Positions 1 to 64,000 of a stretch of DNA of 64,000 bases are shown here, one piece after another. The stretch comes from Desulfurococcaceae archaeon (lineage in GTDB: Archaea > Thermoproteota > Thermoprotei_A > Sulfolobales > Desulfurococcaceae), in contig JAGDWI010000001.1 of NCBI GenBank assembly GCA_023269825.1, forward strand, positions 616,492 through 680,491. Reading direction: 5' to 3'. The translations under genes and the position numbers were made by a program. Below the pieces are notes generated by a model. That model searched no databases. It saw only the letters and a program-made list of their open reading frames with translations, and was not told the origin of the DNA. The stretch's first letter is position 1, and each line of letters begins with the position of its first letter.

Positions 1-1
1 G

Positions 2-802
2 GTGCTTAGTATCGGTGATAAAGAGACTGCTAAGGCTACACTATACATAGAGTTGTCGAAGCCTCCGCTCGTACAGGATCTAATAAAGTTTGTTGAAGAA
101 AAAGCACCGCCGAGTAGAGTACCCGCTCTCGAATCCTATAAGAGCATACAAGTCAAACTCACTGCTGTTAAGAACCTCGAAGACCTAGATACAGCTCTAC
201 TTGATTTACTCACACTGGATTTAAAGAATGCATTCTGGTATCTGCCTGAAAAATATGCCCGGATTCTCAGCTCCTTAGCGGAGGCCTATGAACTAGAGAT
301 CTTGTACTCGAAGATCGCGTCTAAAGTACTAGATGAGAAACCACTGCGATATGCAAAGCTCATGGATTACATCAATTGCACTAATAGGTTTAGCTGCATA
401 ATTTCAAAGCACCTATCCAAGATCAAGTCAATATACAGCGAGATCGACGAGTACTACTATAGTGCTCTAGGAGTAGCTGGGTTGCTTGACGCACTCCTAT
501 ATGCTAGACACCTAAATAACTTAAAATCCCTCAAGCTAGGAGAGGATGCAGCCATGAGGGATCTAATTATCGACTGCTACTACTTTGAGCCTGAAGTTGC
601 AAGGCTTTTAGAGGCATTAAAGAGCGAGGGAGACCCATTAAAGGCTTGGGTAAACGGTGTTCAAATACTCTACGACTCAGCTAAGAACGCTCTTTACTAC
701 ACTAATAGACTCGTAGATCTCGTTACACTGTATGGCGTTGATCGAGTGTTAAGATTTAAGTTACTAAGAGTAATTTACTCAAGGTGGTTAAAGCCTTGGT
801 GA
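2..802 (+). CDS. atpC: A-type ATP synthase subunit C (5' part outside the window)
   Basis: Subunit C (V0D/AC39 family) of the archaeal membrane ATP synthase links the central stalk to the proteolipid rotor. The 266 residues seen are almost wholly helical and Leu/Tyr/Lys rich, as in this family, with no catalytic motif. The identification rests mainly on position: it directly precedes subunits F, A, B and D, the usual archaeal order. The family is usually about 340 residues, and the frame is open to the first bases of the window, so the N-terminus is probably missing; the GTG at position 2 need not be the start. Its stop TGA overlaps the probable start of subunit F, implying coupled translation. 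Confidence 0.75.
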   Translation: MLSIGDKETAKATLYIELSKPPLVQDLIKFVEEKAPPSRVPALESYKSIQVKLTAVKNLEDLDTALLDLLTLDLKNAFWYLPEKYARILSSLAEAYELEILYSKIASKVLDEKPLRYAKLMDYINCTNRFSCIISKHLSKIKSIYSEIDEYYYSALGVAGLLDALLYARHLNNLKSLKLGEDAAMRDLIIDCYYFEPEVARLLEALKSEGDPLKAWVNGVQILYDSAKNALYYTNRLVDLVTLYGVDRVLRFKLLRVIYSRWLKPW

Positions 803-1131
803 ACGAGCTTAAGAAAGCAGTGGTTATAGCTAACAAGGAGACAGTGAGTTTCTACAAACTACTGGGATTCAGCATAGTTCACGGTGTAAGTGACCCGAGC
901 GAGGCCCTTAAACTAATAACTGAATACAAATCCAGGATGGATGTTGGAGTAGTCGTGATCGAGGAGTCCATAATGCATAAACTGGGATTAGATCACATGA
1001 GTTTCAACGATAAAGCCTTAACACCACTAATAACCACTATACCGGATACAAGGGAGTTTTTAACACGTAACCCTAGTTTATACTACAAGAAGCATGCTTT
1101 GAGAATAATCGGTTACGAGGTGTCGATATAA
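799..1131 (+). CDS. atpF: A-type ATP synthase subunit F
   Basis: Small central-stalk subunit of the archaeal ATP synthase. It has the family's Rossmann-like opening (KKAVVIANKETVSFYKLLG), followed by a middle strand VGVVVIEESI typical of NtpG/AtpF. GTG at 799 overlaps the stop of subunit C as GTGA, and an AAGGTGG stretch lies at 781-787, so I prefer this start; GTG at 784 is the alternative and adds five residues. About 110 residues is normal for the family. The next gene, subunit A, begins one base after its stop. Function is by family and operon context. Confidence 0.85.
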   Translation: MNELKKAVVIANKETVSFYKLLGFSIVHGVSDPSEALKLITEYKSRMDVGVVVIEESIMHKLGLDHMSFNDKALTPLITTIPDTREFLTRNPSLYYKKHALRIIGYEVSI

Positions 1132-1132
1132 A

Positions 1133-2920
1133 TTGTCTTCTAGACTGGGCAGGATCTATAGGATCGCTGGGCCACTAGTAGTTGCAGAAGGTTTAGAGTC
1201 CCCGAGAATGTATGAGGTTGTATACGTTGGCGGAGAAGGGTTGATCGGGGAGATTATAGCCATTAGGGGTGAAAAAGTATACATACAAGTCTACGAAGAG
1301 ACAACGGGGCTCACTGTTGGAGAGAGAGTTGAAGCAACTGGTAGACTCCTCTCAGCTGAGCTGGGTCCAGGCCTCATAGGCACAATATACGATGGCCTGC
1401 AGAGACCAGAAATAGAGATTGGGAAGCTAACAGGCGATATATTCATTAAAAGAGGTGTGAGAGTAAACTCCCTCGATAGGAGTAGGAAGTGGGTTTTCAA
1501 TAGGAGTAGTGGAGTCAAGATCGGAGAGAAAGTTTCTGAAGGAGATGTTCTCGGATCTATCCAGGAAACCCCTATACTAGAACACAAGGTAATGGTGCCG
1601 CCAGGTGTTAAAGGCGTAATTGAGTGGATTGCTGACAGCGGAGAATACACTGTTGAAGAAACAGTGGCTGTTATCTCCACGGGAGAAGCAAAGATTGAGG
1701 TTAAGCTACATCAAGTGTGGCCTGTGAGAGTTCCAAGACCATACAGGGAGAAACTAACACCCAGCGAGCCCCTTATCACGGGTAAGCGGGTAATAGACCT
1801 TGTTTTCCCAATAGCGAAAGGCGGTAAAGCAGCGATACCCGGAGGCTTCGGAACAGGTAAAACAGTTCTCCTGCAATCTCTAACTAGGTGGGGTCACGCG
1901 GATGTAGCGATATTCGTTGGTTGCGGAGAGAGAGGTAATGAGATGGCTGATGCACTGAAGAGTTTCAGAGAACTCTTCGATGTTAGGCGTGGTAGACCCA
2001 TGATGGAGAGATCGGTGTTTATAGCGAACACTAGCAATATGCCTGTTGCAGCTAGAGAAACAAGTGTATTGCTTGGTGCTACTATAGGTGAGTACTTCAG
2101 AGATATGGGTTACAATGTCCTCCTAGTAGCGGATTCCACGAGTAGGTGGGCTGAAGCCATGAGGGAGATTAGCGGTAGAATGGAGGAAATGCCTGGTGAG
2201 GAAGGGTTCCCCGCATACCTCGCAAGTAGATTAGCGGACTTCTACGAGAGAGCTGGAAGAGTCACCGCGCTCGGTGACCCTCAGAGAACGGGTAGTTTGA
2301 CTATTTTCGGCTCTGTCTCACCACCAGGTGGAGACTTCAGTGAGCCTGTTACAAGAAATACTCTGAGGTATATACAGGCCCTTTACGCACTAGACTACGA
2401 TTTAGCTACTAGAAGGCATTTTCCCGCTATAAGCTGGCTCATGAGTTACAGTCTATACGTAGACTTCGTGAAAGAGTACCTTAACGAAGTTTCAGGAGGC
2501 AAGTGGTATGAGTACAGAAACCTCTTTTTGAAAATACTGCAGAGGGAAGCAGAGCTACTGGATATAGTTAGACTCGTTGGTCCCGAGACTTTGCCTGAGG
2601 AAGATAAGTTGCTACTGGAGGTTGCCAAGATGATCAAGGAGGGCTTCCTCCAGCAATCCGAGTATGATCTCAATGATGCTTACTCATCACTCGAGAAAGG
2701 GTTCCTGATAATGGAGGCTATCTTAGAGTTCTACAACACCTCCCTCAAGCTGGTTAGAAGCGGTGTTCCAGTATTTAAGATCAGGGAATTGAAATCCCCG
2801 TACCTAATATATAGGTTTAAGCTTTACCCGCTGGATGAAGCGAGGAATCTCTACAACATGTTCAGGGAGACTTTTAAGAAGGAGGTTGAAGAATTAATGG
2901 GTGGGACTCATGGAGAATAG
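1133..2920 (+). CDS. atpA: A-type ATP synthase catalytic subunit A
   Basis: Catalytic subunit of the A1 head, which hydrolyses or makes ATP. The 595-residue product has the N-terminal beta-barrel, the A-subunit-specific insertion (about residues 110-200), a Walker A loop GGFGTGKT at about 237-244, and the downstream motif [19 protein letters not shown] that marks A/V-type A subunits. Length matches the family. The start is TTG at 1133, two bases after the subunit F stop; no internal ATG keeps the conserved N-terminus. The 3' end overlaps the start of subunit B. All expected catalytic elements are present. Confidence 0.97.
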
Positions 2921-4298
2921 GCTCTACACTAGGATCACGAGGCAAGTATACAGTGCACGTGGTTCACTCGTATTTGTGAAATCCATACCCGGTATAAGCT
3001 ACGGTGAACTCGTAGAACTAGATGTTGACGGTGAAGTAAGGCTTGGACAAGTCGTAGACGTATCACAGGATGTAACCATTATACAGATATTCGGTTCATC
3101 CCTGGGAATTACCCCGGGTAAAACAGCTATAAGAGTACGAGGCGAGAGGCTCAGTATACCCGTCTCAGTCGATATGCTGGGTAGAGTATTCAATGGACTA
3201 GCGCAACCCCTGGATGGTGGGCCACCAGTAGTACCCGAGGAATACGCTGATATACATGGAGAGCCCTTGAACCCTGCTCTACGTGAGCCTCCATCAGAGT
3301 TCATTGAAACAGGTGTATCCGTTATAGATGCCATGTTCACACTTGTGAGAGGCCAGAAACTACCTATATTTTCGGGCAGCGGGCTTCCACACAACAAGAT
3401 CGCTATGCAGATCGTGAGGCAGGCGAGAGTGAGAGGTAAAGAGGAGAGTTTCGCTGTGGTTTTTGGAGCAGTTGGTGTAACATTCGAGGAGGCAATGTAC
3501 TTCCTAGATGAATTAAGGAAGATGGGTGCTATTGATAGAACAGCAGCGTTCTTGGCGCCAGCAGCGTCTCCAACTGTTGAAAAACTCGCGCTCCCGCGGA
3601 CTGCTCTAACAGTAGCCGAGTACTTGGCTTGGAAGCAAGGTATGCATGTCCTAGTGATCCTAACGGATATGACTAATTACTGTGAGAGCCTTAGAGAGAT
3701 ATCTGCTGCTAGAGAAGAAGTCCCGGGTAGAAGAGGGTATCCAGGCTACATGTACACGGATCTCGCAACAATGTATGAGAGAGCTGGAAGAGTGCAGGGG
3801 AGGAGGGGTAGTGTAACAATTATGCCAATACTCACTATGCCTGACGATGATATAACTCACCCAATACCAGATTTAACTGGGTACATTACAGAGGGCCAAA
3901 TAGTTCTCTCGAGAGACCTATGGCGTAAAGGCGTGTATCCACCCGTGGATGTATTTCTATCTTTGTCTAGAATGATGAAAGAGGGTATTGGTCCAGGTAA
4001 GACCAGGGAGGATCATTCAGCGGTTTTCGGCCAAATATATAGAGCCTACGCTGAGGGGCAGAGACTACGCGAAATAATAGCTATTGTTGGAACAGAGTCC
4101 CTTACTGATAGAGATAGAAAATACCTGGAGTTCACGGATGCCTTTGAGACGAAGTTCATAAATCAGAGTGAATACGAGAGGAGAAGCATTGAGAGAACAC
4201 TAGACTTAGCCTGGGAGCTTCTGAGCATTCTCCCCGAGGAGGAACTAGCGATTAGAGAGGAGTTGATCAAGAAGTACCACCCCAAGTATAGGTCGTAA
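2910..4298 (+). CDS. atpB: A-type ATP synthase regulatory subunit B
   Basis: Non-catalytic nucleotide-binding subunit that alternates with subunit A in the A1 hexamer. The P-loop position is degenerate ([11 protein letters not shown]), as expected for B rather than A subunits. Other family signatures are [18 protein letters not shown] and [22 protein letters not shown] place the start at ATG 2910, four bases after a GGGTGGG ribosome site; GTG 2901 is an alternative. Either start lies inside the 3' end of atpA, so translation is probably coupled. Subunit D follows after two bases. Confidence 0.97.
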
Positions 4299-4300
4299 AC

Positions 4301-4930
4301 ATGAGCATGGAGATCATCAGAGTATCGAGGCCAACTAGAATAGAGCTCCTAAAGCTCAGGAAGAGGCTTTACCTCGCAAGACGCTTCTACAACTTACTGA
4401 GAGATAGAGAAATATACCTCCTAGAGACTTTTAGAGAAACATTGAAAGCAGTTGTTGAAGCTAGACGGAGGCTAAATGAATTACTAATGACTGCTTTTTC
4501 AAACTATTATAGTTCACTATACCTGCACGGATTGCAAGCAGTTGAAGCATACTCTGCCACTGTGCCCCCAACACTGAAGCTACAAGTGGGGTATAAGAAC
4601 GTCATGGGTGTGTGGTGCTACACATACGAGTTCATTGATATCCCGGAACCTCTACCATATCTACCCGTAGAGTTCTCAAACCTGCAGTCCACTAGGAGAG
4701 AGATACTTGAGTTAATAGCGAGGATCTCTGAGTATGAGAAAACCTTAGTGAACATAGGGGCCGAGATCAGGAGATTGAGGAGAATCGTCAACACACTCGA
4801 GAAAATCTACATACCTAAACTCGAGAAGACCATAAAGTACCTTACAATGAAGTTCGATGAGTTAAGCCGCGAAGAAGTAATCAGAGCTATTAAAATAAAG
4901 AGAAAACTCGAGGTACGCGAAAAAAGTTAA
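4301..4930 (+). CDS. atpD: A-type ATP synthase subunit D
   Basis: Central rotor-shaft subunit of the A1 sector. The 209-residue product has the family layout: a long N-terminal helix starting near PTRIELLKLRKRLYLARR, a short middle segment, and a long C-terminal helix ending in basic residues, which together form the antiparallel coiled coil of the shaft. ATG 4301 lies two bases after the atpB stop. It is the last gene of the visible operon; the membrane subunits I and K and the stalk subunits E and H are not in this window after it. Confidence 0.93.
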   Translation: MSMEIIRVSRPTRIELLKLRKRLYLARRFYNLLRDREIYLLETFRETLKAVVEARRRLNELLMTAFSNYYSSLYLHGLQAVEAYSATVPPTLKLQVGYKNVMGVWCYTYEFIDIPEPLPYLPVEFSNLQSTRREILELIARISEYEKTLVNIGAEIRRLRRIVNTLEKIYIPKLEKTIKYLTMKFDELSREEVIRAIKIKRKLEVREKS

Positions 4931-5001
4931 TCCCCCCTGAACGCTGAGTAGATTGACTTCCGTGTCCGAGCTGTTTTCTGTTTCATGGTTTAAAATAATT
5001 G

Positions 5002-5364
5002 CTAAATTTGCTCCCCTGTGAGTGCGTCAATGATCTTAACTAATCTTAGTTCAAATAAGTTTTCACCGCGTGAAACCATGTAACCAGCGTAAACGAATGG
5101 TTCATCGGACTCTTTCTCGTAGACTCCAACCACCATGATGTCCTCGCAATGCTTCACGCCTGGGAAAACATCGCATCCCTTCTTGTTCAAAACAGATGCT
5201 TCTAAACCATATGGTTCAACAGCTTCATTTAATAGTAGAGGCAATCTCTCCTCTAGTATCTCGAGAACATAGTCCACGAGTTCCCTGAAAGCCCAACTAT
5301 TATTACCCTCAATTATTATCCTCAAGTTGAGTAAGCGTTTGAGTACACCTGGATCAATGCTCAA
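5002..5364 (-). CDS. Conserved hypothetical protein coupled to a NUDIX gene
   Basis: I do not recognise this 120-residue protein. It is mixed alpha/beta and acidic, with a helical first half (a leucine-rich stretch around EILEERLPLLL) and a strand-rich second half (DIMVVGVYE, PFVYAGYMV). It has no signal peptide or membrane segment. The TTG start overlaps the stop of the NUDIX gene upstream on the same strand by four bases (TTGA), a strong sign of a real, co-translated gene. Any function in nucleotide clean-up would be inference from that neighbour alone. Confidence 0.65.
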   Translation of the reverse strand: MSIDPGVLKRLLNLRIIIEGNNSWAFRELVDYVLEILEERLPLLLNEAVEPYGLEASVLNKKGCDVFPGVKHCEDIMVVGVYEKESDEPFVYAGYMVSRGENLFELRLVKIIDALTGEQI

Positions 5365-5897
5365 TCTCTTACACCTCTTAAACCAGCGTAGAGGAGTATT
5401 AGTAGCGCTGTCTTCGCGTCTCTAATCTCGTTTCTCAAAACCATGTCGTAAGCCTCTCTGAACCCTACTCTAAATGGTTCTATGACCTCGTATTTCTCCG
5501 GTCTCGCGCCAACGTACTCTAGTTCCTCAGCATAGTAGAAGTGCAGGATCTCGGAACTATATCCAGGAGCAGGCGTGAAGGAACCTATCTTGACTAGTCT
5601 CCTGGGGTAGTATCCTATTTCCTCAACCAGCTCCCTCCTAGCTGTTTCATCCGGTGTTTCACCTTCATCTATGACTCCTGCAGGGGCTTCAATCACGTAG
5701 TCATCTAGCGGGGCCCTATACTGCTTAATCAAGACTATTTCCTCTCCACTAATGAATGGTAGTACTACAACAGCTTGAGGGAAAACAACTATATCTCTCT
5801 CGAATGATCCACCCTGCTTAAGATACTTTCTCCTAACAACACTGAACCTTAAACCCCTGAATAACTCCTTCTCCTCAACGACTACTGGTTTATCCAA
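5361..5897 (-). CDS. NUDIX hydrolase, ADP-ribose pyrophosphatase type
   Basis: Probably hydrolyses ADP-ribose or another nucleoside diphosphate derivative. The full NUDIX box G-x5-E-x7-REL-x-EE-x-GY spans about residues 74-96, so the metal-binding glutamates are intact. The N-terminal beta strands (RGLRFSVVRRKYL) and the 178-residue length fit the ADP-ribose pyrophosphatase branch. It is transcribed divergently from the endonuclease IV-like gene; the sequence TATAAATAT around 5934-5942 can serve promoters in both directions. The exact substrate cannot be told from sequence. Confidence 0.88.
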   Translation of the reverse strand: MDKPVVVEEKELFRGLRFSVVRRKYLKQGGSFERDIVVFPQAVVVLPFISGEEIVLIKQYRAPLDDYVIEAPAGVIDEGETPDETARRELVEEIGYYPRRLVKIGSFTPAPGYSSEILHFYYAEELEYVGARPEKYEVIEPFRVGFREAYDMVLRNEIRDAKTALLILLYAGLRGVRD

Positions 5898-5955
5898 GGT
5901 TAATCGCCACGGATTATTAAGTGTAAAACATGACTATAAATATCTAGGGGTTTAA

Positions 5956-6834
5956 ATGCCTAGATACTGGTTCGGCCCAGCTGGTAAACCCATAACCATG
6001 AAATCAGCTGATATACTGAAAGCACCATCATTCCTCAAGGAAATGGGGTTAAACGCGATGGAGTACGAGGCTGTTAGAGGAGTAAACATCAAGGAGGAGA
6101 AGGCGAGAGCCCTAGGCGCTGAAGCTAGAGCTAACGGCGTGAAGCTGAGTCTACACGCACCCTACTTCGTGAACCTAGCTGGTAAAAAAGACGTGGTTGA
6201 AGCAAGCATCAGGAGATTAAATGAATCCGTTGAAGCAGCTTACTGGATGAATGCTTACGTAGTGGTCTTCCACCCTGGTTACTACAAGGATGCTTCATCT
6301 AAGAAAGATGCTTTACGGAGAGTAATCGAGAACCTTAAACACGTTGCAGAGTACAGGGATCAAATAGGAGCAAGGAGCGTTTGGCTAGGACCTGAAACCA
6401 CGGGTAAAACAAGTCAGGTAGGAGATTTAAGGGAAGTCATAGAGATATCCCGTAGCTTGGAGGGAGTGAGACCAGTAGTAGACTTCGCGCACATATACGC
6501 TAGGAGCAACGGTAAACAAGTTAAATCAATGGATCAAGTGGTTGAGATACTTGAAGCAATAGAGAAAGAGCTGGGAGACTGGGCTCTTAAACCACTACAC
6601 GTACACTTCTCGAAGATAGAGTATGGTAAAGGAGGAGAAAGAGAACACCATACCTTAGAGGAAGAAGAGTATGGCCCGGAGTTCACATACGTGTGTAGAG
6701 CACTATGCGAGGTTGGAGTAGACGCAGTAGTAATAAGTGAAAGCCCTGTATTAGAGCAGGATGCACTAGTAATGCTCAAGGTATGTAGGGAAACGTGTGG
6801 TGAGAAATGCATTGTTGAACAAACTTCGGAGTAA
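5956..6834 (+). CDS. Endonuclease IV-family (AP endonuclease) TIM-barrel protein
   Basis: Member of the xylose isomerase-like TIM-barrel family that includes endonuclease IV (Nfo), which cuts DNA 5' to abasic sites. Metal-ligand motifs appear in order: LHAPYFVNLA, FHPGYY, GPETTGK, VDFAHIYAR, LHVHFSKIEY and a late ISESP. The product has 292 residues, near the usual size. The start ATG lies 14-24 bases after a TATAAATAT box, so the transcript is probably leaderless or nearly so. It is the first of several DNA-processing genes here. Some family members are sugar isomerases, but the motif series favours endonuclease IV. Confidence 0.85.
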   Translation: MPRYWFGPAGKPITMKSADILKAPSFLKEMGLNAMEYEAVRGVNIKEEKARALGAEARANGVKLSLHAPYFVNLAGKKDVVEASIRRLNESVEAAYWMNAYVVVFHPGYYKDASSKKDALRRVIENLKHVAEYRDQIGARSVWLGPETTGKTSQVGDLREVIEISRSLEGVRPVVDFAHIYARSNGKQVKSMDQVVEILEAIEKELGDWALKPLHVHFSKIEYGKGGEREHHTLEEEEYGPEFTYVCRALCEVGVDAVVISESPVLEQDALVMLKVCRETCGEKCIVEQTSE

Positions 6835-7384
6835 AATAGAGGGTTCTATCAGTGTAATCGCGCGCTCATTGACTAGAACCAGGGTTACACCCAATGAGTT
6901 AACTACGTTATCACTTTTAGTAGCTGCATTAGGGTACTTACTTGTCATCATCTATAAATCCAGCGCAGTATTGTTCGCAACAATTCTAGTATCAGGGTTC
7001 ATTGACGTTGTTGACGGTGCACTAGCTAGAGCAACGGGTAGAACCACGAGGAGAGGAGCATTCCTAGACTCCTTCTTCGACAGGTTGTGTGAAACCTTCT
7101 ACGCATTATCCCTCATAGAACTAGGCTTCAACCCTAGGATCGTGTTAGTTTACTTAGCTTTAGCTATGCTTGTAAGCTACGCGAGAGCACGCGGAGAGAG
7201 CCTTGGAGTAAGCTTATCTGGCGTAGGGTTAATGGAGAGAGCTGAGAGACTCATCGCTCTACTACTAGTATCATTGATTATGGGGTATAATTTCACTGTT
7301 TCACTGTACTTGTTCATCGCGTTAACGTGTTTAACAGCTTTAACTGTTGCGCAGAGATTCATGCATGTTTGGAGAAACCTCTGA
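6797..7384 (+). CDS. CDP-alcohol phosphatidyltransferase (archaetidylinositol phosphate synthase-like)
   Basis: Integral membrane enzyme that moves a phosphate-linked lipid from CDP-archaeol (or similar) to an alcohol. The signature D-x2-DG-x2-AR-x8-G-x3-D-x3-D is complete (DVVDGALARA, GAFLDSFFDR, about residues 70-96). About five to six hydrophobic segments surround it. In Crenarchaeota this branch commonly makes archaetidylinositol phosphate; that assignment is by family, not tested. The GTG start at 6797 or 6800 lies inside the end of the previous gene (38-base overlap). Confidence 0.85.
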   Translation: MVRNALLNKLRSKIEGSISVIARSLTRTRVTPNELTTLSLLVAALGYLLVIIYKSSAVLFATILVSGFIDVVDGALARATGRTTRRGAFLDSFFDRLCETFYALSLIELGFNPRIVLVYLALAMLVSYARARGESLGVSLSGVGLMERAERLIALLLVSLIMGYNFTVSLYLFIALTCLTALTVAQRFMHVWRNL

Positions 7385-7388
7385 TAAA

Positions 7389-9425
7389 CTATGTTAAAAC
7401 AGAGAGATCGTAGTGTCCTATTAGTGGTAGAGGAGTCTTAAACGTAGTGTAACCCAGTCTTAGAACATGGCTTTTAATCACTCCCACTCTATCACTAGAC
7501 CTTGTGACGAAGTCACGGTATTCATCCGGTAGATCAAGCGCCGACAAGTGACTCTTATCTGTTCTAAGCACGATCTTAGTGTTAGTTAACTGGAGAACAA
7601 TATCGTGAACATCCTTCGGGCTATGAGTACTGAAAACCAACCCTAGTTTCCTAGCGCGGCCTAATCTAGCGATTCTATCAATCATACCGGACACGTTCTC
7701 AATGTATTCCTCGACGCTTCCCCTGCTCGGGAAGAAGCGGTGTGCTTCATCAATGAATATTAGTACTGGTTGAGACTCCAACTTAAACCTGCTCTGCACC
7801 AGCTTCCACTCGAATATCTTGTTCAGTATTCTGAACGCGACTATGCTTATTGTTTTCTCGGGGTCAGCCATTGAGTGTAGTTGAAGATACTCTAAATCAA
7901 CTACTATGGGGTAACCGTTGAAAACATCGAAGTGCTTGCTCAGAACACTCTCTAATGGTGGTTCATGCAGGTACTTGTCTTCACCTGTTCCTTTAACGTA
8001 TACGTCGAATATTCCAGTATCAATTATAGCAGCTATTTGCCTAATCATGTTTTCAATAGTGCTTTTATGTATAGCTAGGTCTCTGACGACTTCAACAACG
8101 TACTCTTTGTTTGGATCTAGGATAATGCTTCTAGGCTTATACTGCTTCTCCTCTACTCTGAACCTTGACTCCTTCAATGCCTCGTATAGATCGTAAATTG
8201 TCTCCAAGTAAGCGTTCTTCGAGCTGAATGCTAGTAGAATTCTCTGTAAAGCATCCTTAGCTTGACGAGTGAAGTAGGGGTTAAGTGAGATTAATTCGCG
8301 TGGAGTTAAATCAGGGAATCTCAGAGCGTATGGTATGATATAATAGTATACTTCGCTGACTTCACCTCCATAGTTAACTCTTATTCTCGACTTAACATAT
8401 CTAAGCTTCCCCCTGGGAGACGGCTCCTCAGCTACCTCGAGTTCTTCAACTTCATAGCTCCAGCTGAATTTACTCATGATTGGTTTAAGCAAAGTGTTCA
8501 AGTAGTCTTCGGCAATCGCTTTCAGTACCCGTGCCCAGGTCTCATATATTTCAACATATTCTTCGACAACGCTTCTAGTGATTGGTAGCAGTATGATTAC
8601 TCCGTTTAAACCATTAATTTTCTCCATTGCTTTACTCGCGAGGACTAATTCGTTCTCAGGCATTTGCTTCATCAGTCTCCACAGTGGTTGCAAAGGTATT
8701 GTAACATAGTCTTTATTAGGGTCAAACACCACGATGCTCGCTTTCTCGTTGTTTAAATTGTACCCTGAGATTATTGATGCAATAATGTTTTTGAGTAGAG
8801 TTGTTTTACCACTACCCGTTGTACCCAATACTAGTACATGCTGATAGAATGCCTTAAGTGGTAGGAATAAGTAAGCGTGGCCTCCGAAAGCAGGTGTATC
8901 ACCAACTGTAGCGTAGCCTAGGAATACTCCTTCTGATGGTAAACCCATTATCTTCTGTATGACATGCGGGTTCCTCAATAACAATACAGGGCTCTGTGGT
9001 TCAATAACATAGTTAGCTGTTGTTACTTCACCTGTTTTCACATCGTATGCTAGTAGTGGTCTCGCTTTAATCCTAGTCTTCGTCAGTAAACCAGTTGCCT
9101 CCGCTTGAGGTATGGGGAAATACATGTCGGGTAAATCTAGTTCCGCGAGGACATCTCTTCTCTCAACGCTTAGGACTTTTAAGCTTATAACATTCAGTGT
9201 CTTAATATCTATTACTCCGAGAATGCTACCGGATTGAGCTATTGATGAGAAGTTCTGGAAATAGATAACTGGGTCCACGTCGAAGACAACGTACCCGCCT
9301 TCTTCATCGATCATCGATGGACTAGTCCGAGACACGTATCCAACTATTTCACCTAGACTACTCGCTACTTCAATAGCTGCCTTCAACTTGTCTTCAATGG
9401 ATTTCACGATATCGCTAGTAGCCAA
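7389..9425 (-). CDS. herA: HerA-like hexameric ATPase/helicase
   Basis: HerA/FtsK-superfamily ATPase; these form hexameric DNA translocases that work with NurA in DNA-end resection. The N-terminal about 190 residues form the HAS-barrel-like domain. Walker A GTTGSGKT is at about 201-208, and Walker B is VLIFIDEAHRFF in the C-terminal half, followed by the ARLGRARKLGLVFSTHSP segment typical of HerA. At 678 residues it is longer than the 500-residue archaeal HerA; the extra sequence lies between the Walker motifs. TTG start with a GAGGT site 8 bases upstream. It lies 29 bases downstream of the NurA-like gene on the same strand. No mre11/rad50 is next to it, so this may be a second, specialised HerA. 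Confidence 0.85.
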   Translation of the reverse strand: MATSDIVKSIEDKLKAAIEVASSLGEIVGYVSRTSPSMIDEEGGYVVFDVDPVIYFQNFSSIAQSGSILGVIDIKTLNVISLKVLSVERRDVLAELDLPDMYFPIPQAEATGLLTKTRIKARPLLAYDVKTGEVTTANYVIEPQSPVLLLRNPHVIQKIMGLPSEGVFLGYATVGDTPAFGGHAYLFLPLKAFYQHVLVLGTTGSGKTTLLKNIIASIISGYNLNNEKASIVVFDPNKDYVTIPLQPLWRLMKQMPENELVLASKAMEKINGLNGVIILLPITRSVVEEYVEIYETWARVLKAIAEDYLNTLLKPIMSKFSWSYEVEELEVAEEPSPRGKLRYVKSRIRVNYGGEVSEVYYYIIPYALRFPDLTPRELISLNPYFTRQAKDALQRILLAFSSKNAYLETIYDLYEALKESRFRVEEKQYKPRSIILDPNKEYVVEVVRDLAIHKSTIENMIRQIAAIIDTGIFDVYVKGTGEDKYLHEPPLESVLSKHFDVFNGYPIVVDLEYLQLHSMADPEKTISIVAFRILNKIFEWKLVQSRFKLESQPVLIFIDEAHRFFPSRGSVEEYIENVSGMIDRIARLGRARKLGLVFSTHSPKDVHDIVLQLTNTKIVLRTDKSHLSALDLPDEYRDFVTRSSDRVGVIKSHVLRLGYTTFKTPLPLIGHYDLSVLT

Positions 9426-9454
9426 GAATAATACCTCTAAGCATTCATTATTGA

Positions 9455-10642
9455 CTACAAGACGCTTATATATTGACTAGTTGACTCCTCTGTTAAACCC
9501 GTCATGTATAGTAAGTATGTGACAATAGAGCTCGTGATCTTCTTGACTCTCTTATCGACGACCAGTAGACTCAATGGTAGAAGCGAACCAGTGTAGATGC
9601 TATCATAGAATACGTGACCGAGCACTTCATCCTCGTTAATTGAACTATTCTCCAGTACTTCAACTCTGTATACAACGTAGTTACCCATACTGCTCGTTAA
9701 AGGGCAAAGCCTTCTAGGCGTAATAATGTACCACATCAACTTACTCGCGCTGAGCGTCTCATGCTTCACTCTTATAGGCCCTATGATTAAAGGTTTCTCA
9801 ATAGCAGTGTTCAACCTGAGGAGAAGCGTTGAAACATATGCTTCATCATTTATTCTACCAACAGATAAACCCGCGGGGTCAACGCTTGATAAGTAGTAGC
9901 TTTTAACGAGCCTTTTAACTATACCTATTGTTAACACTTTTCTAGCTAGGAGATCTCTCACAATGCTTACTCTCTCCGAGTTAAGGTACTCTAAGGCCTC
10001 ACTGTAAGATTTGACCTTGTCTCTACTCCAAGTGAAAGAAGCTTCAGCGGGTATGTGAAATGGGTGTATTAGTGGGCCATCCACCATTAAGACAGTGCCG
10101 GGGGCCGCGTAGTTTGAACCCTGAAACAACTTCATCAAACAAGATTCAATCATGAGTCTTAACTCAACTAGCGCGATGTGCTTATTGTACTTACTCGTGT
10201 ACAGTGCACCTTTGGGATTACACGTTAATACTCCTGGGATGAGCTTAACATTGTTTAAGTAATCCTGCTCTAACTCCACCTCGGGTATGACAACCATGTG
10301 CTTGCAGAGTGGTTCCTCTAAACCCAGAATAGATGATGCGTGAGGAGCATCAATGCTTCTCCCAGTTAACCTACTGTAAACACTCCCCGCGCCTACACCT
10401 ATGAAGACGTATGGTGTTTCAATAACGCGTGAACTCGAGTCCAGCGCGAAGATCTCCCCTCTTACTCCAGCTGGTTTCACTTCGACTTGTTTCACAACGG
10501 GTTCATCTAATACTTCTATTTGCTTAGATGAAGCTTCATCAATTAACTCAACTGGTTTAATGGAGGAGTCCTCGCGTGTAACTCTTAAACCCTCTGTAAC
10601 TCTTTTCCTGAGTTCATCAATGATTAAGGCAATGTACTTCAA
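9455..10642 (-). CDS. nurA: NurA-domain 5'-3' nuclease, partner of HerA
   Basis: NurA is an RNase H-fold nuclease that trims 5' ends of double-strand breaks when bound to HerA. The first conserved aspartate sits in GEIFALDSSSRV (about residues 62-73), and the second motif VLMVDGPLIHPFHIP follows near residue 185; a later segment PIIGPIRVKHETLSASKLM also resembles the family. The first 60 residues are a charged, poorly conserved extension. The TTG start lies close to the divergent promoter shared with the DHH gene. The 395-residue length is within the family range. Identification is by motif and by the adjacent HerA gene. Confidence 0.8.
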   Translation of the reverse strand: MKYIALIIDELRKRVTEGLRVTREDSSIKPVELIDEASSKQIEVLDEPVVKQVEVKPAGVRGEIFALDSSSRVIETPYVFIGVGAGSVYSRLTGRSIDAPHASSILGLEEPLCKHMVVIPEVELEQDYLNNVKLIPGVLTCNPKGALYTSKYNKHIALVELRLMIESCLMKLFQGSNYAAPGTVLMVDGPLIHPFHIPAEASFTWSRDKVKSYSEALEYLNSERVSIVRDLLARKVLTIGIVKRLVKSYYLSSVDPAGLSVGRINDEAYVSTLLLRLNTAIEKPLIIGPIRVKHETLSASKLMWYIITPRRLCPLTSSMGNYVVYRVEVLENSSINEDEVLGHVFYDSIYTGSLLPLSLLVVDKRVKKITSSIVTYLLYMTGLTEESTSQYISVL

Positions 10643-10721
10643 GTCTTTAACCCTTATTAATTAAATGGGTTTTAAAGCATTTTCAATCTATAAGTTTAAT
10701 GGTTGATTGAGGTGCTTATAT

Positions 10722-11741
10722 GTGGAGGAGAAAAAGCAAAAGGTCCTCATTCTAGGGGATTGGGACGCTGACGGAGTCGTAGCAACCGCTTTACTAACTT
10801 ATAGTCAGGAGTACGCGAAGAAATACCCTATTCAGGGAAACGTTGAACTAGTGAAAATGCCCATAGATCCTGATAGAATAAAGTACCTTTTATCTCAGGT
10901 GAAAGACAGCTTCAACCTAGTATACTTCCTCGACATACCGTACAGTGAAATACTCGGGAATATTACTAAAATGATGAAGAATCACTTCGGAGTAGAGAAA
11001 GCTGTTTTCGCGGACCACCACATAGCTAGCGTTCAGAGAATAAGTGATCTAAGGGATGTCTTCGACGAGGTCATAGTTGACTATAGGAGACCAACATCTG
11101 TTTTAATATATGAGGAGTTATTGAAGCACAATGTACCAGTACACCCTAAGTTAAGGGAGTTCGTGGAAGTCATAAAGTACATGGATGCAGGCAAGAGGAT
11201 ACCGGATAGATTAATGAAGTTGTTTGAGATAGCTAAGATGATCTCCAAGGCTTTAACAGCTGTTAGAAGCGAAGAGTTATGGTTGAAAACCATAAACTGG
11301 TTAGCTGACCCCACGCCCACGCCGATGCCTTTAAATGAAGCAACCTGGAGCACTGTTAAGAAAATAATTGAGGATAGAGATAGAGAAGTAAGAGATGTAG
11401 CTATGAGGCTCGCAGTAGCAGCTGTTAAAGTAGGAGACTTCAGGTTTATTGACGCGAGGCATGTTTGGAAGAAGAGGGGTGCAACAGCTTTAGCCTCCAA
11501 GTTATCTCTTGTTCTCAAAGCACCTGTTGCAATGCTAGCTGGAACCAATAGAGGTTACTCGCTTCTAATAATTAAAGCACCTGGTGGTAGAGCATACAGA
11601 GTAGCTAAGTACTTGTTAGCAGAGGGAATAGCTCTAGATATAGCTGGACACCCGAATCTCGCAATAGTTAGGGTTCCAAAGGAGCTTGATAAGAAGAACT
11701 TGATTGATGCACTATACAATGCTTTATACTATGCTTCCTGA
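10722..11741 (+). CDS. DHH-family phosphoesterase (RecJ/NrnA-like)
   Basis: Phosphoesterase of the DHH superfamily (RecJ nucleases, NrnA nanoRNases, cyclic dinucleotide hydrolases). The metal-binding motifs are intact: GDWDADG near the N-terminus, the aspartate in YFLDIP, and ADHH. A C-terminal substrate domain with GGRAYRVAKY and DIAGHPN corresponds to the DHHA1 region. I chose GTG 10722 because GAGGTG at 10709-10714 is 7 bases upstream; the TTG at 10707 would place the site inside the gene. It begins an apparent operon with the HDAC-like and CYTH genes. Substrate (DNA, oligo-RNA or a signal nucleotide) cannot be decided. Confidence 0.85.
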   Translation: MEEKKQKVLILGDWDADGVVATALLTYSQEYAKKYPIQGNVELVKMPIDPDRIKYLLSQVKDSFNLVYFLDIPYSEILGNITKMMKNHFGVEKAVFADHHIASVQRISDLRDVFDEVIVDYRRPTSVLIYEELLKHNVPVHPKLREFVEVIKYMDAGKRIPDRLMKLFEIAKMISKALTAVRSEELWLKTINWLADPTPTPMPLNEATWSTVKKIIEDRDREVRDVAMRLAVAAVKVGDFRFIDARHVWKKRGATALASKLSLVLKAPVAMLAGTNRGYSLLIIKAPGGRAYRVAKYLLAEGIALDIAGHPNLAIVRVPKELDKKNLIDALYNALYYAS

Positions 11742-11751
11742 GGTGCAATTA

Positions 11752-12795
11752 TTGGAGGTTATTTTTGTTAGAGAAGCAACATTCATGCATAAACCAATAT
11801 CAGATCATCCTGAGAACCCCTACAGAGTGGTTAAAGCGAGATCATCGCTCAACACTAGTGGCTTAAAATACAGGGATGTAAGCATAGAGAAAATCGACAG
11901 AGAGGAGGCAATCAGAGTATGCTTCAAAGTACATAGTAGAAGATACGTTGAATACTTATTAGAGTTATCTAGGAAAACCCCTGTGCTCATAGATGAAGAC
12001 ACTTACATGAGTGAAAACAGCTTGGATTTAGCTCTCGCAACCATGTACTTATCATATGTTCACGCTTCAAACCAGGGGAAAGTGTTCCTTGTCTCACGTC
12101 CACCTGGACACCACGCTGGTGTAAACGGGAGAGCTATGAGTGCACCTACCCAGGGCTTCTGCTTACTGAACAACGCTGCAGCAGCTGTCCACGGCTTCAT
12201 GGAGACTGGTTTAAAGAGAATACTTGTACTTGATTTCGACGCTCACCACGGTAATGGAACAATGGAGATATTTTACAGAGATAGAATTCTACAAGTAGAT
12301 CTCCACCAAGACCCTGACACATTATACCCGCACACTGGTTACCCCGATGAAGTAGGTGAAGGAGAAGGCTACGGTTACAAAGCAAACATTGTTCTGCCAC
12401 CAGGCAGCGGTGACGACGTATTCGTTGAAGTACTAGGCCTTATCTCTGATCTCGCTGAGAAATACTCTCCTGAAGCCGTAGTAGTATCAGCTGGTTTCGA
12501 TGGATTCGAGAACGATGGTTTAGCTGACCTCAATTTAACCGAGAAATCCTACTATACTCTTGGCCTCCTAGTTAGAGGACTAAACGCGCCAACGCTCGTA
12601 GTCTTGGAGGGGGGATATGGTGTGGGTTTACAGCGAGGACTAGTAGCTTTCACTAGGGGGCTACTGGGATTAAGAGAAGAGTACCCTGTGTTAAATGAGA
12701 CACCTATTACTCAGTACAGGAGAACAATTGAATCAACTAGGAGAGTAATCGACAAGGTATCCAGTAGGGTGTTTCCCAGTGGTGGGAAACAGTAA
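11752..12795 (+). CDS. Histone deacetylase-family deacylase
   Basis: Zinc-dependent amidohydrolase of the arginase/HDAC fold (HDAC, acetylpolyamine amidohydrolase or acetoin-utilisation type). Active-site motifs are all present: SRPPGHHAG, LVLDFDAHHGNGT (zinc ligands), VVSAGFDGFENDG, and GGYGVG with the catalytic tyrosine. TTG 11752 has GAGGTG six bases upstream at 11740-11745; ATG 11731 and GTG 11743 are in-frame alternatives. It starts within a few bases of the DHH gene stop and overlaps the CYTH gene by 14-17 bases, so the three genes are probably one transcript. Known archaeal candidates include acetylated chromatin proteins and polyamines; the target here is unknown. Confidence 0.9.
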   Translation: MEVIFVREATFMHKPISDHPENPYRVVKARSSLNTSGLKYRDVSIEKIDREEAIRVCFKVHSRRYVEYLLELSRKTPVLIDEDTYMSENSLDLALATMYLSYVHASNQGKVFLVSRPPGHHAGVNGRAMSAPTQGFCLLNNAAAAVHGFMETGLKRILVLDFDAHHGNGTMEIFYRDRILQVDLHQDPDTLYPHTGYPDEVGEGEGYGYKANIVLPPGSGDDVFVEVLGLISDLAEKYSPEAVVVSAGFDGFENDGLADLNLTEKSYYTLGLLVRGLNAPTLVVLEGGYGVGLQRGLVAFTRGLLGLREEYPVLNETPITQYRRTIESTRRVIDKVSSRVFPSGGKQ

Positions 12796-13348
12796 GGAAA
12801 TCGAAGTTAAGTTACTAATAAAGAACCCTGAACAAGCTGGGAGACTACTATTAAACCTTGGATTATTGAAAACAGATACATGCATAGAGGATGATTACTA
12901 CTTCAACCACCCCTGCAGAAACTTCGCTGAATCAGATGAAGCCCTTAGACTCAGGAGTAGAAATTGTGGTTCATCGAGAACCCACGTGTTAACCTACAAG
13001 GGCCCAAGGGAAATTGCTTTAAGCCGAGTTAAAGTGAGAGAGGAACTAGAAGTATACTTAGATGAAAGAGGGTTCACTGAGATAAAAGCAATCTTAAGTA
13101 GACTCGGGTTTAAACAAGTCACGTGTTTCACTAAGAAGAGGGAAATTTACTCTGGGAGAGGAGTAAAAGCATCAATTGATTTACTCTACGGCGTAGGCTA
13201 CTTCCTCGAATTAGAGCTCGAACCCCACGCTGATGAAGCCTACTTCAAGCAATTGGTTGACGAAGTATTAAGGGGACTCGAGGCAACAATAGTTGAGAAA
13301 ACATACCTTGAAATATGCATTGAAACAGGGAAATGCGTGAAATCGTAG
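12779..13348 (+). CDS. CYTH-domain protein (class IV adenylate cyclase/triphosphatase family)
   Basis: CYTH proteins fold into an eight-stranded tunnel that binds triphosphates and two metals; archaeal members are tripolyphosphatases, thiamine triphosphatases or CyaB-like cyclases. The signature EIEVK lies at residues 7-11. Later charged strands follow: DEALRLRSRN, VLTYKGP, KVREELEVY, and FLELELEP, the usual order of acidic and basic tunnel residues. Length of 189 is typical. Start is GTG 12779 or 12782, inside the end of the HDAC-like gene. The precise activity is not visible from sequence. Confidence 0.88.
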   Translation: MVGNSKEIEVKLLIKNPEQAGRLLLNLGLLKTDTCIEDDYYFNHPCRNFAESDEALRLRSRNCGSSRTHVLTYKGPREIALSRVKVREELEVYLDERGFTEIKAILSRLGFKQVTCFTKKREIYSGRGVKASIDLLYGVGYFLELELEPHADEAYFKQLVDEVLRGLEATIVEKTYLEICIETGKCVKS

Positions 13349-13396
13349 TTTTCAACTTAAACAAAGTAATTATTATTTGAGGGTAGGGGACTCGGA

Positions 13397-14020
13397 GTGT
13401 ATAAGTCAAGTAGCTTCATCACCGAGATCATTTACAGCAAGATCATGGGGGAGCAGTTGAGGAGACTAAGTGAGTTGAAGAGCCCTAACACCATCTACGT
13501 TACCGACTTAGTCTCCTGCACTCATAAATACCATTTGAGGAGGAGATTCCCAGAGTTAACAATAGTGTTCGAACCTTCAGCTGTTCTAGGTGATTTAGCT
13601 CACTGGGGACTCGAGAAAATACTGAGTGAGAGAGGCGTAAAGACCGAGGTAGATGTCTTAAAGTATGTTCAATTAGGGAATGAAATATACCTTGTTAAAG
13701 GCAGAGTAGATGCTTTAGATGAATCAAGAGGAGTAATAATAGAGGTGAAAACAAGTAAGAGTGCTTTAAACCTACCTAGAGAACACCACGTTAGACAATT
13801 AAACTTCTACCTGGAAATCACGGGTTTCAGGGAAGGAGTACTAGTCTACATTACACCGGAGAAAATACTTGAATACGAGGTACTTAAACAACCATTAAAC
13901 ATAGAGAACGAGGTAATAGAGCTCTTAAATAACGAACATCACCCACGTTACAGCTGGGAGTGCGGTTACTGCACATATAGGAAAATATGCCCATATTTCT
14001 CTCAGCAAAAAGAAACCTAA
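13397..14020 (+). CDS. Cas4-like 4Fe-4S PD-(D/E)XK nuclease, not in a CRISPR locus
   Basis: RecB-type nuclease with the Cas4 cysteine pattern: one Cys near the N-terminus (DLVSCTHKYHLRRRF) and three at the C-terminus (CGYCTYRKICPYF), which together can hold a 4Fe-4S cluster. Catalytic motifs are the early histidine in GDLAHWGLE, the aspartate in VKGRVDAL, the IIEVKTSKS lysine core and the downstream RQLNFYLE glutamine motif, so it looks active. No CRISPR repeats or other cas genes are in the window. It follows the DHH-HDAC-CYTH operon and lies in the same stretch as NurA and HerA, suggesting a DNA-end-processing role. GTG start at 13397. Confidence 0.88.
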   Translation: MYKSSSFITEIIYSKIMGEQLRRLSELKSPNTIYVTDLVSCTHKYHLRRRFPELTIVFEPSAVLGDLAHWGLEKILSERGVKTEVDVLKYVQLGNEIYLVKGRVDALDESRGVIIEVKTSKSALNLPREHHVRQLNFYLEITGFREGVLVYITPEKILEYEVLKQPLNIENEVIELLNNEHHPRYSWECGYCTYRKICPYFSQQKET

Positions 14021-14069
14021 TCAGTGCTTTTGAAGCAATAAGATTAAATAAGCCCATGAGGGAAGAATT

Positions 14070-14130
14070 TATCGATGATGAAGGCTCGGGTTGAACTGGG
14101 TTAAGTGATGATGGTCTTGAGTACTGATCC
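14070..14130 (+). ncRNA. Candidate C/D box sRNA (rRNA/tRNA methylation guide)
   Basis: In a gene-free stretch I see the full archaeal layout: box C ATGATGA at 14075-14081, a 14-base spacer, a degenerate box D' CTGG at 14096-14099, five bases, box C' GTGATGA at 14105-14111, a 12-base guide TGGTCTTGAGTA, and box D CTGA at 14124-14127. The 12-base distance from C' to D is exactly the usual archaeal value. The D guide would pair with TACTCAAGACCA, placing a methyl group on the C paired five bases upstream of box D. Such RNAs guide fibrillarin. The target RNA was not searched. Confidence 0.7.
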
Positions 14131-14271
14131 AATTTACACGCGCTTATAAATTAACCTGTGATAAGTGAAAAGCAAGATTTTTAAATCCTTAGGTGTCATT
14201 TTAGTAGATTGAAGCATAAATTTATTTTTAGATTAATATATGGTTTCGACTCATAAATCAATATAGGGATC

Positions 14272-15705
14272 GTGAATACTTACCGTGGGCGCTTCAAAAT
14301 GCCGGAACAGTATACTACGGGTGTACGTGAGCTAGATGAGTTACTGGGCGGTTTGCAACCTCACACTATGCTACTTATTGCTGGTCACCCTGGCGCAGGT
14401 AAAACGACTTTAGCTGCTCATATTTGTTACTCTAATTCATTGAATGGAGAGAAGTGCTTATACATAACGTTCTATGAGGATAAGGAGAAATTATATAGAA
14501 ACATGAGTGCGATTGGATTAGATTTGCGGAGCATTGAAGAGAAAGGGTTTCTTCACTTCATTAAATTACCTGTTGCATCAACGGATGAAATATTGAACGC
14601 TATTATGAGTTTAATTACGAGGGATCAATATGATGTAGTAGTATTAGATTCATTAAACCCTGTTTTAGAGATGACTCAGCAACAGGAAGCAAGTAGAGCT
14701 ATTCTACTCAACTTCTTCTACCAGTTAACGAGTTTAATTAAAGGAGTATTAGTTACAGTTGCTGAGATACCCTTAGGTAAGAGTGATCTTGACCTTGGAG
14801 CAGTAGAGTTCGTTGTTGACGCAATCATTTACTTAAAGCACAGAGTGGAGCATGGTTTATTGTCGAGGATCATGGAGGTGAGGAAAGTGCGTGGAGCACC
14901 TTTAACTTTTGTCGAGGCACCATTCCTAATTATTGAGGGTGAAGGAGTAAAAGTATATGTTCCACCTAAACCAGCTAGAGTATTATCTGGGAAGGAGAGA
15001 GAATTAAAGACAACCATAGAGTTAATCACGGAAATGCTTGGAGAACTGAGAAAGGGCGATATTCTACATGTTAGTTACCCACCGCATGGAAGATCACCAA
15101 TAGTGATAGCTCCCTTAATAGATTTAGCTGTCTCAAATGATGCAAGAGTATTATTTGTTTCCTTCACATATGCCCCGGATGAACTAAGAGAGTTGTTTAT
15201 AAGTATATGCAAGAATTACTTTGAATTAGAACCCGAAACAACTATTAGAGTTCTAAACAAGCAATTCTACCTTGTATCATATAATCCAGCAGCATACTCA
15301 TTAACGCATTTAAATAGTTTACTAGTGGAGTTGATAAAAGACCTTAACCCAGATATTGTTGTACTACATGGAGGAGAAGAACTCAGCACGTTTGCGAGAG
15401 ATCCAGGGGAGTTCTGGGCTCTGTTTAAGAACTTTTTAATATGGCTTAAAAACAGTGGTAAACTGGTAATAGTTTACTCTGCTAGAGTGAGATCATTCTG
15501 CACGAAAATGACTGATTCACTATCAGACGCTGTTGCTAGATTGCACTATAGATATGTGAATGGTGAGCCTAAATTCGTGTTCCACATATGGATGAGAGGC
15601 TCTAACCCCAGAGTCCTCGAGTTAACTGAGAAAGATTTCGATAAGTATTCGCATCAAGCCAGGAAGCTCTCTGATTTAGTACGGTTGAAGACAACTAGTG
15701 GTTGA
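14272..15705 (+). CDS. KaiC-like RecA-superfamily ATPase
   Basis: RecA-fold ATPase of the KaiC/GvpD/FlaH group, usually linked with signalling or assembly of surface structures. It opens with the KaiC-type lead TTGVRELDELLGGL, has Walker A GHPGAGKT at about 38-45 and Walker B VVVLDSLNP near 118-126. The second half (about residues 240-470) looks like a degenerate copy of the fold without a P-loop (DILHVSYPPHGRSPI at the expected place). GTG 14272 is used; ATG 14299 just before the conserved lead is possible. It converges with the next gene and lies upstream of the pilus locus, but is too far to call FlaH. Confidence 0.8.
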   Translation: MNTYRGRFKMPEQYTTGVRELDELLGGLQPHTMLLIAGHPGAGKTTLAAHICYSNSLNGEKCLYITFYEDKEKLYRNMSAIGLDLRSIEEKGFLHFIKLPVASTDEILNAIMSLITRDQYDVVVLDSLNPVLEMTQQQEASRAILLNFFYQLTSLIKGVLVTVAEIPLGKSDLDLGAVEFVVDAIIYLKHRVEHGLLSRIMEVRKVRGAPLTFVEAPFLIIEGEGVKVYVPPKPARVLSGKERELKTTIELITEMLGELRKGDILHVSYPPHGRSPIVIAPLIDLAVSNDARVLFVSFTYAPDELRELFISICKNYFELEPETTIRVLNKQFYLVSYNPAAYSLTHLNSLLVELIKDLNPDIVVLHGGEELSTFARDPGEFWALFKNFLIWLKNSGKLVIVYSARVRSFCTKMTDSLSDAVARLHYRYVNGEPKFVFHIWMRGSNPRVLELTEKDFDKYSHQARKLSDLVRLKTTSG

Positions 15706-15712
15706 AGCAGGT

Positions 15713-16459
15713 TTACTTGATCCATATTTTAGTGTTTGCAATGAGTTCTTTAATTATTTTCTCTAATGCTTGTTTACCACAGATATGCTCGCTCTCCCCC
15801 TCTACCTCGATGTTTAAACTATTGGTTTGAGCACTGTATATTATCCTTATTAATGTTCCCCCAACTTCTCCACTTACATACACGTACACCGGCTTCATTG
15901 TCTCCGCTGTGCTCCTTATTTTTCGAGCTACTTCCCGTATAGTGATTGGTTCACGGTGAATCTCCAGTAGTTTAGATGACTTAATTATAGAGTATAGTGT
16001 AACCGGGTCTAAGCACTCATCTGAGACAGGTATATCAATGGTTTCCCTGAGCCCACGTGTTGCCGGTACCTCTGGTGCAAGTGGTTTAACTGCTTCCAAC
16101 TGTAGCCTTGTTCTTAGTTCCTGGTTCTCTTTCAGCATTGAGAGCGGGTAGAGCAATATGTCTCTTGAGACTAAATCAGGGTTTGATTCATAGATTTCTA
16201 TTACTCCTTTTCCCGCATCTAGATACTTTGAAGCTGTTTCAACGCATTTGAAACCCTCTTGAATACTGTTTTTAAAGAGGGATCTACAAGCAGATATTTT
16301 ACCGTTAATAATGGCTATGTAAACACTGGCTTCCTCTAATTCATTAATGTATGCAATGTAGCCTGTGAACCCGCGTGGTAAAACCTCTTTAAGAATAGTG
16401 CTCAGAGACTTGTTCTCAGCGTTGACTGTTTCAACTGGTGAAACAGCGCCTGTGAACAA
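15713..16459 (-). CDS. Hypothetical protein with possible PATAN/DUF4388-like N-terminal domain
   Basis: I do not firmly recognise this 248-residue soluble protein. The first about 110 residues have the pattern of PATAN/DUF4388-type or archaeal DUF2226 domains: a small-residue strand GFTGYIAYI, a hydrophobic strand with IINGKISACRSL, then a helix pair, where the motif 'interaction, then I-x-x-GK-I-x-A' recurs. The C-terminal half is alpha/beta (VYVYVSGEVGG, IRIIYSAQT). It converges on the KaiC-like ATPase with seven bases between the stops. A regulatory role is inference only. Confidence 0.6.
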   Translation of the reverse strand: MFTGAVSPVETVNAENKSLSTILKEVLPRGFTGYIAYINELEEASVYIAIINGKISACRSLFKNSIQEGFKCVETASKYLDAGKGVIEIYESNPDLVSRDILLYPLSMLKENQELRTRLQLEAVKPLAPEVPATRGLRETIDIPVSDECLDPVTLYSIIKSSKLLEIHREPITIREVARKIRSTAETMKPVYVYVSGEVGGTLIRIIYSAQTNSLNIEVEGESEHICGKQALEKIIKELIANTKIWIK

Positions 16460-16583
16460 CTACCCTCTCCCCTGAACCAGAATGAAGCATTGTCTAAAAT
16501 ACCTAATTATCTCTCACAGTAATATTTTTATAGGTAATACTGTTAATTAGTAATCATGAGTAGTTAGTTTCAGGTGAATTGAA

Positions 16584-17000
16584 TTGTCAACTATGACTAA
16601 AGAGTATGTTAATGTAGGAGAGTTCTTGAAGAGCCTTGACGACACTATAGCTGAGTACAGGAAGACCCTGGGTGAACTACTCAGGAGGATGGAGGAGTTG
16701 AGAATTAAGAGTGAGCAAGAGAATAAGTTGAAGAGTATTCTGAGTAAACTCGGGGTTTCACATGGGGCTCCATCTAATGAGATTAACTTGAAGAATGTGA
16801 AGATACTGGTTAATCCTCTCCCACAGCAGGAACTAACATCCCTGGAAGCAGCTGTGGAAGCTCTCAACAACAAGATAACTTTGTTAACTAGTATTAGGAA
16901 AGATCTCGATGCATTAACTGGCCTGGGAGATGCTGGATTAAAAATAATTGTAGTCTATGTGGATGACATACCGAGAAACATTATACTGAAGTTCGCCTAG
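16584..17000 (+). CDS. Small coiled-coil protein of unknown function
   Basis: A 138-residue protein with two charged helices (about residues 12-50 and 80-112) likely to form coiled coils, separated by a short strand KNVKILVNPLP and ending in a strand-like IIVVYVDDIPRNIILKF. No signal peptide or membrane segment. The TTG start is supported by AGGTG at 16572-16576, seven bases upstream, the same spacing as other genes here. A TATA-like AATATTTTTATAG lies at about 16522-16534. It sits between the KaiC-like ATPase pair and the pilus locus; no function is assigned. Confidence 0.65.
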   Translation: MSTMTKEYVNVGEFLKSLDDTIAEYRKTLGELLRRMEELRIKSEQENKLKSILSKLGVSHGAPSNEINLKNVKILVNPLPQQELTSLEAAVEALNNKITLLTSIRKDLDALTGLGDAGLKIIVVYVDDIPRNIILKFA

Positions 17001-17057
17001 GTTAAAGTAATTCGAGTTCTTGAATTAAAAACCGTGTTTTAGTGTTTTTAGCAAATA

Positions 17058-20000
17058 CTAGAATGACTCCTCCGTCACTAATCTCTTAGCAATAATGGCT
17101 CTTATTTTCATGGCTACGTATAATGCTATTCCAACACCTATTAGTGCACCTATTATCGGCATGAATCTCCACAGTAGGGTTAAAGGTGTTGGAGTCATTG
17201 ATACGACTTCACTTATTTCTCTATTTAAGGGGATAACTCTTACTTCCTTACTGTACTGATCGTGCGTCATCTCCAACCTGTATATCCCGTATGGTAGACT
17301 CAATTGTGCAGCACCGTTTTGATCAGTCGTCATCGCTGTAATCAACTCACCTGTCTCAACGCTGTACACGTGTATCGCTACGTTAACTATTGGTCTACCC
17401 TGCTCTAATGTAACTACTTTCAACGCGTAAGTCTTCCTGTTCACGGGTATTGATACAGAGGTATCAGATGTTACTGATAAGCTGATTAATCCAGATGGTT
17501 CATATACATCCTCGTAACCGGCGGCTGGTACAAGTCTCAAGGTGTATAATCCATACGGTAACTCTACTACAGCTTGTTTCTCAATATTGCTAGCTACTTT
17601 TGTTCCATTAGCATATAAGTCGAATTTACCAATTATACCTAGTTTACTTGATACACTTACTTCGACTTTGTACTTAACTCGTTGAATAACTATGTTGAGT
17701 GTCTGGGGAGATTTCACTGTTAGAGTTGCCTCGTATGGTATGTATATTGATGTATTGGTTGGAGTAATTGTTAAAGTGTAGTCACCGTAGGGTAGTAGTG
17801 TGGTCACCGTGCCCGGTTGCTCAATTGTCTTGTTGATCTTAACTAAGCCCAATATATTTAACTCTACTGGAGATATTATTGTTCCATAATTATCCATTAC
17901 TCTAATAGATACAGGGTGTTTAACACGCTCCATTATTGCAATTACATCAGTGTCCTTGTTGATGGTTAAAGTAGTTGCATATGATTGATAAGCGTTCTCG
18001 AACCCGCTTGATGGTTGAATTATTACCGAGTGATCGCCGTAAACTAGTTTTACAGTGTACTCGTTTGCTCTGCTTTCAGTAGCTATTGTTTTATTGTCGA
18101 TGTATATGTCTAATGGTGCAACTAGGTTTAAACCCGTGTACTCGTCTTGAACTCTTATTCTAAGCTCGTATGCTCTGTAAGTAGTGTTCACGATTATCCT
18201 ACTGTAAGCATTATCAATTGATACTGTAGCGTAGCTGGATTCCAGTATTTCGAGTGATAAATCCTCTCTAATAGTGAATTTTATGGTTGCATTGTAAATA
18301 TATGTCTTCGCTGGGTAAATGTTCACAGTGTAGTTTCCACTTGGCAGCATGTTTCTCAAAGTAATACTATTACCTTTCAGCGTGTAGTTCGATGACCCAT
18401 CAGGGTAACTGAGTACAATTATTGTTCCATAAGCTTCCTCGCCTCCAGGCATGTTAACTACTAGTTCCACGTTTCTAGCCATCACCTTATCAGCAGTTAA
18501 CGCTAGCTTATTTGCTACTGCTATATCAGTGTTCCTAATGATTGTTAATCCCTGTGCATCTATTAGCACTATTGTTGATAAATCAGCTAAAGCATCTCCA
18601 TGCAGGAAACCAGGAGTAGACAAGTATAGTGAAGCAAGGTTTCTGTAAACAGGCATCGGGTATGGTTCCACTCTGAGCACCTGGACACCGCTGGATGAAA
18701 CAGCTACATACGTGTATCCCTCAACACTCGGAATCATTAGTAAATCATATAGTGGTGAACCCATAGTGTAAATATCTTTTAGCTTGTAGCTCTCGCTCTG
18801 AGCAACGTACATTCTGAGTCTACCATCAGATAAACCCGTGATCAAGTATCCTCCATCACTAAACGTCCCGCTAGCGGCGATCACAGCGTTAACTCCCACG
18901 TAGTCTGTTACGCGAGTAATTTGCTCAATTCTCGTTCCATTTATTGTTGCAACAGTAACTGTGAGGAATCCTTCATCCGGCTCCGTGTAAACTATCTTCA
19001 GCCTCGAGTCTTCTTCACCCTGCATTATGGCTAAGTCTCTGACTGATGGTTTCACGTAGAATGACGCTACTGCTTTCCTATCACACTTGTTCGGAGCAAG
19101 CGTTAAATCAACTAAATCCAGTGCAACGTTGAGAAACGGTGGAACACCGTATATCTTAGTAGCAGGCCTGGAATCAACGCTCATTGTTGATAAAACAGCT
19201 GCTGGGAGAAGAATTTCATCAGGCATCTCAGTGAGGTTTCTAGGGTCGAAGACGTAGCGGTACTTCCAGATCTCCATGCCACTTATATCTCTTATAGTTA
19301 AGTTTACTAGTAGTACACTCGTTTTCTCGAAAGGTATTGGTACTCGTGCTAATCCATCAGCGTCAACGTTTACACCGTAAACAAGCATGCTACCCGTCTC
19401 ATTATACATCAGTGAAACTTCCACGAGGGCCCCGCGTAGAGGCGTGAATTCCCCTGTTGTGATGTTAGCGTATGTAACGTTGAATACTAGTTTAACAACG
19501 GGTGGAATATATGTTACAGCTACGTTTGACGAATCCCAGTAGTATCCACTGGAGCCATATATTGCTAGTGGAACAACATCCTGCACGTTAACTCTCTCTA
19601 ATCCAGGACAAGTCGTCGAAGCGTTTCCAACTCTTGGGCCTATTCTAAGTACTCCCTTTGATTCCTCATCTAACACGTAAACGTGGCAGTTCATGCATGG
19701 GTATCCGCGAGGGCCTCCCTCCGACACTAAGCTTATTACTTTTACTCCAAAAACATCTTTAGCTAAAACCAGTTTGTTAACGTAGAAGTCTGCGCCTAGA
19801 ACAACGTATAAGTGCCTAGTTATCCTCCCAGCGTTTATCCTGAGTAAGAGTATTTCTCCTTTATCGCTTCCAACAGCTAACCTTGTAGCAGGATAACCAT
19901 CTGTAGCCACGTATGTTGGAGCACCTGTCAAAGGGTACATGTCTTCTACTACTGGGTCCTCGTAGGGGTTTAACACATTTAGAACTATTACACCGTATAC

Positions 20001-20216
20001 TTTACCGAGTGAACCAACAATGACTACTCTTGATCTATCTATTACGTTCACATATTTCGGCGTAATACCTATCCCAGTGAGGTTTACTCTGAAACCATAC
20101 ACTGTTGATGGGTAACTCACCTCTTCAGCTAATGCTTCACGGTTAATTGTTGAAGCAAGCAGTGTAATCAATAATAGTATTATTAACGAGTTAATGAATA
20201 GTTTCCTAAGATTCAA
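17058..20216 (-). CDS. Large secreted, membrane-anchored beta-propeller/beta-repeat protein
   Basis: A very large cell-surface protein, about 1050 residues from the TTG at 20216. That start is favoured because AAGGTG lies six bases upstream and it puts a signal peptide (LFINSLIILLLITLLAS) at the exact N-terminus; TTG 20255 would add 13 residues. The N-terminal about 600 residues have propeller-like repeats (VVIVGSLGKVYGV, RLAVGSDKGEILLL, TGLSDGRLRMY). The C-terminal part has at least five tandem beta units of the kind LPYGDYTLTITP / LPYGLYTLRLVP / LPYGIYRLEMTH, like PEGA or carboxypeptidase regulatory domains. One membrane helix (PIIGALIGVGIALYVAM) and a basic tail end the protein. It is divergent from the pilus operon and may be its surface partner; this is inference. 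Confidence 0.85.
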   Translation of the reverse strand: MNLRKLFINSLIILLLITLLASTINREALAEEVSYPSTVYGFRVNLTGIGITPKYVNVIDRSRVVIVGSLGKVYGVIVLNVLNPYEDPVVEDMYPLTGAPTYVATDGYPATRLAVGSDKGEILLLRINAGRITRHLYVVLGADFYVNKLVLAKDVFGVKVISLVSEGGPRGYPCMNCHVYVLDEESKGVLRIGPRVGNASTTCPGLERVNVQDVVPLAIYGSSGYYWDSSNVAVTYIPPVVKLVFNVTYANITTGEFTPLRGALVEVSLMYNETGSMLVYGVNVDADGLARVPIPFEKTSVLLVNLTIRDISGMEIWKYRYVFDPRNLTEMPDEILLPAAVLSTMSVDSRPATKIYGVPPFLNVALDLVDLTLAPNKCDRKAVASFYVKPSVRDLAIMQGEEDSRLKIVYTEPDEGFLTVTVATINGTRIEQITRVTDYVGVNAVIAASGTFSDGGYLITGLSDGRLRMYVAQSESYKLKDIYTMGSPLYDLLMIPSVEGYTYVAVSSSGVQVLRVEPYPMPVYRNLASLYLSTPGFLHGDALADLSTIVLIDAQGLTIIRNTDIAVANKLALTADKVMARNVELVVNMPGGEEAYGTIIVLSYPDGSSNYTLKGNSITLRNMLPSGNYTVNIYPAKTYIYNATIKFTIREDLSLEILESSYATVSIDNAYSRIIVNTTYRAYELRIRVQDEYTGLNLVAPLDIYIDNKTIATESRANEYTVKLVYGDHSVIIQPSSGFENAYQSYATTLTINKDTDVIAIMERVKHPVSIRVMDNYGTIISPVELNILGLVKINKTIEQPGTVTTLLPYGDYTLTITPTNTSIYIPYEATLTVKSPQTLNIVIQRVKYKVEVSVSSKLGIIGKFDLYANGTKVASNIEKQAVVELPYGLYTLRLVPAAGYEDVYEPSGLISLSVTSDTSVSIPVNRKTYALKVVTLEQGRPIVNVAIHVYSVETGELITAMTTDQNGAAQLSLPYGIYRLEMTHDQYSKEVRVIPLNREISEVVSMTPTPLTLLWRFMPIIGALIGVGIALYVAMKIRAIIAKRLVTEESF

Positions 20217-20239
20217 TGATAACACCTTGAATATACACG

Positions 20240-20255
20240 TTGATTTATTTATCAA
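20240..20255. promoter_or_regulatory. Inverted repeat in the divergent promoter of the pilus locus
   Basis: TTGAT at 20240-20244 and ATCAA at 20251-20255 form an inverted repeat with a six-base A/T spacer. On the minus strand, an AAATATATATATG box at about 20262-20274 would place the transcript start of the large surface protein near this repeat. A site between TATA box and ribosome site is the classic place for an archaeal repressor. The regulator is unknown, and A/T-rich sequence can make such repeats by chance. Confidence 0.35.
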
Positions 20256-20320
20256 TCAACGCATATATATATTTTTACAGTCAACTTAGGATTCTTTAAC
20301 TGTAAAATATGGGTATTTAT

Positions 20321-20443
20321 ATGGGTTTATACATAGTATTCCTCAAGGTGCATGATGTCGATGCATTCAAGATTACTCAGAATATTCTCATTGATTCAAG
20401 TACCAGGTTACTTAGTGATTCTTTGGAGGTGTTCGAGGATTGA
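20321..20443 (+). CDS. Possible 40-residue leader gene of the pilus operon
   Basis: An open frame from ATG 20321 encodes 40 residues, with the body DVDAFKITQNILIDSSTRLL and an acidic end. Its stop TGA overlaps the TTG start of the secretion ATPase (TTGA), as in other coupled genes of this window. Against it: TATA-like sequence (TATTTATATG) overlaps the proposed ATG, so the transcript might begin downstream; GTG 20348 is then the alternative start. It has no recognised relatives that I can name. Either a small co-translated protein or a translated leader. Confidence 0.35.
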   Translation: MGLYIVFLKVHDVDAFKITQNILIDSSTRLLSDSLEVFED

Positions 20444-22083
20444 GTAAAGAATCCAGGAAGCCCAGTTTATTCAGTAGGCTCTTCAGGAAAAGCAAGAAGA
20501 CTGTTCAAGAAGAAGCTGAAGCAAGCGTCGAGGTGACACTCGAGGATTTCAAAACTGCTCTAGCAGCTCGTAAAGAGGGTAGATTCACTCATAGACTATA
20601 CAGTATGAACCCTGGTTACACTATTATTGAAAGCTACCCTGTTTACGAACCATTCGCATACATTAACATCGTTGAAGACCCTAATGGTAAACTATACTAC
20701 GAGGTCCAGGAGATCTCGCTTACACCCGACGAGGAGAGAATTTACAGGGATATAAGAGAGCACTTGGTTTGGGAGCTGAAGCCTATTACGAGTTTAGATG
20801 TAGATGTAGCTAATGAGATAAGGAAAACCGCTAGGAGGATAATCAGGGAGTTCCAAATAAGGTTCACTAGGACACCTGGTTTATCCTGGAGTAAAATAAT
20901 GTACTATGTTGAGAGAGATGTTATAGGCTTCGGCATAATTGACCCTATCTTCAGGGACAGATTCATTGAGGATATATCTTGCAATGGGCCACGTAAGCCA
21001 GTCTACGTTTGGCACAGGAGATATGAGTCCATGCCCTCTAACATAGAGTTCCCTACTGAGGAGGATTTAGACGAGTATATTTTGAAGCTAGCACACATGG
21101 CTGGTAAACACATATCTGTTGCATACCCTATACTAGACACTATTCTACCCGGTGGCCACAGGCTCGCAGCGACATTCAAGAAGGAGGTTTCAACTTCTGG
21201 TTCAACTTTCACTATCAGAAAGTTCAGTGAGTCACCTATAACAATAGTGGACATGATACTGTTTAAGACTATATCCCCGGATATTGCAGCGTACTTCTGG
21301 TTGGCAATGGATTACAAGATGACAACATTAATACTTGGAGTAACTGGTGCAGGTAAAACAACTACATTAAACGCTTTAGCAACACTGCTGAGGCCAACAT
21401 ACAAGATCGTCACTATTGAGGATACACCCGAGGTTAGATTACCTCACGATAACTGGGTTCAACTGGTTTCAAGGCCATCATACGTTGGCAGCGGCGTTGG
21501 TGAAATATCATTATTCCACCTTGTTAAAATGGCTTTAAGGTATAGACCAGACGTGATAATAGTCGGCGAGGTTAGAGGAGAGGAAGCATACGTGTTGTTC
21601 CAGGCTATAGCTACTGGTCACAGCGGTATGACTACTCTCCACGCTGAGAACATTGATGCAGCTGTTAAAAGACTAACATCGCCTCCAATGAACATACCTC
21701 CATCATATATACCATTAGTTAACATAGCGATGGTTATTCGGAGAGTACACGTGAGAGATGAGAAGGGCAGGTTGAGGCCTGCTAGGAGAATAACTAATGT
21801 CTGGGAGATCAGGGGCCACGAGGACTACGTTGAAATAGCTGAGTGGAATCCTCTTGAAGACGTGTTCACAATTGACTTAAACAAAAGCATTGTACTAGAT
21901 AAGATAAGTGAGTTAACTGGTTTAACGAAGGATCACTTGATTAAGGAAGTTGAGAGACGTAAGAGAGTGCTTGAGTGGCTTGCATCCAAGAAGTTGAGTG
22001 ACTATAAGTCAGTGGCTTTAAACGTTTACTCATACTACCTTGACCCCGAGGGCATGATGAGGAAGATTGAGGGATTAGCGTAA
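20440..22083 (+). CDS. Type IV pilus/secretion ATPase (PilB/TadA/FlaI family)
   Basis: Hexameric motor ATPase that drives pilin assembly from the cytoplasmic face. The 547-residue product has a charged N-terminal about 100 residues, an N-domain with FIEDISCNGP, Walker A GVTGAGKT at about 300-307, an Asp box (IVTIEDTPEVRLPH), Walker B VIIVGEVRGEE and a His box (ATGHSGMTTLHAE), all intact. TTG start with a GGAGGTG site at 20425-20431. It overlaps the next gene start by one base. The lack of fla/arl accessory genes next to it favours a pilus (Aap/Ups type) over an archaellum. Confidence 0.93.
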   Translation: MSKESRKPSLFSRLFRKSKKTVQEEAEASVEVTLEDFKTALAARKEGRFTHRLYSMNPGYTIIESYPVYEPFAYINIVEDPNGKLYYEVQEISLTPDEERIYRDIREHLVWELKPITSLDVDVANEIRKTARRIIREFQIRFTRTPGLSWSKIMYYVERDVIGFGIIDPIFRDRFIEDISCNGPRKPVYVWHRRYESMPSNIEFPTEEDLDEYILKLAHMAGKHISVAYPILDTILPGGHRLAATFKKEVSTSGSTFTIRKFSESPITIVDMILFKTISPDIAAYFWLAMDYKMTTLILGVTGAGKTTTLNALATLLRPTYKIVTIEDTPEVRLPHDNWVQLVSRPSYVGSGVGEISLFHLVKMALRYRPDVIIVGEVRGEEAYVLFQAIATGHSGMTTLHAENIDAAVKRLTSPPMNIPPSYIPLVNIAMVIRRVHVRDEKGRLRPARRITNVWEIRGHEDYVEIAEWNPLEDVFTIDLNKSIVLDKISELTGLTKDHLIKEVERRKRVLEWLASKKLSDYKSVALNVYSYYLDPEGMMRKIEGLA

Positions 22084-23900
22084 TGCCTGTTTTCCCGAGG
22101 AGAAAAAAGAAGGAGGATAAACCAGTTGAATCGAAACCATTGAAACCAGCACCTAGGATAACCACTAGAGATGCATTCACAGCTTTCTCTCTCGCTTTAT
22201 TCGAGCCGCTTGGCAGAAGGTTCGCTAGAGCATTCGAGCTCGACAGAGTCTTCGCGAGAGCTGGTTTAAACATTCACCCAGTTAAATACGGTGCAGAAAC
22301 AATAGCTATGACTATGATAGCAGCATTGTTCACTGTAGTCGGGTTCATTGTTTTCAAACTTGTTTTCCCAATAGGCCTCGTTGAAACAGTGATAGGCTTA
22401 GTCATAGTTATAGTTATACCCGTACTAGTTTTCACGCTCAGGCTCTCATACCCTTACGCAGTAGCATCAGCTAGGAGAGTTGAAACAGAGAACGAGTTGC
22501 CTTTCTTCATGGCTTACGTTGCAACAATGATTAGAGGCGGTTATAGCCTCGAGAAAGTCATGGAGAGAGTTTCACAGTTAAAAGTATTCAGAGCAATTAG
22601 AAGTGAAGCAAGGAGAGTTATAACGAGAATAAAGATGCTTGGAGACGACCCCATAACAGCACTCGAACACGTTGCAACAGGTCACCCTAGCACTAAGTTC
22701 AGAGATATAATGCTTGGTTACACGACGACTCTTAGAAGCGGTGGAGACGTAACACACTACCTTGAAATCAGGACAAGGGAGATATTTGAAGCGAGAACAG
22801 TTGAAGTAAAGAACATTATTGGTAGGTTAATGTCCTTCCTCGAAGTATACACGATATTCGGTGTAATAGTTTCAATAACTTTGTTCGTTTTCTTCGCAGT
22901 TAACGCGGCGATCTCCGCTGCGGAGGCAACTAGGAGTCCTGGGGGACCTACATCTATAAGCATTGATGTCGCTTTCCCAGCAATATATAATTTCCTTGTC
23001 CTACCACTACTTGGATTCACAATAGCTCTAGCCATTCACTTCAATCAACCTAGAACACCCGTTGGTTACAGTGAAGCATACTTGACTCTTGTAACCTGGC
23101 TACCTGTCTCAGTAGCTGTTTTCCTAATTGTCTTAATTGCTACTGGTGGATTAAACATACTGTATGGTTCAATGGAGTTAAAGGAGGTTAAATCACTCAT
23201 ATATGCTTCATCAGCAGGGCTCATAGCTGCTTCAATACCACCAGCTCTCAAGTATCGTTCACTAGTTAAGAAGGAGAAGGGTTTAATTAAGGCAGCAGCT
23301 GATTTCCTGAGAGATGTTAGTGAAGTTAGGAAAACTGGTTTAAGCCCTGAGAGATGCATTATACTTGTTTCAAGCAGGAATTATAGGGCTTTAACACCTG
23401 TTGTTGAGAGAGCTGCTTCAGCTCTATCTCTTGGTTTAAGCCTCGAGGAGTCTCTTAGGAAAGCCTTGAAGGGCGTGAAGGAGTGGTTTGTGATCGCCGC
23501 TTTCAGGTTTCTAACTGATTCAATAATCGTTGGTGGTGGTTCACCGGAGGTAGTTGACACGTTGGCTAGGTTCACTCAGGTTCTAAGTGAACTCGAGGAG
23601 GAGACTAGGAAGAGAATGAGGACACAGGTAATACTACCATACATGGGCGCTATTCTACTAGCATCAATGCCGGTTATAATACTTTACATGTTGCTCGCAT
23701 TAGCCAAGATACCTATATCCGCTGTGACCCCGATGGTTCTAGTGCTAGCGCTGGGGAGCCTTGTTAACTCCTACATCATGGGGATCATTGCTGGCAAAGC
23801 ATCACAGACAACTATTGCTGCCGGGTTCAAGCACGCAATAATATTAACAGCTGTGACAGTTGCAACACTAGCAGCTACATTCATTTACATAGGTGCATAG
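22083..23900 (+). CDS. Pilus membrane platform protein with two T2SSF domains (TadC/FlaJ family)
   Basis: Inner platform on which the ATPase acts. At 605 residues it carries two T2SSF/TadC cytoplasmic domains, the first around FMAYVATMIRGGYSLEKVM and the second around FLRDVSEVRKTGLSPERC, each followed by hydrophobic helices; about nine membrane segments in all, with a basic N-terminus (PRRKKKEDK). Such duplicated forms are usual in crenarchaeal pili. The ATG overlaps the ATPase stop, and its own stop overlaps the next pilin-like frame. Confidence 0.92.
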   Translation: MPVFPRRKKKEDKPVESKPLKPAPRITTRDAFTAFSLALFEPLGRRFARAFELDRVFARAGLNIHPVKYGAETIAMTMIAALFTVVGFIVFKLVFPIGLVETVIGLVIVIVIPVLVFTLRLSYPYAVASARRVETENELPFFMAYVATMIRGGYSLEKVMERVSQLKVFRAIRSEARRVITRIKMLGDDPITALEHVATGHPSTKFRDIMLGYTTTLRSGGDVTHYLEIRTREIFEARTVEVKNIIGRLMSFLEVYTIFGVIVSITLFVFFAVNAAISAAEATRSPGGPTSISIDVAFPAIYNFLVLPLLGFTIALAIHFNQPRTPVGYSEAYLTLVTWLPVSVAVFLIVLIATGGLNILYGSMELKEVKSLIYASSAGLIAASIPPALKYRSLVKKEKGLIKAAADFLRDVSEVRKTGLSPERCIILVSSRNYRALTPVVERAASALSLGLSLEESLRKALKGVKEWFVIAAFRFLTDSIIVGGGSPEVVDTLARFTQVLSELEEETRKRMRTQVILPYMGAILLASMPVIILYMLLALAKIPISAVTPMVLVLALGSLVNSYIMGIIAGKASQTTIAAGFKHAIILTAVTVATLAATFIYIGA

Positions 23901-24295
23901 CTACGCACAGGTACTTCGCAGTAATAATACTAGTAGCCGTAACAATAACTATTGGAGTAGCAGCTGTAGCCTGGATTATTGCTAATCAAAACATTAACAC
24001 GTACGTTGAAGCACTGAGAGTAAGATACGCGAGCATATACTACAATGAATCAGATAACTCGTGGCGGCTTAAATTCACGGTTTTCAACGAGGGCTCTAAA
24101 CCAGTTGAAATCACGTGGGTTGAAGTAAAGGAGTCAGAGTTACTGAAAATGGACCCACCTAGAGTGATTCAACCAGGTGAAGAAATAGAGGTAAGCGTTA
24201 AACTCGCGAAGACATATATTAGGGGTGCAGCGTACAGCGTGGTAGTACGCACTGAGACAGGTGCACTCTACCAAGTGATCACTAATGCAAGCTAA
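23897..24295 (+). CDS. Pilin-like protein with no canonical start codon
   Basis: An uninterrupted frame of about 132 codons has the form of an archaeal pilin: a short polar start (THRYF), one hydrophobic helix (AVIILVAVTITIGVAAVAWI), then a beta-rich domain ending VVVRTETGALYQVI. No ATG, GTG or TTG exists in frame before the helix; the frame is open back to 23768 without one. Candidates are ATA 23897 (overlapping the preceding TAG) or ACG 23903, which stands seven bases after AGGTG at 23891-23895, the spacing seen for other genes here. A one-base sequencing error joining GTG 23893 to this frame is another explanation. Confidence 0.65.
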   Translation: MATHRYFAVIILVAVTITIGVAAVAWIIANQNINTYVEALRVRYASIYYNESDNSWRLKFTVFNEGSKPVEITWVEVKESELLKMDPPRVIQPGEEIEVSVKLAKTYIRGAAYSVVVRTETGALYQVITNAS

Positions 24296-24370
24296 GTAAT
24301 TCGGGAATCAGAAGCTAACGATAAAAGTCAAAGTTGTAAATTGAAGGTATTACCATGTTTGACTATAAGG

Positions 24371-24379
24371 TTTAAATAC
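24371..24379 (+). promoter_or_regulatory. TATA box of the major pilin candidate gene
   Basis: TTTAAATAC lies 36-44 bases upstream of the ATG at 24415, inside the gap after the preceding operon. The expected transcript start is near 24397-24400, leaving a short leader with the ribosome site AAGGGGAT. Separate promotion would let the pilin be made in excess of the motor proteins, as is common for pilins. Confidence 0.55.
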
Positions 24380-24414
24380 TAATCAAACAATATATTAAAA
24401 CAAGGGGATAAAAC

Positions 24415-24816
24415 ATGAAGAACAAGTTGAAGGGAATAGAGCCAATAATAGCAGTAGTAATCCTAGTAGCAGTAACACTAGTAATAGCGATAGCAGTAGT
24501 AGGATGGATAATGGGGTGGTGGAGCGCAGTAGGGAAACCACCAGAAAGCCTCAAAATAACTCCCGTAAAATTAAACAACAATACGTTGGAGCTATACGTG
24601 TGCAATGATGGTAGCGCGGCTGTAACTATTAAGGGGATAAGTATAACGGGGGTAGGAATTATAGAAGATAATCTTGGTAAACAAATAAACCCTGGAGTGT
24701 GTGATAAAATCACAGCTCCAACAAGCAGTGTTAGTGTTGCACCTGGTGTAGTGTACGAAGTTCAAGTTACAACTGCTGCCGGCAATGTGTATAAGACTGT
24801 GATTAGAGCTGAGTAG
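24415..24816 (+). CDS. Archaeal type IV pilin (class III signal peptide)
   Basis: Probable structural pilin. It begins with a basic stretch and the PibD-type cleavage site KLKG before IEPIIAVVILVAVTLVIAIA, giving a short leader of about seven residues and the hydrophobic N-terminal helix that packs in the filament core. The remaining about 100 residues form a beta-rich head with two cysteines (YVCNDG, PGVCDK) that could form a disulfide. It has its own promoter and a good ribosome site. A further sign is its position after the ATPase and platform genes. Confidence 0.9.
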   Translation: MKNKLKGIEPIIAVVILVAVTLVIAIAVVGWIMGWWSAVGKPPESLKITPVKLNNNTLELYVCNDGSAAVTIKGISITGVGIIEDNLGKQINPGVCDKITAPTSSVSVAPGVVYEVQVTTAAGNVYKTVIRAE

Positions 24817-25029
24817 AAGAGTTTATTCCAACGCGGATTATAAAAGTAGTAATTTACAATTTTTCTACGTTTTCATCTTTTTATCCCGTAGAAGGGAGTA
24901 ATTGTTCTTTCACTGTAAGTAAAGCTAATTACGTGCTTACTCTATTTTCCCTATTGTTCTCTGCTCGTGTTACTGTTTTAATTATTCCTTGCTGTTTATT
25001 ATAGTGATTAGGGTTCCGCGTGTTTAGTA

Positions 25030-26100
25030 GTGTGGGTGGTGTGTTTGAGTGTTGCTTGGAGCAGGGTTTCCAGTCCCAGTGGTTTTAGGAATGTTGTTTT
25101 CAGTGTCTGCGTATCTAGTGGTAGAGTCTTCGCTGTCGGCTTCGATGAGTCACTTGGCTACGGTGTTGGGAGGTTTAGAGTTGAATCTTATAGTTCCCGT
25201 GACGGTAAGCTTCTTGCCTCATGGGTTGATGAGAAGGGTTATCCATTGGCAGCCTTAACAACCTGTACCTCCATGGGTGGCTTCATTTACGCTGTGGGCT
25301 ACACGAGTAGGTTTTGGAGCATAATTGTTTTCGACAGGGACTTAAAGATCCATAGGAGAACTGACTTTAAAGAACCATGCTTAGCACCATTCTCAGCTGT
25401 GATCGTGGGCAAGGACTTGTACGTAGCTGGCTCCAATATCAACCCGGGTGGTTCAACAGCTCTCTCAGTGGTTAAAGTGCCTCTGGATGAGCTGGTTGTT
25501 GAGAAAGCTTTCACGGAGAGTGCTGGTGGTGCTGGTGCGGGAGCGTACGCTGTAGTCTACAATAGCAAAGTGAACCAGCTAGCTGTTGGTGGCTTCATTA
25601 ATTCCGAGGAAGAGTTGAAGTGGTTACTAGTACTACTCGACAAGGATCTGGAGAACGCTGAAACCATTAAACCAGGAGTTGAGGGAAGCGTGCTGGGATT
25701 AGCAGTGGATACTGAGGGCTCATACTACGCTGTTGACGGGCATAGGCTAGCTAAGCTCGCTGCGAGTGGTGAACTATTGAAAACGATTGAAGTACCAGGC
25801 GTGAAAGTGCACGCGTCGCGAGACGAGAAATCACCACTAGGCAGGTACGTTACCGTAATAGCTGGTAGCGAAGTCTACGTGTTGAGAAACGACTTAACAT
25901 CCACAGTTGATTCAGCTAAGCTCATGAAAGAACCCGGCTCACTTGCCGCAGTCCCAGGCTCCATGGACTCTGACGACGGGAACATCTACTTCGCACTAAC
26001 ACGAGTAGTTTCAAGAGATAAATGGGACTGGGCCGTGTACGCGCTGAGAGTAAAGATTGGTGGAAAACGCTGGAAAATCCTATTTGGTCCAAGGAGTTGA
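25030..26100 (+). CDS. Hypothetical beta-propeller-like protein without signal peptide
   Basis: A 356-residue protein of repeated about 45-residue beta units (VSSGRVFAVGFDE, MGGFIYAVGYTS, VGKDLYVAGSNI, VNQLAVGGFINSE, DTEGSYYAVDG), so a six- or seven-bladed propeller is likely. There is no signal peptide or membrane helix, so it appears cytoplasmic, unlike the large surface propeller at 17058-20216. GTG 25030 is used; TTG 25045 after GGGTGGTG is possible. The stop overlaps the end of the convergent pilin-like gene by 21 bases. No specific family is recognised. Confidence 0.7.
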   Translation: MWVVCLSVAWSRVSSPSGFRNVVFSVCVSSGRVFAVGFDESLGYGVGRFRVESYSSRDGKLLASWVDEKGYPLAALTTCTSMGGFIYAVGYTSRFWSIIVFDRDLKIHRRTDFKEPCLAPFSAVIVGKDLYVAGSNINPGGSTALSVVKVPLDELVVEKAFTESAGGAGAGAYAVVYNSKVNQLAVGGFINSEEELKWLLVLLDKDLENAETIKPGVEGSVLGLAVDTEGSYYAVDGHRLAKLAASGELLKTIEVPGVKVHASRDEKSPLGRYVTVIAGSEVYVLRNDLTSTVDSAKLMKEPGSLAAVPGSMDSDDGNIYFALTRVVSRDKWDWAVYALRVKIGGKRWKILFGPRS

Positions 26101-27198
26101 GAAGACTACGCCATTACCCACTACTGCTATGTACTCTAACCTAATGCTGTTGATTTTTATGCTTTGACCAGACATTGTGAACTCTAGTATTAGGTCATAA
26201 GTGCCTGTGGTTAAATTCAACCCGAAGGCTTTAACCGGGATCACTGTTGAGCCAAAGATGTTTACTAAGTCTTGCCTAGCTCCAACCGCTGTAGTAGTTG
26301 CAGGTGAAGATATCACTATTGTTCCATTTAACGTGATAACTGGGTATACAGATAACTGTTGCGACTCACCACCTTTTTCAGTTGTTACTATTAATTTGAA
26401 ATATATTGTCAAAGTATCTGTCTCATTTGTGGTCACATCTATAACGTTCTTTAAAACAAGCTTTAAAACAAGCTTTACTGTAGCATTTTTAAAATTATTA
26501 TCATTATTATCCCCCCATGGCCCAGTACCACTATTAACACTTGAACATTTGTTAGCGTTGACTACTACTAGCTCGTTTACTGAGTTATCATCGGCGTCCG
26601 AGTCCGCTATACTGGGTGTTACATTAAGTGGAATTGCTTTATCTACTAGGCTACTGCAATACCATTTATTCGTGTAGTTGTAGACAACAGCATATGTGCT
26701 CGACGAGATGTTTGCATATACATACTGGTTCTCTAGTCCGTTCTTTATCCTAGTGCTATTTAATACTTGCTCACTGGTGAATGGTCCTGTTGCATTTATG
26801 TTTATTGTTTGCTGCTGCGTTGTGCATGGGAAAACGTTTCCTCTAGATGTCACAATGAAGTCCACTAAGGGAATACTCTGTGATTCACCTGGGTTAAGCG
26901 TGATCTTGGATAAGTTTATTGGTTGCGAGTTACTCCAGGCTCTAATAATTGTTACTGGTGTGTTTCCAGTGTTCTTTACGCTGCATTGCCCACTTGTTCT
27001 CGTTGCCTGTATTTTCTCGAATGATTTCTCTGTTTCAAAAGCTGCTCTCATAGATATCCCTGTTATCGAGGATGATGATAGTTTACCTAGATTCGTGAAC
27101 ACTAAACCCATTGCTATGATGAGTGCTGTTAAAACTATTACTCCACCTATTACCTCGGATTGACCTCTCATTCTCCTCCCACCATTAGGTTTACTCAT
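26080..27198 (-). CDS. Pilin-like surface protein with class III-type N-terminus
   Basis: A 372-residue secreted protein starting MSKPNGGRRMRGQSEVIGG, followed by a single hydrophobic helix (VIVLTALIIAMGLVFTNL). The basic segment with RG/Q before the helix resembles the leader of archaeal pilins and flagellins (cleavage after Gly). The rest is Asn/Thr/Ser rich and beta-like, as in surface proteins, with the CSVKNTGNTPVTI strand found in archaeal pilins. ATG 27198 overlaps the upstream stop by eight bases (ATGAGTAA); an upstream in-frame start at 27243 is less likely. It is much longer than a usual pilin, so it may be a tip or adhesive pilin. Confidence 0.8.
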   Translation of the reverse strand: MSKPNGGRRMRGQSEVIGGVIVLTALIIAMGLVFTNLGKLSSSSITGISMRAAFETEKSFEKIQATRTSGQCSVKNTGNTPVTIIRAWSNSQPINLSKITLNPGESQSIPLVDFIVTSRGNVFPCTTQQQTININATGPFTSEQVLNSTRIKNGLENQYVYANISSSTYAVVYNYTNKWYCSSLVDKAIPLNVTPSIADSDADDNSVNELVVVNANKCSSVNSGTGPWGDNNDNNFKNATVKLVLKLVLKNVIDVTTNETDTLTIYFKLIVTTEKGGESQQLSVYPVITLNGTIVISSPATTTAVGARQDLVNIFGSTVIPVKAFGLNLTTGTYDLILEFTMSGQSIKINSIRLEYIAVVGNGVVFSTPWTK

Positions 27199-27763
27199 TG
27201 ATGTCAACTCTTCCAACTTCATATAGGTCACCTTTCGCAACAATGAATACTCTTAGTGAAGCCTCCCCTGTTAAAGCGCTCTTAGATATACATGTTAAAC
27301 CAGGGTATCCTTTCGCAATGTAGTTGTCTAGTATATCGTATGGTACGTAGACGACTCTATTTATTCTCTCAACGCATGGGTAGTAGTCTCCGTTGATTAA
27401 GCAGTAGGTTTTCGTGTAGACTACTGAGTCACCTGGACTAGTTACACTTGATAATGGGAAGCTTATAGCTGAGTTATTGACCTGGCCTCCTACAACTAGT
27501 GCTAAAGCGTAAGCTACAAAACCAGGTTCAACTCTGAGAAACCCTATGCATACCTGTGTATCGTTCTCATACTCTCTATACAGTACGAGTAAACTCTGCT
27601 CATTGTAGAGTGTTGATCTAAGCTCGCTGCGGGATACGAGGTCCATTACACTAGGGTAGAGTAAACCAAGGAAACCCACACCAACAACTATAGTCGTAGC
27701 TATGAGAATCATAACTGATAATAAGTCAGCTTGACCAGTCAAAAACCCCTTTTTAACACGCAT
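27191..27763 (-). CDS. Pilin-like protein, first gene of a two-gene minus-strand operon
   Basis: A 190-residue protein that starts with a basic leader MRVKKGFLTG, then Q and a hydrophobic helix (LLSVMILIATTIVVGVGFLG), the plan of an archaeal pilin cleaved after Gly. The head domain has four cysteines (QVCIGF, TYCLINGDYYPC, GLTCIS). It is co-transcribed with the longer pilin-like gene downstream. A minus-strand TATA box (TATTTATAAC, about 27803-27812) lies 40-50 bases upstream of the ATG, with a perfect palindrome further upstream. Confidence 0.75.
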   Translation of the reverse strand: MRVKKGFLTGQADLLSVMILIATTIVVGVGFLGLLYPSVMDLVSRSELRSTLYNEQSLLVLYREYENDTQVCIGFLRVEPGFVAYALALVVGGQVNNSAISFPLSSVTSPGDSVVYTKTYCLINGDYYPCVERINRVVYVPYDILDNYIAKGYPGLTCISKSALTGEASLRVFIVAKGDLYEVGRVDINE

Positions 27764-27834
27764 GATGACTAGGCACCTTGATTATAATATAACTTAATAG
27801 TGTTATAAATACGTTTCGAAGTTAATTCACCTTA

Positions 27835-27848
27835 TCCAACTAGTTGGA
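27835..27848. promoter_or_regulatory. Perfect 14-bp palindrome upstream of the minus-strand pilin pair
   Basis: TCCAACTAGTTGGA reads the same on both strands. It lies about 25 bases upstream of the minus-strand TATA box of the pilin-like genes, the usual place for an activator or an upstream-bound repressor. The remainder of the gap 27764-28098 holds the pilin promoter on the minus side and, on the plus side, TTTATAAATATTAAA at about 28050-28064, which fits the glycosyltransferase promoter. I see no RNA gene or ORF in it. Confidence 0.4.
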
Positions 27849-28098
27849 CAAGTTAAACCATTAACTATTGGCGAAGTAATCGAGTTCAACCAGCAGAGTG
27901 TTTATCCTCGATCTCTCTATAAGTGTTAACCTGGATCACGCTCAGTTACTGTGGTTGAATTAACGGTGTTGAAGCGTGTTTAAACAAGTGGAGTCGCCTT
28001 GCAGCGGGTGTATAGTTGACTATTTGACTCGTGATCAAGCTTGATGCTATTTATAAATATTAAACCTTGTTTAATATCCAGTGAGGAGGGTTCCTGAG

Positions 28099-29034
28099 TT
28101 GAGTGAGGGTAGTTGCAGTGATTACACTGTGATTATACCTGTTTTAAATGAAGCTGAGGCTCTACCAATTGTTCTAAGGGAGCTGGTGGAGAGCGGTGTT
28201 CCAAGGGAGAGGGTTTTAATTGTTGACGGGTACTCGAGTGATGGTAGTAGGGAGATTGCTGAGTCAATGGGTTTCAGAGTTATACTCCAGGAGGGTAGAG
28301 GTAAAGCAATGGCTGTTAAAACAGGTGTTGAGAACACTGGTAGCGAGTGCATTGTATTCATGGATGGCGACTACACTTACCCAGCGAGGCACATACATGA
28401 CCTACTTAGGCAGCTTGAGAATGGGTATGATCTAGTTATTGGCTCGAGAGTGTACTTGGAGAAGGGTTCTCAGAGTGTATTGTTTAAGCTGGGTAATAAG
28501 GTTCTCTCACTGTTCTTCAAAATACTATTCGGCGTTAAGTTGAGTGATGTACTCAGTGGAATGTACTCAGCTAGGAGAAAGCTACTGAGGGAGATAGGCT
28601 TCGAGTTCACTGGTTTCAGCGTTGAATCAGAAATTATTGCACACGCTGCTTCAACAGGTTTCAGAGTCACCGAGGTACCCATAAGCTACAGGAAACGCGT
28701 TGGTAGAAAGAAACTCGGAGTTAGACATGGTTTCAAAATAGCATTAGACATGGTTAGATTAACTTGGAGGTATAGCCCAGTATTCCTGATATTTGCTCTT
28801 GGAGCACTAATGCTTATCCCGGGCTTATACCTAGACATATTCGTTCTATACAGGTGGCTATACTACGGTGTAGTACACCATGTCAGAGCACTAGCAGGCA
28901 TAACGCTTAGTGGTTTAGGAGTACTGTGCTCACTGCTCGCAGTTCTAGCACTATACTTAAAGAGATTCGAGATCAGAGTGATGAAGACTATGAGGGAAAT
29001 AAGGGAACTCGATGAAAACAAAGCAAGTAATTAG
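28099..29034 (+). CDS. Membrane-anchored GT2 glycosyltransferase (dolichyl-phosphate sugar synthase type)
   Basis: Transfers a sugar from a nucleotide to a lipid phosphate at the membrane. The GT2 fold is clear: VIIPVLNEAEALPIVLREL, IVDGYSSDGS, then FMDGDYTYPA carrying the DxD-type motif, and LSGMYSARRKLL. Two C-terminal membrane helices (FLIFALGALMLIPGLYLDIF and a second near LAGITLSGLGVLCSLLAVLAL) follow, as in archaeal DPM1/AglJ-like enzymes. TTG 28099 has GAGGAGG nine bases upstream; GTG 28081 is the alternative. Likely a step in N-glycosylation of surface proteins; donor and acceptor unknown. Confidence 0.88.
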   Translation: MSEGSCSDYTVIIPVLNEAEALPIVLRELVESGVPRERVLIVDGYSSDGSREIAESMGFRVILQEGRGKAMAVKTGVENTGSECIVFMDGDYTYPARHIHDLLRQLENGYDLVIGSRVYLEKGSQSVLFKLGNKVLSLFFKILFGVKLSDVLSGMYSARRKLLREIGFEFTGFSVESEIIAHAASTGFRVTEVPISYRKRVGRKKLGVRHGFKIALDMVRLTWRYSPVFLIFALGALMLIPGLYLDIFVLYRWLYYGVVHHVRALAGITLSGLGVLCSLLAVLALYLKRFEIRVMKTMREIRELDENKASN

Positions 29035-29161
29035 GTTCACATAGCACTGCATAATCCCCATTACTTCCTAGAACTAGTGTTTACGAGTATTACAGGTTTA
29101 GAGGTGCTTCAAATATTGGTTTACTCGAGTGAAATAATACTTGTACGTTGTTTCCTTATTT

Positions 29162-30124
29162 CTATAATCTGTATAAGTGGCATCTAACTCTGTGATCTTT
29201 TTCAACCTCTATGAGCTCTGGTGTTGATCTAAAGCACACGTCTCTTCTAAACATGCATCTATTAGCGTACTTGCATCCCTGCTCATTTCTTTTACCCGTG
29301 TTACCTGTGTCCTCAGGTAGCTCTGGTTGCCATGGTTTCAATGGGTCTGGTGAAGGGTATGCTGAGAGAAGGTTCCTCGTGTATGGGTGTAGTGGTTTAG
29401 TGAAGATCGCGTTTTTATCACCTATCTCCATGATTTGGCCAGCGAACATTATGGCTATAGTGTCCGATATGTATCTCGCTACAGCTAAGTTGTGTGTTAT
29501 GAATAAGTATGTTATTTCTTTTTCCTCCTTAATGTTCTTCAGTAGTTCAAGTATTTGTGCCTGAGTAGAGACATCGAGCATTGATGTTGGTTCATCGAGA
29601 ACAATGAACTCTGGTTCCGTTATCAGTGCTCTCGCTATTATTACTCGTTGCCTCTGGCCACCGCTCAACATGTGGGGGTATACTTCGAGGTGTTCCCTAC
29701 TTAACCCTACGAGCTTCAAGTACTCGGAGGCTCTCTCCAGTGCTTCTCTATCATTATATTTAAGAGTCGTCAATGGTTCTATTAAACTATCCTTGATCTT
29801 CAGCCTGGGGTTTAGAGCTGAGTATGGGTCTTGGAAAACAACTCTTATTTTCCCTCTGAGAATCCGCGGCGAACTCCACGTTACATCCATTCCTTTGAAG
29901 AAGTATCTTCCACTCGTTGGCTCAATGAGTTTAGCTAGTAGGAGGCCCAAGGTGGATTTCCCTGAACCACTCTCCCCTACTAGTCCCAGTGCTTCACCCT
30001 TCCTCACATCTAAGTCCACTCCATCAACTGCTTTCACATAGCCTACTATTTTCTTCAGGAGCCTGCTTCTCACCTCGTAGTGTTTTCTAAGGGACTCTGT
30101 TTTCACCAGGATATCGCTATGCAT
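29162..30124 (-). CDS. ABC importer ATPase, OppF/DppF type
   Basis: Second nucleotide-binding subunit of a family 5 (peptide/oligosaccharide) importer. It has Walker A GESGSGKST, signature LSGGQRQRVIIARAL, Walker B EFIVLDEPTSMLDVST, and the C-terminal Opp/Dpp extension with cysteines (GCKYANRCMFRRDVCF) that in some relatives holds a 4Fe-4S cluster. It overlaps the OppD-type gene by eight bases. It ends the five-gene minus-strand operon and converges with the glycosyltransferase gene. Confidence 0.94.
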   Translation of the reverse strand: MHSDILVKTESLRKHYEVRSRLLKKIVGYVKAVDGVDLDVRKGEALGLVGESGSGKSTLGLLLAKLIEPTSGRYFFKGMDVTWSSPRILRGKIRVVFQDPYSALNPRLKIKDSLIEPLTTLKYNDREALERASEYLKLVGLSREHLEVYPHMLSGGQRQRVIIARALITEPEFIVLDEPTSMLDVSTQAQILELLKNIKEEKEITYLFITHNLAVARYISDTIAIMFAGQIMEIGDKNAIFTKPLHPYTRNLLSAYPSPDPLKPWQPELPEDTGNTGKRNEQGCKYANRCMFRRDVCFRSTPELIEVEKDHRVRCHLYRL

Positions 30125-31037
30125 AGAGATGACACCTCACTAATCCATTATCTACGGCTCTGAGGCCTGGTTCTTCAACTAGGCATTTGTCGAATACTTG
30201 TGGACACCTTGGATTAAACCTACAGCCCTTCGCGAAGACCCCTGGTAGTGGTGGTTCTCCTTTTATCGCCAGTAGTTCTCTAACCTCCACGTCAACTCTC
30301 GGCAATGAGTCTAATAGTGCACGAGTATATGGGTGCAGCGGCTTATTGAACAATGAGTACTTATCACGGTACTCTACTACTTGGCCAGCGTACATTATGG
30401 CTACTCTGTCAGCTACGTGGGCTACTAGAGCTAAGTCGTGAGTTATGTACACCATGGGGATACTCTGGTTTTTAACAATGCTCCTCAACATGTTCAGTAC
30501 CTTGGCTTGAGTCGTCACATCTAGCGCTGTTGTTGGTTCATCAGCTACTATTAGCTCGGGTTTCAGAGCTATAGCCATCGCTATTAATGCTCTCTGTCTC
30601 TCTCCACCGCTGAGCTCGTGAGGGTACTTGTTCACATATGAATCAGGTAACCCCACCTCGCTCAGCTTCCTCTTTGCTTCCTCTAGTGCTTCACTCCTAG
30701 TCATGGAGAAGTGGTGGACATATATCTCAGCTATTTGCTCCCCAATGGTTAGAATAGGGTTTAAACTCGTTAATGCATCCTGGAATATCACTGCTACTCT
30801 AGATGACTCCGTGTTTTTACCATATATCTTAATGTATCCACTTGTTATCCTAGCGTTTGGTGGCAGTAAGCCAGCTATCGCTAACCCCAGCGTTGTTTTA
30901 CCGCACCCTGATTCCCCAGCTACTGCTAGTATCTCCGTTTTATCATCGATGTCTAAGTCAACGTTGCTTACGACATCCACCCAGCCTCTATACGTTAAGT
31001 ACTGTATTGTAAGGTTTCTTACTTCCAGCGGCTTCAA
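30117..31037 (-). CDS. ABC importer ATPase, OppD/DppD type
   Basis: First nucleotide-binding subunit. Walker A is GESGCGKTT, the signature LSGGERQRALIAMAIA, Walker B ELIVADEPTTALDVTT, and the C-terminal oligopeptide-transporter domain has RFNPRCPQVFDKC. Length 306 is normal. It overlaps the permease gene by four bases (ATGA type) and the OppF-type gene by eight, so the operon is tightly coupled. Confidence 0.94.
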   Translation of the reverse strand: MKPLEVRNLTIQYLTYRGWVDVVSNVDLDIDDKTEILAVAGESGCGKTTLGLAIAGLLPPNARITSGYIKIYGKNTESSRVAVIFQDALTSLNPILTIGEQIAEIYVHHFSMTRSEALEEAKRKLSEVGLPDSYVNKYPHELSGGERQRALIAMAIALKPELIVADEPTTALDVTTQAKVLNMLRSIVKNQSIPMVYITHDLALVAHVADRVAIMYAGQVVEYRDKYSLFNKPLHPYTRALLDSLPRVDVEVRELLAIKGEPPLPGVFAKGCRFNPRCPQVFDKCLVEEPGLRAVDNGLVRCHLYA

Positions 31038-31909
31038 CTCGTCTCCCTCACGCTTAGCTTCTTCCTTGGATCCAAGTAGTCTCTTAAACCATCACCTATG
31101 AGGTTGAAGGATAGCACTGTGAGGAACATTACTAGCCCCGGGAGCACTGCAGGCCACCATGCTTCCCTCACATATCTCCTCGCTGTACTTATCATTAACC
31201 CCCATTCTGGCACTGGCTCCTGTGCACCTAAACCAATGAAGCTTAGTGCAGCAATATAGATTATTGCGTTACTTAACTCCATTGTCAACTGAGTTATAAA
31301 TATTGGTGTAACTTGAGGCAACACGTGTTTAACAATTATTCTCACCGTGCTTAACCCAGCTTCCTTAGCTGCGAGCACGAATAAGCTCTCCTTTACTGAT
31401 AAAACCATTCCTCTCACAAGTCTCGCGTATATGGGTACTGTAACTATGACTACTGATATCACTGCGTTCACAATGCTTGACCCTAGTACAGCTGCTATCG
31501 CTATGGCGAGCATGAAGCCAGGTATACTTATCACTATATCCATGATCCTCATGAGAACTAAGTCAACTAATCCGCCTAGGTAACCTGATATTAATCCTAT
31601 GATTAATCCTATTAAACCCGATAATGAGACTATTGCTAAGCCGCAGCCAGTGTCAAGTATGTAAGCGTAGAATGTCCTAGTGAATACGTCTCTACCCAGG
31701 TTATCTGTTCCCATTATGTATGGCCAGTTAACGCTACTGGGTGATAATGGGGGGTAATGCACGTTGTAGGATATTTGATCATACTGGAAAGGCGAGAAAA
31801 ATACCACGATTAAACTAAGCGCTAGAAATGAGAGGAGAATGATTACACCGTACCTTACTCTCTTAACCATTAATACTTCGCGTAGAGTTCTACTAGTGGA
31901 GTCAATCAT
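31034..31909 (-). CDS. ABC importer permease, OppC/DppC type
   Basis: Inner-membrane permease with six predicted helices and the BPD_transp_1 EAA-type loop (AAKEAGLSTVRIIVKHVLPQ). The N-terminal DppC feature (GTDNLGRDVFTRT) is present. It has 291 residues, typical for this subfamily. It follows the DppB-type gene after two bases, and the OppD-type gene overlaps its end. Confidence 0.93.
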   Translation of the reverse strand: MIDSTSRTLREVLMVKRVRYGVIILLSFLALSLIVVFFSPFQYDQISYNVHYPPLSPSSVNWPYIMGTDNLGRDVFTRTFYAYILDTGCGLAIVSLSGLIGLIIGLISGYLGGLVDLVLMRIMDIVISIPGFMLAIAIAAVLGSSIVNAVISVVIVTVPIYARLVRGMVLSVKESLFVLAAKEAGLSTVRIIVKHVLPQVTPIFITQLTMELSNAIIYIAALSFIGLGAQEPVPEWGLMISTARRYVREAWWPAVLPGLVMFLTVLSFNLIGDGLRDYLDPRKKLSVRETS

Positions 31910-31911
31910 CT

Positions 31912-32937
31912 CTACCCCCTTATCCTGGGATCTATGTACACGTAGAGAGTGTCAACTATGAGGTTCACGGTTATATATATTATGGATACTAGGAGAACAG
32001 AGCCCTGTATAACCATGTAGTCCCTCAGTGTAACAGCTTCCCACACGAGTCTACCTAAACCAGGCCAAGCGAATATGGTTTCAACGACTACGTCTCCTGT
32101 TACTAGCACCGCGAAGTATAAGCCAGCAATAGTCACTATGGGTATAAGCGCGTTTCTCATCACGTGCTTATACATTATCACCTTCTCCGGGAGCTTCTTC
32201 ATCTTAGCTGTTCTAACGTAGTCTTGATTCATTACCTCAAGCACGCTGTTTCTCGTGAGTTTAACTAGTAAACCACTGAGAGGTATTGCGAGAGTTAACG
32301 CTGGCGGTATAATCCTCATGAATGCATCTATGAACGCGTTAATGTTCCCATTTAGAAGAGTATCTATGAGCATTAAGCCCGTGTAAGTTTTCACAGTGAA
32401 CCTAGCGTCGAGTCGGCCTCCCACGGGTAAACCAAGGTTTACTCCGAAGAGTATTAGCAGTATGACTCCTAGTAGTAGCGTGGGGAACGAGAAACCCATA
32501 ACTGACAGCGATGTCAGAGCTAAATCTAGCTTCGTGTCGTGTTTCCTCGCGGCTAGTGCCCCCAGAGTAACCCCTATTACCAGTGAGAGCGCGAAAGCAA
32601 ACACCACTAGTTCAAGTGATGCTGGAAGTCTCTCAGCTATGAGTCTGCTTACATTGTAGCCCATTATGTAGGAGTCCCCTAGGTCACCGCGTATTAGCCT
32701 CGAGAAGTAAACTATGAATTGCTCCAAGTAGCTCTTATCCAGGCCCCACTCCCTGGTTACTCTCGCAATGTTTTCAGGTGTTGCTTTAGGCCCAAGTATC
32801 GCTGCAGCTGGGTTACCTGGAAGCACTCTTGAGAGAATGAACACTATTACTACTGCGCCGAAAACAGAGAGAATTGATTGAAGCAACCGGTAAAAAACAT
32901 ATTGAAGTATGTTTCTAGCCATAGGGTTCCTCTTCAC
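31912..32937 (-). CDS. ABC importer permease, OppB/DppB type
   Basis: Inner-membrane permease of 341 residues with the DppB opening (YVFYRLLQSILSVFGAVVIVFIL, SRVLPGNPAAAILG) and the EAA loop (RTAKMKKLPEKVIMYKHVMR) before the last helices. The gene begins two bases after the substrate-binding protein gene on the same strand. Together with the C-type permease it forms the translocation pore. Confidence 0.93.
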   Translation of the reverse strand: MKRNPMARNILQYVFYRLLQSILSVFGAVVIVFILSRVLPGNPAAAILGPKATPENIARVTREWGLDKSYLEQFIVYFSRLIRGDLGDSYIMGYNVSRLIAERLPASLELVVFAFALSLVIGVTLGALAARKHDTKLDLALTSLSVMGFSFPTLLLGVILLILFGVNLGLPVGGRLDARFTVKTYTGLMLIDTLLNGNINAFIDAFMRIIPPALTLAIPLSGLLVKLTRNSVLEVMNQDYVRTAKMKKLPEKVIMYKHVMRNALIPIVTIAGLYFAVLVTGDVVVETIFAWPGLGRLVWEAVTLRDYMVIQGSVLLVSIIYITVNLIVDTLYVYIDPRIRG

Positions 32938-32939
32938 CC

Positions 32940-34475
32940 TTAAACCTTGTCAACTGGGTAGAAGTCAATGTAGTATGCTGGGTACAGTGTGAATCCCTCA
33001 ACATTGCTCTGCATGAATGCGTATAGTTTAGGTACGTATAGGAAGACCCAGGGTGCATCATCCACGATGATCCTCTGCAACTGCTTATATATCTCCAGTC
33101 TCTCACCTGGATCCACCGTCTGCCTTGCTTTAAGAGCGAGTTGATCAACCAGCGTATTATTGTACCCGTCAATGTTTAACCCCTGGCTTGAAAACAGCGG
33201 TGTCACCCAGTCATCTGGGTCAACGTAGTCTGGGAACCAGTCAACCATGTACATGTCGAAATCGTGGTTGAATAATCTATCCAGGAAACTCGGCCAATCA
33301 AGGTCAACTATTCTAACGTTCACCCCTATTTCCTTGAGGCTCCTCTGTATTACTGCTGCAACGTCTTTTCTCTCAGCTCTCTCAGAGGAGCTTATAATTA
33401 ACTCTAGTTCCCTCAATCCTTTTCCATCAGGGTACCCTGCTTCCGCGAGGAGTTTCCTAGCTTGCTCCACGTTGTACTTGTACCCGTACTTCTCCACGTC
33501 GGGGTCGTAGCCGAATACTGCTGGTGGCAGAGGCCCATATAGCCTTGAAGCTGTACCTCTTAGAACCACGTTCAATATGTAATCGTAGTCGATAGCGTAA
33601 TTTATTGCTTTTCTGAGCAAGGTATTATTGAATGGCTCCCTCCTCTGGTTCATTCCAAGATACTCTATTACGAGTCCCTCTATTGAAGCCATTTTTATAT
33701 TCGGGTTCTTTGAGAGAGCCTCAACGTCCTGTGGCTGTATTCCGAGAGCTAGGTCTACTTCTCCTTTCTCAAGAGCCACTCTCAATGTTGCTGGGTCAGG
33801 GTATATTTTAATTATTACTTTGTCTAGTTTCGGCGGGCCTCTCCAGTAATCCTTATTAGCTGTGAGAACTATTTGCTCACCTTTCTTCCATGACTCTAAC
33901 TTAAATGGCCCTGTTCCAACAGGGTTTTCCTCGAGATTAGTTGCATTGGGTGGAACAGGGGAGAATATTGTGAATGTTGCTAGAGACGCGAATGGTGCAA
34001 ACGAGTACTTGAGCACGAATCTAACAGTGTACTTGTCTACTACTTCAACTCTATCAACTACATCTAGTAGGAATGCTGGTGGACCCTGCAATTGTTTAGC
34101 TCTCTCAATACTGTACTTGACTATGTCAGCCGTTAATTCTGTTCCATCATGGAATCTCACGTTCCTCCTCAAGTAGAATGTCCAAACTGTAGCGTTTTCA
34201 CTGCTTTCCCATCTCTCAGCTAACCTGGGAGCTAGATCCGTTGACCCCGGCTTGTAGCCTAGTAATTGGTCGTAAATGTTCTGTACAACCATTGCTGAAG
34301 CTATATCGTAGGCGAGTGCTGGATCCAGTGTCTTAGGGTCATATGTTGTCCCCACTACGAGTTTCTTCTCGGCTTGCTGAGGTGCAGGTGGCTTAACGAG
34401 GAATAATGCTGCTGCAACAACAGCTACTACTAGTATTACCACTACTGGTATTAGGGTTTTACGTGGGAACGACAT
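32940..34475 (-). CDS. Family 5 extracellular solute-binding protein
   Basis: Binds the cargo (peptide or, in several archaea, cello- or other oligosaccharides) outside the cell. The N-terminus has a signal-anchor helix (LIPVVVILVVAVVAAALFLV, residues about 8-27) followed by a Pro/Gln-rich linker, so it is membrane-tethered. The SBP_bac_5 body is clear: GTTYDPKTLDPALAYD, WTFYLRRNVRFHDGTELTA, NPVGTGPFKLESWKKGEQI. Length 511. A ribosome site GGAGG lies seven bases before the ATG. Sequence alone does not separate peptides from sugars. Confidence 0.93.
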   Translation of the reverse strand: MSFPRKTLIPVVVILVVAVVAAALFLVKPPAPQQAEKKLVVGTTYDPKTLDPALAYDIASAMVVQNIYDQLLGYKPGSTDLAPRLAERWESSENATVWTFYLRRNVRFHDGTELTADIVKYSIERAKQLQGPPAFLLDVVDRVEVVDKYTVRFVLKYSFAPFASLATFTIFSPVPPNATNLEENPVGTGPFKLESWKKGEQIVLTANKDYWRGPPKLDKVIIKIYPDPATLRVALEKGEVDLALGIQPQDVEALSKNPNIKMASIEGLVIEYLGMNQRREPFNNTLLRKAINYAIDYDYILNVVLRGTASRLYGPLPPAVFGYDPDVEKYGYKYNVEQARKLLAEAGYPDGKGLRELELIISSSERAERKDVAAVIQRSLKEIGVNVRIVDLDWPSFLDRLFNHDFDMYMVDWFPDYVDPDDWVTPLFSSQGLNIDGYNNTLVDQLALKARQTVDPGERLEIYKQLQRIIVDDAPWVFLYVPKLYAFMQSNVEGFTLYPAYYIDFYPVDKV

Positions 34476-34513
34476 ATTATCCTCCTTTATACTGATTCCA
34501 GTATAGCGCGCGG

Positions 34514-34528
34514 AGTTTTTAAATTTTT
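34514..34528 (-). promoter_or_regulatory. Promoter of the ABC importer operon
   Basis: On the minus strand, AAAAATTTAAAAACT lies about 40-50 bases upstream of the solute-binding protein ATG, matching a TATA box with the start of transcription near 34490-34495. On the plus strand, TTAAATATTTATAG at 34591-34604 fits the promoter of the divergent DUF1028 gene. Confidence 0.5.
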
Positions 34529-34627
34529 CGTGTTCACTGCTCTAATCTCCACTGTGGATTAACTTATATGTTGTCCACGTATTGTTTACTTAAATATTTA
34601 TAGTTTCATCCCACATTAGTAATATAA

Positions 34628-35530
34628 ATGGTGATGTTATTGAGGAAACCGAGTAGGTACATGTTGGCAACATACTCGATTGTGGGCTTTGACCCTGAGA
34701 AAGGTGATCTAGGTGTCGCTGTTGCATCGAAGTTCATTGCATCAGGGGCCATTGTACCATGGGTTAAAGCGAGAGTGGGAGCTATTGCTAGTCAAGCACT
34801 AGCTAACCCTAGTTACGGGCCCAGAGGCTTAATGCTGCTGGAGAAAGGGATGAGTGCTAGGAGTGTTCTCGAAGCACTCTTAAGTGATGACCCTTTGAGA
34901 GAGCATAGGCAAGTGGGGATCGTTGACTCGAAGGGTGAAGCAGCAGCGTTTACGGGTAAAGAGTGTTATCCTTACGCAGGCCACATTGTAGGCAACTACT
35001 ACAGTGTGCAGGGAAATATCTTGACGGGAGCAGATGTCCTTGAAGCCATGGCTAAAGCATTTGAATCAACGAGAGGAGAACTAGTTGATAAGCTACTGAG
35101 TGCTCTTGAAGCAGGTGATAGAGCAGGCGGCGATAAGAGGGGGAAGCAGTCCGCTGCGGTAATAGTGCTCAGAGAGAAAGGAGGCTACTTGGGTTTAACG
35201 GATAAGTATGTTGATCTAAGAGTTGATGATCACCCTGAGCCCGTTAAGGAGTTGAGGAGAATATTCGAGATATGGGATTTAACACTACTAAACAGAGAGA
35301 ACCCCTCGGACGTTGTCAGAAAACAAGATGTAGCGAGAAGCGTTCAAACAGCCTTGAGGAGACTCGGGTTCTATAAGGGAGATGTAACAGGTGAATGGAA
35401 TAAGGAAACAGAGAAAGCTTTCACGGACTGGGCTAACATGAATAACTTCGAGAACAAGCTACGCGTAGATGAATACATATGGGGTACACTCTACAGGTTT
35501 CTATTGAAGCAAGCCGGGATCAATGACTGA
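34628..35530 (+). CDS. DUF1028 Ntn-hydrolase-like protein with C-terminal peptidoglycan-binding-like domain
   Basis: DUF1028 proteins have the Ntn-hydrolase fold and an unknown substrate. The hallmark TYSIVGFDPEKGDLGVAVAS comes right after the N-terminus, then VGAIASQALANPSYGP and GNILTGADVLEAM. Residues about 235-300 form a second domain like the C-terminal peptidoglycan-binding repeat of this family (VQTALRRLGFYKGDVTGEW). ATG 34628 is used; ATG 34661 puts the conserved core closer to the N-terminus. It is divergent from the ABC importer, a frequent neighbour of such proteins. Its stop codon lies within the end of an IS605-like remnant, so the last residues may have been replaced. Confidence 0.85.
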   Translation: MVMLLRKPSRYMLATYSIVGFDPEKGDLGVAVASKFIASGAIVPWVKARVGAIASQALANPSYGPRGLMLLEKGMSARSVLEALLSDDPLREHRQVGIVDSKGEAAAFTGKECYPYAGHIVGNYYSVQGNILTGADVLEAMAKAFESTRGELVDKLLSALEAGDRAGGDKRGKQSAAVIVLREKGGYLGLTDKYVDLRVDDHPEPVKELRRIFEIWDLTLLNRENPSDVVRKQDVARSVQTALRRLGFYKGDVTGEWNKETEKAFTDWANMNNFENKLRVDEYIWGTLYRFLLKQAGIND

Positions 35531-35710
35531 CCTCCTCCCCGCCATGAATGGCAAGGGTTCTTGCTAGTGCGGGGAGGTTTGAGATTACATTCCCTCTTCC
35601 TGAGGCTTCAATCCCGGGCCGGGTCTCCGGCCCATTACCCCTATCCTTCTCGGGACTCGGGGTAAAGGCCACGTGTACGTATGCTGGAATAGTTAAGTAA
35701 GGTTTATTAA
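35520..35710 (-). mobile_element. 3' remnant of an IS200/IS605 element (TnpB tail plus right end)
   Basis: On the minus strand the frame is open from about 35717 and ends LARTLAIHGGEEVSH, the sort of tail coded across the right end of archaeal tnpB genes. The hairpin-forming sequence CCTCCTCCCCGCC / GGCAAGGG at 35532-35556 is matched, in opposite orientation, by the end of the element at 52314-52348 (GGAACTCTCGCCCT, GGGCGGGGAAGAGGTCAG). The motif CTGAC at 35527-35531 would be its outer edge. Only the end is left; there is no transposase or nuclease domain. Such ends also carry the omega-RNA of TnpB, so a short RNA could persist. Confidence 0.6.
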
Positions 35711-35738
35711 CTCAGTGTTCATATGAATTCAACTAGGC

Positions 35739-36173
35739 GTGATTTGCTTGATGCTCATTACTAGTGCTTGGTGTCGAGCATTCGGCGAGAGTGTTGGAGG
35801 GGAAGCCGTTGATTTAGCTAAGAGAACTGTGTCCAGGTTCCTTGTACCCGTGAGAGTAACTGGTGAAACCGTGGATCACTATTTCAGGAAAGCTTTGAGG
35901 AGTAATGCCTGGTGGAAGCTTAGAAGAGAATCCAGAGCCTTACTCTACGCTTCCAGAGCTCTCCGAGTCGTTAAATCCCCTGTATTACTGAGTATTCTCC
36001 GCGAATTATTCCTTGAAATAGAGCTCTCCACTCTAAGGGGTAAAGCAGTATACTACGGTGTACTAGTAGCCCTCAGGCAGGGGTTAAGGGAAGCACTCGG
36101 AGACCTGAAGAAACTCATAACACTCGGCGTAGGCTACCTGAATCTACCATTAATGTGGAGAGTCCTCGGGTAG
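35739..36173 (+). CDS. Hypothetical basic helical protein
   Basis: A 144-residue frame with an Arg/Leu-rich helical product (RVVKSPVLLSILRELFLEIEL, LREALGDLKKLIT). I do not recognise it. Start could be GTG 35739, TTG 35748 or ATG 35751; GGCGTG just upstream is a weak ribosome site. It stands alone between an IS remnant and gene debris, so it may be a decayed or transferred gene. A moderately hydrophobic stretch near the middle (ALRVVKSPVLLSI) is not a clear membrane segment. Confidence 0.45.
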   Translation: MICLMLITSAWCRAFGESVGGEAVDLAKRTVSRFLVPVRVTGETVDHYFRKALRSNAWWKLRRESRALLYASRALRVVKSPVLLSILRELFLEIELSTLRGKAVYYGVLVALRQGLREALGDLKKLITLGVGYLNLPLMWRVLG

Positions 36174-36386
36174 AGGATATTCTCAGAGGTAAAGGAGACT
36201 GTAGACCTCTAAACCTAGCAGTGTATTGTATGCATAGGAGGTTGAAGTATCAGTGGATCGATACACCTCCACCCGCGAGAGAGATCTCGTGCTGGGTATA
36301 GGCAGGTATGTTTCTTGACAGACGCCACTACATAGGGAAGCCGTGAAGAGGGCTCCCAAAGAATCATAGGAGAGTAGATCACCATT

Positions 36387-36497
36387 ATGCCAGACTTGAT
36401 AGCACACTACGCTCTAAGCTTCTTAGTCGCTAAGACCATGGTGAACGCTAAGTGGTCTCTCTTGTTGGGGTTTGATGTACATTATTACACTGAATGA
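36387..36497 (+). pseudogene. N-terminal fragment like a DUF457/YdjM membrane hydrolase
   Basis: From ATG 36387, MPDLIAHYALSFLVAK and a second stretch NAKWSLLLG match the opening of membrane-bound metal-dependent hydrolases (DUF457/YdjM), where the early His is a metal ligand and LLLG precedes the PD-x-D motif. The similarity stops at that point, and the frame ends soon after. It is probably a truncated relic. The identification rests on about 28 residues only. Confidence 0.35.
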
Positions 36498-36750
36498 GAA
36501 CGCTAGAAAAGCGTTAGAGGTGAATCTAGAGTTGCAGAAGGGGTTTCCCGGGATCCCCATAATCGTTAAGTGGCTGGAAACATGGATCTATTCGAGGAAG
36601 AGCTTGTAGACTGCATAGTGAGGATTACAAGAGCTGAAGAGTTTAAGGCGAGAGCGCCACAGGCTTTAGTAGTGTTGAAGCAGTGAAAGAGGTTGGAGTG
36701 GTCTACGCGAATACTAATACTAGTGTAATAATCCGCTGCTTGATGAAGAA
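36475..36750 (+). other. Gene debris between a hydrolase relic and VapC
   Basis: Short plus-strand frames lie here in series: 36475-36609 (44 residues, ending KWLETWIYSRKSL), 36582-36686 (34 residues, EEELVDCIVRITRAEEFKA), and, after a shift, a stretch reading VKEVGVVYANTNTSVIIRC. They look protein-like and may come from one or more decayed genes; I cannot name them. The gap 36174-36386 before them shows nothing I can support. Confidence 0.25.
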
Positions 36751-36785
36751 CAGGTGGAAATAGCTGGAAGATATAGTGAGTTACC

Positions 36786-37196
36786 TTATATGCAGAGGGT
36801 TTTCACATTGAGTTTTTCAGCAACTTCGCACTGCCTCCTATCAGATGATGCTAATGTGGCTTGTTTAGCTATTGCTTGTGCAATGAATAGTGAGTCGTAT
36901 ACTGGGATCTCTTCTTTAATAGATATTTCAAGTGCTTGGCTTAGATACCAGTCTTGTGGCTCGACCACGAGTAGCTTCTTCTTTAACTCCAATAGATCAC
37001 TCAATAGCACAAAAGCCTTCTCAACGCTTATGTCTTTAATTAGCGTGACTCTCTTCCACATAGCGTTAACTACTTCTTTAACTGCTAATTCGAGTGTATA
37101 TGGCCTCTTAGATATAATGTCCTTTACTTTCTCCCAGCCACTCTCTCGCAGTATAAACTTCGCTAGAATAGAGGAGTCAATGACTATTTCTGTCAG
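36786..37196 (-). CDS. vapC: PIN-domain toxin (VapC type), probable non-ATG start
   Basis: PIN domains are Mg-dependent RNases that cut tRNA or mRNA. The acidic residues appear in order: TEIVIDSSILAKFI, a middle TLELAVKEVVNAMWK with the Glu, and EIPVYDSLFIAQA with the Asp, so the site looks complete. The frame overlaps the VapB stop, as usual. In frame there is no ATG, GTG or TTG near the conserved start; CTG at 37196 gives TEIVIDSS at the N-terminus and has AGGTGG just upstream. TTG 37247 or 37259 are the alternatives, adding 17-21 residues. Confidence 0.8.
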   Translation of the reverse strand: MTEIVIDSSILAKFILRESGWEKVKDIISKRPYTLELAVKEVVNAMWKRVTLIKDISVEKAFVLLSDLLELKKKLLVVEPQDWYLSQALEISIKEEIPVYDSLFIAQAIAKQATLASSDRRQCEVAEKLNVKTLCI

Positions 37197-37404
37197 CTCT
37201 AATCCACCTAGAGACGGTTCCCGCCGGGAGCTCAGGGACGTCTTCAAGATCTCTCTCAATCTTACTAAGCAACTCCTCAGCCTCCAAGCGAGAAACAGTC
37301 TCCTCGATGAAGCCCCTTATCAACTCACTCCAGTTGACACTGCTAAACTTCTTCATCTTCTCTCTCAATTCCCTGGGAACTCTAACACATATAACACTAG
37401 ACAC
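37177..37404 (-). CDS. vapB: VapB-type antitoxin
   Basis: Small DNA-binding antitoxin paired with the VapC gene. From GTG 37404 the product is 75 residues, starting SSVICVRVPRELREKMKKF, a ribbon-helix-helix strand and helix, then a second helix (WSELIRGFIEETVSRLEAEE) and a C-terminal tail that would wrap the toxin. Its stop lies inside the toxin frame (20-base overlap if the toxin starts at 37196). Such antitoxins repress their own promoter. Confidence 0.8.
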   Translation of the reverse strand: MSSVICVRVPRELREKMKKFSSVNWSELIRGFIEETVSRLEAEELLSKIERDLEDVPELPAGTVSRWIRADRNSH

Positions 37405-37588
37405 GTAGACCCCGTAAAACAATAATGTAATACAGGGATATAAATACATTGACTCGATACATGATACTGCACTGTATTCACGAGATCCCAGCAAGTAGCA
37501 GGAGTATATTTGTTGGAGAACAGTATTGGGATGTGCCAGTAGTCTGGGGCTTTAAGCCCGCGTTAAGTATACTCACCTCGTCTTACGC

Positions 37589-38750
37589 GTGGTTACAGCA
37601 ATGAATAAGGGTCTTTGCATTAAGTGTTTAATGTACTCAAGTTTATTCAACGCTTTGTTATCAGTGCTGTCCCTTGTGTTAATGATTACTGGTCTACTAC
37701 GCTACAATCCATTATTGACGGGTAAAGTGACTTATGACTACTTCGTCTGGGCTTCAACAATACTCTCCCTTATATCAGTGTACGGTGAGTTGAGGAGACT
37801 GCGGGATAAGCCACGAGGTCACAGGACTAGCTGGCTTCACTCTATCACTAGTGCTAATGTATCACGGGTTGAAGAAGAGGAGCAGGCACAGCGTGTTCAC
37901 CGGGTTAACGGGGGCTGTGGTTAACGCTCTGCTGGAGACCTGGTATTGGCGTAAACCATACAGTTTCATTAAAGCAGTCGGTGTGCTACCACCTGGGTTA
38001 ACAGTGAGCTTCGAGCACTCTCAGGTAGTCTCATACCTCGTGGCAGGCTATGGTGTAACACTACCACTAGTACTCATAGCTCTCGCTAAGCACTGGAAGC
38101 CGTATATTGCATCCACTGTAACAGTCCTACTTCTCGCTGGTTTATCACCACTCATAGCACCCTACTCATCCGTTGCCACCTGGTACAGGTTCTTGATTGG
38201 TGTTGCACCATTAGCGAGCACTCTGAGCATTATAGGGCTCGCTGACTCCATGAGAAACAAGCGGATTACACTATTATACCTGGTTACCGCTTCACTACCA
38301 GGCCTCGCCTTCACATACGGCTACAACTGGTCATTCGACTACACGCGTGCACTGAGAGAATTCCCCTCAACGCTGACTCCTGCACCAGCTGACGGCAAGC
38401 TGCTTGAGACAATGAGCTTCTTCAAGAACAATGATTTCACAGGAAGCACGGTTATAGTGGCGCATCCAGACTACGCTAGATACGTGCACTTAGCAATTAG
38501 AAACCCCGACCCGTCGAGGCTTATCTGGGTGAACTATGCTACAAACGAGACAGTATGCAGGATCGCAGAGTCCACAGGGGCCAAAGAGATAGTACTAGTA
38601 GCCGTGAAGACACCGGACACAAACACCACCATGTACAAGTGCTTATCAGACATAAAACCGGTTGACAAGGAGCACCCATGGATACTAGTGGCACAAGTAA
38701 AAGAGAACATGGAAACAAACACCGCGATACGAGAAACACTAAGTAATTAA
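37589..38750 (+). pseudogene. Polytopic membrane protein split by an apparent frameshift
   Basis: Two overlapping frames read as one protein. The first (37589 on) gives membrane helices LFNALLSVLSLVLMITGLL and TILSLISVYGEL and then turns into polar nonsense after about 37800. The second is open from 37794, and its upstream part codes another helix (VTGLAGFTLSLVLMYHGL) before the predicted GTG start at 37851. It goes on with four or more membrane helices and an extracellular C-terminal domain (STVIVAHPDYARYVHLAIRN). A one-base shift near 37795-37830 joins them. It may be a GT-C-like or sensor membrane protein; the family is not recognised. If the shift is a sequencing error the gene is intact. 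Confidence 0.55.
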
Positions 38751-38786
38751 AGCAATCAATACAATCATAGAATTACAGTGACAACC

Positions 38787-38990
38787 ATGCCCATAGTCCA
38801 CGTTTACATGTGGAGCGGGATATCAAAAGAAGCTAAGGAGAAAATAATCAAGGGCATAACAAAGGTATTCGAGGAGCTCGGAATACCTGAACAAGCAGTG
38901 GAGGTAGTAATACACGAAGTACCCAGGGAGAACTGGGGAGTAGGGGGAGAACAAGCAAGCGAGAAATTCAAGGAGGAAAGGCCACCATAG
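38787..38990 (+). CDS. 4-oxalocrotonate tautomerase-family protein
   Basis: Small tautomerase that uses an N-terminal proline as the catalytic base. ATG 38787 gives MPIVHVYMWSG, so Pro is exposed after Met removal; the longer GTG 38778 start would bury it and is rejected. The rest fits the family: SKEAKEKIIKGITKVFEELG, then VVIHEVPRENWGVGG. Length is 67 residues. It lies eleven bases before the broken GT2 gene. Its true substrate is unknown. Confidence 0.85.
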   Translation: MPIVHVYMWSGISKEAKEKIIKGITKVFEELGIPEQAVEVVIHEVPRENWGVGGEQASEKFKEERPP

Positions 38991-39002
38991 CCTAGACCCG
39001 CT

Positions 39003-39405
39003 ATGCATCTCGATGCGTTGTTAATTGTAGCGATCGGGCTAGGACTACTACACTTTGGCTTTCCACTAGTATATTTCTACTACTTGAAGAAGCTGTGGCT
39101 GAACAAGCTCTGGGATGTGAGGAGTGATCCTGAGTATAAGCCTAGGGTGTCTATTATTGTACCGACATATAATGAGGCGAAGCTGGTCAGGCAGAAGCTG
39201 GATGATATTGCCTCTCAGGACTACCCGAAGAACCTCGCGGAGATCATTATTGTCGACTCTGCGAGTACTGATGGAACACTAGAAGTCGTTAAAGAGTGGA
39301 TTGCTGATCATAGAGATATTAGGGCTAAGCTGATTCAAGAGAATGTTAGGAGGGGTAAGTCCTTTGCTATCAACAACGCCCTAAGGCTTGCTACAGGAGA
39401 TATAA
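39003..39405 (+). pseudogene. Truncated GT2 glycosyltransferase, N-terminal half only
   Basis: The first about 133 residues are a normal GT2 start: an N-terminal membrane helix (LIVAIGLGLLHFGFPLVYFYY), PRVSIIVPTYNEAKLVRQK, IIIVDSASTDGT, and RRGKSFAINNALRLATGDI. In intact relatives the next residues hold the DxD metal motif; here the match ends at ATGDI and the sequence runs straight into the next gene, which starts in another frame at 39409. The frame itself runs on to 39437 without similarity. The catalytic core is missing, so it should be inactive. The cut marks one edge of the glycan island. Confidence 0.75.
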
Positions 39406-39408
39406 TGT

Positions 39409-40581
39409 ATGAAGGTGCTAATTGTTCCTCCGAATGATTTGCTGAGGCATCCTATACCTAACAGGCTCTACCATATAGCTATGAGGCTTGCTGAAAAATA
39501 TGAGATTTTCCTCCTCTCATACATTAACCATCCATTAGCTGGAAATGTTAAGAGAAGCCTTAAAGCAGTTGAGGTGCCCATACCCAACGCGATACCTGTT
39601 AAAGATTTGAGCATGTATTACACCATAAACGCTACGCAAGTCTATAACGCTATCCATCGTGTGATTAAAGAAGAAGGAATAGATATCATTATACACGCAA
39701 ACATACTACCCAGTCTAATAGCGACTAAACTAGCCAAAAAGTATGGTATTCCAGACATCTACGATTTCCTCGATTACTTCCCGCAATCAGCAACAGCATA
39801 CTATAAACATGGAGCTATCGTCGAAGCAGTAGTAAAGGCAATAGTTGAGCAAGCCCTGTTAAATAGCAATGCTATTATAACTCATTCCCACACATTCAAG
39901 CTCCTAATACGTCAAATCATAGAATCGAGGTCTATACCTATCTACGTAATACCAAACGGTGTAGATGCAGATATTTTTAAGCCCATGGATCAAAAACTCG
40001 CGCGCAAAGCAATTGGATTAGAGGACAATTACTACTTAGCACTTTTGTACGGCTCACTAGATGCATGGGTCGATATCGTTACAATACTAAAGATAGTAAG
40101 TAAGATGAGAGCGCGTTTCGACATCAGGTTACTGATAGTGGGAATCTCACATGCAGGTCATAGTTACAAAGCACTATTGAATTACATAAGAAAGTTTGAC
40201 CTAGATAAGTGTGCTTATCTCTATCCTCCACAACCATACAAAAAAATACCTATATTTATAAATGCAAGTGACGTAGTGATAGCTCCTTACGCAAAAATAT
40301 TGAAAAACTATGTCACCCCACTCAAAATAGCAGAAGCACTAGCATGCGGAGTACCAGTAATAACAACAACCATAGCAGAATTTAAGCTATGGTACAAGCA
40401 AGGAGTATATTTTTATAATAACTCTGAAGAGCTAGAGAGACTACTATTTTTCATAATTGAAAATAAGGAAGGAGTAAGAAGAGTTCTAATCAATTATTCG
40501 CAGAGCTTTAGGCAATTGTTTAGCTGGGACAGTTTGGCGGAAAAATATCGTAAAGTGATAGAGTTTATCACTAAGCGTTGA
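39409..40581 (+). CDS. GT4-family glycosyltransferase
   Basis: Retaining GT-B enzyme of 390 residues adding sugar to a surface glycan. The N-terminal Rossmann part has ITHSHTFKLLIRQ and IPNGVDADIFKP (typical GT4 hinge), and the C-terminal donor site has the E-x7-E segment EALACGVPVITTTIAE. There is no membrane helix. The ATG lies right at the junction with the truncated GT2 gene, so its own promoter may have been lost or borrowed. Donor and acceptor unknown. Confidence 0.88.
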   Translation: MKVLIVPPNDLLRHPIPNRLYHIAMRLAEKYEIFLLSYINHPLAGNVKRSLKAVEVPIPNAIPVKDLSMYYTINATQVYNAIHRVIKEEGIDIIIHANILPSLIATKLAKKYGIPDIYDFLDYFPQSATAYYKHGAIVEAVVKAIVEQALLNSNAIITHSHTFKLLIRQIIESRSIPIYVIPNGVDADIFKPMDQKLARKAIGLEDNYYLALLYGSLDAWVDIVTILKIVSKMRARFDIRLLIVGISHAGHSYKALLNYIRKFDLDKCAYLYPPQPYKKIPIFINASDVVIAPYAKILKNYVTPLKIAEALACGVPVITTTIAEFKLWYKQGVYFYNNSEELERLLFFIIENKEGVRRVLINYSQSFRQLFSWDSLAEKYRKVIEFITKR

Positions 40582-40630
40582 ATCATAAAAACACAATATA
40601 TAACGTAGTTTACGAGGAGTTGAGGTAACT

Positions 40631-41833
40631 ATGAGGATTCTTGCGTATACATATTATAATAGTTCTTGGGATACGAAGTCTGGAGATGATGTACGGATAC
40701 ATACGATACTTGCCAAGCTTGCGGAGAGCCACAAAGTTGTTGCGGTTAATCTTAGTGCTCTTGTAGATTCCTACTATGTACATAGACAAGATGGGGTTAC
40801 TTACGTTGCTGTGCCTAGGAAGTTCTATAGGTCTATCTCAAGTTTGGTTAGATGGAGTAATCACTACGATTTGAATCCATTAATAAAATTAACGCATTAC
40901 ATAGATGAGTTCATCACGGCGTTAAAGTTCATTAACTTGTTTAGGAATACTGGGAGTGTACTCGTCTTTGGCTCTATGACACTATTCTCATTTATGCTTA
41001 GAGTTCTCGGGGTAAAGAATGCTACCGTTGTTTATGACCCCCTTGCAAACTATGCTCAGACTCTTCACTTAAGATCGAGAGAAAACTCTATAGAGTTGCT
41101 AAGGTATGGTCTCTACCTAGCATTGCATAAGTTACAGCTTAAATCATCAAATATCGTTGTGTATCCCTCACACGTAGATCTAGAAAACGCGAAAAGAATG
41201 TTTGGAATAACAAACACCGTTATTGTACCTAACCCTATACCCATATGTTACAATAGTGTAGAGGAGTACCTAAAGCTTAGAGAGAAGCGTAATGACTTCA
41301 GCAAACCCTACTTTATACTTTTAGCTGGTGGAAGAGGAAAAGCAAATGAGGAAGCAGTAAAAATAACGATAGAGGTCTTCAACAAGCTCCCGCCAGAGAA
41401 GTTCAAGCTTATAATTACAGGTGCTTGGCAAGACATGAAGGAATATGTGAGAAATCCGAGCATAGAACTGGTAGGGGTAGTACCAAATAAGAAGTTAAAG
41501 GAATTACTAGCAATAGCTGATTATGGTCTTGCACCGATATTTAGTCATGTGGCAGGCACATTCATTAAGACATTATCATATATTACAGCAGGTCTGGATA
41601 TAATTGCTTCTCCCTCAAGTATAGCTGGGTTAAATCCGGAACATATCGAGAGGGTGAAGGTATATCTAGTTAGGAATGAGCAAGAATATGCTAAGATGAT
41701 AGCTAAGATCATTTATGAAAACAAGTTACCGAATCACCTAAAAACACGAAACGCTATGTTATGTAAAGATGCTGTTCTAAATATGGTGAATTTGCTTAGA
41801 GAGATCCTAAATTGTGATGTGCTTTCGACATAA
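40631..41833 (+). CDS. Glycosyltransferase-like GT-B protein
   Basis: A 400-residue protein with a GT4-like form: start MRILAYTYYNSSWDTKSGDD, a hinge with IVVYPSHVDLENAKRMFG and VIVPNPIPI, and a C-terminal part AGGRGKANEEAVKITIEVF and LLAIADYGLAPIF. The donor-site glutamates (E-x7-E) are not clear; the equivalent place reads SYITAGLDIIASPSS. It may therefore be a divergent or altered enzyme. ATG 40631 has GAGGT five bases before. Part of the GT series. Confidence 0.75.
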   Translation: MRILAYTYYNSSWDTKSGDDVRIHTILAKLAESHKVVAVNLSALVDSYYVHRQDGVTYVAVPRKFYRSISSLVRWSNHYDLNPLIKLTHYIDEFITALKFINLFRNTGSVLVFGSMTLFSFMLRVLGVKNATVVYDPLANYAQTLHLRSRENSIELLRYGLYLALHKLQLKSSNIVVYPSHVDLENAKRMFGITNTVIVPNPIPICYNSVEEYLKLREKRNDFSKPYFILLAGGRGKANEEAVKITIEVFNKLPPEKFKLIITGAWQDMKEYVRNPSIELVGVVPNKKLKELLAIADYGLAPIFSHVAGTFIKTLSYITAGLDIIASPSSIAGLNPEHIERVKVYLVRNEQEYAKMIAKIIYENKLPNHLKTRNAMLCKDAVLNMVNLLREILNCDVLST

Positions 41834-41845
41834 GGCGCATCAACA

Positions 41846-43066
41846 ATGGCTTCAATACTCGTTGTTAGCGAGCTTTTTTGGCCTGAAGGTGGCGGAGCTG
41901 AACTAGCAACTTACCTCATTCTAGATATACTTGCCAAACATAACTTTGGTATTACTGTAGTTACGGGAACAAAAAATCCTGTGAAGATACGCGGTGCAAG
42001 GTATTGTGTAGCTCCTTATCTAAGAGGATCGAATAGGATCGTCAAATGGGTTAAGATGGAGATGCTTGGACTAGATAAGAGTTTCAAGGAAATGTTGAAT
42101 AATCACGATATACTCTACATACCTTTAGCAGCATACCCATTAATACCATTAGTAAAAAGGAATGGGTTAAAAGTGGTAGTGCACCTCCACAACTACGCAC
42201 CAATCAGATACAGTTCCATTAAATACTACCTCGAACCAGAGGCCATAGACACAATAAAAGAATTTAGATACGCTATCTTTCACGAATTCCACATTCAAAA
42301 AAGCATTCTAAGAACATTACTCTGTCCCCTATCATACACATTGTATCTACAGAGCAGAAAATGGGTTTCACAAGCAGACAAAGTAATCTGCGTCTCTAAG
42401 AGGCAAGCAGAGATAATAGCTAATCGAGCACCAGAGCTTAGAGACAAGATAGAGGTTGTATACAATCCACTACCACCAGAAATAATCAATGCTGAGCCAA
42501 GGAAAGAGCTTGACGATACACCTACATTTCTATATGTTGGGGGAGACAGCTACGTAAAAGGCTTCCACATACTCTTAAAGGCTATAAAGGAGTTGGGTAG
42601 GCAAGGGATCAAGGCAAGGTTTATACTAACAAATAAATATAGCCGTAAAAGCATAAAGATTCTAAACACATTGAACAACAAATATGAGAAGCTAAGGATT
42701 GAACTTGTTGGAAGAGTGGGGTATCATGAGCTTCTAAAGCTTCATGAGAGGGCATGGGCCTTGATATTTCCATCGATATGGGAGGAACCACTACCTTATG
42801 CGGTTGTTGAGGCGATGGCTTTGGGTACAATACCTGTAGCTTCTAAAGTTGGGGGTGTACCAGAGTTATTAGATGACACTATGCTCGAGTCATTTATGTT
42901 TACACCACAAAATAGTAGAGAATTAATCGAAATCATCAAAAAACTAAGTGCATTTGATTCTAATGAAGTGCTGTCCTTAAGTCATAAACTTAGAAGTATT
43001 ACATTGAAAAAGTTTGATACAAATAACATAGGCAGGAAGATAGTTCAGATATTCTCCTCTCACTAG
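41846..43066 (+). CDS. GT4-family glycosyltransferase
   Basis: A 406-residue GT-B enzyme. It has the GT4 start (LVVSELFWPEGGGAELATYL), acceptor-side VVVHLHNYAPIRY, hinge ADKVICVSKRQAEII and VVYNPLPPEI, and donor-side FPSIWEEPLPYAVVEAMALG followed by VGGVPELL, giving the E-x7-E motif. Twelve bases separate it from the preceding gene. The substrate is not known. Confidence 0.9.
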   Translation: MASILVVSELFWPEGGGAELATYLILDILAKHNFGITVVTGTKNPVKIRGARYCVAPYLRGSNRIVKWVKMEMLGLDKSFKEMLNNHDILYIPLAAYPLIPLVKRNGLKVVVHLHNYAPIRYSSIKYYLEPEAIDTIKEFRYAIFHEFHIQKSILRTLLCPLSYTLYLQSRKWVSQADKVICVSKRQAEIIANRAPELRDKIEVVYNPLPPEIINAEPRKELDDTPTFLYVGGDSYVKGFHILLKAIKELGRQGIKARFILTNKYSRKSIKILNTLNNKYEKLRIELVGRVGYHELLKLHERAWALIFPSIWEEPLPYAVVEAMALGTIPVASKVGGVPELLDDTMLESFMFTPQNSRELIEIIKKLSAFDSNEVLSLSHKLRSITLKKFDTNNIGRKIVQIFSSH

Positions 43067-43110
43067 AGTACGAAGTAGGGGAAGGATGAGTTAAAAATTG
43101 GGGCATCCTA

Positions 43111-44310
43111 ATGATGCGCATTGTCGAGCTGTGTACAGATAGACTGCCTTGCCCACCACACAAAGGTGGTGCTATTGAAACTTATGTTTACGGCATTTCA
43201 AAAGCTATGGCTATGCAGGGTGCAGAGGTTCACCTAGTAACCGTTGAGAAAAGCCGTGATGTAGACTACGGCAAGTTACACATACATGTAATAAACCTAT
43301 CAACGCCAATTGCAAGTAAGCTACGCAAGTTCTTTGCCGCTATCAGTCCTTCAAACAGTAATATCCCATACTTATCTATGAAGCTGTTTGAATTATTTAA
43401 TGAAATCGAGGATGCCTACGGTAAAATAGATATTATACATAGCCATTATTTCACAACATCATTTGCGCCTCTAATCTATAAATACATTAAGAAAGGAGAT
43501 ATTGCTATTGTAGGACACCTCCATAATGAGCCCAAGCCCAATAAAATAAATAAAATGCTCATAGAGCTATACGACCTTCACCTAGCTGTAAGCAAACACG
43601 TTAAACATCGTACAATCGAACTTCTAAGAGTTAGCCCAAATAAGATAGGCGTAGTTTACAACGCTATCGATACCGAGTTCTTTAAGCCATGCAAACCTTC
43701 TGAGAAAACGGAGAAGAGAAAGATATTTGGGGTAGAAGATGAATTCACGATAGTATTTGTTGGGCGAATAGTCCCTGAGAAAGGGCTTCACCACCTGATA
43801 TTAGCGTCTAAGATCTTGAAACAGAAGAGATACAGGTTCAAATTACTCATTGCAGGCCCTCTGGGACACTTTGACATAGAAAAATTAGAGGGTTATCCTA
43901 GGTTTTGCTTTGAATCGATAAACAAGCTAGAGTTATCTAAAGATGTTAAATATCTTGGGCATTTAGACAAGATTGCTACTAGAGATCTCTACTGCGTGGC
44001 AGACCTTGTTGCAGTTCCTTCAATAGATCCTGACGCATGCCCTACCGTAGTCTTGGAGGCTATGGCTATGGGCAGACCTGTGGTGGCGTATGCTAGTGGT
44101 GGTATACCTGAGTTAATACCCTCCTACGGTGGCATAGTTATTGAAAGAAAGAGCCCTAAGTATCTTGCAGAAGGTATTGAGATGGTGATGCAAGGAGCAT
44201 TTTCGTTTAATGAACTTGCTACTGTAGAGTATGTGAGGGAGGGATTCTCTTATACAGCTGTTGCCTGGAGATTGCTTAAGATGTTTGAGAAGTTGAGGAA
44301 CAGGGGTTAG
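43111..44310 (+). CDS. GT4-family glycosyltransferase
   Basis: A 399-residue GT-B enzyme with the N-terminal glycine-rich loop PPHKGGAIETYVYGISKAM, IIHSHYFTTSFAPL, the hinge VVYNAIDTEFFKPC, the donor loop VGRIVPEKGLHHLI and the E-x7-E stretch VVLEAMAMGRPVVAYASGG. All typical parts are present. ATG 43111 or 43114. It lies five bases before the next GT gene. Confidence 0.92.
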   Translation: MMRIVELCTDRLPCPPHKGGAIETYVYGISKAMAMQGAEVHLVTVEKSRDVDYGKLHIHVINLSTPIASKLRKFFAAISPSNSNIPYLSMKLFELFNEIEDAYGKIDIIHSHYFTTSFAPLIYKYIKKGDIAIVGHLHNEPKPNKINKMLIELYDLHLAVSKHVKHRTIELLRVSPNKIGVVYNAIDTEFFKPCKPSEKTEKRKIFGVEDEFTIVFVGRIVPEKGLHHLILASKILKQKRYRFKLLIAGPLGHFDIEKLEGYPRFCFESINKLELSKDVKYLGHLDKIATRDLYCVADLVAVPSIDPDACPTVVLEAMAMGRPVVAYASGGIPELIPSYGGIVIERKSPKYLAEGIEMVMQGAFSFNELATVEYVREGFSYTAVAWRLLKMFEKLRNRG

Positions 44311-44315
44311 TAGAG

Positions 44316-45518
44316 ATGCGAAGAGCATTCATAGTAGCACCAAATATTGGCCTATCGTTTGGTGGTGGAGGAGGTGTAAAGGTAGCTCTATACATGGCTC
44401 AAACACTCTTAGAGCATGGTTTGAAGGTTCATCTAATTGCTCTTAGTGGTCGGCGTATCGAGGAGCTGGATAGGGTTCACGGGACTAATTTACGAAGGTT
44501 CTATAGAGAGGGTAGAATAGTCTTAAATTACCTATTTGGTTTTGGAGAGAGTCCGAGAATTCCATTTCCAATAGCTGTAGGTCTCATAGCATCATACATA
44601 AGGAGGTTAGTTAGAGAGAACCTGCCTGATTTATTGATAATCCACGATGATGTACCAAAACTTGGCGAGGAGGTATTTAAGAGTGTTTTAAAGATTGTTC
44701 TATACTCTCACTTTCCATATGTTGCCCGAGTACGCTTTAACACTGTTGACGCTGTTGAGGTTGGGTTGGAGAAGTACCAGGGTTACAAGACGAGGCTCTA
44801 CTATGCAACTCTCAAGAGGGTAATATACTACAAAGACACGCCCAAGGAGGTAGAGCTCGTAGCCAACTCCACAATAACTAAGGCCTTCATGGAGCTTCTA
44901 TGGAGAAGAAACGTAAAGGTGCTATACCCTCCTATTACGTTTCAACCCAAACTCATAGAGAAACCTAAAAATGACTCTGTAATCATAGTTGGTGGACAGC
45001 CAAATAAGAGAATCGGTGAAGCTATAAAGGTCCTTGCCGAGTTAAAGAAGAGGAATAAGCCGGTGCCCAGACTATACGTTGTAGCACACCATTTTGTACC
45101 ATGGTATAGAGACTGGCTTATAAGCCTAGCCCACGAGCTCGAGCTACGGCGATACGTCCACTTCATGGAGCACATTCCAGAAGACGAGCTTATCAATATC
45201 TACACCTCCGCCAAAATCATCCTCAGCACTGCACACTTCGAGCCATTCGGAATGAGCATTGCAGAGGGAATGCTATTCCGCGATGTACCAATAGTATATA
45301 GAGGCGCTCTAAGCGGCCCATGGATAGACATAGTAGATAGGGGCAAATACGGAATAGGCTTTAGAACATTAGAAGAGCTCGCAGAAGCCATAGAACATGT
45401 GATAAACAACGAGGGAGAACTATTCGAGTTGCAAGATAAGGCTCTTGAGCGCTCGCATATATTTCTATTGAGTGCTTTCAAGAAAAAATTCATGGAGCTA
45501 ATAGAAGGTGTAATATAG
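44316..45518 (+). CDS. GT4-family glycosyltransferase (ALG11-like)
   Basis: A 400-residue GT-B enzyme with GLSFGGGGGVKVALYMAQ near the start, VLYSHFPYVARVRF, hinge LVANSTITKAFME, LYPPITFQ, and a donor site HFEPFGMSIAEGMLFRDVP. The overall plan, including YPP before the second domain and FEPFGMSIAEGM, resembles ALG11-type mannosyltransferases, which add mannose to lipid-linked oligosaccharides. This suggests lipid-linked glycan assembly, but sugar specificity is not proven. Confidence 0.88.
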   Translation: MRRAFIVAPNIGLSFGGGGGVKVALYMAQTLLEHGLKVHLIALSGRRIEELDRVHGTNLRRFYREGRIVLNYLFGFGESPRIPFPIAVGLIASYIRRLVRENLPDLLIIHDDVPKLGEEVFKSVLKIVLYSHFPYVARVRFNTVDAVEVGLEKYQGYKTRLYYATLKRVIYYKDTPKEVELVANSTITKAFMELLWRRNVKVLYPPITFQPKLIEKPKNDSVIIVGGQPNKRIGEAIKVLAELKKRNKPVPRLYVVAHHFVPWYRDWLISLAHELELRRYVHFMEHIPEDELINIYTSAKIILSTAHFEPFGMSIAEGMLFRDVPIVYRGALSGPWIDIVDRGKYGIGFRTLEELAEAIEHVINNEGELFELQDKALERSHIFLLSAFKKKFMELIEGVI

Positions 45519-45519
45519 C

Positions 45520-47268
45520 ATGCGCAGAAGCATAGAGAGAGCTGTTTCGAGGATAAGGGTGCCATTACTAACTATTCTAGATGTTTTACTGCTTTCTATC
45601 CTAGGCTTTAACATTGTGTACGATTTCTCAAAGTTACATAGCACCGTATACTATGATATTTTATCCTATGCGTCGGTTCTAGCCATCCCCATGTTGCTAC
45701 TCGTCGTCTTTTTCAATATCACGATCGCTGTACTCAATGTTGATGAAGGGAGGCTGACGCTCACCTGGGTTCTACTCATACCATTCATATATGTCATGGA
45801 AGCGCTGGTTAACTATCCCAATACATGGGCACGCGATGTCTACCTGCATGGGCAGATATGGGAGCTAGACGTCTATGGTGAGCTTTACTCGATTCACTAT
45901 CCGTATCCAAAGGAATACCCAGGCTTCTTCTTGATGCTATATGAGATATATAATGTCCTAGGCATAAGAGACACACGCGTTGCCAACCTCTTTGTATTTT
46001 ACCCAACATTAATGCTCGTTCTAATGATATTAATATATCTAGCTTCCCAAAGGATGTTTAGAAATAAAGTATACGCACTTATAACGTCAATTATGGCCTT
46101 CAACTTACTACAGTTCAACAGGAATGAACTCACATTTATTCATGCTAACACTAGGCTCTACGCACTAATACAGATGCTCTTGATATTCTATGCTTTGCTC
46201 TTACTACGTGGAAACAAGCACCAACTTGTTGCTCTCTTCATACCGGCGACTACGCTCGCGATTTCACATCCGCTATTTCAACTAGTGCCACTATCAATGT
46301 TGCTGTTCTTGGTCGTCCTAAGGATCCTCCCACGGCTTCGAGGAGGCAGGTATGAGTTTGAATCAAAATACCTTCCAACGTATCTTCTCCTCGTGGCATT
46401 AATATTGTTAGCATGGAATACTTATAATTACTACAATTATACCGTTAGAACAGGAATAGCATCGTTCTTTAATTACCTTTACCATGTAATGGGCTGGGAA
46501 TTAATATCAACTTCTATAACCATTAGAGAGGCTCTTCCACTTATGGGTATTTTCTTAAGAAACTACTATAAAGTCACGATTGCAGCAATAACGCTGATAG
46601 CATTGATATATGTGTTTAGGAGAATGCTGGATAATAAATTAAGTTACGAGGAAGCCGTCACATCCTCGTTAGCTGGTGCCATAGGAATCGTATTCCTTTC
46701 AACAGTATTTACTGCAAGCTTAGGTAACTCTATTGACAGAATGCTGATCTCGCTACCCATACCAATAACAATACTGTTCATAAAGGCTATTTCATCGTTA
46801 AACAGCTTAAAAATAAAATTGAATAACGCATGGAAACCTGTGGTAGTCGCAGCACTTGTTTTTACAACGCTTGCCGGGTACCTACTAGTCCACGAAGGAC
46901 CTGTTCTTCAAGCGGCAACAATACCTCTCGACAGCGCATCCCTATATATGAGAAACTATATGGACTCTGTAAATGACGTGACTGTTACATCGCCTTTCGA
47001 TATATACTATCGGTACTTTGATTCATCAGCCCCTATTAGAACAATCCGAATAGACCTTGTTAATAACCTTAGTGATGTAACCTCGGGTTTGCTTAGTAAT
47101 CAAGGCGTCAAAGTAGTAGACTTACGCTCAGTAATAATATGGGGGTTGAGATATGACGATCTACATCGTGCTCTAGGGGAATTTGATGCATTTATTCTCA
47201 CTCCTCTCAATAATCACTGTAGCTTGGTTTACAACAATGGAGTTTACGAGCGAGTATATATTGGGTGA
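45520..47268 (+). CDS. Polytopic membrane protein, likely GT-C glycosyltransferase-like
   Basis: A 582-residue membrane protein with about eleven or twelve hydrophobic helices. After two N-terminal helices comes a loop YVMEALVNYPNTWARDVYLHG, where an acidic residue after the first helices is typical of GT-C enzymes. The C-terminal part after the last helix (LVHEGPVLQAATI) is a small soluble domain outside the membrane. The ATG lies one base after the preceding GT gene stop. It may transfer from lipid-linked sugars, or act as a polymer handling protein; the family is not firmly identified. Confidence 0.75.
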   Translation: MRRSIERAVSRIRVPLLTILDVLLLSILGFNIVYDFSKLHSTVYYDILSYASVLAIPMLLLVVFFNITIAVLNVDEGRLTLTWVLLIPFIYVMEALVNYPNTWARDVYLHGQIWELDVYGELYSIHYPYPKEYPGFFLMLYEIYNVLGIRDTRVANLFVFYPTLMLVLMILIYLASQRMFRNKVYALITSIMAFNLLQFNRNELTFIHANTRLYALIQMLLIFYALLLLRGNKHQLVALFIPATTLAISHPLFQLVPLSMLLFLVVLRILPRLRGGRYEFESKYLPTYLLLVALILLAWNTYNYYNYTVRTGIASFFNYLYHVMGWELISTSITIREALPLMGIFLRNYYKVTIAAITLIALIYVFRRMLDNKLSYEEAVTSSLAGAIGIVFLSTVFTASLGNSIDRMLISLPIPITILFIKAISSLNSLKIKLNNAWKPVVVAALVFTTLAGYLLVHEGPVLQAATIPLDSASLYMRNYMDSVNDVTVTSPFDIYYRYFDSSAPIRTIRIDLVNNLSDVTSGLLSNQGVKVVDLRSVIIWGLRYDDLHRALGEFDAFILTPLNNHCSLVYNNGVYERVYIG

Positions 47269-47272
47269 TGCA

Positions 47273-47431
47273 ATGAAAATATTCAACTTGTTCCACGGTT
47301 TCGGCAACGTCGGCGATTTCACTGTTTTTAAGGGTACGATCAGGGTTTTTACGAAGGGTTGCTTCAGGTGTGGATGTTTCCATGATAGACCCTCGAGCTG
47401 TTCCAAACACCTGCTGGGTGCTACTATATAA
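47273..47431 (+). pseudogene. N-terminal fragment like a polysaccharide pyruvyltransferase
   Basis: ATG 47273 with a GGGTGAT site upstream starts MKIFNLFHGFGNVGDFTVFK, which resembles the start of CsaB/WcaK-type pyruvyltransferases (glycine-rich loop, then N-x-GD). The similarity fades after about 28 residues; the frame ends at 47431 after a Cys-rich stretch. A full enzyme would be about 350 residues. Probably a relic, identified from a short segment only. Confidence 0.3.
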
Positions 47432-47452
47432 TACCTTAATATTTAGAGTTGG

Positions 47453-48703
47453 ATGTATATGAGAATTCTAGCACTGGCTCATGGTCTAGGGTTTGGTGGG
47501 GCTCAAATATCTACATCGGAGTTTCTGGAGTGCCTCAGGGGAAGGCTCGACTTGAAACTCCTAGTTTGTAGCGGGGCCGACGAAAACTTCGCCTCTAATG
47601 CTACTTCCATGGGGATAGGAGTATATCATGCTCCCTGCAGGGTTAGTAGTGGCTACCCCGTAATGGACGTGAACAGCGCCAAGGATCTCATTAAATGGGC
47701 TGACATCGCTTGGATCACTGATGTGGAGTATTTGTCCGCGCTACTCATCAAGCAAATTAGGAACATTCCCGTAATCGCACATGTTCGCTCCTATGCACTG
47801 ATTTGTCCGTGGTGGGGTGCACTATATGGCTTTAGAGAGCCTTGCCTTGAGAAGTGTTCTACTTGGAGGATTACTAGGTGTAAGCAGGGGATAAACCTCG
47901 AGCTAGCAAAAATAGGTTTGCTTAGTAGTGCTAGGGCTAGGCTCTACTGGTTACTAGACTTCGTTAAGGGTCCTCTCGATTTCTTTAGGCGGTCTAGGCT
48001 AATGAATAGCGTTGCAGAGTCTATTGATGGATTTATAAGCGTTTCTAAAGCCTTGTGGGAAATTCACGTACGTCATTTACCCAGCCTTAGTAGCAAGCCG
48101 TTTAGCATCGTCTATAATCCTGTTACCGAGCCTCTAAAGTATGTTAAGCCAGACCCTCACGAACCTTATGGTGACTATGTCCTATATGCTTCTGGGTCTA
48201 ACCCTGATAAAGGCCCCCACCTATTGTTGGAGGCTTGGCAGGAGGTTCCTAGGGAGTTTGGAAATCTGAAGCTTTATATGGTTGGGTGTGGGGGTTCTTG
48301 GGTTGAGAGGCTGGCTAAGAGGATGGGTTTGAGAAATGTTATTTTCTTTGGTAAGCTTCCTCCGGATGAGTATTATAGGCTTATGTATAGGGCTAGAGCG
48401 GTTGTTATGCCTTCTATTTGGCCTGAGCCTTTTGGTAGAATACCTGTTGAGGCTAATAGGCTTGGGGTTCCAGCTGTTGTTAGCTCTGCAGGTGGCTTAC
48501 CCGAGACTATTGTTGATCGTGTTACAGGCTACATCTTTAAGGCTGGCGATGTTGATGATCTTGCTGAGAAGGTTGCGAGGGTTTTAAAGAGGAATTTCGA
48601 TAAAGAGGAGATTATTAGACATAGCTATGAGAAAATTAATCCGCAGAGAGAGGTGGAGAAACTAGTCGGGTTCTTTGAGAATGTGATTAGTTATGGTGAA
48701 TAG
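47453..48703 (+). CDS. GT4-family glycosyltransferase
   Basis: A 416-residue GT-B enzyme: MRILALAHGLGFGGAQISTS at the start (ATG 47459 may be the real start), VIAHVRSYALICPWWGALYG, a hinge FISVSKALWEIHVRH and VYNPVTEP, donor loop ASGSNPDKGPHLLLEAW and the E-x7-E site IPVEANRLGVPAVVSSAGG. The cysteine-rich segment CLEKCSTWRITRC in the middle is found in some bacterial and archaeal relatives. It overlaps the FkbM-like gene by eleven bases. Confidence 0.9.
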   Translation: MYMRILALAHGLGFGGAQISTSEFLECLRGRLDLKLLVCSGADENFASNATSMGIGVYHAPCRVSSGYPVMDVNSAKDLIKWADIAWITDVEYLSALLIKQIRNIPVIAHVRSYALICPWWGALYGFREPCLEKCSTWRITRCKQGINLELAKIGLLSSARARLYWLLDFVKGPLDFFRRSRLMNSVAESIDGFISVSKALWEIHVRHLPSLSSKPFSIVYNPVTEPLKYVKPDPHEPYGDYVLYASGSNPDKGPHLLLEAWQEVPREFGNLKLYMVGCGGSWVERLAKRMGLRNVIFFGKLPPDEYYRLMYRARAVVMPSIWPEPFGRIPVEANRLGVPAVVSSAGGLPETIVDRVTGYIFKAGDVDDLAEKVARVLKRNFDKEEIIRHSYEKINPQREVEKLVGFFENVISYGE

Positions 48704-49289
48704 GTATAGGAAACACCTTCTCGAAGGCTTAATGTATTACATGAAATCTATCCTATTTACAAGGCCTGTGAGGAGAATCATTATTCGCTTCATTAGAAGG
48801 GTTTTAATGCGTAAATATCACGAGTTTAAGCCATGGAGCGTGTTTATGATCCTTAACCGTGAAGTAGGAGCGATGCTGGTACATGGTTCGGGGTATTACA
48901 TATATGCTTACAGGTATGAAGAAAAACCTTCAAGCCTATTTAAGTGTTTGTTGAAGGCGTTGAGTCGCGGTGTTTTTGTCGATGTTGGGGCTCATATTGG
49001 TTTCTACACCGTTTTGGCTGCTAGACATGGTTGGAAAGTTGTCGCTTTCGAGCCTAACCCTATAAACGTGATCCTTTTGAGGTATAACATTGCTCTTCAT
49101 GGTGTTGGGGATAGAGTTGTAATTGTTGGTAAGGCTGTGGGTGATGTTCATGGCCAGGCAAGCTTCTCAATATCCTCTAGCCCTTCTGAAAGCTCTTTCA
49201 CGAAGTATTTGAGGAGCGAGTTAAAGTTGCTTGATATTGTTGTTGAGGTTACGACTATAGACAAGGGAGAAAGGGTGCTTGTGCTATGA
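48693..49289 (+). pseudogene. FkbM-family methyltransferase, C-terminally truncated
   Basis: SAM-dependent methyltransferase that would cap a sugar. The first SAM motif is clear, GVFVDVGAHIGFYTVLAA, followed by VVAFEPNPINVILLRYNI and VVIVGKAVGDVHGQASFSI. In full-length relatives the next part is TTIDKL and then LIKIDVEGAE; here the protein stops at TTIDKGERVLVL, exactly where the next gene starts (ATGA overlap). Roughly 60-80 residues that complete the fold are missing, so activity is doubtful. The overlap looks natural, so the fusion point was either selected or formed by a clean deletion. Confidence 0.65.
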
Positions 49290-50596
49290 GTAGGCGTGAA
49301 CGGGTTATTGGAGTAGTGGGGCTGGGTTATGTGGGCTTGGCTTATGCACTTGGTTTTTCCATGTATGGATTCAGGGTTAGGGGTGTCGATATAGATGGCG
49401 AGAGGGTTAAGAGTATAGAGAACGGTCTAGTTAATGGTTTCGGTGGAGAGGCGTTATTGAAGGTTATTCAGAATGGCTCACTAAAAGTGTCAACGAGCTA
49501 CGAGGTTCTCGAGGACGCTGATGTAGTGTTCATAGTGACTAATACTCCTACAAAGCCTGATGGTTTGCAGGACTTGTCGCAAGTAGTATCCGCATTGGAG
49601 AGCCTGGCCGGGGTTTGGCGGAAGACACACTTCAATTATAGGGTCATAGTATTAAAGTCCACTGTGCTACCTGGAACCACGAGGGCCCTAGCTGAATACG
49701 CTAGGCGTGAACTAGGCCTACCAATACCCGACCGAGTAGGCTTCGCCCATAACCCAGAGTTCCTCAGAGCTGACAGGGCTCTAGAGGACGTGCTTAGACC
49801 ATCTAGAGTCGTCGTTGGAGGGATTGATGAGAGATCTTCCATTTACATAGTTGATTTGTTCAGGGAGTTTTACCGAAGGGTTGGCTATGAGCCACCGATA
49901 TATACTGTGTCTCCCGAAGAGGCCGAGCTAGTAAAGTACGCGTCCAATGTCTTCCTAGCACTGAAGACGGTTTACGGCAATCTGATTGGGCTGCTCTGCA
50001 GGCAAATAGATAACTGTGACGCGTGGAGGGTGATGAGTATTGTTGGATTAGACCCTAGGATAGGTAGAAGCCATATACTACCTGGGATGCCGTATGGAGG
50101 CCCCTGCTTAGTAAAAGACACCCTCGCCTTTGGAAGATTCATGTTGGAGAAGACGGGCTTAGACTTCGTTAAGCACATACACGACTATAACGAGCTATTA
50201 ATAGAAAAGGTTGTCGAGCACTTGGACAGCGAGCTAAACGGATTACAAGGGAGGAAAATAGCAGTGCTCGGTGTCTCATACAAGCCTAACTCACCAGATG
50301 TCAAGGACTCGCCAGCTATAAAACTATGCGAGAAGTTGCTGTCCAAGAACGCGATAGTGTATATACACGATGTGAACAGGGAAGCCGTTGAAAAAGCCAA
50401 GGCCATTCTAAGCGGAGTCAAAGCCCTTGAGACCATGGAGAAGCTGAAAGAAGTCGATGCAGTTATAGTAACCCTAGGCTACAATGAATATAGGCTAATC
50501 CCACCAGATGTATACGATAATGCATTAGTAATCGATATGACAGGCGTGGTAACATATGAGAAAGCGCGTAGATTCTACACAAGCAATACTAGATAA
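49286..50596 (+). CDS. Nucleotide-sugar dehydrogenase (UDP-glucose/UDP-HexNAc 6-dehydrogenase family)
   Basis: NAD-dependent enzyme making a uronic acid nucleotide for the glycan. It has the Rossmann motif VVGLGYVGLAYALGFSMYG at the N-terminus, FAHNPEFLRADRALEDVL, the catalytic cysteine in PYGGPCLVKDT, and a C-terminal domain with LGVSYKPNSPDVKDSPA. All 436 residues fit the family and the site is intact. ATG 49286 overlaps the FkbM gene stop. It may make UDP-glucuronate or UDP-ManNAcA; the sequence does not settle it. Confidence 0.92.
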   Translation: MSRRERVIGVVGLGYVGLAYALGFSMYGFRVRGVDIDGERVKSIENGLVNGFGGEALLKVIQNGSLKVSTSYEVLEDADVVFIVTNTPTKPDGLQDLSQVVSALESLAGVWRKTHFNYRVIVLKSTVLPGTTRALAEYARRELGLPIPDRVGFAHNPEFLRADRALEDVLRPSRVVVGGIDERSSIYIVDLFREFYRRVGYEPPIYTVSPEEAELVKYASNVFLALKTVYGNLIGLLCRQIDNCDAWRVMSIVGLDPRIGRSHILPGMPYGGPCLVKDTLAFGRFMLEKTGLDFVKHIHDYNELLIEKVVEHLDSELNGLQGRKIAVLGVSYKPNSPDVKDSPAIKLCEKLLSKNAIVYIHDVNREAVEKAKAILSGVKALETMEKLKEVDAVIVTLGYNEYRLIPPDVYDNALVIDMTGVVTYEKARRFYTSNTR

Positions 50597-50628
50597 CATG
50601 ACAATATAAAAACTAGAAGTTGTTTGAG

Positions 50629-50919
50629 CTAATTCTTTCTACTCTTCAATCCTCCACACGTGTAGAGTTTTCCCGGGTCTTGGCATTGAGCATAGCCTAA
50701 ATCATCTTGCTCACCTATACCGAGAATTTTTGCTGATACCCCTTTGAGGAGTGGCGATAACAGTGTTAGCATTGAGCTTAGTGCGTGTATACATATACCC
50801 TTCCCCGCATCAGATACGTAGAACCTCTCTACAGTGAAGCAGTCGCCTAGTTTATAGCCCATAGTGCAGTTCACCTTAACCTCCTTAACACATACTCTAA
50901 CCCTGTACAGAGGGCTCAT
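50629..50919 (-). CDS. TIGR04076-family small protein
   Basis: A 96-residue cysteine-containing protein of unknown role. The family pattern is visible: YRVRVCVKEVKVNC, GYKLGDCFTVERFYV, GICIHALSSMLTLLSPLLKG, and GYAQCQDPG before the last strand. ATG 50919 has AAGGGGTGG three bases before it, so I prefer it to ATG 50967. The end reads TCGGLKSRKN, where relatives usually have a strand, so the C-terminus may be altered. It is on the minus strand, the only gene so oriented in this part of the island. Confidence 0.7.
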   Translation of the reverse strand: MSPLYRVRVCVKEVKVNCTMGYKLGDCFTVERFYVSDAGKGICIHALSSMLTLLSPLLKGVSAKILGIGEQDDLGYAQCQDPGKLYTCGGLKSRKN

Positions 50920-51205
50920 AGACCACCCCTTCTCCAATAACTCTCTAAACTTGCTTATTTTTCTCATGTTGCATCCAGGGATTTAGAGCCATATACCTCT
51001 CCTCTACCAGGCCCTACTCCTACTTGAAGCCTTGTTTGCTACCGGGGTTTTCCTAGGGCTTCTAGTCTCACTCGTAGATTGACTTGCACCCTGCGAGCAT
51101 GGCTTCTAGTCCATGTTTAACCCCTGCTTCATAGTGAACTTGATGATGGACTTTGCACGCCTGGCATTGTGTAGAGCACTGAGTTGGGTTTGCACATGTG
51201 TAACA

Positions 51206-51385
51206 TGGTGAAATGAGGAAAAGGGGGTTTGTGTATAGCGTGGTTGAGTCACGCGACTTGTTAATGTGCGTCAATGCCTGGTCTGTGGTGGAGAGCTGGT
51301 TTCCGAGTGTTTTGGAGTGGATGGTACATGTGTTAAACTAGTATTAAACAAGTGTGAAGAAAGCATGGGACAGTCTCCCGTGGTG
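51206..51385 (+). repeat. Copy A of a diverged direct duplication with a conserved hairpin
   Basis: The core 51239-51313 aligns without gaps to 51662-51736 over 75 bases: 51 identical, and 21 of 24 differences are transitions (hand count). Looser similarity goes on at both sides (GTGAAATGAG upstream, CTCCCGTGGTG downstream). A stem GCGTG/CACGC with a seven-base loop lies at 51238-51254. CGACTTGTTAATGTGC at 51254-51269 has an exact inverted copy at 51533-51548. Confidence 0.6.
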
Positions 51386-51532
51386 AAGTATGATGGGGGT
51401 GTGTTTCTTCGGGAACCATGTGTAAGCCTTAGACAAGTCTGAAACACGCTTGAAACATGCCTGTGACAGCCATGGGTAGGCGCAGTCATTGTATTAGCTG
51501 TTCTCTCGTCGTGGAGTATACTACTCTGGAGA

Positions 51533-51548
51533 GCACATTAACAAGTCG
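51533..51548 (-). repeat. 16-base exact inverted copy of part of copy A
   Basis: GCACATTAACAAGTCG here is the exact reverse complement of 51254-51269, 263 bases away. The sequences around the two sites are not alike, so this is either a small inverted repeat or all that is left of a third copy of the duplicated unit in the other orientation. Confidence 0.6.
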
Positions 51549-51635
51549 AATCCGCCAATTATAGTTTCAACGACGAGCCCGCATGCTTAGCCTATGTATG
51601 GTCTATATAGGAGCACGTTAAACCTAACATTGTTC

Positions 51636-51822
51636 AACAAGTGAAATGAGTTAGAATGCTGCGTGGCTAAATCATGCAACTTGCTAATGCATACCAATAC
51701 ACATCCTATGGTGGACAACCAGTCTCCAAGTGTTTTAGGTTGTCTCACTATGGAAAATGGAAAGTGTTAAAAATGTATTATACATGTATTATAAAAGCCT
51801 GAAACACTCCCCCGTAGTGTTG
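51636..51822 (+). repeat. Copy B of the diverged direct duplication
   Basis: Second copy, 423 bases downstream of copy A in the core. The hairpin of copy A is kept: GCGTG at 51661-51665 and CATGC at 51673-51677 still pair, with one G-T wobble in place of G-C. The dominance of transitions (G to A and T to C from A to B) is what wobble-tolerant pairing would allow, but also what simple deamination would give. Confidence 0.6.
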
Positions 51823-51823
51823 A

Positions 51824-51989
51824 TCAAGCGGGTGTAGTGATCGAGTTGTCCCTGTCCATGACTTGTTTCATGACTTGTTTCATTATGTTTTTCATGACCT
51901 TTTCGACTACTTGTCTCATGACTTGTTTGATTACGTGTTTCATGTGCTTTTTGATAGGCTTTTTCATGAATTTTTCGCTTACTAGTTAC
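51824..51989 (-). repeat. 24-base tandem repeat with a 47-residue frame on the minus strand
   Basis: The plus strand carries five 24-base units in a row from 51870 to 51989, each starting ATG (ATGACTTGTTTCATTATGTT type), after a 12-base half unit at 51858. As 24 is a multiple of three, frames stay open on both strands. On the minus strand a 47-residue frame (51967-51824) reads as an amphipathic helix with KQVM repeats (VIKQVMRQVVEKVMKNIMKQ); the plus strand gives a hydrophobic Cys-rich frame. Neither has a ribosome site. It may be only a minisatellite. Confidence 0.55.
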
Positions 51990-52066
51990 TAAGGCTTAAA
52001 AAGAGCTCAGTCTAAGCTACAACTAGAACCCATCACAAATCAGAAAAGAGAAGATGTAACATGGAG

Positions 52067-52348
<282 letters not shown>

Positions 52349-52439
52349 ATCAAGCGTAGATAATAGTGTCGAGGATTATAAATGCTTTGATAAAGGGCTG
52401 AATAGTGTAAACTTTCCTCCAGCGGACTATATAGTGTCA

Positions 52440-53232
52440 ATGGGTGGTATAAACCGCAGTAAACAACCTATAGTAGCAGTACATATACCGTTACCGTGGG
52501 AGCCCCGAGGAAAAAGTAGCGTTTCTATAGCACACTACTCAACATACTCAGTTACCTGGCTGGAAGGGATTTGGGTTTAAGGATCTCGACTAGGTTAACT
52601 AAGAGAAGCTACTGGGAGAGCCGCTGTAAACTTAGACTCAGAGCCCCTTGTAGCTAAAACAGTAGCGTACCCAACCCTGGCAGCGTGGTGTCATTTAACA
52701 AAGCTAGAAGCATCTGACGAGGCTTCATCTTGGAACATCTTCTACTCGAACTCGGCACGGCTACTAGGCTAAAACGTGACTTTGGGGACCAACATTATCT
52801 CAGCCATGAATATTACCCACGCTGGGCTCTCACATCCCCTTTCATGCATATTCTCGCACTATAATTCAACTACTCTACCCACTACACAATACGGCCTCCT
52901 CTACACTCGTGCTCCAGACGTCTACTTTAATACCCATGCACAGCTGGGAATGCAACTACATACCACACGCTAGATATAGACACCTATACGTGCCTAGTCA
53001 AGAGTCCACTATTGGTACACTGGGGTGATATTGTGGTAGCAGTACGTAGTCAAAATTAAAAGGGCTGTATTGCAGAAACTTCGCTTACACTATGCCCCCT
53101 AAAGGCTTAGCTCCTGGAAGCATTAAGGCCGTTATGGAAGAGGACAAGATCTATTATTATATCAATGTGGAGAGTAATAGGCTGATCTGCACAGTATGTC
53201 CCCACTACACACCGCAGGCTGTAATTCAGTAA
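52440..53232 (+). pseudogene. Series of short protein-like frames, possible decayed gene
   Basis: Four stretches follow one another in different frames: 52440-52580 (IPLPWEPRGKSSVSIAHYST), 52595-52770 (AVNLDSEPLVAKTVAYPTLA, EASSWNIFYSNSARLLG), 52776-52973 (TNIISAMNITHAGLSHPLS) and 53092-53232 (46 residues, ATG start, SIKAVMEEDKIYYYINVE, ICTVCPHYTPQ). The composition looks protein-like, so they may be pieces of one or two lost genes. I cannot name a family. The remaining bases 53233-53509 show nothing I can support beyond an A/T-rich lead to the next gene. Confidence 0.25.
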
Positions 53233-53509
53233 ATCGAACACGGCACTAGAAGTTAAGTTTAAAAGAGCCCTACTAGTAAGCTTTATATCAAGCTAGAAGC
53301 GTCATTAATTTAAAGCAACGGAGATCCTTGAGGTCGAAGACCTCTCATAATAAAATCTTAGAGACTATTGCAGTGGGATTTAGATCTATTACGAAGCAGC
53401 CTATATATTAAGTAGAGGGGTTGATGTCTCCATAACCCTGATTTACACGAGATATATGAACAAAGAAATTTCTACTTAGAGTTTTAAAAGTTCTTTATTT
53501 ATAAGAACT

Positions 53510-55537
53510 TTGTTACTATTTGAGGGATTGTGCTTGGAGAATATTCGGCAACATGTATTTGTAAGTATTATTTCGAGGTTTAGAGTTCTTTTAGTGTCTT
53601 TTTCAATAGCAATATGTTTACTTGTCTTTAATTATGCTAATCTCAATTATACCCCTTACTCTCTCGGTTGGTTTAGACTCATTGATATATCTTTCTGGGT
53701 GCTCTTTCTCGGCTCTCTTACTGGTGGTCTCCTAGATCTCTCATTATACTGGAGGAAAACACCAATATTATCAACAATCTTACAAACAGTTATAGGTGTA
53801 AGTATAATTATTACTGCTAGAATATCCTCAATGATTTATAGTCTCTTAAAATTAAGCTTCTACACGCAGGTTATTGGAGGCTCTATAATGGATGAGGTAT
53901 CCTATAAATTAACCACTATAAGTATCCTAGGGTCATTTATGATACTAGCATCTACAGCTATAAGTACCTGGTATAAAAAGCCCATAGTATTCCATGAAAG
54001 CCCAACACTCCACGCTATACTAATACAAGTAGCTAAACATCTTGGCAATATTAAACCGAGAACACTCTACATATTACTATTTCTCATAGGCTTCACGGTA
54101 AGACTATACCCAGAACTAAAATACCCAAGTCTACCAGTAGGCTGGGACACTCTTGAATATATATCTAATGCAAGAGACTTCGCCTACGAGTCGAAGCTCT
54201 TAACAAGATACATATGGCTAGGGGGTTGGAGAAACCTACCTCCACTACTAACATGGATTCCAGGATCTTTAGCAGTCCTCGGCATAGATCCACAGCTCTT
54301 CTTCAAGGTATATCCATCAATCATGGTTGGCTTGTTATCAATGTTATCAGCAATGATCACACATAGACTTACAAAGTCTAAGGTAATAGCCATTACAGCG
54401 GCTTTGCTAACCGTTTTCAACCCCTATGTGCTTGGGCAGAGTCAGCAGTGGCATAGGCATGTGCTTGGGTTAGTGCTTCTCATGGCTTATCTCTACTTCT
54501 GCGAGTCTAAGGCGAAACACCTGCATAGAGCCTTTATACTCGTCTTAGGGGCATTAGCATATGAACCAGTAGCTGTTCTAGCATTGTTCCTATCTATAGC
54601 TGAGACCCTGCTTGCCAAGGGTATGAGGAAGTTGCTGTTCTCGGCTACACTCATATTTACACTACTAGTGTTACTGTGGTATGTACGGTTCCCACAGACA
54701 CCTGTAATGGCGTTGACTCCTAGTGGGGTTTATGTTGCTGGAAATATAGAGTATAACCCTGCTACAGCACTCAACTATACAATCACTTGTCTACTCCTCC
54801 TATCACCATCAATAACTATAGCCACTATATGGAGGTCTATAGATGTGAGGACTAAGCTAACAATAGCACTTCTATTCCTAGCATTCATTGCACCAGCGCT
54901 ATGTGTTATAGCCCCAACTGATCAGCACAGGTGGTTTACAATACTCTTATCCATTATAACCCCCTATATAGTAGCAGGTTTGACTAGAATAAACAAAAAT
55001 CTCCTAGCAATAGCAACTATTTTAATCGTTCTCCTAGGTTCTGCATACCCATTCACAGAAAACGGATTTGAACACTTCAGGATATGGGCAAAGACACCAC
55101 TAGCTTCAGCATCTGGGTACCCGTGGAAACTAGAGCCAGCTCTAAAGAACTTAAGTGATGTGGAGAAGATTGCAGAGATTATAGCTTTACAGAAAGGGGT
55201 GGTACTAGTTAGCTTAGGCTTGTATCCACAGATCCACCTATACATAAGGAACCCTACAAACATTGTACCATTAAGCAGAGAACCTACATTGATAACGGCT
55301 ATAGCTTACATAGCTAAAAATAACTTATCGAAAATAATCACAGTAACCTCTACCAATATGAGTAGAGATCTGGAGACGTTTAGAGAGAAACCAGATCTCT
55401 ATAATGCAACACTAGCTCTACAACTAGGAGAGGAATACGAACAATTGTATATAGGTGTAGAGAGTGTGAGGGTAGATCTTCTCTATAGAGGAGCAACATC
55501 GAATATATACATAGTAGAGATAAATAAGACAAGGTAA
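53510..55537 (+). CDS. Large polytopic membrane protein, likely GT-C glycosyltransferase
   Basis: A 675-residue protein with about a dozen hydrophobic helices and a C-terminal soluble domain of some 130 residues. After the first helices of the GT-C part comes a loop YPSLPVGWDTLEYISNARDF, with an acidic residue in the first extracytoplasmic loop as in PMT/STT3-like enzymes. Such enzymes use lipid-linked sugars on the outer membrane face. TTG 53510, 53528 or 53534 are possible starts; GAGGG lies just before the latter two. It begins the second block of the glycan island. Confidence 0.75.
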   Translation: MLLFEGLCLENIRQHVFVSIISRFRVLLVSFSIAICLLVFNYANLNYTPYSLGWFRLIDISFWVLFLGSLTGGLLDLSLYWRKTPILSTILQTVIGVSIIITARISSMIYSLLKLSFYTQVIGGSIMDEVSYKLTTISILGSFMILASTAISTWYKKPIVFHESPTLHAILIQVAKHLGNIKPRTLYILLFLIGFTVRLYPELKYPSLPVGWDTLEYISNARDFAYESKLLTRYIWLGGWRNLPPLLTWIPGSLAVLGIDPQLFFKVYPSIMVGLLSMLSAMITHRLTKSKVIAITAALLTVFNPYVLGQSQQWHRHVLGLVLLMAYLYFCESKAKHLHRAFILVLGALAYEPVAVLALFLSIAETLLAKGMRKLLFSATLIFTLLVLLWYVRFPQTPVMALTPSGVYVAGNIEYNPATALNYTITCLLLLSPSITIATIWRSIDVRTKLTIALLFLAFIAPALCVIAPTDQHRWFTILLSIITPYIVAGLTRINKNLLAIATILIVLLGSAYPFTENGFEHFRIWAKTPLASASGYPWKLEPALKNLSDVEKIAEIIALQKGVVLVSLGLYPQIHLYIRNPTNIVPLSREPTLITAIAYIAKNNLSKIITVTSTNMSRDLETFREKPDLYNATLALQLGEEYEQLYIGVESVRVDLLYRGATSNIYIVEINKTR

Positions 55538-55616
55538 GAAGATAGCTATAGCTAAAACCCCCACACAACTTTTTATATTACTGCACATTTGTCTAGTTTT
55601 GAGGATTTGATGATAT

Positions 55617-56690
55617 ATGGCTTACCCAAAAATCTCCATCATCTGGCTTAACTACAATTCCATGAAGATACTACCACTAGTGCTACAATCCCTCGAATCC
55701 ATTGCAAGCATTGACTATCCTAGTGATAGGTATGAGCTTATAGTTGTTGATAATGGTTCTACTGATGGTAGCTTTGAGGAGATCAAGGGATTTCTCGAGA
55801 GGAAAAGTAGTCTTAGGAGAAAGATTGTTAAATTAGACTATAACCTTGGCTTCGCTGGTGGGAATAATATTGGCTTTATAGCTAGGGATAGGGAGAGTAA
55901 ATATGTGCTTTTATTGAATAATGATGCGGTGTTATTTCAGGAGGGTCTTAGAGTTCTAGTTGAATACGCTGAGAAACATAGTGGTGTTGCTGGATTACAG
56001 GGTGTTGTATTGAAGTATGGGTCTAAGCTCATAGATACTGCTGGAGACTATATTGATGAATTACTACTAACACATGTTCTTGGAAGTAATCAGGAGTATC
56101 CGTGGATTTTACGTAAGCCGATCTACGTGACGTATGTTGATGGTTGTTGTTCACTCTATAGAGTTGAAAGCCTATTGAAGTGTACTGGTGGCAAGCTATT
56201 TATTAATGAGTTTTTCGGCTATGGTGATGACAATGTACTTGGATTAATGTTGTGGAGTTGTGACTGCAGATTAATAGCTATACCGGAGATTATAGCCAGT
56301 CATGCAAGGGGACTAACTTTTGGTAGGGGGAGGAAAAGCACTACTTCAACTTACTTAAGTGAGAGGAATAGAGTAGCTTTAACACAGATCACTAATACTA
56401 GGTATAAACACATATTGCTCCTACACGCATTAAGAAACCTCATAACTTCAACTCTACCTAGAACAGGGTTTAGCAACCTCGCGAAGAATAGGGCGAGAGT
56501 AATTATTGATGGAGTAAAGTTAGGGAGGAGGTTAAAGAATCAAGGGGTATTTCTAGACATCTATAAAGCCCCACTAGTTAAAATACCACTAAGAGATCTT
56601 AGAGTATTCTTCACAGCTAGACGCCTCATTAAGAAGTACTTTGAGAACTGGGCTTATAAGAACTTAAACCTCTTAACTATAGAGGATTAA
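55617..56690 (+). CDS. GT2 glycosyltransferase (rhamnosyltransferase-like)
   Basis: A 357-residue GT-A enzyme with PKISIIWLNYNSMKILPLVL, IVVDNGSTDGSFEEIK, LGFAGGNNIGF, LLLNNDAVLF (the DxD-type site) and an acceptor-side YVDGCCSLYRV and FGYGDDNVLG. It belongs to the rhamnosyltransferase-type GT2 group often encoded next to rml genes, which fits the operon just downstream. The start codon is ATG 55617 after TTGAGGATTTGATG. No membrane segment. Rhamnose as donor is inference from family and context. Confidence 0.87.
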   Translation: MAYPKISIIWLNYNSMKILPLVLQSLESIASIDYPSDRYELIVVDNGSTDGSFEEIKGFLERKSSLRRKIVKLDYNLGFAGGNNIGFIARDRESKYVLLLNNDAVLFQEGLRVLVEYAEKHSGVAGLQGVVLKYGSKLIDTAGDYIDELLLTHVLGSNQEYPWILRKPIYVTYVDGCCSLYRVESLLKCTGGKLFINEFFGYGDDNVLGLMLWSCDCRLIAIPEIIASHARGLTFGRGRKSTTSTYLSERNRVALTQITNTRYKHILLLHALRNLITSTLPRTGFSNLAKNRARVIIDGVKLGRRLKNQGVFLDIYKAPLVKIPLRDLRVFFTARRLIKKYFENWAYKNLNLLTIED

Positions 56691-56803
56691 TAATTGCCCC
56701 TCAACATTTAGATACTAATTAGGCTTTTTCCGGGTTTAAAATTTGAAAAGAGTGCGGCATGTTAACTTTGCTGCAATATAAGAGGTGGCGGTGTTTTGCA
56801 CAT

Positions 56804-56814
56804 GTTTAAATATT
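56804..56814 (+). promoter_or_regulatory. Promoter of the rhamnose operon
   Basis: GTTTAAATATT lies 34-44 bases upstream of the rmlA ATG, a fit for a TATA box with the transcript starting around 56835. The ribosome site GAGGTG is at 56837-56842, five bases from the ATG at 56848, so the leader is very short. It is the first clear promoter after the upstream GT2 gene, so rmlABDC form their own unit. Confidence 0.55.
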
Positions 56815-56847
56815 TCTCCTTTTCATTAAGTACTTTGAGGTGCTTAT

Positions 56848-57918
56848 ATGGATTTAAAGGGCCTTGTTCTCGCTGCTGGTGAGGGTTCTAGGCTTAGACC
56901 ATTCACTTTTTCTAGGCCTAAGCACCTTATTCCGCTGCTTGGTAAGCCTATGATCCAATACACTATTGACGACCTCGTGAACTCTGGTGTTAGTGACATA
57001 GGGATCATTGTTGGTTATTTTGGTGACTTAATTAGAGATGTTCTTAGTGATGGCTCTAAGTTTGGAGCTAAATTAACCTATATTACTCAGGAGAAGAGGC
57101 TTGGAATAGCACACGCGATACACTTAGCGATTGATCATGGGTTTATAGATAAATCCTTCATTGTATACCTCGGGGATAATATACTATCTAGTGGTGTGAG
57201 AAAACACTTAGAGAAATTTCGGGAGCGTGGGAGTGAAGTCTACATACTCCTCTCCAAGGTTAAAGACCCATCAAAATTTGGTGTTGCAGTCTTAAAGAAC
57301 GGTAGAATTGAGAGACTCGTTGAGAAGCCTAAAGAATTCATATCCGACTTAGCAGTTGTAGGCGTTTATTTCTTTAGAGACCCAGACCTAGTTGAAAAAG
57401 CCTTTAAAACGTTAAAGCCTTCATGGAGGGGTGAGTATGAGATCACAGAGCTCATTCAGTGGTTTATAGATAACAATTACCAAGTAGATTACGATGTGAT
57501 AACAGGTTGGTGGAAAGATGTGGGTACATATGATGGGCTCCTCGAGGCACTATATATGCTACTAGATAATGTAAATGAGAGATTTGAAGGCGATATCAGA
57601 GGGGAAGTTATTGGTAGAGCAATAGTTGAGAAGGAGGCTGTAGTAGAGGGCAGAGTCTATGGGCCAGCATACATAGGTAGAAACGTAGTCGTAGAGAAAG
57701 ACACTATTATCGAGCACTACACGTCTATTGAGCGGGAGGCCAAGATATTGTCTGGTTCTCTCTCCAGGAGCCTAGTGCTCGAGGAGGCCAGTTTGGACAT
57801 CGGGGGTCTCAGGCTAAGGGATAGCATTATAGGAGCTAGATCCATTGTTAAATCTCGAATGGGGAACCATGGAGAAGCCAGGCTGGTTATATCTGATTAT
57901 AGTATTGTAGAGTTCTAG
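56848..57918 (+). CDS. rmlA: Glucose-1-phosphate thymidylyltransferase, long form
   Basis: Makes dTDP-glucose, the first step to dTDP-L-rhamnose. The nucleotidyltransferase motif LAAGEGSRLRPFTFSRPKHL is at the N-terminus, then YLGDNIL with the metal aspartate, and FGVAVLKNGRIERLVEKPKE. The C-terminal about 110 residues have hexapeptide left-handed beta-helix repeats (GRAIVEKEAVVEGRVYGPAYI), so this is the long archaeal form (356 residues). Its stop is at 57918, and the next gene starts nine bases on. Confidence 0.93.
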   Translation: MDLKGLVLAAGEGSRLRPFTFSRPKHLIPLLGKPMIQYTIDDLVNSGVSDIGIIVGYFGDLIRDVLSDGSKFGAKLTYITQEKRLGIAHAIHLAIDHGFIDKSFIVYLGDNILSSGVRKHLEKFRERGSEVYILLSKVKDPSKFGVAVLKNGRIERLVEKPKEFISDLAVVGVYFFRDPDLVEKAFKTLKPSWRGEYEITELIQWFIDNNYQVDYDVITGWWKDVGTYDGLLEALYMLLDNVNERFEGDIRGEVIGRAIVEKEAVVEGRVYGPAYIGRNVVVEKDTIIEHYTSIEREAKILSGSLSRSLVLEEASLDIGGLRLRDSIIGARSIVKSRMGNHGEARLVISDYSIVEF

Positions 57919-57927
57919 GTGGTTGAC

Positions 57928-58935
57928 TTGAGAATAGCTGTCTTGGGTGGTGCTGGATTCATAGGGAGCAACTTTGTGAGATACCTAGTGAGCAACCATG
58001 AAGACGTACATGTCCTCGTATACGATAAACTAACATATGCTGGTAGACTGGAAAACCTTCACGGCCTCCTGGAAAACAAGCGATTAAAGTTTATACGGGG
58101 AGACATATGCAACGAGGAACTCCTCGAACACGCGTTAAGGGAGTTCCAAGCCGATGCAATAGTTAACTTCGCGGCGGAGACACACGTGGATAGATCAATC
58201 AACAACCCAGCCCCATTCCTCCACACAAATATATACGGAGTATTCACAATCCTCGAGGTCTCCAGGAGACTAGACATTAATAGACTCCTACACATGTCCA
58301 CGGATGAAGTATATGGAGACCTATACGGAGTCGAGGGAGAAGCAGACGAGAAATGGCCGCTAAACCCATCCAGCCCATACTCGGCCTCCAAGGCTTCCGG
58401 CGACTTATTGATTAAATCCTATGGCAGGACATATGGGTTAAAGTACATACTAGCCAGGCCCTCCAATAACTACGGCCCCTACCAACACCCCGAGAAGCTG
58501 ATACCGAGGACTATTATTAGGCTACTACACGGGAAACCAGCCACCATCTACGGGGATGGATCACAAGTTAGAGACTGGCTCTACGTTGAAGACACTGCGA
58601 GAGCACTATACACAATACTCACCAGGGGGGGATACCAAGAAGTGTATAACGTATGCGCCAGCGAGTCAGCCACAGTGAGGGAAATAGTCTATAGGGTGGT
58701 AGAGTCCATGGGAAGAGACCCAGCGAGAGACATAGTCTACGTGAAGGGGAGGCCAGGCGAGGACAGGAGGTACGCAATGAAGTGCAATAAAATACTCGGG
58801 CTAGGCTGGAAGCCGCTCGTTAAGCTAGGGGAGGGACTAGCAAAGACCATCGAGTGGTATACCCATAATGAATGGTGGTGGAGGCCGCTCGTAGACGAAG
58901 TCTATGTATTAAGCGATACCCCATGGAGGCATTGA
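57928..58935 (+). CDS. rmlB: dTDP-glucose 4,6-dehydratase
   Basis: Second step: dTDP-glucose to dTDP-4-keto-6-deoxyglucose. It has the NAD motif GGAGFIGSNFVRYL, ETHVDRSI, the catalytic STDEVYGD with YSASKASGD for the Tyr-Lys pair, and RPSNNYGPYQHPEKLIP, all typical. TTG 57928 gives MRIAVLGGAGF with AGGTGG five bases upstream; GTG 57919 is the alternative. Length is about 335 residues. Confidence 0.95.
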   Translation: MRIAVLGGAGFIGSNFVRYLVSNHEDVHVLVYDKLTYAGRLENLHGLLENKRLKFIRGDICNEELLEHALREFQADAIVNFAAETHVDRSINNPAPFLHTNIYGVFTILEVSRRLDINRLLHMSTDEVYGDLYGVEGEADEKWPLNPSSPYSASKASGDLLIKSYGRTYGLKYILARPSNNYGPYQHPEKLIPRTIIRLLHGKPATIYGDGSQVRDWLYVEDTARALYTILTRGGYQEVYNVCASESATVREIVYRVVESMGRDPARDIVYVKGRPGEDRRYAMKCNKILGLGWKPLVKLGEGLAKTIEWYTHNEWWWRPLVDEVYVLSDTPWRH

Positions 58936-58968
58936 ATTCCCCTAATGGATCAGTTTAATGGTGAAACC

Positions 58969-59865
58969 ATGAGAGTCCTAGTAACAGGTGGCACAGGCCT
59001 CCTAGGATACTGGGTTGTTGAGACCTATTCATCCAAGGGGTTCAAGGTTTACGCCACATACAATGAGAAGAATCCGCCGGGACTAGATGCCACTTGGATC
59101 AAGTTAAACCTAGAGAACCCTGAAAGTATAATAAGTGTTGTCGGGGAGACTAGGCCTGACATAATAGTGCACTCCGCGGCATACACCGACGTGGATGGAT
59201 GCGAGGTCAACAAGGAGAAGGCATATAGAGTCAACTATCTCGGCACAGAGGCCCTTGCAAGAGCGGGCCGAGACACGGGCTACTTCATATATGTGTCCAC
59301 CGACTACGTGTTCAATGGTGAAAAAGGACTCTACAGAGAGGAGGATACACCTGCACCAGTTAATTATTATGGGCTGAGCAAGCTCCTGGGAGAAGTAGCT
59401 GTTAGAGCAATCCTACCCAAGAACAGCGTCATAGTCAGGGTTAGCGGCCTCTATGGTTATAGCCCAACTGGTAAGAAGAACTTCGGAGTGATAGTACTAG
59501 AGAGACTGCTTAGAGGAGAGAACGTTGAAGCATTCATTGATCAATGGCTTTCGCCAACATATACGAGGTTCCTCAGTGAGATCCTGGCTAAACTAGTGGA
59601 TACAAAGCCCACGGGGATCTTACACATTGCTGGAGAGCGCTTGTCGAGATACGAGTTCGCTAGACTATTCGCCGAGGTGTTGGGGGTAGACGAGAACCTC
59701 GTGAAGCCGAGGCCCCTTGAATCGGTTAATCTCCCAGCTAGGAGGCCGAGGGATTCAAGCCTCAACACGGCGAAGGCCAGAGAGCTGGGTTTGTCTCTCC
59801 CACCTGTGCCTGATTGCCTAAAAGACATGGTCTCGATATATAAGAGGTTTATAGAGGGGTTGTGA
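58969..59865 (+). CDS. rmlD: dTDP-4-dehydrorhamnose reductase
   Basis: Last step: reduces dTDP-4-keto-rhamnose to dTDP-L-rhamnose with NAD(P)H. Motifs: MRVLVTGGTGLLGYWVVE at the N-terminus, HSAAYTDVDGCE, VSTDYVFNGEKG, and YYGLSKLLGE with the catalytic Tyr and Lys. ATG 58969 starts exactly at the conserved strand with GGTGA just before; ATG 58945 adds eight residues and is less likely. The rmlC gene starts directly after the stop. Confidence 0.94.
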   Translation: MRVLVTGGTGLLGYWVVETYSSKGFKVYATYNEKNPPGLDATWIKLNLENPESIISVVGETRPDIIVHSAAYTDVDGCEVNKEKAYRVNYLGTEALARAGRDTGYFIYVSTDYVFNGEKGLYREEDTPAPVNYYGLSKLLGEVAVRAILPKNSVIVRVSGLYGYSPTGKKNFGVIVLERLLRGENVEAFIDQWLSPTYTRFLSEILAKLVDTKPTGILHIAGERLSRYEFARLFAEVLGVDENLVKPRPLESVNLPARRPRDSSLNTAKARELGLSLPPVPDCLKDMVSIYKRFIEGL

Positions 59866-60417
59866 ATGCCTTTTAAGTCATTTAAGAAGCTAGATATACC
59901 GGGCATTGTTCTCGTCGAGTACACTAGGTTCCCGGATGAACGTGGCTTCTTCGCAGAGCTCTATAAGAGAACGGATTTTCTCGCCAATGACATACCATAC
60001 GACTTCGTGCAGACCAACCTTAGTTTCTCTAGGAGAGGCGTTATCAGGGGCCTTCACTACCAATTGAAGCCAATGGAGCAGGGCAAACTAGTCTACGTTG
60101 TGAGTGGCCGGGTCTACGATGTAGCAGTGGATATCAGAAAAGGATCTCCATGGTTCGGCAAGTACGTTGGAGTTTTTCTAGAACCCGGTTATGCTCTATG
60201 GATACCACCCGGCTTTGCACACGGATTCCAAGCCCTCGAAGACGCGTACTTCCTATACCTAGTAACAAAGGAGTACTCACCACAGCACGAGAAGTGCATT
60301 AAGTGGGATGATCCAGAAATAGGGGTTCAATGGCCGGTGAAAGAGAATGTGATATTAAGTGAGAGAGATAAGAAGTGCCCACCACTAAGAAGAGCGGAAA
60401 TAAACTTCGAGTACTGA
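59866..60417 (+). CDS. rmlC: dTDP-4-dehydrorhamnose 3,5-epimerase
   Basis: Third step in the pathway: double epimerisation of the keto sugar. It has RFPDERGFFAELYKR, GVIRGLHYQ with the catalytic His, VYDVAVDIRKGSPWFGKYVG with the active-site Asp and the strand after, and PPGFAHGFQAL. The 183-residue length is standard. The gene directly abuts rmlD (start at the next base), and the order rmlA-B-D-C is complete in one unit. Confidence 0.95.
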   Translation: MPFKSFKKLDIPGIVLVEYTRFPDERGFFAELYKRTDFLANDIPYDFVQTNLSFSRRGVIRGLHYQLKPMEQGKLVYVVSGRVYDVAVDIRKGSPWFGKYVGVFLEPGYALWIPPGFAHGFQALEDAYFLYLVTKEYSPQHEKCIKWDDPEIGVQWPVKENVILSERDKKCPPLRRAEINFEY

Positions 60418-60667
60418 AAACCACGTGTAGTATTTCAAGTTTCCTCGGAGTCAACTGGGTTTTACGCGGCTTTATCTCTGCCTCGAGCACTATATAACTA
60501 GAAGCATGGGTTAGCAATTTCCACACTCCAATCTTCCACACATCTCTAGGTTTTACGCACTCAAGATCTTGGTTTCTGAGATACTTCCACAAGTCCTCTA
60601 TATTTTCAACCAGACTACTGGGATCCCCAGCTGGCAAACTAGATCCCCGGGCAATTAAACAAATCCT
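60418..60667. other. Gap after rmlC, possibly a gene remnant on the minus strand
   Basis: A minus-strand frame runs through here (EDLWKYLRNQDLECVKPRDV, KLLTHASSYIVLEAEIKP) but then goes on antisense into rmlC, so its end at least is false. The part in the gap looks protein-like and may be a fragment of a lost gene. I can support no promoter or RNA in it. Confidence 0.3.
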
Positions 60668-61621
60668 CTAGGGTCTAGAGCTTCTAGGACTCTTTGCTAA
60701 CAAGAGTTTTGCTATTAGTGTTGTTACTGTAGCTATTAATGTGATAGCAAGTATGATTATGATCGTGAGTGCTGGTTTTTGCGTAAAAGTGTTTGGGAGT
60801 GTGGAGTATAGTGCGAGTAGTGTTATCGATGCTGTCTCGAGGTTTAAGTCTCCCTCACCCGTGTTGTCTGTGTAGAGTGTTGTGTATGGGTTTATAGACA
60901 TCAGCTTTGATGCGTACTTGTCTACGTTGCCTTGAAGCCCTAGTGCTCTATAGGTGTATACTGCTAGTGCTAGCTTGTATGCCTCGTACTTCCCAGTCTC
61001 CTGGTGGTATGCATCCGCGAAGCCTACTCCATCCCATAGCTCTTCTAGTTTCTCTAGTTCTCTCAGTGCACTCTCTCTATCCCCCTGGTGTAGACTGAGT
61101 AGCGCCTTGTACACGATCAGGTTTGAGTATCTATAGTAATCAGTGATCTCATTTGTCGTTCTCTTAACGTGAACTATCCTAACATTGTTCACAACGTCTA
61201 CCACGACGTGCTCAATGCTCGTGAAGGGCTGGGGTATTGGCTTACCCACGAGTACCTGGTGGTAATCGTAGAAGTCTGTGAGATAAGACTCCAGGAACCG
61301 CTTGACCCCATCTGCTAACTCTTGGTAGCCGCAGACATAGCGTAGTGCATAGTATGCGAGGTGGTTAGAGGAAGTATAGCAGACACTATTCTCCACCACT
61401 GGTGATTCAACGAGGCACTTGCCCCTATCCCCGAGGTCGACCACGAGGGATGAGAGGAGCTCACAGAGCTTCTCCCTAGTAAGTGGTTGCTGGACGCCAG
61501 TCTCCCCCGCCACCACTACCACGGGGAAAACCAGTAAGCTAGATGTAATCCCAGCTAGTAAAACCAGCGACATAAGCCACCCTAGCCACGCGTCGAACCC
61601 ACTATTAAGCCCCTGGCTCAC
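60668..61621 (-). CDS. Secreted helical protein anchored at both ends
   Basis: A 317-residue protein with an N-terminal hydrophobic helix (WLGWLMSLVLLAGITSSLLVFPV, about residues 13-35), a long outside domain of helices, and a C-terminal membrane helix (ALTIIIILAITLIATVTTLIA) with a basic tail. The outside part holds helical-pair units such as YKALLSLHQGDRESALRELEKL and YKLALAVYTYRALGLQGN, like TPR repeats, and four cysteines near the start. I do not recognise a family. It may be an S-layer-level protein of the island, but this is only inference. Confidence 0.65.
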   Translation of the reverse strand: MSQGLNSGFDAWLGWLMSLVLLAGITSSLLVFPVVVVAGETGVQQPLTREKLCELLSSLVVDLGDRGKCLVESPVVENSVCYTSSNHLAYYALRYVCGYQELADGVKRFLESYLTDFYDYHQVLVGKPIPQPFTSIEHVVVDVVNNVRIVHVKRTTNEITDYYRYSNLIVYKALLSLHQGDRESALRELEKLEELWDGVGFADAYHQETGKYEAYKLALAVYTYRALGLQGNVDKYASKLMSINPYTTLYTDNTGEGDLNLETASITLLALYSTLPNTFTQKPALTIIIILAITLIATVTTLIAKLLLAKSPRSSRP

Positions 61622-61713
61622 GTTAAACCCCCATCGAAAATACTAGCATGGAAACCCTGAATTAACCTCTATGAATAGACCAAAATATTATAGCACTGGC
61701 CTCTCGCTCACAT

Positions 61714-62154
61714 CTAAGGAGTAGGGTCTTTAGGTGTAACTACTACTATGCCTAATTCCTCTCTGATCTTCTCGGATTTGTTAATGATGTATGCGTCGAG
61801 GGTGATGAATACTCTACAGCCTAGTATACTACATGTGACTACGTGTAGTAGGTCTAGTGTTCTGAGCTTTAATTCCTCAGCGTATAATACTGCTTTCTCT
61901 AAGATCTCGTTGAAGTCTACTCCGGCAGTGCTGGCTCCAGCTTTCTCGACTGAGTATATGGCTAGTGCTACTGGGTCTTCGAGGCCTGCCCTAGAGTAAA
62001 CTGAGACTAACTCGGCCAGTGTAAGCTTGGATACGAGTCTTTTACTACTGATGCTGTCCAGGAGTTTCACTACTCCATTGTGGTGTGGATCTCTCTCATC
62101 GATATTGGCTACAACTATGTTCGTATCGAGGTATACACAGGCGTCACGGGTCAC
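61714..62154 (-). CDS. vapC: PIN-domain toxin (VapC type)
   Basis: RNase toxin of 146 residues. Acidic residues appear in the right order: YLDTNIVVANI at the N-terminus, SKLTLAELVSVYSRAG with the Glu, RTLDLLHVVTCS with the Asp, and FITLDAYIINKSEKI at the end. The GTG start overlaps the VapB stop by four bases (GTGA), a textbook toxin-antitoxin arrangement. It is the second pair on the minus strand of this region. Confidence 0.9.
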   Translation of the reverse strand: MTRDACVYLDTNIVVANIDERDPHHNGVVKLLDSISSKRLVSKLTLAELVSVYSRAGLEDPVALAIYSVEKAGASTAGVDFNEILEKAVLYAEELKLRTLDLLHVVTCSILGCRVFITLDAYIINKSEKIREELGIVVVTPKDPTP

Positions 62155-62402
62155 CGCTGGCGGTCCCTCGCTAGCAACTCGTTTAAGCCACCATGACTAA
62201 GCTTAACCCCCTTCCTCTTCAACTCCCCGACCCTCCTATACACGTTCTCCCAGTATTCAACCTCCCTCTTGACCTCTGAGAGACCCCTCTCTATCAGTAT
62301 GTTAAACGCGTGGTTCCTGCTCCTCGCAAGCCCATACCTAACCATTTTATCAGCTAACTCAACGATCTCCCTGCGAACCTTAATAGACACTGGAACACTC
62401 AT
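62151..62402 (-). CDS. vapB: VapB-type ribbon-helix-helix antitoxin
   Basis: From ATG 62402, 83 residues start MSVPVSIKVRREIVELADKM, the strand and first helix of a ribbon-helix-helix dimer, followed by a second helix SRNHAFNILIERGLSEVKRE and a charged tail that could inhibit the toxin. An in-frame upstream start at 62435 is less likely, as it adds a Cys/Trp-rich stretch. Its stop overlaps the toxin start. Confidence 0.85.
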   Translation of the reverse strand: MSVPVSIKVRREIVELADKMVRYGLARSRNHAFNILIERGLSEVKREVEYWENVYRRVGELKRKGVKLSHGGLNELLARDRQR

Positions 62403-62465
62403 AAGGGTACACCATGGAACACCAAAGCACACCATAATAACTATTAAAATACAACCTTAAAAACA

Positions 62466-62630
62466 ATGCCTATCCATCCAGGCCTGGAGTCCCCGGATGA
62501 AATATATAGAGACAGATTCAGAGTAAGTGTTGAATACTACTCGAAGAAAATCAGCGAGCACTACCTATGCATAGTTGTCGTAGCTGGTGATGCCGTAACC
62601 GCATACCTTATAAACCAGGAGAAATACTAG
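62466..62630 (+). CDS. Small DUF4258-like protein paired with DUF2283
   Basis: A 54-residue protein from ATG 62466. Its pattern, HPGLESPDEIYRDRF then VSVEYYSKKISEHYLCIVVV and VTAYLINQ, looks like the C-terminal part of DUF4258-type small proteins, where 'P-D-x-V', a central strand and 'V-x-T-A-Y' recur. It lies 42 bases before the DUF2283 gene on the same strand; such pairs are common in prokaryotes and may be toxin-antitoxin-like. There is no ribosome site, so it may be leaderless. The first half of the DUF4258 fold may be missing. Confidence 0.5.
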   Translation: MPIHPGLESPDEIYRDRFRVSVEYYSKKISEHYLCIVVVAGDAVTAYLINQEKY

Positions 62631-62672
62631 GAGTACCGAGTGAAAAGGTGGATCGTGAAGGAGTGATCATTT

Positions 62673-62978
62673 ATGGGTGTTGCTTCACTACTCGACCTCG
62701 ACCTCAAGGCCCTCCTCGACCGCCTCGAATCAAGAACAGGTGTGAGACTACCGTGGAGAGTGGTAGAGATATACCTAGATGAAGAACACGACCTGCTATT
62801 CATCAGGTTCAAAGAGCCCCGGAAAACAGAGGTAGGAGAACCACTGGAATTAAAATCCATTGTAACGCTCTTCACAGACGAGGAATCAGGTGAGGTAACT
62901 GCTATAGAAGTCATAGGACTAAGCAAGCTACTCGAAGAACTAGGATTCCATGGGACAACTACTCGTGACTACTTATAA
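62673..62978 (+). CDS. DUF2283-family small protein
   Basis: A 101-residue protein with the DUF2283 core: VVEIYLDEEHDLLFIRFKEP (in the family: YDxEaDxLYI), a strand SIVTLFTDEESGEVTAIEVIG, then SKLLEELG. The first about 30 residues are a helical extension. ATG 62673 has GGAGTGATC about eight bases before. It follows the DUF4258-like gene. The function of the family is not known; a link with toxin-antitoxin modules is often suggested. Confidence 0.7.
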   Translation: MGVASLLDLDLKALLDRLESRTGVRLPWRVVEIYLDEEHDLLFIRFKEPRKTEVGEPLELKSIVTLFTDEESGEVTAIEVIGLSKLLEELGFHGTTTRDYL

Positions 62979-63169
62979 ATACCCATGAATATTCCCACGG
63001 TGTACTCCAGAGTAGACACCTGCGAAACCCAAGGGTCGAGCTGACAGAGTTACGGTGGAAGGAAAGTAAGCTTGCTTTAGCAATAAAATAGAAGATAAAG
63101 AGCTCGCATGCTTCATCGACGCTATCATGGGTTTAGGGTATGTAGACTACTTTTACTTCGAATTCCTCG

Positions 63170-63841
63170 GCTATACTTGCTTGTTTCTTATCGCTTGTTG
63201 CCAGCGGCGACTACGTGCACCTCTTCGACTACGATAACATCATGCCGCCAAATAGGATCTCAAAAGTCGTAGAATACGTAGAGAAAACGGGCGCAGAGTT
63301 TCTTTTCTCAAACGCCAAGATTATTGATTCAAGCGGCCACATAAGGGGAACAATGTTCAACATAGAAGACCCTTATAACATCTTGAAGCTTATAAAGGGT
63401 AATTTCATAGACACTAATACTATCGTGATCTTTAGTTCATGTGCTGAGAGGCTATTGGAGCTTTTAGCAGGGTTGAAACATAGGTACTTTGATCAAGTTT
63501 ATGAAGACTGGTTAATTGCTCTACTAGCCATGAAGCACTGCAAAGTACACTACATGAATGACACGTATATTTTGTACAGGGTTCACGGTGAAAATATTAC
63601 TGCGAGCCAGGATATCTATACACAGCTCTTCAATAAAGAGGGAACATTTAAGACGCTTTTAGCATTCTACCTTCTAGACTACGAGAATTTAAACAAAACC
63701 GAAAGAGAAGAACTTCAGAAAGCAATCATCAACCATTCTAATTTACTGAATAGGGAGATAATAAAGCGCATGAACTCGAAACGCGCCGAAATATTCTACT
63801 ACATTGAAAGAATACTATGCAGAATTTTCCTTAAACTATAA
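63170..63841 (+). pseudogene. GT2 glycosyltransferase, C-terminal part only
   Basis: From about 63170 a GT2-like sequence comes in: LVASGDYVHLFDYDNIMPPN (the normal A-x-GDY-x-x-x-LD-D-D region), then VVEYVEKTGAEFLFSNAKII, YEDWLIALLAM and ILYRVHGENITAS. The N-terminal nucleotide-binding half is absent, and the frame is closed by a TAG just upstream; GTG 63212 could start a 209-residue remnant. The usual acidic triad reads FDYDN. It cannot be the other half of the fragment at 39003: the joins overlap in position and the subfamilies look different. It may be a relic. Confidence 0.65.
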
Positions 63842-63863
63842 CTATGATAAAAAGAAGAAAACC

Positions 63864-63989
63864 ATGCTTGTAGTCGCTAATCCCCCTCACCTTTACCGTG
63901 AAGTTGTTCTTCGCGCTATGAGCTCGTTGAAGGAATATACAAAGTTCTTAGATACTTGTCTTTTACTTCCAGGGGGGGTTATGGAGTGA
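63864..63989 (+). CDS. Short frame at the window edge
   Basis: ATG 63864 opens 41 residues (MLVVANPPHLYREVVLRAMS and CLLLPGGVME) ending at a TGA after a run of seven G at about 63971-63977. The start looks like a normal glycosyltransferase or kinase-like strand; the stop soon after a homopolymer could be a frameshift in a gene that continues beyond the window. Not identified. Confidence 0.3.
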   Translation: MLVVANPPHLYREVVLRAMSSLKEYTKFLDTCLLLPGGVME

Positions 63990-64000
63990 TAAAAGATTAC

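Follow-up and report, generated by a model that had tools for sequence, protein, structure and literature searches.

The window analysed, a stretch of 64,000 nucleotides corresponding to positions 616492-680491 of contig C2 of an archaeal genome of 1.50 Mb (G000), raises the question of how a pilin-like gene is translated that offers none of the usual start codons (Table 1). The only ATG, GTG, or TTG codons in the open frame were found at 24149, 24164, 24239, and 24275, all well 3' of the predicted membrane helix (residues 2-35 counted from ACG 23903), the first of them being codon 128 of the frame. When computed with the codon usage of G000, the probability of 127 codons without ATG, GTG, or TTG was approximately 0.003. 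A previous reading of this DNA, made from its letters only (further referred to as the sequence-only reading), had already remarked on this absence and had considered ATA 23897 and ACG 23903 as possible starts, with a one-base error that moves GTG 23893 into frame as the main rival. Upon re-reading of the letters, the absence stood and the coordinates of ATA, ACG, GTG, and AGGTG were correct. The comparisons with related genomes presented here indicate that the gene almost certainly begins at ACG 23903.

Table 1. Features of the locus, in window positions, and of the genes compared with it elsewhere, in contig coordinates or by locus
Feature	Position	Strand	Remarks
Secretion ATPase, TadA/PilB type	20440-22083	+	First gene of the operon; Pfam T2SSE 1.1e-34, PilB3_C 1.9e-6
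Membrane platform protein, TadC/PilC type	22083-23900	+	Pfam T2SSF 9e-21; ends ...TFIYIGA*, TAG 23898-23900
Open frame	23768-24295	+	Stop to stop, 175 codons
Shine-Dalgarno motif AGGTG	23891-23895	+	Within the 3' end of tadC, 7 nt before ACG; contains the out-of-frame GTG 23893
ATA codon	23897-23899	+	1 nt from the Shine-Dalgarno motif GGTG
ACG, predicted start codon	23903-23905	+	Differs from ATG by a single base, C at 23904; start column of the orthologues
Pilin-like membrane protein, 130 aa	23903-24295	+	N-terminal helix and seven-strand beta domain (AlphaFold2, Foldseek)
Next gene, pilin	24415-24816	+	Ordinary ATG; KGIEP-type N-terminus; Pfam Pilin_N 0.0022, below cut-off
pheT, phenylalanyl-tRNA synthetase beta gene	L177 (G000), L178 (G007)		Essential; apparent ACG start
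FAD oxidoreductase (sarcosine-oxidase-alpha-like by eye)	G000 C2 28383-29879; G005 C2 163319-164836	-	TCG in the start column
Examples of candidate near-cognate starts, G000			ACG: pheT, 104-aa conserved protein, pilin-like protein; CTG: FecCD permease, ThiS-type protein, CinA-like protein
Examples of candidate near-cognate starts, G005			CTG: TatD-type nuclease, flavin reductase, RidA-type protein; ACG: coiled-coil protein

The frame can be regarded as a gene, since it aligned over its full length to proteins encoded directly 3' of tadC, both in congeners and outside the genus (29-42% identity), in agreement with the sequence-only reading, which had placed a pilin-like gene directly after the platform gene. 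Every intact orthologue starts with the residue that precedes the motif [HNE]R[LFY]FA, and ACG 23903 is located exactly in this column. This column holds a canonical codon in eight relatives, namely TTG (L002), GTG (L003/L024, L005/L025, and L026), or ATG (L027, L034, L006, and L028), the orthologue of L006 having NT instead of NR after its ATG. The orthologue of L028 (6801-7200) opens with ATG AAT AGA and its frame is broken soon after, pointing either to decay of the gene or to a frameshift in the MAG sequence. Furthermore, the GGT of the GGTG motif was invariant in the alignment of the tadC-pilin junctions. In 645 conserved canonical start pairs shared by G000 and its congener G005, the spacing between GGTG and the start codon peaked at 6-7 nt, so that the 7 nt in front of ACG 23903 represent a usual spacing, as had been supposed. 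The ATA codon is situated too close to the GGTG motif, namely 1 nt after it, and outside the start column of the orthologues, and was therefore rejected as a start. GTG 23893 was discarded as well, being out of frame and part of the conserved Shine-Dalgarno motif. Similarly, a fusion of the pilin-like protein to TadC through a -1 frameshift was rejected, as no slippery site was seen and the orthologues carry their own start. The ACG lies 2 nt after the tadC stop (CT spacer). A search of genome contigs retrieved 13 related tadC loci; a separate search for tadC in G007, G003, G002, and G001 gave no match. The ACG of the pilin-like gene was seen in G000 only; the sequence of its nearest relative, G007, ends at a contig edge there.

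Concerning the nature of the encoded protein, the genes harbouring T2SSE and T2SSF domains adjoin the pilin-like gene, and this gene order is the same in the relatives. An AlphaFold2 model, built from six sequences (mean pLDDT of 81.7), displayed a long N-terminal helix followed by a seven-strand beta domain, hence the N-terminal hydrophobic helix and beta domain by which archaeal type IV pilins are recognized. The best matches of this model in the PDB were archaeal type IV pili (8fk7, 6w8u, 8q30, and 6nav; Foldseek E-values of 2e-5 to 3e-4), archaellum FlaG/FlaF ranking lower. No Pfam pilin or archaellin model scored above its cut-off for this protein (Arch_flagellin, 14.8 bits versus a cut-off of 29.5). 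A class III signal peptide, with [K/R]G before the helix, was absent from the protein (THRYFAV) and from its closest orthologues (M[NEH]R[LF]FA), and it is therefore called pilin-like, perhaps representing an uncleaved, membrane-anchored subunit. The neighbouring pilin at 24415 possesses a signal peptide of the [K/R]G type (MKNKLKGIEP).

Genome-wide, the whole of G000 was compared with most of the genome of G005 (about 1.3 Mb) by means of 1011 non-overlapping reciprocal best hits, whereby a start column was tested if one partner had a canonical start close to where the homology begins and its counterpart lacked any canonical codon within 14 codons. ACG or CTG occupied 10 of the 30 columns thus defined, compared with 14 of the 534 neighbouring columns (Fisher p=4.4e-8). 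All threonine in the start columns was encoded by ACG (4/4), a codon that accounts for 17-35% of the Thr codons, and leucine by CTG in six of nine cases; the start columns conserve the codon rather than the amino acid. Further, 21 genes lacking a canonical start carried a motif of 5 nt or more at a spacing of 5-8 nt; the codon placed by the motif was CTG in seven of them and ACG in four, and in one further gene ACG was the codon immediately before the placed one. The strength of support differs among the genes with a near-cognate start (Table 1), the ThiS-type gene having no clear Shine-Dalgarno motif. A conserved upstream stop was found close by in 9 of 17 near-cognate starts and in 29% of the canonical ones (p=0.055), making a coupling to upstream stops only suggestive as a common cause. 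A kinase-like gene of G000 (g0_6206; C2 398767-399765, minus strand; homoserine kinase by eye) had no canonical start near its conserved N-terminus, the first canonical start of its equivalent in G005 (g5_6019) being located 24 codons upstream of the conserved N-terminus.

Among these genes, pheT is the strongest case. Its start column, examined in 30 family genomes, holds ACG in G000, G007, and G003, each time with GGTG upstream, and ATG, GTG, or TTG in the other 27. An in-frame stop precedes the ACG by 4 codons in both G000 and G007, and canonical starts are lacking downstream of it up to codon 26 in G000 and within 60 codons in G007; the case of G003 is less clear, because an in-frame GTG is found 4 codons upstream. 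PheT residue 2, directly after the ACG, matches position 2 of TIGR00471 (pheT_arch), the ACG thus being model position 1. Because ATG, GTG, and TTG are the only starts that gene finders recognize, apart from CTG or ATT in some programs, genes starting at ACG are truncated or overlooked, a fate that the pheT genes of G000 and G007 have likely met with the standard programs. A similar situation was encountered for a conserved protein of 104 amino acids. The start column of its gene is occupied by ACG in G000 and G007, the two proteins being 95% identical, and by ATG in G005, G004, G006, and G001; an in-frame GTG is present 4 codons upstream in G007. Hence, for both pheT and the 104-aa protein, more than one species retains the non-canonical codon, that of the pilin-like gene being readable in G000 only. 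The suggestion of the sequence-only reading that such a start may serve to keep the minor pilin low found no support, and the occurrence of ACG on the essential pheT argues against a pilin-specific purpose. The arrangement of GGTG, 7 nt, and ACG was also seen in an EndA-type tRNA-intron lyase gene of G000 (g0_10259; C3 127464-128057, minus strand), as well as in G003, G005, and G007; as an overlapping upstream gene could conserve the DNA there, this gene was kept out of the main argument.

A different codon was found in the start column of the FAD oxidoreductase gene, for which no canonical start was present near the N-terminus in G000 or G005. GGTG, 7 nt, TCG, and CC are common to six congeners (G000, G003, G004, G005, G006, and G007), TCG representing 8-15% of the Ser codons; G003 is not decisive, because an in-frame TTG occurs two codons upstream. 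UCG has two mismatches to a CAU anticodon and is one C-to-U change away from UUG; either a UCG start or editing to UUG is possible. Of all the observations, this conserved column is the hardest to reconcile with near-cognate pairing.

Taken together, it is probable that the pilin-like gene is intact and is translated from ACG 23903 through Shine-Dalgarno-guided near-cognate initiation, as one case of what looks like a wider habit. The AGGTG motif would position the ribosomes at the ACG, re-initiation after tadC, with its stop 2 nt away, perhaps helping, and initiator Met-tRNA would pair with ACG as a near-cognate of AUG, tolerating one mismatch, so that the protein would begin with methionine. 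The decoding mechanism, this N-terminal methionine, and the yield are what we infer. The shared anatomy of GGTG, about 7 nt, and ACG or CTG fits initiation of this kind, and the somewhat higher frequency of near-cognate starts near an upstream stop suggests that re-initiation may help. ACG and CTG starts on a few conserved genes, including the essential pheT, look like a habit of this Desulfurococcaceae-related genus. Several observations were counted against the ACG start. Compared with that of four congeners or near relatives, the pilin junction carries an additional base, so one change besides that of the start codon is needed. Also, the conserved UCG column does not fit single-mismatch pairing. 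Finally, aIF1, a factor reported to help Sulfolobus discriminate against starts that are not canonical (PMC6237735; also PMC8211752), is present in all eight genomes, and its loss was hence rejected as a cause of near-cognate starts. As to a changed initiator tRNA, another conceivable cause, no clear initiator tRNA was found in G000 with ARAGORN and two pattern searches. When applied to the whole genome of G000, ARAGORN returned several odd tRNA calls, probably reflecting introns.

Alternatively, C-to-U editing of the mRNA could create canonical starts, turning ACG into AUG, and CUG and UCG into UUG. Each of the codons involved, namely ACG, CTG, and the TCG common to six congeners in one gene, is indeed one such change away from AUG or UUG, and chloroplasts make AUG from ACG in this way (PMC9845219). 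However, the GCG starts that editing predicts were not seen, despite GTG accounting for about a fifth of the starts, an absence that weighs little given the few cases. Moreover, we know of no C-to-U editing of start codons in archaeal mRNA, and eukaryote-type initiation, too, typically uses ACG and CTG as its near-cognate starts. Editing is therefore unlikely; if it were true, the start signals of this archaeal genus would be written only in RNA.

An error of sequencing or assembly, which as a one-base indel shifting GTG 23893 into frame was the main rival for the sequence-only reading and could also consist in an ATG miscalled from T to C, is now very unlikely. It would agree with the ACG of the pilin-like gene coming from a single genome, with the start lying 1 nt after the tadC stop in L002, L024, L025, and L026 versus 2 nt here, and with the upstream GTG being in frame with the pilin in L002, L003, and L005. 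Against this, GGTG is the conserved Shine-Dalgarno motif of the relatives, and its frame and distance to the start vary among them. Indeed, the same GGTGCATAG occurs in L027 and L028, followed by 3 nt and an ATG, so that the GTG is not the start there. In addition, the near-cognate pattern extends beyond the pilin-like gene and leaves a one-base error unsupported: two independent assemblies show ACG and CTG again in genes unrelated to it (p=4e-8), codons that random errors would not favour, and the ACG of pheT is common to three species. Least probable is a gene losing its start, through a fresh mutation or as a pseudogene in the sequenced cell, since, despite the single genome and the canonical starts of the relatives, no stop interrupts the frame, its invariant residues and the motif are preserved, and other conserved genes, the essential pheT among them, share this state between species.

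ACG is absent from the start codons of table 11. Likewise, AUG, GUG, and UUG are the only starts named in a review on initiation in archaea (PMC7531240). The literature searched, consisting mostly of papers outside subscription journals, yielded no mention of naturally occurring ACG starts in archaea, and a claim of novelty is limited by this coverage. A lineage with ACG and CTG starts on conserved and essential genes would make testable how strict the eukaryote-like start selection of archaea (aIF1, aIF2, and Met-tRNAi) is when the Shine-Dalgarno motif fixes the position. Among the known systems, the GTG and TTG starts of bacteria and archaea, and the rare ATT and CTG ones, share the Shine-Dalgarno architecture and the start column with the present case, whereas ACG mismatches at the middle base. 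Eukaryotic near-cognate initiation resembles it in the use of ACG and CUG starts by initiator Met-tRNA, as in mammalian cells and the Sendai virus P/C gene (according to titles cited in PMC9845219), but here chromosomal genes of an archaeon, placement by a Shine-Dalgarno motif, and an ACG that is apparently the only start of the gene are involved. The ACG starts of chloroplasts that are edited to AUG (rpl2, psbL, and ndhD; PMC9845219) likewise have a genomic ACG at the start column, in contrast with the archaeal genes, for which editing is neither shown nor known and CTG starts are about as frequent. Lastly, the pilin-like protein shares with archaeal type IV pilins and the archaellum stator proteins FlaF and FlaG both the combination of a helix with a beta-sandwich and a gene beside T2SSE and T2SSF, although it differs from them, together with its closest orthologues, in lacking the [K/R]G class III signal peptide.
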